Part shown: piece by piece, positions 1 through 21,561 of the stretch
Numbering within the stretch: position 1 is the first letter of the stretch
How the letters are laid out: each line of letters opens with the position of its first letter
DNA from: a virus
Direction: 5' to 3' (one strand)
DNA length: 21,561 nucleotides
IMG/VR virus record: IMGVR_UViG_3300046007_009626
Coordinates: 1-21,561 of that record
Notes under the pieces: model-generated
Seen by the model: only the letters and a program-made list of their open reading frames with translations
Database searches by the model: none
What the model was told of the DNA's origin: nothing
Translations under genes and position numbers: made by a program

Positions 1-510
1 GCAGTTGCACCAGCCAAAGCAGGTTTATTTGATAGTAATTGTAAAAAAATCATCTTAACCACCGACCAAGACTTAATCAAAGATGGTGTTCAAGCTATTG
101 ATGATACTTTATTAGAATGGTTTGTAAAGAATCCAAGTTGTGAGAAAGTTGAGGTTGAAGAAGTAAAATGCACAGGGCAATGTTGGAAATTTATTGAATC
201 TGATTACGAAGAAACTTGTTTAAGTGGTTGCGAAAAATTAGAATACAAAATCTTCATTCCACAAGGAGAAGATAAACAAGAAACACTTGAAGAAGCAGCA
301 GAAAAACAATGGGGAAAGTTAGCCATAATTAATGATAGAGCTGCCGTTATAGCGTTTAAAGCAGGTGCTAAATGGCAATCTGAAAGAATGTATAGTGAAG
401 AAGATATGCATAAAGCATATTGTGCAGGTAGTGACTTTGATATGTCTTGTTTAAAAGACGAACAATATTATATGTTTAAAAAATGGTTTGAACAATATAA
501 AAAGAAATAA
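1..510 (+). CDS. Hypothetical phage protein, 5'-truncated by the window edge
   Basis: An open frame enters from the left edge and runs for 169 codons to the TAA at 508-510, so the start is missing. The N-terminal visible part has 'LIKDGVQAIDDTLLEWFVKNPSCEKVEVEE', split here as LIKDGVQAIDDTLLEW followed by FVKNPSCEKVEVEE, then a Cys-containing stretch (CTGQCW, CLSGCEK). This arrangement is common in hypothetical proteins of Bacteroidetes phages (recalled, not searched). The C-terminal 80 residues (ETLEEAAEK ... FKAGAKWQSERMYSEEDMHKAY ... WFEQYKKK) are clearly paralogous to the next gene. It ends 1 nt before the next ATG, so the two are probably co-transcribed and translationally coupled. No enzymatic motif was seen and the function is unknown. 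Confidence 0.8.
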   Translation, partial: AVAPAKAGLFDSNCKKIILTTDQDLIKDGVQAIDDTLLEWFVKNPSCEKVEVEEVKCTGQCWKFIESDYEETCLSGCEKLEYKIFIPQGEDKQETLEEAAEKQWGKLAIINDRAAVIAFKAGAKWQSERMYSEEDMHKAYCAGSDFDMSCLKDEQYYMFKKWFEQYKKK

Positions 511-511
511 C

Positions 512-781
512 ATGGAACAAGAAACAATTGAAGAAGCCGCTAAAAGAATATATCCAATTAATATTGTAGTGGATTATGATACAAATGAAGATATAAGAAA
601 TATTTGGATTGAAGGTGCTAAATGGCAAGCAGAGAGAATGTATAGTGAAGAAGAAGTTTATAAATTACTATTAAAACATCAATCTGATTATAGAAGCTCT
701 GTAAGAAATTCATATCCGTTAACTTGGAGTTTTGATATTAAAACCTGGTTTGACCAAAATAAAAAGAAATCGGTTGTTTAA
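512..781 (+). CDS. Small hypothetical protein, paralogue of the preceding C-terminal domain
   Basis: An 89-aa protein. The ATG at 512 was chosen over an upstream non-ATG extension because it follows the previous stop by 1 nt and begins MEQETIEEAAKR, which aligns with ETLEEAAEKQ of the preceding protein. The shared blocks are, in order, E-T-(I/L)-E-E-A-A, then GAKWQAERMYSEEEV, then a terminal W-F-(D/E)-Q-x-KKK. This gene is therefore a stand-alone version of the domain at the C terminus of the upstream protein, which suggests a local duplication. No known catalytic motif or membrane segment is visible. The TTG of the promoter for the next gene (774-776) lies inside its last codons. Function unknown. 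Confidence 0.75.
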   Translation: MEQETIEEAAKRIYPINIVVDYDTNEDIRNIWIEGAKWQAERMYSEEEVYKLLLKHQSDYRSSVRNSYPLTWSFDIKTWFDQNKKKSVV

Positions 782-804
782 TTGAAATAAATATCTTATC
801 TTTA
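774..804 (+). promoter_or_regulatory. Bacteroidetes-type promoter upstream of the tandem paralogues
   Basis: TTG at 774-776 and TATCTTTA at 797-804. The G is 21 nt before the first T of the box, the same geometry as seven other sites in the window. The next ATG is at 824, which leaves a short leader of roughly 15-20 nt. Confidence 0.65.
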
Positions 805-823
805 AGTATAATAATAAAAGAAA

Positions 824-1219
824 ATGAACAAAGAATTTATACCTTACGAACAAGCATTAGCTTTAAAAGAATTGAGTTTTGATGAACCTTGTTTTAAAGG
901 TTATACTGAAGAATATAAAACTCTTATTGCTTTTAGTAACACTCATACAAACACAAGTGTCAGAAACACTTTACCAACTAAACCTTTTACTGCACCGCTT
1001 TATCAACAAGCATTTAGATGGTTTAGAGAGAAGTATGGATTATTTGTAGCTCCAAATGCTATTTCATATGAAAATGGTCCTTATTTATGGTTTTTTGAAG
1101 TAAACTCCACAATATTATCATTTGGAATTGATTTAGGAGAAACTGATGATTTTGAAAATTACGAAGAAGCAGAACTTGCATGTTTAATTAAATTAATTGA
1201 AATAGTAAAAAATAAATAA
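824..1219 (+). CDS. Tandem paralogue 1, 'EFIPYEQALALKEL' family
   Basis: A 131-aa protein and the first of three consecutive paralogues. Conserved blocks shared by all three are the N-terminal MNKEFIPYEQALALKEL plus FDEPCF (residues 1-25), a central A-P-x-Y-x-Q-A-F-x-W-F-R-E-K-Y block, and a C-terminal E-A-E-L-A-C-L-I-K-L-I-E-I-V-K-N-K. The parts between the blocks diverge strongly, which fits a conserved scaffold around a variable surface. Proteins with this N terminus are frequent in Bacteroidetes phages and plasmids (recalled, not searched) and have no assigned function that I know. The gene follows a promoter at 774-804 and sits 1 nt upstream of the next copy. Confidence 0.8.
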   Translation: MNKEFIPYEQALALKELSFDEPCFKGYTEEYKTLIAFSNTHTNTSVRNTLPTKPFTAPLYQQAFRWFREKYGLFVAPNAISYENGPYLWFFEVNSTILSFGIDLGETDDFENYEEAELACLIKLIEIVKNK

Positions 1220-1220
1220 T

Positions 1221-1589
1221 ATGAACAAAGAATTTATACCATACGAACAAGCATTAGCTTTAAAAAAGTTAGGGTTTGATGAGCCTTGTTTTGGGGCTTT
1301 TATTGGTAAAGAATTTAAGTTTTTTGATTTTTCAAATGATTTAAATGGCTACGTTAATGATAAAAATCTAATAATTGGCGCACCACTTTACCAACAAGCA
1401 TTTAGATGGTTTAGAGAGAAGTATGATTTATTTGGAGTTGTAGAAGGAAAAGGATATGACTACAAAAGATATTACGTTTATAGTATTAATGGTAAATGGC
1501 ATCCATCTCAACCTGTGTTAGATACATACGAAGAAGCAGAACTCGCTTGTTTAATTAAATTAATAGAAATTGTAAAAAATAATGAATAA
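1221..1589 (+). CDS. Tandem paralogue 2, 'EFIPYEQALALKEL' family
   Basis: A 122-aa protein starting at ATG 1221, 1 nt after the previous stop. It keeps the three conserved blocks (MNKEFIPYEQALALKKL-GFDEPCF, APLYQQAFRWFREKYDL, YEEAELACLIKLIEIVKNN). The segments between blocks differ from both neighbours: residues about 26-50 and 70-103 have almost no identity to paralogue 1. The end overlaps the third copy by 8 bp, so the three genes form a translationally coupled cassette. The DNA coding the N-terminal block is nearly identical among copies, which indicates recent duplication or gene conversion. Function unknown. Confidence 0.8.
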   Translation: MNKEFIPYEQALALKKLGFDEPCFGAFIGKEFKFFDFSNDLNGYVNDKNLIIGAPLYQQAFRWFREKYDLFGVVEGKGYDYKRYYVYSINGKWHPSQPVLDTYEEAELACLIKLIEIVKNNE

Positions 1590-1965
1590 AGAATTTATAC
1601 CTTACGAACAAGCATTAGCTTTAAAAGAATTAGGGTTTGATGAGCCTTGTTTTGGATACTATCCTAACAACGAGTTTCAATTTTTTGCTGACGTAAGAAG
1701 TTGCAATACTAATTCAGAATTTGGTTTTTACCCGACTGCACCAACCTACTCACAAGCCTTTCAATGGTTTAGAGAGAAGTATAATCTGATACCCGCTATG
1801 CAATCTATAGTAGATGAAAAGGTAGGGCTTAGATTTTACTATTCAATAGAAAAATATGGCGATAATTGGGAGGATATAGTACCAAATAGTGAGCTATATA
1901 CTAAGTATGGAAAAGCAGAACTTGCTTGTTTAATTAAATTAATAGAAATAGTAAAAAATAAATGA
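1582..1965 (+). CDS. Tandem paralogue 3, 'EFIPYEQALALKEL' family
   Basis: A 127-aa protein starting at ATG 1582 inside the end of paralogue 2 (8-bp overlap). The same three blocks are present (MNKEFIPYEQALALKEL-GFDEPCFGYY, APTYSQAFQWFREKYNL, KAELACLIKLIEIVKNK). The central block is the most divergent of the three copies (SQAFQW instead of QQAFRW). The stop overlaps the next gene's start as ATGA (1962-1965). No enzymatic signature, signal peptide or membrane helix was seen. Function unknown. The expansion of one family within 1.1 kb suggests dosage or diversification pressure, as in anti-defence arrays, but that is inference only. Confidence 0.8.
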   Translation: MNKEFIPYEQALALKELGFDEPCFGYYPNNEFQFFADVRSCNTNSEFGFYPTAPTYSQAFQWFREKYNLIPAMQSIVDEKVGLRFYYSIEKYGDNWEDIVPNSELYTKYGKAELACLIKLIEIVKNK

Positions 1966-2261
1966 AAACAATAACATTCCAAATATCAAATGAGGCTTTT
2001 GAACTATTACAAAAAATAGGTAATGGTACTGCTGAATATCGTGACACTGAATATAATACATTAGAGGATTTTAAAAATTCTGACAAATATAAAACAGGTT
2101 TAAGAACTGAAGAATGGTTTTTAAATAGAAATTTTAATGGTACTTACCATTTGATTGATGAATTGTCGAGTTATGGATTAGTAGATTCAGATAGAATGAG
2201 TTGGCATCTTACTTATATATTAACGGATTTAGGTAAACAAGCATTAAAACAAATAAAATGA
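1962..2261 (+). CDS. Hypothetical protein, possible small winged-helix protein
   Basis: A 99-aa protein that starts with an ATGA overlap to the preceding gene. The N terminus MKTITFQISNEAFELLQKI has a strand-helix look. The C terminus (LIDELSSYGLVDS ... WHLTYILTDLGKQALKQIK) resembles the end of winged-helix repressors, in which a wing (LTYILTDLG) follows a helix containing 'LSSYGLV'. The resemblance is weak and there is no clear recognition helix, so DNA binding is a guess. No homologue was recognised with confidence. Confidence 0.65.
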   Translation: MKTITFQISNEAFELLQKIGNGTAEYRDTEYNTLEDFKNSDKYKTGLRTEEWFLNRNFNGTYHLIDELSSYGLVDSDRMSWHLTYILTDLGKQALKQIK

Positions 2262-2276
2262 AAAGACCGAATAAAT

Positions 2277-3404
2277 ATGGAAAATAATAATAGTGTTTGC
2301 TACATAGCAAAAATTGATGAAATTAAAGTAATACCCGGAGCAGATAATATCGAGCAAGCAGTTATCGGCGGATGGAATTGTATTATTCAAAAGAACCAAT
2401 ACGCCGAAGGTGATTTAGTTATAGTTGCAACAACCGATGCAGTTATACCTCAGGAATTATCAGATGCAATGAACGTAACTAATTACTTACGTAAAGGTGG
2501 GCGTGTGCGTACTGTTAAATTAAGAGGTGTTTATTCTGAGTGTTTGATTATCCCTTTAAAATATATTCCATTTATGGAAAACTATTATGAAGGTAAGGAT
2601 ATGATGTATGCAATGAATATTTATAAATACGAACCACCTGCAATACAAGTACAATTAGCTTCAGGTCGTAAAGTTAAGTACCATCAAAATCCAAACTTTA
2701 CAGTATACTATAAGTTCCCTAACTTTAAAAACGTTAAAGGAATGTTTACTGAAGAAGATGAGGTTCAAATCACTCGTAAACTTCATGGTACTAATGCTCG
2801 TTATGGTATTGTAAAGAAAAGAAATTTATCTTTATGGGATAAGGTTAAAAAATTCTTTGGTATTGCAGATCAGTGGATTGAATACGAATACGTATATGGG
2901 TCTCATAACGTAGAAAAAGGGTCAGATTCGCAAGGGTTTTATGATACCGATGTGTGGAGAACAATAGCCGAAAGCTATGATATTAAAAATAAATTATGGT
3001 CATATGCTAAAACATATGGTCCCGATGTTATTGGAAGCGGAATTATATTGTATGGTGAAATTTGCGGCCCTGGTATTCAAAAGAACTATGATTATGGTTT
3101 AAATAAAATAGAATTCCTAGGATTTGACTTTGTTGAAAATGGTAAGTATTTAGACACTTGGTCTACTGCTCACGTTATTGTTGATAGACTTAATTTACCT
3201 CATGTACCTGAACTATATGTTGGTATGTGGTCTCAAGAAATACAAGATAAATATACATTTAATAATTTTATTGAAGGCTCTAAAGTGCCTCAAGAAGGTA
3301 TCGTTATTAAAGATGTAAGTGGCGAGCGTAGTAAGATAGCGAAGGTAATTAACCCGGACTACCTAATATACGGCGAAAAGCATAATGTAGGAGATAGTCA
3401 TTAA
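2277..3404 (+). CDS. RNA ligase, DraRnl/Rnl5-like (DRB0094 family)
   Basis: A 375-aa ATP-dependent RNA ligase of the covalent nucleotidyltransferase superfamily. Residues 1-100 form the N-terminal OB-like module seen in Deinococcus RNA ligase (KVIPGADNIEQAVIGGW, EGDLVIVATTDAVIPQEL, GRVRTVKLRGVYSECLIIPL). The nucleotidyltransferase domain follows, with motif I TRKLHGTN and predicted AMP-accepting Lys168, motif III-like LYGEICG (258-264), motif IV EGIVIKD (340-346) and motif V KIAKVIN (Lys353, Lys356). All key motifs look intact, so the enzyme should be active. Family enzymes seal 3'-OH/5'-PO4 nicks in duplexes containing RNA. Just upstream of a tRNA and tmRNA island, a plausible role is repair of RNAs cut by host defence nucleases (inference). 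The start ATG at 2277 sits 15 nt after the previous stop, with no Shine-Dalgarno. Confidence 0.88.
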   Translation: MENNNSVCYIAKIDEIKVIPGADNIEQAVIGGWNCIIQKNQYAEGDLVIVATTDAVIPQELSDAMNVTNYLRKGGRVRTVKLRGVYSECLIIPLKYIPFMENYYEGKDMMYAMNIYKYEPPAIQVQLASGRKVKYHQNPNFTVYYKFPNFKNVKGMFTEEDEVQITRKLHGTNARYGIVKKRNLSLWDKVKKFFGIADQWIEYEYVYGSHNVEKGSDSQGFYDTDVWRTIAESYDIKNKLWSYAKTYGPDVIGSGIILYGEICGPGIQKNYDYGLNKIEFLGFDFVENGKYLDTWSTAHVIVDRLNLPHVPELYVGMWSQEIQDKYTFNNFIEGSKVPQEGIVIKDVSGERSKIAKVINPDYLIYGEKHNVGDSH

Positions 3405-3405
3405 G

Positions 3406-3948
3406 ATGATAAAGCAATCGTTCGTTAACGCTCATAATATACACTTATATATTAAGGTTCCTGATCATTTATGGTATACTGCTACACATTATACGCACGT
3501 ACCTAGTAAAGACCCAGAATATCCTTATTTTGCAAACGAACAGCGATATGGATGGATGGATGTTGTTTATTTAACTGACCCTATTATAGACGCATCTGGC
3601 GGATTTCGTGACCCAGAATGGATCTATATATTAGTTAATAAATCTATGCCTGGTATGGTTAAAATTGGACTAACTACAACATCTGTTACGCAGCGTGTTA
3701 AAGAAATAAACAGTGCTACTGGCGTTCCTACTCCTTGGCTCTCTGTTTACCAATTTAAATGTTATGGTTCTAGATATTTAGAAAAAGAAGTTCATGAATA
3801 TTTGTCTACTTATAGGGTAGCATCTAATCGAGAAATGTTTGCTGTCACATCGACACATGCCCAAGAAGTTATTGAAAAGTTAGGCGACCCGTATACAAAT
3901 ATTTTTTATGATGAACAAATAAAATCTAAAAAAGATTTGGAAATTTAA
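3406..3948 (+). CDS. T5orf172/MUG113-type GIY-YIG-like protein
   Basis: A 180-aa protein. Residues 1-68 are an unassigned N-terminal region rich in Tyr and Trp. Residues 71-160 match the T5orf172/MUG113 branch of the GIY-YIG superfamily: WIYILVNKSMPGMVKIGLTT supplies the two Tyr/Gly strand motifs in their relaxed 'YIL ... VKIG' form. Arg97 follows in TQRVKEIN, SATGVPTPW is the family signature loop, Glu126-Glu128 fall in YLEKEVHEYL, and NREMF (141-145) is the usual end motif. The presence of Tyr, Arg and Glu means nuclease chemistry is possible, but many family members are of unknown activity. It starts 1 nt after the RNA ligase stop, so the two are likely co-expressed. A free-standing homing endonuclease is an alternative reading. 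Confidence 0.75.
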   Translation: MIKQSFVNAHNIHLYIKVPDHLWYTATHYTHVPSKDPEYPYFANEQRYGWMDVVYLTDPIIDASGGFRDPEWIYILVNKSMPGMVKIGLTTTSVTQRVKEINSATGVPTPWLSVYQFKCYGSRYLEKEVHEYLSTYRVASNREMFAVTSTHAQEVIEKLGDPYTNIFYDEQIKSKKDLEI

Positions 3949-3967
3949 AATGTTTTAATTATCTTTA
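3936..3967 (+). promoter_or_regulatory. Bacteroidetes-type promoter for a leaderless gene
   Basis: TTTG at 3936-3939 and TATCTTTA at 3960-3967, with the standard 21-nt offset. The ATG of the zinc-finger gene begins 12 nt after the first base of the box, at the expected transcription start, so the mRNA is predicted to be leaderless. The -33 element lies inside the last codons of the preceding gene. Confidence 0.6.
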
Positions 3968-3971
3968 TGAT

Positions 3972-4190
3972 ATGGAAATAATTAGATATTGCAGTATATG
4001 TAATGAACGTATACCTCAGGGAAGATTAAAAGCTATCCCTTCAACTAAAACTTGCACTAATCATAGTAATGAGTTTAGATATGCAGGGAGAATGGTTATA
4101 CATCATAAAACAGGCAATGAAATTGAAATCTACAGAGATAAAAATATTGCTAAAGAAATGTTTAGATTAGATAGCACTAAAGGAAGATAA
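3972..4190 (+). CDS. Small DksA/TraR-like zinc-finger protein
   Basis: A 72-aa protein. Residues 6-33 (YCSICNERIPQGRLKAIPS followed by TKTCTNHSN) follow the DksA/TraR C4-finger layout C-x2-C-x(n)-R-L-x-A-x-P-x(n)-C-x2-C, except that the last ligand is His instead of Cys (C-T-N-H). The coiled-coil half of true DksA is absent, so this is a finger-only protein such as occurs in many phages. It may bind RNA polymerase or nucleic acid, but this is inferred from family resemblance. The promoter at 3936-3967 places the start codon at the predicted transcription start. Confidence 0.65.
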   Translation: MEIIRYCSICNERIPQGRLKAIPSTKTCTNHSNEFRYAGRMVIHHKTGNEIEIYRDKNIAKEMFRLDSTKGR

Positions 4191-4194
4191 AAAT

Positions 4195-4521
4195 ATGAAA
4201 AATACAACAACAAGTAAAAATCCGGTTACTAACACTAGTAAGCCAAAAATCGCAGAGCCTGGTCAATTTCAAACAGATTACCAAGGTCGTATTATTAACA
4301 ACAGATGCCATGGTATAGATGCTTCTGCATATTCTTTTGAAACGTTATATAAAAAGACGCCGGAAGAAAAAATAATGCTGAAAAAAGAAATTTCTAAGTA
4401 CAATCAAATTATGAAAATGTATTATGGAGATAATTGGAGATCGCGTAAAGGAAGAAGTAAAGTGACCAATGTGCCAGTTAGCATTAATAAACAAACAGGT
4501 AAATTCGAATTAATCAATTAA
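4195..4521 (+). CDS. Hypothetical protein
   Basis: A 108-aa basic protein with a low-complexity Thr/Ser/Asn/Lys-rich N terminus (residues 1-20), a middle GQFQTDYQGRIINNRCHG and a charged helix (TPEEKIMLKKEISKYNQIMKMYYG), then NWRSRKGRSK. I do not recognise a family. It starts 4 nt after the zinc-finger gene stop and is therefore probably in the same transcript. The basic patches could suit nucleic-acid binding, but nothing diagnostic is present. Confidence 0.65.
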   Translation: MKNTTTSKNPVTNTSKPKIAEPGQFQTDYQGRIINNRCHGIDASAYSFETLYKKTPEEKIMLKKEISKYNQIMKMYYGDNWRSRKGRSKVTNVPVSINKQTGKFELIN

Positions 4522-4531
4522 TCAATAAATT

Positions 4532-4774
4532 ATGTTTTATACAGCAAAAGTAGTTGTCGAGTTTGACACAGACAACGGAAAGACAAAAAAAGTAAGCGAA
4601 ACTTATTTAGTTCAAGCAACTTCAGTGACTCATGCAGAGTCTATTGTTCACAGAGAATTTTCTAAAGAACAAAGAGATTTTGAAGTTAAATCAGTAACGC
4701 AATCTAGATATATAGATGTATTCTTTGTAAATTCTCAAAAAAATACTTCTAATACATTAAATACTGAAGACTAA
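4532..4774 (+). CDS. DUF4494-like small protein
   Basis: An 80-aa protein. The pattern YTAKVVVEFDTDNGKTKKVSE, then TYLVQATSVTHAES, then DFEVKSVTQSRYIDVFF is the layout I associate with DUF4494: a short protein with an N-terminal strand pair, 'ETYLVxAxSxTxAE' and 'FEVKSIxxxxYxEIF'. This family occurs in Bacteroidetes and their phages and its function is unknown. The stop overlaps the next start (TAATG, 4772-4776), which implies translational coupling. Confidence 0.65.
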   Translation: MFYTAKVVVEFDTDNGKTKKVSETYLVQATSVTHAESIVHREFSKEQRDFEVKSVTQSRYIDVFFVNSQKNTSNTLNTED

Positions 4775-5076
4775 TGGCCAAAGTAAGGAAAAATCATTAT
4801 CGAGTAGGCCAGACAATTTGTTTTATTTGGTCCGGAGTTAAAAAATTAGGCTCTATAGAAGAGCGCAGACCAAAGAACAAAAAAATATTTTATAATGTTC
4901 GAGGTGAAGATGGCAAGTTATATGAAAATCTGTATGTAGATGATTCTATGATCGCAGCAATATTATCATTAGAAACTAAAATTGTTGAAGCATCATTTAA
5001 AAAGAAATTAGGAAAAAAAGCTGAAGTGCTTGAAGTTCCTGAAGAATTTGAAAGTTTAGATGACGTAACAGAATAA
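4774..5076 (+). CDS. Hypothetical small basic protein
   Basis: A 100-aa protein that begins with MAKVRKNHYRVGQTICFIWSG (split at 20 residues: MAKVRKNHYRVGQTICFIWS, G). The N-terminal 55 residues look like a small beta-barrel (VGQTICFIWSG, KKLGSIEERRPK, FYNVRGEDGKLYENLYVDD), a pattern similar to SH3/KOW-type folds. The C terminus is helical and acidic. No assigned function. The tmRNA starts 11 nt after its stop, so any tmRNA promoter must lie within this gene's last codons. Confidence 0.65.
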   Translation: MAKVRKNHYRVGQTICFIWSGVKKLGSIEERRPKNKKIFYNVRGEDGKLYENLYVDDSMIAAILSLETKIVEASFKKKLGKKAEVLEVPEEFESLDDVTE

Positions 5077-5087
5077 TTATGTACCTA

Positions 5088-5466
5088 GGGGGTGAATGGA
5101 ATAGATTGGAGACAGAACGAATAGTAATCATGCAGTAGATGATATTGACCTACTTAAAAAACATATCAAGCTTTAACAGGCAAAAACAATACCATTAGCA
5201 ACGAGTCTAGGACTTTCGCTAATAACACTTTAGCTAGAATCATTTCATTAGTAAATGAAGAAGTAGCTATAGCTGCATAGTTTATAGTCTTAGTTTACTT
5301 GTATCAATAGACTTAAAACAGCAGGAAACAAGTTGGTGGAGAGTTAGCCTTTATCGGTTGGCCCTACTTGAGTATTACAAGTTATAGAAATACAAACCAA
5401 GCATGTAGTAAAGTTATTATTAAGTTATCTAGCAAGACAGGGGTTCGAATCCCCTCACCTCCACCA
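5088..5466 (+). ncRNA. ssrA: Transfer-messenger RNA (tmRNA), phage-encoded, long tag
   Basis: A 379-nt one-piece tmRNA. The 5' GGGGGTG (5088-5094) pairs with CACCTCC (5456-5462), giving the G3-U70 wobble that alanyl-tRNA synthetase recognises. The T arm is AGGGG-TTCGAAT-CCCCT, and ACCA is encoded at the 3' end. Two tag frames are possible near nt 92 of the RNA. The favoured one resumes at GGC (5179-5181), like the Gly resume codon of Bacteroidetes tmRNAs. It reads 33 codons, beginning GKNNTISNES and ending LVNEEVAIAA, before TAG at 5278. The -AIAA end resembles the usual -ALAA degron. A GCA at 5180 in another frame reads 17 codons ending LITL and lacks a degron. A later in-frame resume at GCT 5218 would give a 20-aa tag with the same end. 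No smpB is visible here, so host SmpB is presumably used. A poor -7-like box (5074-5081) precedes it. Confidence 0.93.
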
Positions 5467-5506
5467 AGTAAAAAGTTTTTTAAATATCAATAAATAATTT
5501 ATAAAA

Positions 5507-5538
5507 TTTGGTATTTTGAAAAATTTATTATATATTTA
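5507..5538 (+). promoter_or_regulatory. Bacteroidetes-type promoter at the start of the tRNA array
   Basis: TTTG at 5507-5510 and TATATTTA at 5531-5538, with the same 21-nt offset as the other sites. It precedes the tRNA-Met-like gene by about 50 nt and could drive that gene plus the small ORF at 5715, up to the terminator at 5877. Confidence 0.5.
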
Positions 5539-5588
5539 TATTAGAAGTTGAAATTGATATTTAAAGATTCAATCTCAAACATATATAT

Positions 5589-5660
5589 TGCGGGCGGGTG
5601 GTAAGGTATCACATGAGTCTCATAAGCTCATCAAACATGGTTCGATTCCATGGCGGCGCA
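5589..5660 (+). tRNA. tRNA-Met-like (CAU), acceptor stem degenerate
   Basis: The D arm is GTGG-TAAGGTA-TCAC (5598-5612), the anticodon loop CTCATAA (5619-5625) is on TGAGT/GCTCA, and the T arm is CATGG-TTCGATT-CCATG. The acceptor does not form 7 bp: only TTGCG/CGCAA (5588-5592 with 5657-5661) pairs. It is either a divergent tRNA-Met or tRNA-Ile (lysidine), or a decayed gene. Confidence 0.6.
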
Positions 5661-5714
5661 ACAATTTTAAAAAAATTCAATTAAAAACAAAAGTTACGAG
5701 ATATATATTATTAT

Positions 5715-5831
5715 ATGACACTGAGAAATATACATACATCATCATGCGGATTTAAATATCCCGTTAGCGGCCAAGAATTTTGGGCGCCGATTAATGATAT
5801 GTATAAAAGTATTTCCGAAAATCATATATAA
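5715..5831 (+). CDS. 38-aa small protein
   Basis: ATG 5715 to TAA 5829 encodes 38 residues: MTLRNIHTSSCGFKYPVSGQ followed by EFWAPINDMYKSISENHI. It contains ordinary, non-repetitive residues (CGFKYPVSG, EFWAPIND), unlike the AT-rich low-complexity products expected from noise, and a strong terminator follows 46 nt downstream. It has no Shine-Dalgarno, like most genes here. It sits alone between a tRNA-Met-like gene and the terminator. No family recognised. Confidence 0.45.
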   Translation: MTLRNIHTSSCGFKYPVSGQEFWAPINDMYKSISENHI

Positions 5832-5876
5832 TTAAGATTATTAAAAAATAGATTAAATCTTATAAATTTATATAAA

Positions 5877-5903
5877 CCTCGGACATTAAATCCGGGGTTT
5901 TTT
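5877..5903 (+). terminator. Rho-independent terminator
   Basis: A 7-bp stem CCTCGGA / TCCGGGG (one G-U pair) with loop CATTAAA, followed by six T's (5898-5903). It closes the unit containing the tRNA-Met-like gene and the 38-aa ORF. Confidence 0.85.
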
Positions 5904-5933
5904 ATTGTATATATGGGCTATCTTTAATCGTAT

Positions 5934-5962
5934 TTGGACTTATATTAGTTATATGATATAAT
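5934..5962 (+). promoter_or_regulatory. Possible promoter, sigma70-like spacing
   Basis: TTGGAC at 5934-5939, a 17-nt spacer and TATAAT at 5957-5962. This matches the classical sigma70 layout, while its TTTG also lies 21 nt upstream of the TA box as in the Bacteroidetes sites. The box lacks the TTTA half. In AT-rich DNA this may be chance. Confidence 0.3.
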
Positions 5963-6027
5963 ATACCTAAAAGAAATAAAGAGCGTATATGATCATTTAA
6001 ATAGGTATAAAAATAAATAAAAAAAGG

Positions 6028-6058
6028 TTGGATATTTGAAAAGAATCTCTTATCTTTA
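6028..6058 (+). promoter_or_regulatory. Bacteroidetes-type promoter of the first large tRNA block
   Basis: TTG at 6028-6030 (in TTGGATATTTGA) and TATCTTTAAGTATAATA from 6051. tRNA-Phe starts at 6076. The same extended sequence (TTxGGAxATxTGA ... TATCTTTAAGTATAATA) recurs at 7115-7146. Confidence 0.75.
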
Positions 6059-6075
6059 AGTATAATAAAAAATAA

Positions 6076-6149
6076 GCGGCTGGAGCAGGTGAGGTGTATT
6101 GCGCTGGTCTGAAAAACCAGAGAAATTGGGTCAGTACCAATCGGCCGCA
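6076..6149 (+). tRNA. tRNA-Phe (GAA)
   Basis: Acceptor GCGGCTG/CGGCCGC, anticodon stem CTGGT/ACCAG with loop CTGAAAA (GAA), A73, no encoded CCA. The T stem ATTGG/CCAAT is intact but the T loop is GTCAGTA, which lacks T54 and A58. Confidence 0.88.
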
Positions 6150-6160
6150 CAAAAAAATAA

Positions 6161-6232
6161 GTGGATATGGTGTTAACGGTAGCATCACGGTCTCCAAAAC
6201 CGCAGGTCAGGGTTCGAATCCTTGTATCCATG
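6161..6232 (+). tRNA. tRNA-Trp (CCA)
   Basis: Acceptor GTGGATA/TATCCAT (G1-U72), D stem GGTGT/GCATC with loop TAACGGTA, anticodon loop CTCCAAA (CCA), T arm CAGGG-TTCGAAT-CCTTG and the usual G73. Confidence 0.9.
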
Positions 6233-6239
6233 CAAAAAA

Positions 6240-6286
6240 ATCGTTTAAGCGATAGGAAATCGCAGGTAGGTTAAGCGATTCCTATC
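6240..6286 (+). other. Structured spacer: alternative hairpins between tRNA-Trp and tRNA-Asn
   Basis: GATAGGAAATCGC (6251-6263) pairs with GCGATTCCTATC (6275-6286) with one bulge, 12 bp in all. An alternative small hairpin ATCG-TTTAAG-CGAT (6240-6253) uses part of the same sequence, so the two folds exclude each other. No oligo-T follows, so it is not a terminator. Confidence 0.45.
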
Positions 6287-6291
6287 AAAAA

Positions 6292-6363
6292 TGAGGTGTA
6301 GCTCAGAGGCAGAGCGCTGACCTGTTAAGTCAGATGACGAGATTTCGAAATTCTCCACCTCAG
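6292..6363 (+). tRNA. tRNA-Asn (GUU)
   Basis: Acceptor TGAGGTG/CACCTCA, D arm GCTC-AGAGGCA-GAGC, anticodon stem CTGAC/GTCAG with loop CTGTTAA (GTT), T loop TTCGAAA, G73. Confidence 0.92.
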
Positions 6364-6375
6364 CAATAAAAATAA

Positions 6376-6447
6376 GGGACGATGCCCAGGGCAGGTCAGA
6401 CGGTCTGTAAAACCGAACTGCATAGTGATCGTGACACTTCCGTCCCA
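6376..6447 (+). tRNA. tRNA-Tyr (GUA)
   Basis: Acceptor GGGACGA/CCGTCCC (6 of 7 pairs), anticodon loop CTGTAAA (GTA), T stem around loop ATCGTGA, which lacks T54, A73. The variable region is short for a bacterial tRNA-Tyr, which normally has a long arm. Confidence 0.82.
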
Positions 6448-6482
6448 CAAAAAAAATAAAAATGAAACGAAAACCACTATAA

Positions 6483-6510
6483 GGTGCTAATAACTAGGTT
6501 ATGAAGCATC
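6483..6510 (+). other. Structured spacer hairpin upstream of tRNA-Lys
   Basis: GGTGCT (6483-6488) pairs with AGCATC (6505-6510), and the inner ATAAC (6490-6494) pairs with GTTAT around a TAG loop, giving an 11-bp two-part hairpin. There is no T run and no tRNA features. Confidence 0.45.
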
Positions 6511-6528
6511 ACAAAAACAAAATTGTAT

Positions 6529-6601
6529 GCCTTCGTAGCTTAAGAGGAAGAGCACCTAGCTTTTAACTAGGGTAGTGGGGTTTCGAGTACCTCCGGGGGC
6601 A
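6529..6601 (+). tRNA. tRNA-Lys (UUU)
   Basis: Acceptor GCCTTCG/CGGGGGC (two U-G pairs), anticodon stem CCTAG/CTAGG with loop CTTTTAA (TTT), T arm GGGGT-TTCGAGT-ACCTC, A73. Confidence 0.92.
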
Positions 6602-6641
6602 CAAGTTCATTTATTGATTTTTAACATATTGTAAATTATTA

Positions 6642-6714
6642 GGTCTCGTGGTCTAGTGGCTTAGGATACATGACTGTCTATCATGGGGTGAGGGTTCGAT
6701 TCCCTTCGAGACCG
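6642..6714 (+). tRNA. tRNA-Asp (GUC), CCA encoded
   Basis: Acceptor GGTCTCG/CGAGACC, anticodon stem CATGA/TCATG with loop CTGTCTA (GTC), T arm GAGGG-TTCGATT-CCCTT, G73 followed directly by CCA (6715-6717). One of only three RNAs here with an encoded CCA. Confidence 0.95.
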
Positions 6715-6725
6715 CCAAAAAATAT

Positions 6726-6799
6726 AGAGTAGTAGCCTAATTGGTCGAGGCACTTCATTTGGGATGAAGACGATGTCGGTTCGAGTCCGGTCTACTCTA
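6726..6799 (+). tRNA. tRNA-Pro (UGG)
   Basis: Acceptor AGAGTAG/CTACTCT, anticodon stem CTTCA/TGAAG with loop TTTGGGA (TGG), T loop TTCGAGT, A73. Confidence 0.92.
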
Positions 6800-6804
6800 C
6801 AAAA

Positions 6805-6855
6805 TGGCCAAATGCCTGAGTAAATATTATATGAAATAGTATAAGGCGGCCGCCA
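6805..6855 (+). other. Structured spacer: extended hairpin between tRNA-Pro and tRNA-Gly
   Basis: TGGC (6805-6808) pairs with GCCA (6852-6855), GCCT (6814-6817) with AGGC (6844-6847) and ATATTA (6824-6829) with TAGTAT (6837-6842). These form a 51-nt three-part hairpin that fills nearly the whole gap between the two tRNAs. It has no T loop. Confidence 0.45.
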
Positions 6856-6856
6856 T

Positions 6857-6928
6857 GCGGGTATAGCACAATGGTTAGTGCTCTGGTCTTCCAAACCTGA
6901 GATCTCAGTTCGAGTCTGAGTATCCGCT
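6857..6928 (+). tRNA. tRNA-Gly (UCC)
   Basis: Acceptor GCGGGTA/TATCCGC, D stem GCAC/GTGC, anticodon loop CTTCCAA (TCC), T arm CTCAG-TTCGAGT-CTGAG, T73. Confidence 0.92.
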
Positions 6929-6934
6929 CAAAAT

Positions 6935-7010
6935 GGGCTGCCATGTTCCAAGGCTTCGGCGATTCTCCTTTGCACGGAGAGTGTGTAGGGTTCGATTCCC
7001 TAGCGGTCCA
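6935..7010 (+). tRNA. tRNA-Ala (UGC)
   Basis: Acceptor GGGCTGC/GCGGTCC with the alanine identity pair G3-U70, anticodon stem TCTCC/GGAGA with loop TTTGCAC (TGC), T arm TAGGG-TTCGATT-CCCTA, A73. Confidence 0.93.
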
Positions 7011-7018
7011 CAAAAAAT

Positions 7019-7092
7019 GCCGAGTTGGTAGAGTTGGTTTCTTACGGGGCTCTCATAAGGCTCAGACATAGGTTCGAATCCTATATTCGGTA
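7019..7092 (+). tRNA. tRNA-Met or tRNA-Ile2 (CAU), first clear copy
   Basis: Acceptor GCCGAGT/ATTCGGT (G1-U72), anticodon loop CTCATAA on GGGCT/GGCTC, T arm ATAGG-TTCGAAT-CCTAT, A73. Methionine and lysidine-modified isoleucine tRNAs cannot be told apart from the sequence alone. It lacks the C1:A72 mismatch of initiators. Confidence 0.85.
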
Positions 7093-7114
7093 CTTTAAAA
7101 AAAGATAAAAAAGA

Positions 7115-7146
7115 TTAGGAAATATGAATTGTTTTTCTTATCTTTA
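7115..7146 (+). promoter_or_regulatory. Bacteroidetes-type promoter of the second tRNA block
   Basis: TTAG at 7115-7118 (in TTAGGAAATATGAA) and TATCTTTAAGTATAATA from 7139, nearly identical to the promoter at 6028-6058. tRNA-Gln begins at 7185. Confidence 0.75.
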
Positions 7147-7184
7147 AGTATAATAAGAAATAAAGATCTTTGACGTATTGTAAT

Positions 7185-7255
7185 TCTCCCTTCGTCTAAT
7201 GGCAGGACAAGCGGTTTTGAGCCGCTGAATCGAGGTTCGAGTCCTTGGGGGAGAA
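7185..7255 (+). tRNA. tRNA-Gln (UUG)
   Basis: Acceptor TCTCCCT/GGGGAGA, anticodon stem AGCGG/CCGCT with loop TTTTGAG (TTG), T arm CGAGG-TTCGAGT-CCTTG, A73. Confidence 0.93.
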
Positions 7256-7270
7256 CGCTTTTATGAATAA

Positions 7271-7350
7271 GTTAGCAGCATAAACAATTGACGGAATGCT
7301 GTAAGTCTTAAGGACTTTGGGGATATGAAGTACAGTAATATCCCCTAAAC
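7271..7350 (+). ncRNA. Putative structured RNA: three consecutive hairpins, tRNA-sized
   Basis: About 80 nt between tRNA-Gln and tRNA-Met. Hairpin 1 is GCAGCAT (7275-7281) with ATGCTGT (7296-7302). Hairpin 2 is AAGTC-TTAAG-GACTT (7303-7317). Hairpin 3 is a perfect 8-bp GGGGATAT (7319-7326) with ATATCCCC (7338-7345). Weak end pairing, GTT with AAC, would close a cloverleaf-like shape. There is no T loop, no anticodon arm of standard size and no T run, so it is neither a tRNA nor a terminator. Function unknown. Confidence 0.5.
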
Positions 7351-7353
7351 AAA

Positions 7354-7427
7354 GGACCTTTAGCTCATTAGGTTAGAGCAGCTCGCTCATAACGAGAAGG
7401 TGACAAGTTCGATTCTTGTAAGGTCCA
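7354..7427 (+). tRNA. tRNA-Met (CAU), second clear copy
   Basis: Acceptor GGACCTT/AAGGTCC, D arm AGCTC...GAGC, anticodon loop CTCATAA on GCTCG/CGAGA, T arm ACAAG-TTCGATT-CTTGT, A73. Closest in layout to bacterial elongator tRNA-Met. Confidence 0.93.
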
Positions 7428-7434
7428 CAAAAAT

Positions 7435-7508
7435 GCTCCCGTCGTCTAATTGGTTAGGACATCCCCCTTTCACGGGGAAGCTTGCGAGTTCGAGTCTCGT
7501 CGGGAGTA
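7435..7508 (+). tRNA. tRNA-Glu (UUC)
   Basis: Acceptor GCTCCCG/CGGGAGT (G1-U72), anticodon stem TCCCC/GGGGA with loop CTTTCAC (TTC), T arm GCGAG-TTCGAGT-CTCGT, A73. Confidence 0.93.
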
Positions 7509-7513
7509 CAATT

Positions 7514-7586
7514 GCTGATATGGCCGATTGGTTTAGGCACTAACCTGATACGTTAGTCTAGGTAGGTTCGATTCCTGCTATCAGCA
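7514..7586 (+). tRNA. tRNA-Ile (GAU), CCA encoded
   Basis: Acceptor GCTGATA/TATCAGC, anticodon stem CTAAC/GTTAG with loop CTGATAC (GAT), T arm around TTCGATT, A73 followed by CCA (7587-7589). Confidence 0.94.
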
Positions 7587-7589
7587 CCA

Positions 7590-7675
7590 AAATAAGGTGA
7601 CGCTACAGTTGTAAGAGCTCGGGCTCGAGAAAACAAAAAGCCTAAGTGTAAAGATGAGCTCCTACAGCCTTATTT
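7590..7675 (+). ncRNA. Putative structured RNA with a tRNA-like 5' half
   Basis: An 86-nt element between tRNA-Ile and tRNA-Thr, closed by a perfect 8-bp helix AAATAAGG (7590-7597) / CCTTATTT (7668-7675). After two spacer positions comes GCTACAGTTGTAAGAGC (7602-7618), very close to a tRNA D arm. The 3' half has no T loop. An alternative long helix pairs 7608-7613 plus GAGCTC (7615-7620) with GAGCTC (7656-7661) plus 7663-7668, with an inner GGGCT/AGCCT stem (7621-7625 with 7639-7643). It may be a decayed tRNA or a distinct RNA. Confidence 0.5.
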
Positions 7676-7681
7676 TATAAT

Positions 7682-7753
7682 GCTCGGTTAGTTTAATTGG
7701 TAAAACGCCTGATTTGTAACCAGGGGTCATCGGATCGTAACCGGTACTGAGCT
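7682..7753 (+). tRNA. tRNA-Thr (UGU)
   Basis: Acceptor GCTCGGT/ACTGAGC, anticodon stem CCTGA/CCAGG (imperfect) with loop TTTGTAA (TGT), T loop ATCGTAA, which lacks T54, T73. Confidence 0.87.
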
Positions 7754-7756
7754 CAA

Positions 7757-7835
7757 ATAAACTTATATCCCACACCCGGGGTTAGTGATAATATTAAAGG
7801 GGGTCATAACGTACACAAGTCGTTAGTAAGTTTAT
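7757..7835 (+). ncRNA. Putative structured RNA closed by a 9-bp helix
   Basis: 79 nt between tRNA-Thr and tRNA-Val. ATAAACTTA (7757-7765) pairs perfectly with TAAGTTTAT (7827-7835). Inside, GTTA-G-TGA (7781-7788) pairs with TCATAAC (7804-7810), or alternatively TAACG (7807-7811) pairs with CGTTA (7821-7825). The two inner folds compete. There is no T loop or anticodon arm. It ends 2 nt before tRNA-Val. Confidence 0.5.
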
Positions 7836-7837
7836 AT

Positions 7838-7913
7838 GGTCGCTTCGCTTAGTTGGTTTTAAAGCATTTCGTTTACACCGAAAAGATCATCTGTTCGAAT
7901 CAGATAGCGACTA
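7838..7913 (+). tRNA. tRNA-Val (UAC)
   Basis: Acceptor GGTCGCT/AGCGACT (G1-U72), anticodon stem TTTCG/CGAAA with loop TTTACAC (TAC), T arm TCTG-TTCGAAT-CAGA, A73. Confidence 0.93.
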
Positions 7914-7925
7914 CAAAACATTAAT

Positions 7926-8038
7926 CACAAATAAAGTTGTGAGTTGTATTGAAATAGCCAATTATAAGTCAACATAAAGCTGTTGAATACAGACGGAATA
8001 ATTAACCAGAGTATAGGCACCGATTGTGACAGTACAAC
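7926..8038 (+). ncRNA. Putative structured RNA between tRNA-Val and tRNA-Ser
   Basis: A small hairpin CACAA-ATAAAG-TTGTG (7926-7941) precedes a multibranched element closed by GTTGTA (7943-7948) / TACAAC (8033-8038). Inside are AATTAT (7960-7965) / ATAATT (7998-8003) enclosing CAACA-TAAAGC-TGTTG (7970-7985), and the hairpin CAC-CGATT-GTG. The gap holds no ORF of note and no tRNA features. Confidence 0.45.
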
Positions 8039-8044
8039 AAATAT

Positions 8045-8076
8045 CCCTCTGAGTGAGTTATGTTTTATATAGAGGG
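8045..8076 (+). promoter_or_regulatory. Anti-acceptor hairpin overlapping the tRNA-Ser 5' end
   Basis: CCCTCT (8045-8050) is complementary to AGAGGG (8071-8076), which is the 5' acceptor strand of the following tRNA-Ser. A precursor could fold in this competing way. The upstream copy resembles the tRNA's own 3' acceptor strand. Confidence 0.3.
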
Positions 8077-8162
8077 TTGAGAGAGATGGATGATTCTGCT
8101 AGTCTTGAAAACTAGATGTCGCGTAAATCCGGGGCACATGGGTTCGAATCCCATACCCTCTT
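8071..8162 (+). tRNA. tRNA-Ser (UGA)
   Basis: A class II tRNA with a long variable arm. Acceptor AGAGGGT/ACCCTCT, anticodon stem CTAGT/ACTAG with loop CTTGAAA (TGA), T arm ATGGG-TTCGAAT-CCCAT. Position 73 is T, where bacterial tRNA-Ser normally has G. Confidence 0.88.
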
Positions 8163-8168
8163 CAAAAT

Positions 8169-8240
8169 GGGCGATTGTCTGAATGGCTTAGGTGGCCGCC
8201 TGCAAAGCGGTTTATATAGGTTCGAGTCCTGTATCGCCCT
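8169..8240 (+). tRNA. tRNA-Cys (GCA)
   Basis: Acceptor GGGCGAT/ATCGCCC, anticodon stem GCCGC/GCGGT with loop CTGCAAA (GCA), T loop TTCGAGT, U73, the cysteine identity base. Confidence 0.92.
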
Positions 8241-8255
8241 CAAATAAAAGCAAAG

Positions 8256-8330
8256 AGTAGGCCCCTACTAGGGATATGGGCAGCTGAACTTAAACCTTTG
8301 TGAGTAACCTAAGTATACAAGGTATCCCTA
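8256..8330 (+). ncRNA. Putative structured RNA closed by an 8-bp helix
   Basis: Between tRNA-Cys and tRNA-Ser(GCU). The hairpin AGTAG-GCCC-CTACT (8256-8269) is followed by TAGGGATA (8269-8276) pairing perfectly with TATCCCTA (8323-8330). Inside, ACTTA (8288-8292) pairs with TAAGT (8310-8314). There is no T loop, anticodon arm or T run. Confidence 0.5.
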
Positions 8331-8334
8331 CCAT

Positions 8335-8420
8335 GGAGAGTAAAGCAACCGGGGTGTTGTCACTGCCTGCTAAGCATGTGGTTCGGTAAAACGGATTTGT
8401 TTCGATTACAATGCTCTCCG
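8335..8420 (+). tRNA. tRNA-Ser (GCU)
   Basis: A class II tRNA with a long variable arm. Acceptor GGAGAGT/GCTCTCC, anticodon loop CTGCTAA (GCT) on a weak stem, T arm TTGT-TTCGATT-ACAA, the usual G73. Confidence 0.87.
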
Positions 8421-8428
8421 CAATAAAT

Positions 8429-8513
8429 GCTCCGATGGTGGAATTGGTAGACACGCAGGACTTAAAATTCTGTCCCCGCAAGGGGGGTGCAAGTTCGATT
8501 CTGACCGAGGGTA
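8429..8513 (+). tRNA. tRNA-Leu (UAA), acceptor and T stems imperfect
   Basis: A class II tRNA with a strong variable stem (CCCC-GCAA-GGGG) and anticodon loop CTTAAAA (TAA). The acceptor GCTCCGA against CGAGGGT pairs only with a bulge, and the T stem GCAAG/CTGAC keeps 3 of 5 pairs around TTCGATT. It is probably functional but drifting. Confidence 0.8.
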
Positions 8514-8518
8514 CTAAT

Positions 8519-8591
8519 AGTTCTATGGTGTAATGGATTAGCACCAACGCCTTCTAAGCGTTTAGTATAGGTTCGAATCCTATTAGAACTA
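8519..8591 (+). tRNA. tRNA-Arg (UCU)
   Basis: Acceptor AGTTCTA/TAGAACT, anticodon stem AACGC/GCGTT with loop CTTCTAA (TCT), T arm ATAGG-TTCGAAT-CCTAT, A73. Confidence 0.93.
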
Positions 8592-8604
8592 CAAAAATAA
8601 AAAT

Positions 8605-8736
8605 GTACCACGATGCTTCCCGTAAGAACAGCACAATTTTCAGTGGTGATTTCTCCACGCAAACGAATAGCCCAAGGCATAAGTTATGGTGGATTACCAA
8701 ACCTCTCCTTAATGGACGCATTAAGTGAAGTTTGGG
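8605..8736 (+). other. Structured spacer upstream of the interrupted tRNA
   Basis: TACCAC (8606-8611) pairs with GTGGTG (8643-8648). Further on, CCAAAC (8697-8702) pairs with GTTTGG (8730-8735) around an inner hairpin CTTAAT-GGACGC-ATTAAG (8708-8725). ACCTCTCC (8701-8708) and AGTTTGGG (8729-8736) are also each perfectly complementary to 8-mers inside the following tRNA-like gene. No gene is visible in this stretch. Confidence 0.45.
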
Positions 8737-8740
8737 ACTT

Positions 8741-8835
8741 AGTCAGGTGGTGTAATGGTAACACTCGGAGAGGTAGTCGCTAAAACGTTAAGGTTGACCC
8801 AAACTGAAATACAGGTTCGAATCCTGTCCTGACTA
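8741..8835 (+). tRNA. Interrupted tRNA-like gene, no recognisable anticodon arm
   Basis: Acceptor AGTCAGG/CCTGACT is perfect, the D arm is GTGT-AATGGTA-ACAC (8750-8764) and the T arm ACAGG-TTCGAAT-CCTGT (8811-8827), with A73. The segment between the arms (8765-8810) is 46 nt, where about 22 nt is usual, and I find no 5-bp stem with a T33-containing 7-nt loop. It contains GGAGAGGT (8767-8774) and CCCAAACT (8798-8805), both complementary to the upstream spacer. The identity is undetermined. It may carry an insertion or be non-functional. Confidence 0.6.
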
Positions 8836-8836
8836 C
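8811..8836 (+). repeat. 26-bp direct repeat, left copy (tRNA T arm plus acceptor)
   Basis: Identical over 26 bp to 9131-9156. This copy is the 3' end of the tRNA-like gene. The spacing of the copies is 320 bp. Confidence 0.95.
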
Positions 8837-8842
8837 TAAACA

Positions 8843-9118
8843 ATGGAAAACATGGAATTTGATAAATTAAAAAAAGGAGATTATGTTAAATGGGTCGCCA
8901 ACAGAACAATTGGTGGTGTAACATATAAAAGTTGGGACACTTTCGGGAAAATAATTTCAAAGGATAAAGAAAAAATTACTGTTATGACTTATGATGATTT
9001 TAAAAAGACAGACCTATCAAAAAGTGGTGATGCTGTAAGAGAAGAAATTTCATTAGCCACTAAATGGAATGTTTCAGTAATAAAACGATTATTAGGATGC
9101 GTTAGGGAAATTTTTTAA
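8843..9118 (+). CDS. 91-aa protein carried between duplicated tRNA ends
   Basis: ATG 8843 to TAA 9116 encodes 91 aa, starting 7 nt after the tRNA-like gene. The sequence KLKKGDYVKWVANRTIGGVT, then DTFGKIISKDKEKITVMTYDD, suggests a small SH3/KOW-like beta-barrel ('KKGDxVKW' followed by a strand pattern). The C terminus is helical (EEISLATKWNVSVIKRLLG). There is no integrase, transposase or homing-nuclease motif. It is the only protein gene inside the second tRNA block, and it lies in a unit flanked by exact 26-bp copies of a tRNA 3' end. It may have been acquired as cargo at a tRNA site. Function unknown. It has no Shine-Dalgarno. Confidence 0.65.
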   Translation: MENMEFDKLKKGDYVKWVANRTIGGVTYKSWDTFGKIISKDKEKITVMTYDDFKKTDLSKSGDAVREEISLATKWNVSVIKRLLGCVREIF

Positions 9119-9130
9119 ATTAAATAAATG

Positions 9131-9156
9131 ACAGGTTCGAATCCTGTCCTGACTAC
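9131..9156 (+). repeat. 26-bp direct repeat, right copy (orphan tRNA 3' end)
   Basis: An exact copy of 8811-8836 with no 5' tRNA half attached, resembling the remnant left when an element inserts at a tRNA 3' end. Confidence 0.95.
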
Positions 9157-9165
9157 AAACTTAAA

Positions 9166-9252
9166 ACCGATCCGGGTTCGTGAACAAGGGAGGCCTGCGA
9201 CTTGAAATAAAGACAAATCACGTTAAATCTCCCCACGTAAGGTGGTATCGGT
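9166..9252 (+). ncRNA. Putative structured RNA with cloverleaf-like pairing
   Basis: ACCGAT (9166-9171) pairs with ATCGGT (9247-9252). Inside are the hairpin GTTC-GT-GAAC (9176-9185), the long stem GGGAG (9188-9192) / CTCCC (9229-9233) and the hairpin CCAC-GTAAG-GTGG (9233-9245, sharing one base with the stem). These give 87 nt with three branches. There is no TTCRA loop at the T-arm position and no anticodon arm. It lies between the orphan tRNA end and tRNA-Arg. Confidence 0.5.
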
Positions 9253-9265
9253 GACCTTACAAACT

Positions 9266-9338
9266 GCTTCCTTAGTTCAATGGATCAGAACACTCGGCTA
9301 CGAACCGGGAGATAGGAGTTCGAATCTCTTAGGAAGTG
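9266..9338 (+). tRNA. tRNA-Arg (ACG)
   Basis: Acceptor GCTTCCT/AGGAAGT (G1-U72), anticodon stem CTCGG/CCGGG with loop CTACGAA (ACG, normally edited to ICG), T arm AGGAG-TTCGAAT-CTCTT, G73. Confidence 0.92.
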
Positions 9339-9345
9339 CAAACAC

Positions 9346-9419
9346 GGTGTTTATGTTGTTAATGGTTAGCATACAAGATTGTGATTCTTGAGGTAGCAGT
9401 TCGAATCTGCTTAAACACA
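9346..9419 (+). tRNA. tRNA-His (GUG)
   Basis: Includes the extra G at -1 (9346). Acceptor GTGTTTA/TAAACAC, anticodon stem CAAGA/TCTTG with loop TTGTGAT (GTG), T arm AGCAG-TTCGAAT-CTGCT. Position 73 is A, where bacterial tRNA-His normally has C opposite G-1. Confidence 0.9.
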
Positions 9420-9436
9420 CTAATATAATATTTATA

Positions 9437-9449
9437 TATAAATAGGAGG
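9437..9449 (+). promoter_or_regulatory. TATAAATA box and canonical Shine-Dalgarno before 9455
   Basis: TATAAATA (9437-9444) matches the T4 late-promoter core, relevant because a gp55-like sigma is encoded at 17027. It runs directly into AGGAGG (9444-9449), 5 nt from the ATG at 9455. A full Shine-Dalgarno is exceptional in this window. The TATAAATA match alone could be chance in AT-rich DNA. Confidence 0.45.
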
Positions 9450-9454
9450 TTATT

Positions 9455-9925
9455 ATGAATCTACAATTTAAGTCTTTAGGTAATCATCAAGTAATTGGTG
9501 ATGTTTTCGGTTATATTCAAAATTTACTTAATGAAAAGCCAGAAACTAAATTATATGTAGGAACGGATTCTCAAAACTCCCGCAGAATGACAACGTATGC
9601 AACTGTAATTGTTTTACATATAAATGAAAATGATAATGGTAAAGGTGCTCATGTATTATACAGTAAAGATATTTTACCTAAAATGAAAGATCGCTTCTCA
9701 AGGTTATGGGGCGAAGTAGAACGTTCTGTTGAAGTATCTAATATGCTTAGAGACGGCGGTCTAACTATTAAAAATATTGACTTAGATTTTAACGAAGACC
9801 CTAAATATAATTCAAATACCGTATTACGTTCAGCTGTTGGTTATGTTGAAGCATCTGGGTTTAAAGCAAGATGGAAACCTCATAATGCGTTTAGTGTTAG
9901 AGTAGCAGATCAAATTTGTAAATAG
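9455..9925 (+). CDS. DUF458 (YkuK-like) RNase H-fold protein
   Basis: A 156-aa protein matching the DUF458/YkuK layout of RNase H-like proteins. TKLYVGTDSQNSRR (residues 31-44, strand with Asp38) is followed by YATVIVLHI. Next come Glu87/Glu89 in a helix (LWGEVERSVEVSNMLRD), IDLDFNEDPKYNSN (108-121) and a C-terminal KPHNAFSVRVADQICK with Asp152. These acidic positions fit the RNase H catalytic arrangement, so nuclease activity is plausible but not demonstrated for the family as far as I know. It directly follows the tRNA array and overlaps nothing. It is the first gene of a new unit with a strong Shine-Dalgarno, and the next gene starts 1 nt after its stop. Confidence 0.8.
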   Translation: MNLQFKSLGNHQVIGDVFGYIQNLLNEKPETKLYVGTDSQNSRRMTTYATVIVLHINENDNGKGAHVLYSKDILPKMKDRFSRLWGEVERSVEVSNMLRDGGLTIKNIDLDFNEDPKYNSNTVLRSAVGYVEASGFKARWKPHNAFSVRVADQICK

Positions 9926-9926
9926 T

Positions 9927-10499
9927 ATGATAGTAAAAAGTGAATTTTATTTATATATTTATCGTTTTTTTAAACCGCTTCAAGATTTAATAAATGTTCC
10001 ATTTATGATTGGCGGTGGTGCAGTAAGTGATTTAATTGCATTTGGGTTTATTCAAAAAGACTATGATATATTTTTTCGTTCATTTGAAGATTTAATGGTT
10101 TTTGAAGCACGCATAAAAGAATTGGGCTTTAAATTAGTATCAGAAACAAATTTTGGGCGACAATATAGCTTTTTAAATTTAAATTTAGATCTTATAACTT
10201 GGCACGTAAAAACGCCTGAACAGTTTATTAGTTTATTTGATTTTACAGTTAATTCAATTATGTTAGATGGTAATGATTTATATCATGCAGAAACATTAAT
10301 TGAAGATTGTTTATATAAAAGATTAATACCTGTGCGAAATTTAAATGATCAATATGTATATCGTATTAAACGGTATAAAGAAAAAGGATATAATATTAAT
10401 ATTCACCCAGCTTTAAATGAAATTTCATTTAATAATATTACAGATATGCCTATTTCACCCGTATCTTTTGTAAAAGTAGATTTAAGTTATTATTCATAA
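9927..10499 (+). CDS. CCA-adding-enzyme-like nucleotidyltransferase
   Basis: A 190-aa protein with a polymerase-beta-type nucleotidyltransferase core. GGGAVSD (29-35) is the glycine motif, FIQKDYDIFF supplies the DxD metal ligands Asp45 and Asp47, and LNLDLITW gives a third carboxylate at Asp88. LFDFTVNSIMLDG (103-115) resembles the 'RRDFTINALA' motif of CCA-adding and poly(A) polymerases, and a basic tail region (VYRIKRYKEKGYN) follows. It is about half the length of a full CCA enzyme and lacks a clear EDxxR template motif, so it is a minimal or divergent form. It sits right after a tRNA array in which nearly all tRNAs lack encoded CCA, so 3'-end building or repair is an attractive but unproven role. 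It starts 1 nt after the DUF458 stop. Confidence 0.7.
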   Translation: MIVKSEFYLYIYRFFKPLQDLINVPFMIGGGAVSDLIAFGFIQKDYDIFFRSFEDLMVFEARIKELGFKLVSETNFGRQYSFLNLNLDLITWHVKTPEQFISLFDFTVNSIMLDGNDLYHAETLIEDCLYKRLIPVRNLNDQYVYRIKRYKEKGYNINIHPALNEISFNNITDMPISPVSFVKVDLSYYS

Positions 10500-10521
10500 T
10501 TTAAAAAAATATTTTTTTTTC

Positions 10522-10552
10522 TTGTTTTTTTGATTTGTTTTTTATATCTTTA
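10522..10552 (+). promoter_or_regulatory. Bacteroidetes-type promoter of leaderless thioredoxin gene
   Basis: TTG at 10522-10524 and TATCTTTA at 10545-10552, then AGT-ATG. The start codon at 10556 is 11 nt from the first base of the box, i.e. at the expected transcription start. Confidence 0.7.
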
Positions 10553-10555
10553 AGT

Positions 10556-10822
10556 ATGTTAAATATATTGTATTTCTCTGCACCATGGTGTGGCCCATGT
10601 AAAGCACTTAAACCTGCTATTGATAAATTAGAATTGGAACTAGACCCAGAGTTAGTCCAAATTAGTAGAATTAATATTGATGAAAATAAAATCGAAGCAG
10701 CTGCTTACGATATTTTATCAGTACCTACATTAATTTTTTTAAAAGATGATATTATGGTAAATTCTATTATTGGAATTAAACCTATTAGCGACATTAAAAA
10801 AATTATTGACCAATGGAAGTAA
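10556..10822 (+). CDS. Thioredoxin
   Basis: An 88-aa thioredoxin-fold protein with the classical active site W11-C-G-P-C15 and the cis-proline motif SVPT (Pro57). At 88 residues it is slightly shorter than bacterial Trx (about 105) but has all redox elements. In phages it can act as a hydrogen donor for ribonucleotide reductase or as a DNA polymerase processivity factor; neither partner is visible here. ATG 10556 is chosen over an in-frame TTG at 10535: the upstream seven codons overlap the promoter box, and residue 1 at 10556 gives a normal Trx N terminus (MLNILYFSAPWC). The mRNA is predicted to be leaderless. The last 10 bp overlap the next gene. Confidence 0.93.
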   Translation: MLNILYFSAPWCGPCKALKPAIDKLELELDPELVQISRINIDENKIEAAAYDILSVPTLIFLKDDIMVNSIIGIKPISDIKKIIDQWK

Positions 10823-11325
10823 CATTAATTAATAAAGAAGATATCCAAACTAGGGTAAATACTTTAGCAAATGAAATTAATAAAGATTATAAAAATCGTA
10901 ACGATCTTGTATTTGTGTGTGTATTACGCGGTTCTTTTATATTCTTCTCTGATTTAGTACGTGAATTAAATTTAGACATAGAAGTTGAATTTATTCAAGT
11001 ATCTAGTTATGAAAATGGCAGCGAAAACCAAGGGCTAACTATTAAATCTTCTTTAAGCAGTAATATTGAAAATAAATCAGTATTTATTGTTGATGATATT
11101 ATTGACTCCGGAAATACATTAAAAGAATTATCTAAAATTTATAAAAATCACGGAGCATCGGAAATTAAAACAGTTGCTTTAATTTGCAGACCTTCTAGTA
11201 AACATTTAGTTGATTATTATGGATTTGAAATAGGTAATGAATGGATTTTTGGATATGGTATGGATTTAAACGGTAGAAAACGTTCGATTAGTGAAATTAA
11301 ATATATAGAAACAAACATTGATTAA
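10813..11325 (+). CDS. hpt: Hypoxanthine phosphoribosyltransferase
   Basis: A 170-aa type I phosphoribosyltransferase. LRGSFIFFSDLVREL (38-52) is the pyrophosphate loop region, VFIVDDIIDSGNT (90-102) is the PRPP-binding signature with the acidic pair, and EWIFGYGMDLNGRKR (143-157) is the purine-recognition hood. The length and order match bacterial Hpt, which converts hypoxanthine or guanine plus PRPP to IMP or GMP in purine salvage. Its start lies within the thioredoxin gene (10-bp overlap), so the two are translationally coupled. This suggests a nucleotide-metabolism module fed by the promoter at 10522. All expected motifs are present. Hypoxanthine versus guanine/xanthine preference cannot be read from the sequence. 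Confidence 0.92.
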   Translation: MEVTLINKEDIQTRVNTLANEINKDYKNRNDLVFVCVLRGSFIFFSDLVRELNLDIEVEFIQVSSYENGSENQGLTIKSSLSSNIENKSVFIVDDIIDSGNTLKELSKIYKNHGASEIKTVALICRPSSKHLVDYYGFEIGNEWIFGYGMDLNGRKRSISEIKYIETNID

Positions 11326-11326
11326 T

Positions 11327-11599
11327 ATGGAACAAGAAAGATTAAAAAAAATTATTTTGGAAATTTATACGGGCCAAGTTAATATGCAAGATGCTGTTGA
11401 TTTAGTTTGTGAATATATGATTAAAACAAAAGGATTTGTTAACCAACCTTTATTACAACACATAACTAATCAAATGGACCCATTTGCTATGCAAATGTTT
11501 CAAACAGCTGTTGAAGTATCTAAAAAATATTTTGAAGCTACGACAGTATCAATTACAAGAGTAATGCATGCTGATGGTAAATTTATATATGCGTTTTAA
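11327..11599 (+). CDS. Hypothetical protein
   Basis: A 90-aa protein. ATG 11327 is preferred because the upstream extension starts at TTG inside the hpt stop region. It is largely helical (EQERLKKIILEIYTGQVNMQ, then DAVDLVCEYMIKTKG), with a second part DPFAMQMFQTAVEVSKKYFE and a C-terminal strand-like TRVMHADGKFIYAF. No family recognised and no catalytic motif. It follows hpt by 1 nt and precedes the putative glycosyltransferase by 2 nt, so it is within the same operon. Confidence 0.65.
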   Translation: MEQERLKKIILEIYTGQVNMQDAVDLVCEYMIKTKGFVNQPLLQHITNQMDPFAMQMFQTAVEVSKKYFEATTVSITRVMHADGKFIYAF

Positions 11600-11601
11600 T
11601 A

Positions 11602-12513
11602 ATGATTGGGTATCATGTTTTTTATCAAAAAACAGAAGAAATTAATTTTGTAGAAATTTCCTCTCAATTTGCTTCAATTTTATTTTGGAAAAAGCATTTT
11701 GGTCCTATGCGATTATACTGTAATAGTAAATTTCTAAAAACTATATCTTTTTATAAGTTAGATACATTATATGACGAAATAAATATAGATGTATTAGATA
11801 ATATACCATACAATAAAAAAACTTTAGAAAAATATTGGAGCGTTGCTAAAATATATGCTGCAAATGATATTTCTAAAAAAGAAACTACATATTGTATTTT
11901 AGATACCGACCTTTGGATTACTAATAAAATTAATTGGGATATATCTAACGATTTTGTTGGATTTCATTTTGAGACATTTAATTTAGATGATAAAAATAAT
12001 CCGTATCTTGAACCTTCATATTTTATAAATGATTATGTTCCAAATGAATGGGATGTATTACCAATCAACTGTGCTTTTATGTATATTAATAATAAGCAAT
12101 TAATATTTGATTGGTTTGAATACATGAATAATGTAATTTTATTAAATAAAAAATCATTAATAAATAAAAAACGCAAAAAAGATGCGCATACATTATTTAT
12201 CGAACAACGTGTAATTACTTATCTTTGTAAAAAATTAAATTTAAAATATACGTCGTTAATAAATAACAAGTATCATTCAGGCTCAGGGCTTACCTTAAAT
12301 AATATAAGTGTATGGGAACCAGAGCTTGATTTTACTCTTGAGCCGCATAAATTTATTAAGCATATATGGGGTCTAAAAAGGTTTTATAGTGTGTTAAATA
12401 AAAAAATACTAACTGAAATTTATGATGATATCCATAATGAATTTGGGTTTTTAGAAATGGAATTTGAACAGCTATATAAAGAAAGATTAAAAATATACTA
12501 TATAGAATACTAA
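11602..12513 (+). CDS. Putative glycosyltransferase (DxD, GT-A-like)
   Basis: A 303-aa protein. The N-terminal half has alternating strands and helices (residues 14-55, WKKHFGPMRLYCNSKFLK), then YCILDTDLWI (97-106) with the DxD motif Asp101-Thr-Asp103 that binds metal and nucleotide sugar in GT-A glycosyltransferases. This is followed by FVGFHFETF and a region FLxPxY-like (NPYLEPSYFINDYVPNEWDV). The pattern fits a family of Bacteroidetes glycosyltransferase-like proteins (DUF6734-type, recalled). The substrate is unknown; phage DNA or virion glycosylation are possibilities. There is no transmembrane segment. It ends the operon that begins at thioredoxin, and a 77-nt AT-rich gap follows. A non-catalytic relative cannot be excluded. 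Confidence 0.65.
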   Translation: MIGYHVFYQKTEEINFVEISSQFASILFWKKHFGPMRLYCNSKFLKTISFYKLDTLYDEINIDVLDNIPYNKKTLEKYWSVAKIYAANDISKKETTYCILDTDLWITNKINWDISNDFVGFHFETFNLDDKNNPYLEPSYFINDYVPNEWDVLPINCAFMYINNKQLIFDWFEYMNNVILLNKKSLINKKRKKDAHTLFIEQRVITYLCKKLNLKYTSLINNKYHSGSGLTLNNISVWEPELDFTLEPHKFIKHIWGLKRFYSVLNKKILTEIYDDIHNEFGFLEMEFEQLYKERLKIYYIEY

Positions 12514-12590
12514 GAAATTACCAAATTAAATATATAATATATTTTTTTATTTAAAATGTATCCCTTATATTTATTAAAAGCACTAAAGTG

Positions 12591-12830
12591 ATGATAAAAA
12601 CAATTAGCGTTGAATTAGAAATGAGCGATATTATAGAATATATTGAAAATTATACGTCCAATAAAGACGTTGAAATTCTTAAAAATCTATTAAATAATTC
12701 GCCCTCTAATACAATATCTCCTATTAAACATACTCAGTTATACGAAGATTTAATGATTGCGGTAGAATCTGCCGTTAACCGAAGTATTGACATTAAAAAC
12801 TTAACTAACTATATTAACAACTTAAAATGA
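12591..12830 (+). CDS. Hypothetical small protein
   Basis: A 79-aa protein. ATG 12591 is preferred to the GTG just before it. The N terminus is a short strand (MIKTISVELEMSDIIEYIEN), followed by helices and a Ser/Asn/Pro-rich linker (NNSPSNTISPIKH), then a helix (YEDLMIAVESAVNRSIDIKN). No family recognised. A poor promoter-like TATATTTA lies at 12566-12573 without a matching -33 element. It is the first of four overlapping small genes and ends with an ATGA overlap. Confidence 0.6.
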   Translation: MIKTISVELEMSDIIEYIENYTSNKDVEILKNLLNNSPSNTISPIKHTQLYEDLMIAVESAVNRSIDIKNLTNYINNLK

Positions 12831-13162
12831 AATTAGAAACAGCAAAAAAGCGAGTAAAGAAATATTATCCGCTAGCTCAAATATATAATGAATTAGGATT
12901 ATATTATATTGGAATTAATGACGATTTAACAGACTCAATTATTAATTTATTTGACGAATATTTTATAGAATCAGTTTCTTCAGAGGAAGAAGCTTGGAAT
13001 AAAGCTCTTTTATGTTGTAAAACAACTCAAAATTTTAATAGAACTCATCCTGATAAGATTTCAGAGCTAAATGAATCTAAGATGAATCGATTAAAAATAC
13101 GTGCAGAAAAAATACACACTACTAGATTTAAAAACAAATCCAAGATATTTATTAATGATTAA
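12827..13162 (+). CDS. Hypothetical protein
   Basis: A 111-aa protein starting in an ATGA overlap with the preceding gene. It is mixed alpha/beta at the start (KKRVKKYYPLAQIYNELGLY then YIGINDDLTDSIINLFDEYF) with a basic C-terminal tail (NRLKIRAEKIHTTRFKNKSK). Two adjacent cysteines (LLCCKTTQ) are present. No known family or motif was recognised. It belongs to the small-gene run 12591-13868. Confidence 0.6.
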   Translation: MKLETAKKRVKKYYPLAQIYNELGLYYIGINDDLTDSIINLFDEYFIESVSSEEEAWNKALLCCKTTQNFNRTHPDKISELNESKMNRLKIRAEKIHTTRFKNKSKIFIND

Positions 13163-13173
13163 TATTAATATAT

Positions 13174-13434
13174 ATGTTAGATTTATCATCTGTATTTTCT
13201 TTATTTGATATAAAACAACATGTATCAGATACTCCGTATCCTGTTGGAGAAAAATATGAAATTTTAGAAAGATTATATGATATTGAATCTAAATTAGAAA
13301 ATAGTAATATAATAGATAATACAATATATCTTACATTTATTGATACAACTATTTTTTATATTAAAGATTTAGATAAATCGCTGTCCGAGGAACTTAAAAT
13401 TAAATTAAACACCATTATTAAGCATTTAAAATGA
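13174..13434 (+). CDS. Hypothetical small acidic protein
   Basis: An 86-aa protein with the sequence MLDLSSVFSLFDIKQHVSDT then PYPVGEKYEILERLYDIESK. It is mainly helical and acidic, with a C-terminal helix KSLSEELKIKLNTIIKHLK. No recognised family. It starts 11 nt after the previous stop and overlaps the next gene by ATGA, so it is co-translated with it. Confidence 0.6.
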   Translation: MLDLSSVFSLFDIKQHVSDTPYPVGEKYEILERLYDIESKLENSNIIDNTIYLTFIDTTIFYIKDLDKSLSEELKIKLNTIIKHLK

Positions 13435-13868
13435 ACACGAATTACGTATACAATAATATTAAGTTATCGCATGACGATTTTATCTTTTATAAAGGCCTTC
13501 CCACAAAAGAAAAAATATTATTTTTATATGATATTTGTTTAGATGTTGAAGAATCAAATGAAAATTCTGACCTAGATAATGATGAAAATATATCATTAAA
13601 TGAACAAATAGATTTTATAATTAAAGAATCTAAAAATGAAAATTATGTCCATGTTTTAATATTAGAAGAATTAATTGTATTTTCAGGAAATTTAGAATCA
13701 TCTGTAACAGAAACAAAAAGACTTTTTTATGCCGATGGGTTTATTTTTTTAAGATCTAAAAATGTTGATATAGATTCAATTGAAAATTTTAAAAAATTAA
13801 AAGATTACTTTAAAATTATCGAAGTTCATGAATTACTTTCATTTTCCTCACCAGTCAGTTTAAATTAA
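13431..13868 (+). CDS. Hypothetical protein before the terminator
   Basis: A 145-aa acidic protein. The N-terminal part (NNIKLSHDDFIFYKGLPTKE then KILFLYDICLDVEESNENSD) is followed by an Asp/Glu/Asn-rich linker, then alternating strands (HVLILEELIVFSG, TKRLFYADGFIFLRSKN) and a final helix. It shares the 'xxxLYDIxxxLExS' pattern with the preceding 86-aa protein (EILERLYDIESKLENS versus KILFLYDICLDVEESN), so the two may be distant paralogues. Last gene of the unit; a rho-independent terminator begins 2 nt after its stop. Confidence 0.6.
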   Translation: MNTNYVYNNIKLSHDDFIFYKGLPTKEKILFLYDICLDVEESNENSDLDNDENISLNEQIDFIIKESKNENYVHVLILEELIVFSGNLESSVTETKRLFYADGFIFLRSKNVDIDSIENFKKLKDYFKIIEVHELLSFSSPVSLN

Positions 13869-13869
13869 A

Positions 13870-13893
13870 AAAAGAGCCCGTTAGGGCTTTTTT
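13870..13893 (+). terminator. Rho-independent terminator, A-tract and T-tract (bidirectional form)
   Basis: AAAAGAGCCC-GTTA-GGGCTTTTTT: AGCCC/GGGCT core extended by a G-T pair and A-T pairs, ending in six T's. It separates the small-gene run from the uvdE promoter. Confidence 0.92.
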
Positions 13894-13912
13894 CATCTTT
13901 ATATAAAAAAAA

Positions 13913-13944
13913 TTAGGATATTTGATTTGTTTTTCATATCTTTA
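13913..13944 (+). promoter_or_regulatory. Bacteroidetes-type promoter of leaderless uvdE
   Basis: TTAG at 13913-13916 and TATCTTTA at 13937-13944, then TGT-ATG. The ATG at 13948 is 11 nt from the start of the box, as for thioredoxin. The promoter lies 20 nt after the terminator. Confidence 0.72.
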
Positions 13945-13947
13945 TGT

Positions 13948-14859
13948 ATGATAAATGAATTAGGATATGCCTGCATCAATGCAACGCTACAAAAACAAAA
14001 GATTTTTACTAATCGAGGTATGAAACAAGCCACTTTTAAAGCTAAAGGGCTTGAATATGTATCAGAATTAGCTTTAAAAAATGTAATAGATTTAGAAAAA
14101 ATCATACATTGGAATGAATTAAATAATATTCGGTTTTTCCGAATTAGTAGCGATTTATTTCCTTGGTATTCGCACTACAACATCGAGCAGCTTAATAACC
14201 ACACAGAAATCCTTGAAATATTAAATAGGATAGGTATATATGCTAAGGCTCATAATCACCGATTAGGCGCTCATCCAGGGCCGTTTAATTTATTAGCATC
14301 CCCTAATGAAGAAGTAGTAAAAAAGACTCTTATTGAGCTTGAAAACCACTCCAAAATATTTGATATGTTAGGGCTATCCGAAACGCCATTTAATAAAATT
14401 AATATTCATATCGGCGCTACATACAATAACAAAGAATTAGCAGCAAAAACATGGGTAACGAATGTTAAACGATTATCTCCGGCTTGTAAGTCTAGATTAA
14501 CTGTTGAAAATGATGACAAAGCTTCAATGTGGTCAGTTCGAGAATTGTATGAAATGGTTTATAAAGAATGTGGTGTTCCTATTGTATTTGATTATCATCA
14601 TCATTCCTTTTGCACAGGGGATTTATCAGAATACGAAGCTTTATCATTAGCCATTAAAACTTGGCCCGCAGGAATTATACCAGCAACGCACTATTCAGAA
14701 AGTAAAGCAGAACATTTAAATGACCCTACTATAAAAAGACAAGCCCATAGTGAATTAGTTAATGGGCCGATAAATTCATATGATCATATAATAGATGTGA
14801 TGCTAGAATGTAAGTGTAAAGAAGTAGGTTTATTGAACTACAGGAAAAATATTCAGTAA
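13948..14859 (+). CDS. uvsE: UV damage endonuclease (UvdE/Uve1)
   Basis: A 303-aa TIM-barrel endonuclease that nicks DNA 5' to UV photoproducts and other distortions, starting an alternative excision repair. Family signatures are LGYACINATL (5-14), NRGM (22-25), FRISSDLFPW (64-73), LGAHPG with His109, NIHIG with His154, VENDDK with Glu187, FDYHHHSF with Asp215 and His218, THYSES with His248, and HSELV with Glu269. These cover the expected metal-binding His/Glu/Asp set, so it should be active. ATG 13948 is chosen: the longer frame starts at a TTG within the promoter, and the shorter start matches the family N terminus. It forms a single-gene unit with its own promoter after a terminator. Confidence 0.92.
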   Translation: MINELGYACINATLQKQKIFTNRGMKQATFKAKGLEYVSELALKNVIDLEKIIHWNELNNIRFFRISSDLFPWYSHYNIEQLNNHTEILEILNRIGIYAKAHNHRLGAHPGPFNLLASPNEEVVKKTLIELENHSKIFDMLGLSETPFNKINIHIGATYNNKELAAKTWVTNVKRLSPACKSRLTVENDDKASMWSVRELYEMVYKECGVPIVFDYHHHSFCTGDLSEYEALSLAIKTWPAGIIPATHYSESKAEHLNDPTIKRQAHSELVNGPINSYDHIIDVMLECKCKEVGLLNYRKNIQ

Positions 14860-14965
14860 AACATTAGGAAATATGATAAATATCTTTTATAATAATGATA
14901 GGGAACCATATAAAGGTGGGTCTATATTAATTATTAAATAATAATAATATTATAATATATATAAT

Positions 14966-14973
14966 TATAAATA
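14966..14973 (+). promoter_or_regulatory. Possible T4-type late promoter core
   Basis: TATAAATA 10 nt upstream of ATG 14983. This is consistent with a gp55-like sigma but expected by chance several times in DNA this AT-rich. Confidence 0.3.
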
Positions 14974-14982
14974 AATAAAGTC

Positions 14983-15162
14983 ATGAGATACAAAGAACAA
15001 ACATTAACAAAACTAGAAGCACTAAACAATTTTTTGTATTCTATTATTAAAGGATTAGACACTCAAACGTTAACTGCGCCGCAAGTAGCTGGATTATTAG
15101 AAGAATCTAGAAAAAGGGTAGATGTGATTATCGCAGCAGTAGAGATAGAATCAAATCCTTAG
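14983..15162 (+). CDS. 59-aa small protein
   Basis: ATG 14983 to TAG 15160 encodes 59 aa: MRYKEQTLTKLEALNNFLYS, IIKGLDTQTLTAPQVAGLLE, ESRKRVDVIIAAVEIESNP. The composition is normal and non-repetitive, with two amphipathic helices separated by a TAPQ turn; similar short helical proteins occur next to phage structural genes. The codon content (ACG, GCG, CCG) contrasts with the AT-only flanks, which supports coding. It is located between uvdE and clpP, downstream of a TATAAATA box. No named family. Confidence 0.65.
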   Translation: MRYKEQTLTKLEALNNFLYSIIKGLDTQTLTAPQVAGLLEESRKRVDVIIAAVEIESNP

Positions 15163-15294
15163 GTATTTATACGTTTTTACGATCGTATATGAACAGAAAC
15201 TAATAATCAATAATAAGAGTCATCTATTATCTGAGAATTGATTTAAAGGCCTTTAAAACATCTAAATCTTCATTATTAATTTAATGGAGATTTA
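15163..15294 (+). other. Non-coding gap before clpP
   Basis: No ORF or strong hairpin recognised apart from the clpP promoter that begins at 15295. AAAGGCCTTT at 15246-15255 is a 10-bp palindrome that could be a protein-binding site, but nothing supports this beyond the symmetry. Confidence 0.3.
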
Positions 15295-15326
15295 TTTGTG
15301 TATATGGAAAAATTATATTATATTGA
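15295..15326 (+). promoter_or_regulatory. Bacteroidetes-type promoter of leaderless clpP-like gene
   Basis: TTTG at 15295-15298 and TATATTGA at 15319-15326, the same 21-nt offset. ATG 15330 begins 11 nt after the first base of the box, the third case with exactly this spacing. Confidence 0.6.
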
Positions 15327-15329
15327 TAT

Positions 15330-15998
15330 ATGAGATTAAAAAATAAAAATAAAAATATATACGGTGAACCTAAGGTAACTGAATCTATATCTAATGAAAA
15401 TTCCTCAGAAACAGTATACCTTGAAGGTGATTATGATATAAATACACCAGAATATTTATTTAAACAAATAGAATATGGTATTAATTTTGATAATGAAGTT
15501 ATTTATTTACATGGCCAGATAAAGTCTTGTGAAACATTATACAATATAATGCAGGCTGTTAATTTATTTACAAAGTATCGTACACCTGAAGATATCAATA
15601 ATCCAATTACTATTTCTTTAAATTCAGAAGGAGGAGATATTTTTGAAATGTATGGAATTATAGATTATTTTAATTCTCTATCATTTAAAGTTAATATAGT
15701 TTGCAGAGGTCAAGCATGTTCAGCAGCTGCTTGGATTTTAGCAATGGGCACTGGTATACGTGCTATGAGTAAATATTCAACGTTAATGCTTCATGAAGGA
15801 TTTTATTCTATGGAAGATAAATTTCATAGTATGAAATCATCAATGAACTATTTTAATCATTTAGAAACTGTAGGTATTGAAATGTTAAAAACAAAAACAG
15901 GTATAGATGCAGAATTTTGGAAAGAAAATTGTAAAGTAGATTGGTACTTAACAGCAGAAGAAGCATTAAAATTAAAATTAATAGATAAAATAATATAG
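15330..15998 (+). CDS. ClpP-like serine protease
   Basis: A 222-aa ClpP-fold protease. After a 27-residue charged N-terminal tail come EVIYLHGQI (56-64) and ITISLNSEGGDIFEMYGIID (94-113, oxyanion-strand glycines). Then GQACSAAAWILAMG (127-140) has nucleophile Ser131, LMLHEG (152-157) has His155, and KVDWYLTAEEA (202-212) has Asp204. The triad is complete and in ClpP order. It lies directly upstream of the HD, sigma and baseplate genes. In phages, ClpP-type proteases can process the prohead or scaffold, but they can also degrade other proteins; no capsid gene is visible here to support a choice. No Clp ATPase is present in the window. The mRNA is predicted to be leaderless. Confidence 0.9.
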   Translation: MRLKNKNKNIYGEPKVTESISNENSSETVYLEGDYDINTPEYLFKQIEYGINFDNEVIYLHGQIKSCETLYNIMQAVNLFTKYRTPEDINNPITISLNSEGGDIFEMYGIIDYFNSLSFKVNIVCRGQACSAAAWILAMGTGIRAMSKYSTLMLHEGFYSMEDKFHSMKSSMNYFNHLETVGIEMLKTKTGIDAEFWKENCKVDWYLTAEEALKLKLIDKII

Positions 15999-16000
15999 TT

Positions 16001-16756
16001 ATGAATTTAACAGAAGAACAATTATTAGATAATTGGAATACATTTATTTCGATTATTGATACGTATATAACTGAGCCTAGAAAAACTAGCTTAATAAATA
16101 TGTATACAGAATTTCAAGATGATTTAATATTAGCCCCAGCAGCAGGTAATGAAAATTATCATAACTGCTTCCCAGGTGGTTATATTGATCATGTTATTAG
16201 AGTAGTTAATTGCTCTAAAGAATTATATCAACTATGGGATAAATTAGGAGCAGAAATTTCTAACTTTACATTAGAAGAATTAATATTTTCAGCTATCAAT
16301 CATGACCTAGGAAAGGCAGGGCAACCTAATATGCCATATTATGTACCTAATCCATCAGAATGGCATCGTAAAAATCAAGGAGCGTTATATGAACTTAATA
16401 CAAAGTTGCATTATATGAAAGTTCCAGATAGAAGTTTATATACATTACAAAAATATGGTATTGAAGTATCAGAATCTGAGTATTTAGCAATTAAACTTCA
16501 TGATGGTATGTATTCAGATGCTAATAAAGGTTATTTTATGGCCTTTAAACCTGAATTTGGATTAAAAAGTAATCTTACATTTATTTTGCATCATGCAGAT
16601 CATTTAGCTTCTAGAATAGAACATGATAATAAAACTAAAGAATCAGGTAATCACCCTACTACATTAGTTAAGGCATCAAAACCTACAGTTACAACAGTAT
16701 TGGAAGCAGGCAATACATCAGTGGATGATTTATTTAAAGACTTTTTTAAGAAATAA
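16001..16756 (+). CDS. HD-domain phosphohydrolase
   Basis: A 251-aa HD-superfamily metal-dependent phosphohydrolase. The metal ligands are seen as GGYIDHVIRV (His64), FSAINHDLGKAG (His101-Asp102), a later LHDGMYSD (His167, Asp168) and LHHADHLASRIE (His197/198, Asp200), in the usual H...HD...D order. The C-terminal 45 residues are low in structure and end in a charged DDLFKDFFKK. The substrate is not readable from the sequence; nucleotides or cyclic (oligo)nucleotides are the usual targets. In a phage, hydrolysis of a defence second messenger is possible, but this is speculation. It starts 2 nt after clpP and ends 2 nt before the next gene, so it belongs to one transcript. Confidence 0.82.
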   Translation: MNLTEEQLLDNWNTFISIIDTYITEPRKTSLINMYTEFQDDLILAPAAGNENYHNCFPGGYIDHVIRVVNCSKELYQLWDKLGAEISNFTLEELIFSAINHDLGKAGQPNMPYYVPNPSEWHRKNQGALYELNTKLHYMKVPDRSLYTLQKYGIEVSESEYLAIKLHDGMYSDANKGYFMAFKPEFGLKSNLTFILHHADHLASRIEHDNKTKESGNHPTTLVKASKPTVTTVLEAGNTSVDDLFKDFFKK

Positions 16757-16758
16757 TT

Positions 16759-17058
16759 ATGGGATACATTTTATTAAGTTTGTTACTTTTATTTACGGTA
16801 TTAATTATTTTTAATTTAATACAAAAACAAGAAAGATACGAAGAAATTTTAGCAGAGAAAACAGATGAACTAAATTCAGTTATTATACATTATTCATCGG
16901 TGCTACAAAAAATTAGAGAAATTGATAATAATGAAATATTTGAAAAAGACGATGATGTAGGTTCGACGTTTCAAATGTTAAAAAATGCGATAGAAGAAGG
17001 TAATGAATACTTAATTAAATATTATAATGACGACATTGGAAGTAGTAGAAATAGATAA
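16759..17058 (+). CDS. Small membrane-anchored coiled-coil protein
   Basis: A 99-aa protein. Residues 3-21 (YILLSLLLLFTVLIIFNLI) form one transmembrane helix at the N terminus without a cleavage site. A charged helix follows (QERYEEILAEKTDELNSVII, SSVLQKIREIDN) with heptad-like spacing, and an acidic tail. The topology is probably N-in with a cytoplasmic helix. No family recognised. It overlaps the sigma factor gene by 32 bp (17027-17058), an unusually long overlap in this compact block. Confidence 0.7.
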   Translation: MGYILLSLLLLFTVLIIFNLIQKQERYEEILAEKTDELNSVIIHYSSVLQKIREIDNNEIFEKDDDVGSTFQMLKNAIEEGNEYLIKYYNDDIGSSRNR

Positions 17059-17782
17059 AAAACAATACTTTACTCAAGCAACTGAAGATGCTATTGTAAG
17101 ATATATAAATAGTGAAGATTTTATAGAAAAAAGTAAAATATATAACTCGGAAATTAAAAAGCCATTTGAAAAAATAGTAGAGAATTGGATTTTTAAATTA
17201 CAAGCTTGGAAGTATACAGATTCATATACAGATTTATCAAATGATACAATTACGTTTTTATGTGAAAGATTAAGTAAATATATTCATTCAAATGGAAAAG
17301 CATTTTCTTATTTTTCAGTAATAGCTCGTAATTATTTAATTTTGTTTATAAAGAAAAGCTATAAAAAATTAAAAAGTAATGTAGATGTAGATTATATAGA
17401 TAATGAAAGAAATTTAATGAATGAAATATCTCATTCTTCTTTCGTTGAAGATACATACGATTTTATAGAAGATTTTATAAAATATTCGGATGATAATTTA
17501 CCTATATTATTTAATTCGCCTAAGGAAATGTTAATAGCCGATTCGGTTTTAGAATTATTTCGAGTGCGTGATAATATTGAAAATTTTAATAAAAAAGCTT
17601 TATATATTTTAATAAGAGAGCGCACAGGATTAAAAACTCAAATTATTACAAAAACAGTAAATGATTTTAAATTGATATATGAACTATTATATAAAAATTA
17701 TAAAATATATAATTCGATAAAAATAAGCCCTTATAAATTGCTAGAATTAATTCGGATTCAAAAGATTAAGGCAAAGAGATAA
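17027..17782 (+). CDS. T4 gp55-like late sigma factor
   Basis: A 251-aa protein. Residues 45-118 resemble sigma region 2 as found in T4 gp55: an FEKIVENWIFKLQAWKYTDS helix, LSNDTITFLCERLSKYI, then GKAFSYFSVIARNYLILFIK and a basic KSYKKLKSN. The 'FxYFxxIxxNxxLxxIKK' pattern corresponds to the 'FAYFTQIIxNAFL' block of gp55-type factors. An acidic linker and a helical C terminus follow. There is no region 4, as in gp55, which relies on a sliding-clamp coactivator. It should direct host RNA polymerase to late promoters, and its position just before the baseplate genes fits. The ATG lies inside the upstream gene. The call rests on pattern similarity, not on a search. Confidence 0.72.
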   Translation: MTTLEVVEIDKKQYFTQATEDAIVRYINSEDFIEKSKIYNSEIKKPFEKIVENWIFKLQAWKYTDSYTDLSNDTITFLCERLSKYIHSNGKAFSYFSVIARNYLILFIKKSYKKLKSNVDVDYIDNERNLMNEISHSSFVEDTYDFIEDFIKYSDDNLPILFNSPKEMLIADSVLELFRVRDNIENFNKKALYILIRERTGLKTQIITKTVNDFKLIYELLYKNYKIYNSIKISPYKLLELIRIQKIKAKR

Positions 17783-17800
17783 TTATTTTAAAATATAATT

Positions 17801-18190
17801 ATGGCGAATATCAATGATTCTGTATACGGTAAAACTTCATTAGCAGATGTATTTAAAGAAATACATGTTAATCAAAAAGAAAAAAACAGACAAATCGATA
17901 ACTTAATTCAGCAATTATCTCCTTTAGTTAAATCAATTAATGATGCTTCAGTAATAGTACCATTAATAAAAGAATATTTAGATGTTGGCGTAAAGAACGA
18001 CGAGCAGTTAATAAAAATGACAGCCGTCGTTCAACGACTGTTATCATCAGATTCTAAAGCTAAAGCAGAAGCAGGTATAAATGAGTGGTCATTATCACCG
18101 GAAGAAATTAAACAAATACAAACAGATTTAAAAGGTATCAATCAAATAAATAAAGATATCGAAGATTCATTAACTAAACCAATTAAATAA
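17801..18190 (+). CDS. Hypothetical helical protein, probably virion-associated
   Basis: A 129-aa, almost fully helical, Gln/Lys/Ile-rich protein (NQKEKNRQIDNLIQQLSPLV then KSINDASVIVPLIKEYLDVG). It lacks cysteines, transmembrane segments and enzyme motifs. It starts 18 nt after the sigma gene and its stop overlaps the spike gene start by 1 nt (TAATG, 18188-18192). Its place at the head of the baseplate block suggests a baseplate or tail accessory part, but no homologue was recognised. Confidence 0.65.
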   Translation: MANINDSVYGKTSLADVFKEIHVNQKEKNRQIDNLIQQLSPLVKSINDASVIVPLIKEYLDVGVKNDEQLIKMTAVVQRLLSSDSKAKAEAGINEWSLSPEEIKQIQTDLKGINQINKDIEDSLTKPIK

Positions 18191-19248
18191 TGTTAGAATC
18201 AGCTGAAGTAATTGAAGTATTTTTACAAGATAATATTCAAAATTATTATACCGTTCGATTTAAATTTTTAAATAGTCCCGGAAGTAACGAGCAAAATACT
18301 AATACTGCAATACCTTTAAATGCTCATATTAAAACTATTCCAGTTCCTGGAGAAATAATATTAATAGTAACGGCAGCTTCTTCATTCGCAGGAAATTTTA
18401 GGTTAAATGACGGCACTTTTTATTATTTAAGTACAGTAAATGTTCAATCAAATATTAACTATAATGGAGTCCCTACATCGGCTACAGTTCCAGGTTCTAA
18501 TGTTACTAGTTATCAAAATGCTTCTTTTGGAGTTACTAGCTCTCCTAATCAATCTCAACCTTCAAGAAATAAAAAAACATTTGAAATTGTTAATAATATT
18601 AATCCGTTACAGTTATTCGAAGGTGATGTAGCAATAGAAGGGCGCGGAGGTAATTCTATTAGATTAAGCTCTACAATTAAAAATACAAATACTATTTCAA
18701 AACAACCTACTTGGTTATCGGGTAGTCCTGGAGATCCGATATTGATTATTTCTAATACGAAAAAAAATATATCACCTATAGGATTTAGAATTGAAGATAT
18801 TAATAAAGATGATTCTTCTATTTATCTAACCTCTACACAAAAAATACCAATTAAATTAGCAGGCCCGTTAACAATATCAAATTTAAAATTAAACCCTATA
18901 TCTAGCAATTTATCTGGAAAGCAAATAATAATGAATTCCGATCGAATTATTTTAAATGCAAAAACAAACGAAATATATTTGTCTTCGAACAAAGGAGTGT
19001 CTGTAACAAGTAAAGGTGATATTGTTATAGAAGGATCAAAAGATATTACATTTAATGCGGCTAAAGTTAATTTAACATCAACAGCTTTATATTCTGCAGT
19101 TAATGGAGAATTATTAGAAACAATTTTAAATGCAATTGTGACGGCTATAAGTACTATTACGCCAGCTACTCCCGGAGCGCCTGCAGCTGAGACGGTTCGT
19201 TCTTTAATAGCATCCATACCTTTTAAATCTACAAAAGTAAAACTTTAA
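18190..19248 (+). CDS. Baseplate central spike protein, gp5/VgrG-like
   Basis: A 352-aa protein. Residues 1-105 form an OB-fold-like N terminus (AEVIEVFLQDNIQNYYTVRF, HIKTIPVPGEIILIVTAASS). This is followed by a Ser/Asn/Thr-rich linker and then EGDVAIEGRGGNSIRLSST (about 143-161). The C-terminal half is strongly repetitive beta (GKQIIMNSDRIILNAKTNEI, YLSSNKGVSVTSKGDIVIEG, SKDITFNAAKVNLTS), the pattern of the triple beta-helix needle in T4 gp5, P2 gpV and VgrG. It therefore probably forms the membrane-piercing spike of the contractile tail. It lacks the lysozyme domain that T4 gp5 carries. The neighbours gp25-like and gp6-like support the assignment. Confidence 0.82.
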   Translation: MLESAEVIEVFLQDNIQNYYTVRFKFLNSPGSNEQNTNTAIPLNAHIKTIPVPGEIILIVTAASSFAGNFRLNDGTFYYLSTVNVQSNINYNGVPTSATVPGSNVTSYQNASFGVTSSPNQSQPSRNKKTFEIVNNINPLQLFEGDVAIEGRGGNSIRLSSTIKNTNTISKQPTWLSGSPGDPILIISNTKKNISPIGFRIEDINKDDSSIYLTSTQKIPIKLAGPLTISNLKLNPISSNLSGKQIIMNSDRIILNAKTNEIYLSSNKGVSVTSKGDIVIEGSKDITFNAAKVNLTSTALYSAVNGELLETILNAIVTAISTITPATPGAPAAETVRSLIASIPFKSTKVKL

Positions 19249-19297
19249 AAAAATACGTATCTTTTATTGACTTAGATAATTATATTAAAGAGTCAAT

Positions 19298-19804
19298 ATG
19301 AATACTGAAAAATTTTTAAATCAAATACGACAAATAATTAGAGAAGAAGTTCGAACTGCAGTTGAGTTTGAATTTAATATACTTTTAGAAAGTTTAGATA
19401 AAGTATCAAACCGTTCAAATAAAATAGTTTCTGAGCAAAGAGCAGTTACTGGCGAGCCTAAAAAATTTACTCCTAAAAAATCTAATATACCATATTCATC
19501 TAATCCTATTATTAATAATATTTTAAATGAAACTGCTAGTTCAGGATTTTCAACTAAAGATTTCCAATCATTATTAGAAGAAGAATATAATCCTGGTCAA
19601 TCAAATCAAGATGAGTTTAATGATTGGCCGACTATGAAAAATATATCTAACTTAGGAATGTCTTCTATGCCAGCAGCTTCGATGATTCCAAAAACAGATA
19701 TAGATGGTCGTCCAGTTCAAGAAGTAGCCCCTGAAGTAGAGCAAGCTTTAACAAGGGATTATTCTTCTTTAATGAAGGCGATTAATAAGAAAAAAGGAAA
19801 ATAA
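19298..19804 (+). CDS. Hypothetical virion-associated protein
   Basis: A 168-aa protein with a helical N terminus (NTEKFLNQIRQIIREEVRTA, VEFEFNILLESLDKVSN), a Pro/Ser/Asn-rich middle that looks disordered (GEPKKFTPKKSNIPYSSNPI), an acidic stretch (LLEEEYNPGQSNQDEFNDW) and a lysine-rich end (AINKKKGK). It sits between the spike and the gp25-like gene, so a baseplate or tail-assembly role is likely from position only. The 49-nt gap before it contains TATCTTTT but no -33 element at the expected spacing. Confidence 0.65.
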   Translation: MNTEKFLNQIRQIIREEVRTAVEFEFNILLESLDKVSNRSNKIVSEQRAVTGEPKKFTPKKSNIPYSSNPIINNILNETASSGFSTKDFQSLLEEEYNPGQSNQDEFNDWPTMKNISNLGMSSMPAASMIPKTDIDGRPVQEVAPEVEQALTRDYSSLMKAINKKKGK

Positions 19805-19807
19805 TTA

Positions 19808-20263
19808 ATGGCTAGGATATTAAAACAAATACTTGTAATTGACACTGAAAAAGATGTCGCGGTGGGTATTAAACTTCCATTTAATAACCCTACTAAAGGT
19901 TTGTTTGATTTATCTTATAGCACTGAAGAACAAGCAATATCTAATCTTAAAAATTTACTTTTAACTAGTAAAGGCGAGCGATTATATTTACCTAATTTCG
20001 GGACTGGAATTATAGATTTATTGTTTAATCCAAATACTCCGGAGATAGTAGAAAGTTTATCAGATGAAATTTCAACCGCAATTTCTTTTTGGATGCCATA
20101 TATTATAATAAACAATATCGATGTGCAAAATAAAATTAATTCATTAGGAAATAATGCAGAGCATGGTATATCTATATCAATTAATTTTAATGTAACAAAT
20201 AGAGGCGCTAATCAAACAATCGTTTTAGATATTAATCAAAATGGAGCAATTACTGTACAATAA
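19808..20263 (+). CDS. Baseplate wedge protein, T4 gp25-like
   Basis: A 151-aa protein of the gp25/lysozyme-like baseplate family. EQAISNLKNLLLTSKGERLY (38-57) followed by LPNFGTGIIDLLFNPNTP matches the conserved 'AIxxNLxxLLxTxxGERxxxPxFGxxLxxLLF' core. It continues with ESLSDEISTAISFWMPYIII and a C-terminal beta region NISINFNVTNRG-like (ISISINFNVTNRGANQ). In contractile tails this protein is part of the wedge that contacts the sheath. The stop overlaps the next ATG (TAATG), so translation is coupled to the gp6-like gene, the same order as in many T4-like phages. Confidence 0.88.
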   Translation: MARILKQILVIDTEKDVAVGIKLPFNNPTKGLFDLSYSTEEQAISNLKNLLLTSKGERLYLPNFGTGIIDLLFNPNTPEIVESLSDEISTAISFWMPYIIINNIDVQNKINSLGNNAEHGISISINFNVTNRGANQTIVLDINQNGAITVQ

Positions 20264-21561
20264 TGTTAGATAATAATTTAAAGAAAGATATAAAATATAT
20301 CAATAAAGATTTTAGTAGTTTTAGACAATCCTTAATAGAATTTGCTAAAAGTTACTTCCCTAATACATATAATGATTTTAATGAAACGTCACCAGGTATG
20401 ATGTTTATTGAAATGGCATCGTATGTAGGGGATGTATTATCATACTATACAGATAATCAATTAAAAGAAAGTTTATTATCTTTTTCTCAAGAACGTTCTA
20501 ATTTATTACAATTAGCACAAGAAAGAGGCTATAAACCAAAAAATACAGTACCAGCGACGGTAGAATTAGATGTATTTCAATTATTACCAGCAATAAAATC
20601 AGGGTCAGTATTTTTGCCAGATTGGAATTATTCATTATCAATTAACCCTGAGTTAATTGTTAGATCAACAAATTCAAATGTACAATTTAGAACGATTAAA
20701 CCGGTTATATTTACCTCTCAATCAATATCTTTAAAAGGCGGCGATTCTTTATCAGTATATCAAGTAGATAATAACAACAATCCAATATATTATTTACTTA
20801 AAAATACTGCAAAGGCTGTTGCAGGTACAATACAAACAGCTACTTTTTCGTTTGGATCTCCTAAAAGATATGATAAGATTATTTTAAATGAAACAAACAT
20901 TATAGAAATTTTAGATATAGTTGATTCAGACGGAAATATTTGGTATGAAGTGCCTTATTTAGCTCAAGATACTATATTTGATTCTATAAAAAATGACCAA
21001 TATTCTAACGTAAACTATACGGGGTCTCAAGGTATATCTCCATACTTATTAAAGTTAAAGAAAGTATCTAGAAGATTTGAAACAAGAGTAAATGCTGATA
21101 ACACTATAACAATACAATTTGGAGCTGGCGTATCAACATCCGCTGATGAAGAATTAATACCAAACCCAGATTTAGTAGGTAGCTCGTTATATTCACCTAA
21201 TTTTGATTATTCTATCGACCCTAGTAATTTTTTATATTCTAAAACTTATGGATTAGCACCTGCCAATACCACATTAACCATTAGATATACAACCGGTGGC
21301 GGGATAGAATCAAACGTTCAAGCAGATACATTAACTAGTATATCATCTATTGTATTTGATAGTGACGGTACAGGATTAAATCAATCATTATATTCTAGAA
21401 TACAAAATTCAGTAGCAGTAAATAATAGTTTACCAGCAGTGGGCGGTAAAAGTTTAGAAAGTATTGACGAAATACGATATAATGCAATTGCTAATTTTGC
21501 ATCACAAAATAGAGCAGTTACAGTAGAAGATTATATAATACGTACATATTCTATGCCTAGC
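20263..21561 (+). CDS. Baseplate wedge protein, T4 gp6-like (BaseplateJ), 3'-truncated by window
   Basis: Open for 433 codons from ATG 20263 to the window end without a stop. The N terminus (SSFRQSLIEFAKSYFPNTYN, then DFNETSPGMMFIEMASYVGD, VLSYYTDNQLKESLL) is the signature of gp6-like wedge proteins. Further on, RRFETRVNADNTITIQFGAG and the conserved GGKSLESIDEIRYNAIANFA, SQNRAVTVEDY (the BaseplateJ 'R.VT..DY' motif) precede the edge. It forms the wedge ring dimer in contractile baseplates. It starts in a TAATG overlap with the gp25-like gene. The rest lies outside the window. Confidence 0.9.
   Translation, partial: MLDNNLKKDIKYINKDFSSFRQSLIEFAKSYFPNTYNDFNETSPGMMFIEMASYVGDVLSYYTDNQLKESLLSFSQERSNLLQLAQERGYKPKNTVPATVELDVFQLLPAIKSGSVFLPDWNYSLSINPELIVRSTNSNVQFRTIKPVIFTSQSISLKGGDSLSVYQVDNNNNPIYYLLKNTAKAVAGTIQTATFSFGSPKRYDKIILNETNIIEILDIVDSDGNIWYEVPYLAQDTIFDSIKNDQYSNVNYTGSQGISPYLLKLKKVSRRFETRVNADNTITIQFGAGVSTSADEELIPNPDLVGSSLYSPNFDYSIDPSNFLYSKTYGLAPANTTLTIRYTTGGGIESNVQADTLTSISSIVFDSDGTGLNQSLYSRIQNSVAVNNSLPAVGGKSLESIDEIRYNAIANFASQNRAVTVEDYIIRTYSMPS

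What the first reader, a model, noticed from the sequence alone, without database searches (positions are those of the whole stretch)
6240..9252. A series of structured, often tRNA-sized non-tRNA elements interleaved with the tRNAs
At least nine spacers (6240-6286, 6483-6510, 6805-6855, 7271-7350, 7590-7675, 7757-7835, 7926-8038, 8256-8330, 9166-9252) carry strong nested helices. Five of the larger ones are closed by perfect 6-9-bp terminal helices around 70-100 nt, like a tRNA acceptor stem, with two or three inner hairpins but no T loop or anticodon arm. T4 encodes two stable RNAs (C and D) of unknown function in its tRNA operon, so a class of such RNAs is plausible. They could be decoys for tRNA-targeting enzymes, processing guides, or fast-decaying tRNAs.
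Basis: partly seen in the sequence, partly recalled or inferred. Interest (0 to 1): 0.85.

Follow-up and report, generated by a model that had tools for sequence, protein, structure and literature searches.

The report
Structured RNA genes among phage tRNAs
The gaps between this uncultured phage's tRNA genes hold several kinds of small folded RNA genes that recur, with compensating base changes, in many other phages, so they are conserved parts of the phage and not filler; beside them lies a tRNA-shaped RNA family whose middle has been replaced by ever-different sequence.

Summary
Folding energy alone separates only about half of the nine spacers from shuffled sequence, but comparison with related phages settles most. 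7257-7350, 9157-9265, 8242-8334, 6234-6291 and the 6483-6510 hairpin are conserved with many compensatory changes; 7755-7837 and 6801-6856 rest on few sequences; 7590-7681 and 7915-8070 have no relatives found. Two drawn 'terminal helices' are really pseudoknots between one end and a hairpin loop.

The main families occupy different tRNA intervals in different phages and fit exactly between tRNA ends, so I read them as small RNA genes matured with the tRNAs. None matches Rfam. 6462-6510 differs: a minigene (MKRKPL) plus a hairpin touching its stop codon; such MKRK minigenes precede tRNA-Lys in 10 of 10 loci, suggesting a leader that reads lysine codons.

The strangest part was not on the list: 8593-8740 (44 viral stretches, 17 double-changed pairs) directly abuts 8741-8836, a member of a family of at least 145 distinct tRNA-like RNAs with constant acceptor, D and T arms but a hypervariable payload in place of the anticodon arm. 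No RNA product has been shown; functions are inferred.

The parts
6022..6067 (+). Promoter-like repeat upstream of tRNA-Phe; further copies at 7108-7155 (before tRNA-Gln), 3929-3977 and 13906-13954
   Evidence: nhmmer family with many copies upstream of genes and tRNAs in this and related phages; promoter role inferred from position and a TATAAT-like core
6234..6291 (+). Family A RNA: 5' ATCG pairs with the loop of a 3' hairpin (AGG-TTAAGCGAT-CCT), variable middle hairpin
   Evidence: Six phages; 84/84 cells paired, 6 double-changed pairs
6462..6482 (+). Minigene ATGAAACGAAAACCACTATAA (MKRKPL)
   Evidence: MKRK minigenes in 10 loci, all followed by tRNA-Lys; cognate mini-ORFs 16/26 before tRNA-Lys against 25/471 before other tRNAs
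6483..6510 (+). Hairpin directly after the minigene stop codon, upstream of tRNA-Lys (6529-6602)
   Evidence: z -3.1; unrelated but self-complementary hairpins directly after the stop in the relatives
6801..6856 (+). Hairpin RNA between tRNA-Pro and tRNA-Gly
   Evidence: One relative (L005) that differs in the stems only by compensatory pairs, by eye; weak set
7257..7350 (+). E1 RNA: three hairpins, highly conserved loops; starts 0 nt after the upstream tRNA
   Evidence: Ten phages, covariation 0.272 against 0.123 shuffled
7590..7681 (+). Structured spacer, orphan
   Evidence: z about -2.1; no relatives
7755..7837 (+). E2 RNA between tRNA-Thr and tRNA-Val, closed by AAACTTA/TAAGTTT
   Evidence: Conserved in L005, L006 and L047 (AAACCTA/TAGGTTT there)
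7915..8070 (+). Structured spacer, orphan
   Evidence: z about -1.6; no relatives
8242..8334 (+). F4 RNA: loop of the 5' hairpin (TAGGGATA) pairs with the 3' end (TATCCCTA), a pseudoknot
   Evidence: L004, L005, L006, L009 with nearly every pair changed; 50/51 cells paired, 11 double-changed pairs
8593..8740 (+).
   Evidence: 44 viral stretches; 17 of 31 pairs double-changed, score 0.454 against 0.168 shuffled
8741..8836 (+). tRNA-like element: acceptor 8741-8747 with 8828-8834, D arm 8750-8764, T arm 8811-8827, variable payload 8765-8810 in place of the anticodon arm
   Evidence: RF00005 47.8 bits; family of >=145 elements
8843..9118 (+). 91-aa ORF lying between the full tRNA-like element and a second copy of its 3' end
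   Evidence: ORF list; no Pfam or NCBIfam match
9127..9156 (+). 3' remnant (T arm and acceptor 3' strand) of a second tRNA-like element
   Evidence: Exact copy of the 24-nt pattern; 0.00 expected in shuffles
9157..9265 (+). F5 RNA: double pseudoknot (ACCGA/TCGGT; GGGAG/CTCCC) plus 3' hairpin
   Evidence: 21 of 23 pattern hits lie in tRNA arrays; 206/213 cells paired, 15 double-changed pairs

Best explanation
Most of the conserved spacers are genes for small structured noncoding RNAs of unrelated families, co-transcribed with the tRNAs and released by the same cuts that make tRNA ends: 3'-end processing of the upstream tRNA makes the RNA's 5' end, and RNase P at the downstream tRNA makes its 3' end. 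Compact folds, several closed by an end-to-hairpin-loop pseudoknot, would keep them stable. Shown: conservation, compensatory base changes, exact fit between tRNA ends, and occurrence of the same family in different tRNA intervals. Inferred: release as discrete stable RNAs and a trans-acting role during infection, most likely at translation or at tRNA-directed defences. One listed member, 6462-6510, is instead a ribosome-read leader: a lysine/arginine minigene whose stop codon touches a hairpin, in front of tRNA-Lys, plausibly tying tRNA-Lys production to how fast lysine codons are read. The adjacent 8593-8836 is a two-part module, a conserved RNA followed by a tRNA chassis that carries a hypervariable payload.
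For: Covariation: E1; F5, F4, family A; RNA-I. Exact placement: E1 starts 0 nt after tRNA-Gly, tRNA-Gln or tRNA-Glu in 10 of 10 phages; F5 starts 1-3 nt after the upstream tRNA in most loci and ends 7-9 nt before the next. The same family in different intervals and array orders. F5 and RNA-I also sit next to tRNA-like elements, which would be cut by the same enzymes. Leader: MKRK minigene before tRNA-Lys in 10 of 10 loci; cognate mini-ORF in 16/26 spacers before tRNA-Lys against 25/471 before other tRNAs. Promoter-like repeats lie upstream of tRNA-Phe and tRNA-Gln.
Against: No transcript or product data. Energy z-scores of 6805-6855, 7757-7835, 8256-8330 and 9166-9252 are not significant. 7590-7681 and 7915-8070 have no relatives. 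RNA-I also occurs between protein genes in G009, where tRNA enzymes cannot define both ends. Several sequences are closely related, which inflates counts. The leader hairpin has no U-run, so a classical attenuator is not supported.
Confidence: 0.68

Rival explanations
1. The elements act in cis as processing or insulation signals: they keep neighbouring tRNAs from misfolding together or guide RNases to the tRNA ends, and are then destroyed.
For: They lie exactly between tRNA ends; many other tRNA pairs in the same arrays are separated by only a few A-rich bases.
Against: Most tRNA pairs do without such elements; loops are conserved far beyond what a spacer needs; RNA-I and F5 also occur outside ordinary tRNA arrays.
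Confidence: 0.2
2. Some are self-cleaving ribozymes that make tRNA 3' ends, like the HDV-like theta ribozymes of Bacteroidota phages; E1 is the best candidate.
For: E1 begins exactly at the tRNA 3' end in all ten phages and has near-invariant loops; the window encodes an RNA ligase related to the DRB0094 family, a family reported as enriched in theta-ribozyme phages (PMC10879173).
Against: A crude HDV double-pseudoknot descriptor found 1 weak hit at 488 tRNA 3' ends, none in the window; E1, F5 and RNA-I have other topologies; no known ribozyme family matches.
Confidence: 0.1
3. The RNAs, above all the tRNA-like family, are decoys that absorb tRNA-targeting host nucleases or tRNA-binding factors.
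For: The chassis keeps the acceptor, D and T arms and lacks an anticodon arm in 109 of 111 elements, so anticodon nucleases could not cut it; tRNA-directed defences are widespread (for example PMC11555353, PMC12409363).
Against: A decoy does not need a payload that differs in nearly every copy (111 payloads, 100 clusters); the nine spacers have no tRNA features by RF00005.
Confidence: 0.15
4. They are chance folds, tRNA remnants or insertion debris without function.
For: Four of the nine have weak energy z-scores above -1.5; 7590-7681 and 7915-8070 have no relatives; a partial tRNA-like copy at 9127-9156 shows that rearrangement happens here.
Against: Covariation far above shuffled and slid controls and many double-changed pairs; no tRNA score for the nine.
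Confidence: 0.05

Closest known systems
T4 RNAC and RNAD, stable RNAs of the T4 tRNA cluster
   Same: Small non-tRNA RNAs encoded among phage tRNA genes, function unknown (PMC9697503).
   Different: E1, F5 and RNA-I have no match in 50,697 GenBank phage records; here there are many families per array, shared between distant phages and relocating among tRNA intervals.
GOLLD and ROOL RNAs (and the Rfam family freshwater-1)
   Same: Structured RNAs encoded near phage tRNA islands (PMC12286853); relatives of this array carry GOLLD, and one carries freshwater-1.
   Different: The elements here are 30-150 nt and match no Rfam model; the window itself has no GOLLD.
HDV-like theta ribozymes
   Same: Lie at tRNA 3' ends in phages mostly assigned to Bacteroidota hosts, with RNA ligase nearby in the genome (PMC10879173).
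   Different: No HDV-like double pseudoknot at the tRNA ends tested.
tmRNA tRNA-like domain, and engineered tRNA scaffolds
   Same: Acceptor, D-like and T arms with the anticodon region replaced by other RNA.
   Different: Payload only about 20-140 nt and different in almost every copy; pair 3-70 of the chassis is U-A, not G-U; many dispersed copies per genome.
Amino-acid leader peptides (attenuators)
   Same: Minigene rich in codons for the amino acid of the downstream gene, with a hairpin placed where a ribosome could control it.
   Different: By position it would control a phage tRNA gene; no intrinsic terminator in the sequence.

Membership tests
tRNA (for the nine spacers) | Match to RF00005 | tested here: not met
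   No RF00005 match in any of the nine spacers at E<=5
tRNA (for 8741-8836) | Acceptor stem, D arm and T arm | tested here: met
   RF00005 47.8 bits; acceptor helix in the minimum-energy fold of 110/111 family members
tRNA (for 8741-8836) | Anticodon arm of 5 bp with a 7-nt loop and U33 | tested here: not met
   Present in 2 of 111 family members; ARAGORN calls the window copy 'tRNA-???'
tmRNA (for 8741-8836) | G3-U70 pair in the acceptor stem | tested here: not met
   Acceptor AGTCAGG/CCTGACT read directly from the sequence
Rfam families incl. GOLLD, ROOL, freshwater-1 | Covariance-model score at or above the gathering cut-off | tested here: not met
   Only tmRNA and tRNA reach their cut-offs in the window; RNA-I likewise has no match
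T4 RNAC/RNAD | Encoded inside a phage tRNA cluster | tested here: met
T4 RNAC/RNAD | Sequence relationship to records of cultured phages | tested here: not met
   E1, F5 and RNA-I: no blastn match among 50,697 phage records; the other elements were not tested
T4 RNAC/RNAD | Stable RNA product | not testable with these tools
   No RNA data
Theta (HDV-like) ribozyme | 5' end within 1 nt of a tRNA 3' end | tested here: met
   E1 only, 10 of 10
Theta (HDV-like) ribozyme | Nested double pseudoknot with catalytic C | tested here: not met
   Descriptor search of 488 tRNA 3' ends; home-made and crude
Amino-acid leader (attenuator) | Short ORF with cognate codons upstream of the gene | tested here: met
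   16/26 spacers before tRNA-Lys against 25/471 before other tRNAs
Amino-acid leader (attenuator) | Intrinsic terminator (hairpin plus U-run) | tested here: not met
   Sequence after 6510 is ACAAAAACAAAATTG, no U-run
Amino-acid leader (attenuator) | Response to charged tRNA supply | not testable with these tools
   Needs a reporter experiment

The most novel reading that the evidence does not exclude
Uncultured, mostly freshwater-type phages carry a dispersed RNA system in which a constant tRNA-Leu-like chassis (acceptor, D and T arms), in many cases directly preceded by a conserved three-hairpin RNA, displays a different payload in nearly every copy (at least 145 distinct elements, up to 8 in one phage record): a natural 'tRNA scaffold' library, with tRNA arrays serving as a maturation platform and as a home for further small RNAs.
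Probability: 0.5. Interest if true: 0.92.

Novelty: new variant of a known kind. Interest (0 to 1): 0.8.

Why it matters
Phage tRNA arrays are usually read as codon supply. Here one array holds at least eight conserved elements that Rfam does not know, most with comparative support, so arrays can be RNA-gene islands that tRNA enzymes mature. The tRNA-like family scores as tRNA with RF00005 and could inflate tRNA counts in surveys of large phages. A lysine minigene in front of tRNA-Lys makes it testable whether phages sense loss of tRNA-Lys, a known target of bacterial defence nucleases.

Tried and rejected
Energy z-scores as proof: too weak, since real tRNAs score only -1.5 on average. HDV-like theta ribozymes: descriptor negative. 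RNase P RNA in the relatives' Leu(tag)>Arg(tct) spacer: looked alike by eye, but no Rfam hit at E<5 and none with RF00010 at E<=10, so not claimed. Antisense of tRNA-like payloads to the phage's own genome: no excess over shuffles for the 8 payloads of G009 (the unmasked first run, only found each element itself). E1 in prokaryote genomes: no exact match. The chassis 3' pattern in prokaryote genomes: six MAG contigs only, four of them labelled Bacteroidota. Ordinary cultured-phage relatives: none. Literature on anticodon-less tRNA-like phage RNAs or phage RNase P RNA: nothing found, within open-licence papers only. Sequence search of 9927-10499 against solved structures: uninformative.
Full report
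What was checked. The window carries a tmRNA and a dense tRNA array at 5589-9420. I asked whether they fold better than shuffled sequence, whether they are conserved with compensatory change, and what else is in the array.

Folding energy. With 500 dinucleotide shuffles each, four of the nine are clearly below background (6240-6286, 6483-6510, 7271-7350, 7590-7675) and the rest are not; 8256-8330 is even above its shuffles (z +0.6). The window's own tRNAs average only -1.5, so this test has little power, and it misses pseudoknots.

Relatives. The RNase H-like protein downstream of the array (9455-9925) led to nine related loci, and a pattern from spacer 7257-7350 to four more tRNA arrays. Comparing spacers between arrays showed conserved elements, some in changing positions.

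E1, 7257-7350. Ten phages, about 94 nt, starting 0 nt after tRNA-Gly, tRNA-Gln or tRNA-Glu in all ten (ARAGORN's tRNA end includes one base after the discriminator). Three hairpins; 96.6% of cells paired, 7 double-changed pairs, covariation 0.272 against 0.123 in shuffles, slid controls at most 0.111. One pair occurs as A-U, G-C and C-G.

F5, 9157-9265. A pattern scan gave 23 hits, 21 within tRNA arrays of very different order; a further copy follows a tRNA-like element in L105. A second pseudoknot (GGGAG/CTCCC, GAGGG/CCCTC, GAGAG/CTCTC, GAGGA/TCCTC) and a further helix (CGTGA/TCACG, TAAAG/CTTTA, TGACA/TGTCA) also covary. Overall 206 of 213 cells pair and 15 pairs have double changes; strands were paired by hand.

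F4, 8242-8334, and family A, 6234-6291. Both contain a pseudoknot of an end with a hairpin loop, with 11 and 6 double-changed pairs in 4-5 and 6 sequences (a chance test for the F4 pairing gives p 0.012-0.078 per sequence). In family A the pseudoknot itself does not vary; the frame (5' AAATCGT, 3' AGGTTAAGCGAT..CCT) is constant and the middle hairpin differs in every phage.

Weaker cases. 7755-7837 (four phages) and 6801-6856 (two phages) each show about two compensatory pairs by eye. 7590-7681 and 7915-8070 have no relatives and stay unproven.

6462-6510 is something else. ATGAAACGAAAACCACTATAA encodes MKRKPL, and the hairpin begins right after the stop codon. A search for (A/G)TGAAACGAAAAC found ten such minigenes (MKRK plus 1-4 residues), and the next tRNA is tRNA-Lys in all ten, about seven lineages. 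Without using that motif, I asked how often a 4-12-codon ORF with two or more cognate codons lies in the spacer before each tRNA: Lys 16 of 26, against 25 of 471 for Lys codons before other tRNAs; the next best, Leu, is 14/59 against 48/438. L116 has MKRKTTKRKHK with a different hairpin directly after its stop and a synonymous AAG, which points to selection on the peptide or its codons. I read it as a leader by which ribosome speed on lysine codons affects the hairpin and so tRNA-Lys. There is no U-run, so control of processing or of Rho is likelier than an intrinsic terminator; this step is inference.

What was missed. 8593-8740 (RNA-I) was not listed. A 26-nt core pattern hit 44 stretches of viral contigs. 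In 18 sequences 96.1% of cells pair and 17 of 31 pairs show double changes, score 0.454 against 0.168, slid controls at most 0.093. In ten distinct loci a tRNA-like element starts at one fixed distance after it, as at 8740|8741 in the window; in others a tRNA-Cys follows, or it lies between protein genes.

That tRNA-like element (8741-8836) belongs to a large family. Of 163 parsed unique elements, 145 start with the exact acceptor strand AGTCAGG, 111 of these have a D arm (20 of 145 after shuffling), only 2 of the 111 have a normal anticodon arm, and their 111 payloads (21-141 nt) fall into 100 clusters. The T arm and 3' acceptor strand were fixed by the search, but elements found only through RNA-I show the same chassis, including compensatory acceptors GGAGCAG/CTGCTCC and GGTCAGA/TCTGACC (more variants). 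The D arm is closest to tRNA-Leu. Payload folding is only slightly better than shuffled (mean z -0.58). The elements sit near tRNAs (54 of 156) or between genes, on the strand of the upstream ORF in 71 of 76 cases, with up to 8 copies in one phage record. Payloads of G009 show no excess complementarity to that phage.

Mechanism. Position, conserved ends and relocation between tRNA intervals fit RNAs released by tRNA-processing enzymes. I give about 0.68 to discrete small RNA genes for most of the conserved spacers, 0.2 to purely cis-acting elements and 0.1 to self-cleavage by some. For the tRNA-like family a scaffold carrying a variable payload is my favourite, at about even odds.

Novelty. 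Stable RNAs in phage tRNA clusters are a known kind (T4 RNAC and RNAD, PMC9697503; GOLLD, PMC12286853; theta ribozymes, PMC10879173). None of the families here is in Rfam 15, and the three tested have no relative in 50,697 GenBank phage records. The hypervariable tRNA-like family may deserve a category of its own; I found no description of it, but only open-licence papers were searched.

Limits. No RNA data; related sequences inflate counts; the strands counted were set by hand, and the 7755-7837 and 6801-6856 comparisons are by eye; a Bacteroidota host is inferred only from four of the six MAG contigs that hold the chassis.

Noticed in passing
8741-8836, 9127-9156; L046, L048-L053, L064 and others: Large dispersed family of tRNA-like RNAs with constant acceptor, D and T arms and a hypervariable central payload; the window holds one full copy and one 3' remnant flanking a 91-aa ORF.
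   Followed up: yes
6462-6510 and the spacer before tRNA-Lys in L003, L004, L005, L009, L011, L014, L020, L032, L116, L128: Lysine/arginine minigene (MKRK...) with a hairpin touching its stop codon (no such hairpin seen in L128), always in front of tRNA-Lys.
   Followed up: yes
L006 6418-6638, L009 6645-6868 and relatives: A ~220-nt structured spacer between tRNA-Leu(taa) and tRNA-Leu(tag) holds a mini-ORF MCLFLRKLNR; a possible leucine leader. Absent from the window.
   Followed up: partly
L003 2845-3044, L005 7407-7612, L009 from 6943: A ~200-nt spacer between tRNA-Leu(tag) and tRNA-Arg(tct) resembles RNase P RNA by eye at both ends (GAGGAAGTTCGCGAC ... AAGATAAATG ... ACAAAATCGCGGCT), but no covariance model supports it.
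   Followed up: partly
L004 363-785, L005 2820-3241, L006 2909-3330, L013 7072-7506, L026 8463-8882: GOLLD RNA in five relatives, near tRNA-Met in several; L013 also carries the Rfam family freshwater-1 inside its tRNA array.
   Followed up: no
2277-3404: RNA ligase related to the DRB0094 family (TIGR02306, E 5e-27 but below its curated cut-off), a family reported as enriched in theta-ribozyme phages (PMC10879173).
   Followed up: partly
9927-10499: By eye the protein has motifs of a CCA-adding-type nucleotidyltransferase (GGGAVSD, DYDIFF, DFTVNS); no family match was found.
   Followed up: partly
L009 1968-2220, L020 5903-6063: Possible permuted tRNA: a T arm with the 3' acceptor strand (CCCTCCCAACCA) lies just upstream of a matching 5' half (TTGGGAGGTGGCGAAATTGG).
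   Followed up: no
5660-6075: A short ORF (about 38 aa, MTLRNIHTSSCGFKYPVSGQEFW...) with a counterpart by eye at the same place in L004-L006, followed by a terminator-like hairpin.
   Followed up: no

Follow-up and report, generated by a model that had tools for sequence, protein, structure and literature searches.

A widespread tRNA-like element with variable payloads underlies a 26-bp repeat in a phage tRNA array

We identified, by sequence and folding comparison, the two copies of a 26-bp repeat around a small open reading frame (ORF) as 3' halves of a phage tRNA-like element (TLE), a very common phage RNA element. The TLE combines the acceptor AGTCAGG, intact D and T arms and the A15-U48 pair with a variable payload that replaces the anticodon arm. 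The window analyzed here is the whole stretch of 21,561 nucleotides, a 21.6-kb IMG/VR phage contig (IMGVR_UViG_3300046007_009626), in which the repeat pair and the ORF lie within a dense tRNA array. The family, its conservation at the RNA level, its placement between small ORFs and its turnover at fixed loci are demonstrated below at the level of sequence. The explanation that we favor, with some reservation, is that the window contains a TLE with an exchangeable structured payload, that the block around it arose by recombination at tRNA or TLE 3' ends, and that tRNA enzymes process the element.

The repeat, ACAGGTTCGAATCCTGTCCTGACTAC, is present at 8811-8836 and 9131-9156 (320 bp from start to start) and flanks a 91-aa ORF exactly as the first-pass annotation had described. 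The last 23 bases of the 26-mer, searched with up to three mismatches, matched two sites in the window, both of them the known copies, and none in shuffled sequences. The repeat is not peculiar to the 320-bp unit; the same 26-mer occurs in at least 120 IMG/VR contigs. The first copy had been read as the end of an interrupted tRNA; Rfam does score a tRNA there (8741-8835, 47.8 bits), but ARAGORN makes no call and the anticodon arm is absent. The supposed likeness of the AAAT and AAAC flanks was not significant, the base 5' of the T arm being T in 180 of 195 elements and G at the second copy.

The window TLE (8741-8836, plus strand) consists of a 5' half with the acceptor strand AGTCAGG and a D arm with A14 A15 and G18 G19 (8741-8764), a 46-nt payload ending in U48 in place of the anticodon arm (8765-8810), and a 3' half with the T arm and the other acceptor strand, which is the first 26-mer (8811-8836). 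The acceptor AGTCAGG/CCTGACT, the D arm and the T arm fold as expected, and the acceptor has eight pairs, counting T8740-A8835. Folding of the 46 nt between the D and T arms gave no anticodon arm, and this payload folds no better than its shuffles (z +0.77). We dropped an extended fold of the payload with upstream sequence (CCCAAACT with AGTTTGGG), because the upstream strand pairs inside the adjacent RNA module U (described below) and this strand is kept in L196, where the payload differs. The second 26-mer (9131-9156, plus strand) is a lone TLE 3' half. It has no 5' half, the Rfam tRNA score at 9100-9155 is 17.5 bits (below the 29-bit cut-off), and the T-arm hairpin is all that it can fold; it is probably inert.

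An exact scan of IMG/VR with the 26-mer gave the at least 120 contigs mentioned above, several with two to five copies, with at most five per fetched stretch. Among 84,980 bacterial and archaeal GTDB genomes, only four loci carried the 26-mer, two of them in MAGs labeled Sediminibacterium or Chitinophagaceae. In the fetched DNA, GTCAGG was detected 28-156 nt 5' of the 26-mer in 130 of 146 copies, followed by a D arm that is mostly GTGGCGGAATTGGTAGACGC or close to it and resembles the D arm of tRNA-Leu. The 5' half alone was also used as the query, to escape the bias of a 3' query, and 123 of the 130 matches had the 3' half. TLEs are about 75-200 nt long, and Rfam knows them only as weak tRNAs, mostly with 30-50 bits. 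They have the paired acceptor and T arm and the D-arm G18 G19 of a tRNA; an anticodon arm with a seven-base loop and U33 was detected in at most 25 of 371 unique elements and is missing from the window TLE. A few copies with the same arms hold true anticodon arms, for instance tRNA-Lys in L031 and L170. Some TLEs (L039, L052, L081, L329) have an additional D-loop insert besides the payload.

A 60-nt arms-only query of INPHARED (50,697 phage records), which is a weak test, recognized no TLE. It matched ordinary tRNA T arms and, in cyanophages, short D-arm-to-T-arm stretches, which we take to be tRNA-Leu attachment sites. A description of TLEs was not found in the open-access literature, and the class is apparently undescribed.

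The T stems vary with compensation (ACTGG/CCAGT, GATGG/CCATC, GCTGG/CCAGC, ACAAG/CTTGT, ACGGG/CCCGT, ACTCG/CGAGT), and variation of the T loop stays within that normal for T loops. In the 180 of 195 non-redundant elements with T immediately 5' of the T stem, this base corresponds to U48, the partner of D-loop A15. The compensated stems, the T-loop pattern and the retention of U48 point to selection on the arms as a folded tRNA elbow, rather than as a DNA site.

The payloads (about 195 non-redundant) are mostly 20-120 nt long, the shortest about 20 nt, and are unrelated from copy to copy. Compared with dinucleotide shuffles their folding is better (mean z over 173 sequences, -0.71), and as a bulk statistic crossing, pseudoknot-compatible helix pairs are enriched. 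The payload 3' end pairs preferentially 10-40% into the payload and not with the payload 5' end, and helices joining the two ends show no clear excess (31%, versus 26% in shuffles); the pairing of the 3' end therefore fits H-type pseudoknots and not an anticodon-loop intron. One payload family, GAGAGTTCTGCNGGCTC, has a compensated stem and was located inside TLE arms in 12 of 12 contigs, in several unrelated contexts. We also considered and rejected payload antisense activity against nearby genes (longest complement within 3 kb 8.69, versus 8.70 in shuffles) and promoters at TLE 5' ends (30 of 346 have TANNTTTG no more than 40 nt away, versus 14 shuffled, thus a minority only). Known introns had no Rfam match in the loci tested.

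TLEs are placed closely between small ORFs. For 334 TLEs, counting ORFs of at least 40 codons within a 60-nt reach, an ORF starts 3' of the TLE in 124 cases, versus 15 in the shuffled control, with most starts 12-20 nt away, and an ORF ends 5' of the TLE in 103, mostly at 3-14 nt. Runs of TLE-ORF-TLE-ORF are common. Genuine tRNAs of the same loci have neighboring ORFs more rarely (100 of 446 downstream, 72 of 446 upstream); since they also lie near ORFs, the spacing is not exclusive to TLEs. One relative of the window, L248 (a 171.7-kb contig, 91% identical in the flanking gene), carries the 3' core eight times, spread over several sites, and the payload was different in each of the seven copies examined.

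The 91-aa ORF itself (8843-9118, plus strand, 91 codons) more likely starts at ATG 8852, which would give 88 aa, because ORFs 3' of TLEs usually begin 12-20 nt downstream. Homologues of the protein were not detected in INPHARED, and IMG/VR gave a single contig, the 99.9% identical one. A six-frame search of the fetched loci produced nothing convincing (best E 0.59), and Pfam and PHROGs matched only at E 0.0099 or worse. The AlphaFold model is poor (pLDDT 55), with a few strands. The unit lacks an integrase, as had been noted, and none was detected among the ten window proteins scanned; one might still act in trans. We found no signs of excision, no integrase and no further copies of the ORF.

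Eight relatives of the window locus, plus the 99.9% identical contig, were collected via the flanking RNase H-like gene. The order tRNA-Leu(TAG), tRNA-Arg(TCT), tRNA-Arg(ACG) is kept wherever their sequence reaches. In L242 and L244-L247, the last four of which are near-identical and represent one lineage beside L242, (A)CTTAAAACCGAT or a sequence very like it comes immediately after tRNA-Arg(TCT), together with an RNA that we call X, and tRNA-Arg(ACG) comes next. The flank beginning AACTTAAAACCGA thus adjoins tRNA-Arg(TCT) in these five contigs, while in the window it adjoins the second 26-mer. The difference is an extra block of 564 bp (8593-9156, plus strand) in which module U comes first, then the TLE and the ORF, and last the lone 3' half. 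On its left the block is joined at the 3' end of tRNA-Arg(TCT) (8519-8592, plus strand; ARAGORN, Rfam) and its right joint is the lone 3' half, so that both joints lie at tRNA-like 3' ends. These five contigs lack the whole block, none lacks the ORF unit alone, and the variable unit is therefore larger than 320 bp. The pattern that the first-pass annotation would have taken as a sign of old duplication and not of mobility, one arrangement in all relatives with divergent repeats, is not what the locus shows; relatives differ and the repeats are identical. We infer the direction of change here, and three further arrangements are represented by L248 (a different TLE at the equivalent site), L241 (a gap of 4 nt between the two tRNAs, X lying upstream) and L243 (another RNA at the equivalent site).

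The components of the locus are themselves structured RNAs. Module U (8605-8738, plus strand) is a conserved structured RNA with 81-84% identity in L196, L134 and L181, and it folds better than 200 of 200 shuffles (z -2.5). In L196 and L134 a TLE 3' half, complete or partial, precedes it and TLEs with other payloads follow it; in L181 tRNA-Thr follows it. Module U recurs before differing elements, and modules therefore switch places between tRNA and TLE ends. X (9159-9262, plus strand) is, by the covariation of its sequence, a real H-type pseudoknotted RNA. Its helices pair GTAAGGT (9237-9243) with ACCTTAC (9254-9260) and ACCGAT (9166-9171) with ATCGGT (9247-9252). Five pairs are changed on both sides, and the covariation score is 0.326, versus 0.147 for shuffled and at most 0.122 for slid alignments. 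The right neighbor is tRNA-Arg(ACG) (9266-9339, plus strand; ARAGORN, Rfam).

Exchange was also detected beyond the window locus. With the arms masked, 230 TLE pairs have a common payload but neither flank, and 28 pairs have both flanks but not the payload. Most of the same-flank, different-payload pairs shown come from one locus 5' of a gene for a 215-aa protein. Among 80 relatives collected via this gene, the site lacks a TLE in 46 and holds one or two in 34, whose payloads fall into 12 unrelated clusters. The gene tree requires at least 18 changes of presence and at least 15 changes of payload among filled sites; support is weak at many of its forks, and the gene may be subject to recombination as well. 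L251 and L253 are near-identical from the TLE 3' end on and divergent upstream, one with the TLE and the other without it. These comparisons demonstrate that TLEs are gained, lost and payload-swapped at fixed loci between related phages.

We propose a view of TLEs as RNA cassettes that are processed like tRNAs, punctuate phage transcripts and undergo recombination through their arms. The 3' ends of tRNAs and TLEs, which are nearly identical, could recombine homologously between co-infecting phages and so assemble the block, and a dedicated integrase would not be needed. RNase P would cut the TLE 5' end, and tRNase Z or exonucleases would trim the 3' end. Removal of the TLE would free the flanking small mRNAs and RNAs, and the excised TLE may be a stable RNA bearing the payload. 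A more tentative suggestion is that TLEs are natural tRNA scaffolds for small RNAs, in which the constant arms would provide for processing and stability and the payload would be an interchangeable RNA effector, for instance a decoy or an antitoxin-like pseudoknot against host defenses, with its rapid turnover at fixed loci reflecting an arms race.

The lone 3' half may mark where the incoming block was joined, or it may be what is left of a second TLE. In the latter case a complete TLE originally stood on each side of the ORF, and a deletion removed the 5' half and the payload of the second one. This is close to the tandem tRNA duplication with ORF capture proposed in the first-pass annotation, in the form of a TLE-ORF-TLE with a truncated second TLE. 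TLE-ORF-TLE layouts are common, a shrunken TLE of L033 (AATCAGGTGGGGGAATCCTGTCCTGACTAC) retains both outer pieces, and partial 3' halves of 14-17 nt follow ORFs in L032, L130, L134, L185 and L213; a second-TLE stump is quite possible because of these remnants. Against it, a complete second TLE at the window site was found in no relative, the 26-mer is letter-perfect although everything 5' of it would have been lost, and X, the flank after the lone 3' half, adjoins tRNA-Arg in relatives. Such decay bears on nothing but the lone 3' half and does not conflict with the other parts of the explanation we favor. Insertion by a tyrosine recombinase supplied elsewhere, in which a cassette of ORF and tRNA 3' end enters at the TLE 3' end, rebuilds the TLE and displaces the old end, matches the classic footprint of a rebuilt tRNA, cargo and a displaced identical 3' fragment. 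Several displaced fragments also start in the T loop, and the arrangement without the block exists in relatives. The unit has no integrase, though, the ORF has no other copy, and the extra block starts at the neighboring tRNA, takes in module U and the TLE and exceeds what the repeats bound, so that an integrase-made cassette is unlikely. The compensated T stems indicate that the repeat is kept for RNA reasons, which explains its identity without integration. Of the earlier proposal of insertion or recombination at a tRNA 3' end, recombination at tRNA or tRNA-like 3' ends thus agrees with the comparison to L242 and L244-L247; a 320-bp satellite or integrase-dependent cargo does not, given the 564-bp block, a repeat belonging to an RNA family, and the lack of excision signs, integrase and ORF copies.

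The element as such could also be read in two other ways. TLEs might be functionless decayed tRNA genes kept alike by recombination. A tRNA origin is likely, and the tRNA-Lys copies in L031 and L170 have the same arms; the compensated T stems, the retained U48, payload folding beyond shuffles and tight ORF spacing nevertheless make loss of function improbable, as does a payload family with a compensated stem confined to these arms in all 12 of its contigs. Splicing of the payload as an anticodon-loop intron, restoring a decoding tRNA, seems very doubtful. The acceptor, D and T arms are intact and ARAGORN forces anticodons onto some elements, but pairing of the payload ends with each other shows no clear excess (31% versus 26%; the 3' end pairs 10-40% inward), payloads are as short as about 20 nt, Rfam matched no intron in the loci tested, and most amino acids have a genuine tRNA nearby.

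The TLE shares with the tRNAs of phage arrays (RF00005) the acceptor, D arm, T arm, U8, G18 G19 and the Levitt-type A15-U48 pair. It differs from them in that at least 93% of the 371 elements lack an anticodon arm, the acceptor AGTCAGG/CCTGACT is near-constant, and the payloads, mostly of 20-120 nt, are unrelated from copy to copy. Like tmRNA (RF00023), it has a tRNA-like end domain and an inserted pseudoknotted RNA replacing the anticodon arm, but it is far shorter, has a full D arm and no recognized tag reading frame, and occurs in many copies per phage. A distinct, phage-borne tmRNA with the long tag GKNNTISNESRTFANNTLARIISLVNEEVAIAA lies at 5088-5466 of the window; it is the sole one called by ARAGORN or Rfam, with none at the TLE site.

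Islands and phages integrate at tRNA 3' ends via tyrosine recombinases. Such islands and the window have in common that direct copies of a tRNA 3' end flank the cargo. The cargo-free relatives of such islands have a partial counterpart in L242 and L244-L247, which lack the whole 564-bp block; in the TLE case there is no integrase, complete copies are many per genome, and the repeat is part of an RNA gene under structural selection. In lambdoid phages, short conserved boundary or linker sequences at module joints permit homologous exchange. TLEs likewise provide conserved joint sequences between exchangeable modules, but the linker itself is a tRNA-like RNA whose own middle is exchanged.

GOLLD and ROOL are ornate phage RNAs of unknown function near tRNA islands, with tRNAs sometimes located in the linker region of GOLLD (PMC12286853). 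TLEs are also structured RNAs of phage tRNA arrays, but they are about 75-200 nt long and match neither family, and the window has no match to either. GOLLD RNAs were detected in two TLE-bearing loci (L119, 153-560; L208, 3644-4051).

Rfam, the open-access literature and, within the sensitivity of our query, the 50,697 phage records yielded nothing comparable. Because current tools read TLEs as odd or missing tRNAs, a large RNA class is hidden in the genomes of uncultured phages. TLEs tie together the unexplained RNA in phage tRNA arrays, a possible cutting of polycistronic transcripts around very small genes, and the shuffling of gene modules. If the payloads act, TLEs are by nature a modular RNA format, of which hundreds of variants already exist.

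Further features were detected in the window and the related loci. An unusual tRNA-Ser(GCT) with an odd D arm (8333-8421) is conserved in L046, L058 and L191 and was missed by both ARAGORN and Rfam. A conserved RNA between tRNA-Val and tRNA-Ser (7927-8055) has about 82% identity in L225, L206 and L226, and a TLE follows its counterpart in L225 and L226. An RNA ligase gene adjoins a gene for a T5orf172 (GIY-YIG type) protein 5' of the tRNA array (2277-3948). The exact repeat TTATCTTTAAGTATAATAA at 796-814, 6050-6068 and 7138-7156 (five near matches, 0.25 expected) is likely a phage promoter, and similar stretches are repeated in L064, L125 and L222. A hairpin, GCTCGGAAAGACGAGC, with the constant loop GGAAAGAC and varied stems, is present in L050, L073, L087, L103, L105 and L114, 3' of their TLEs, and in L243; it often stands right before tRNA-like 5' ends and is probably the 3' end of another RNA family.
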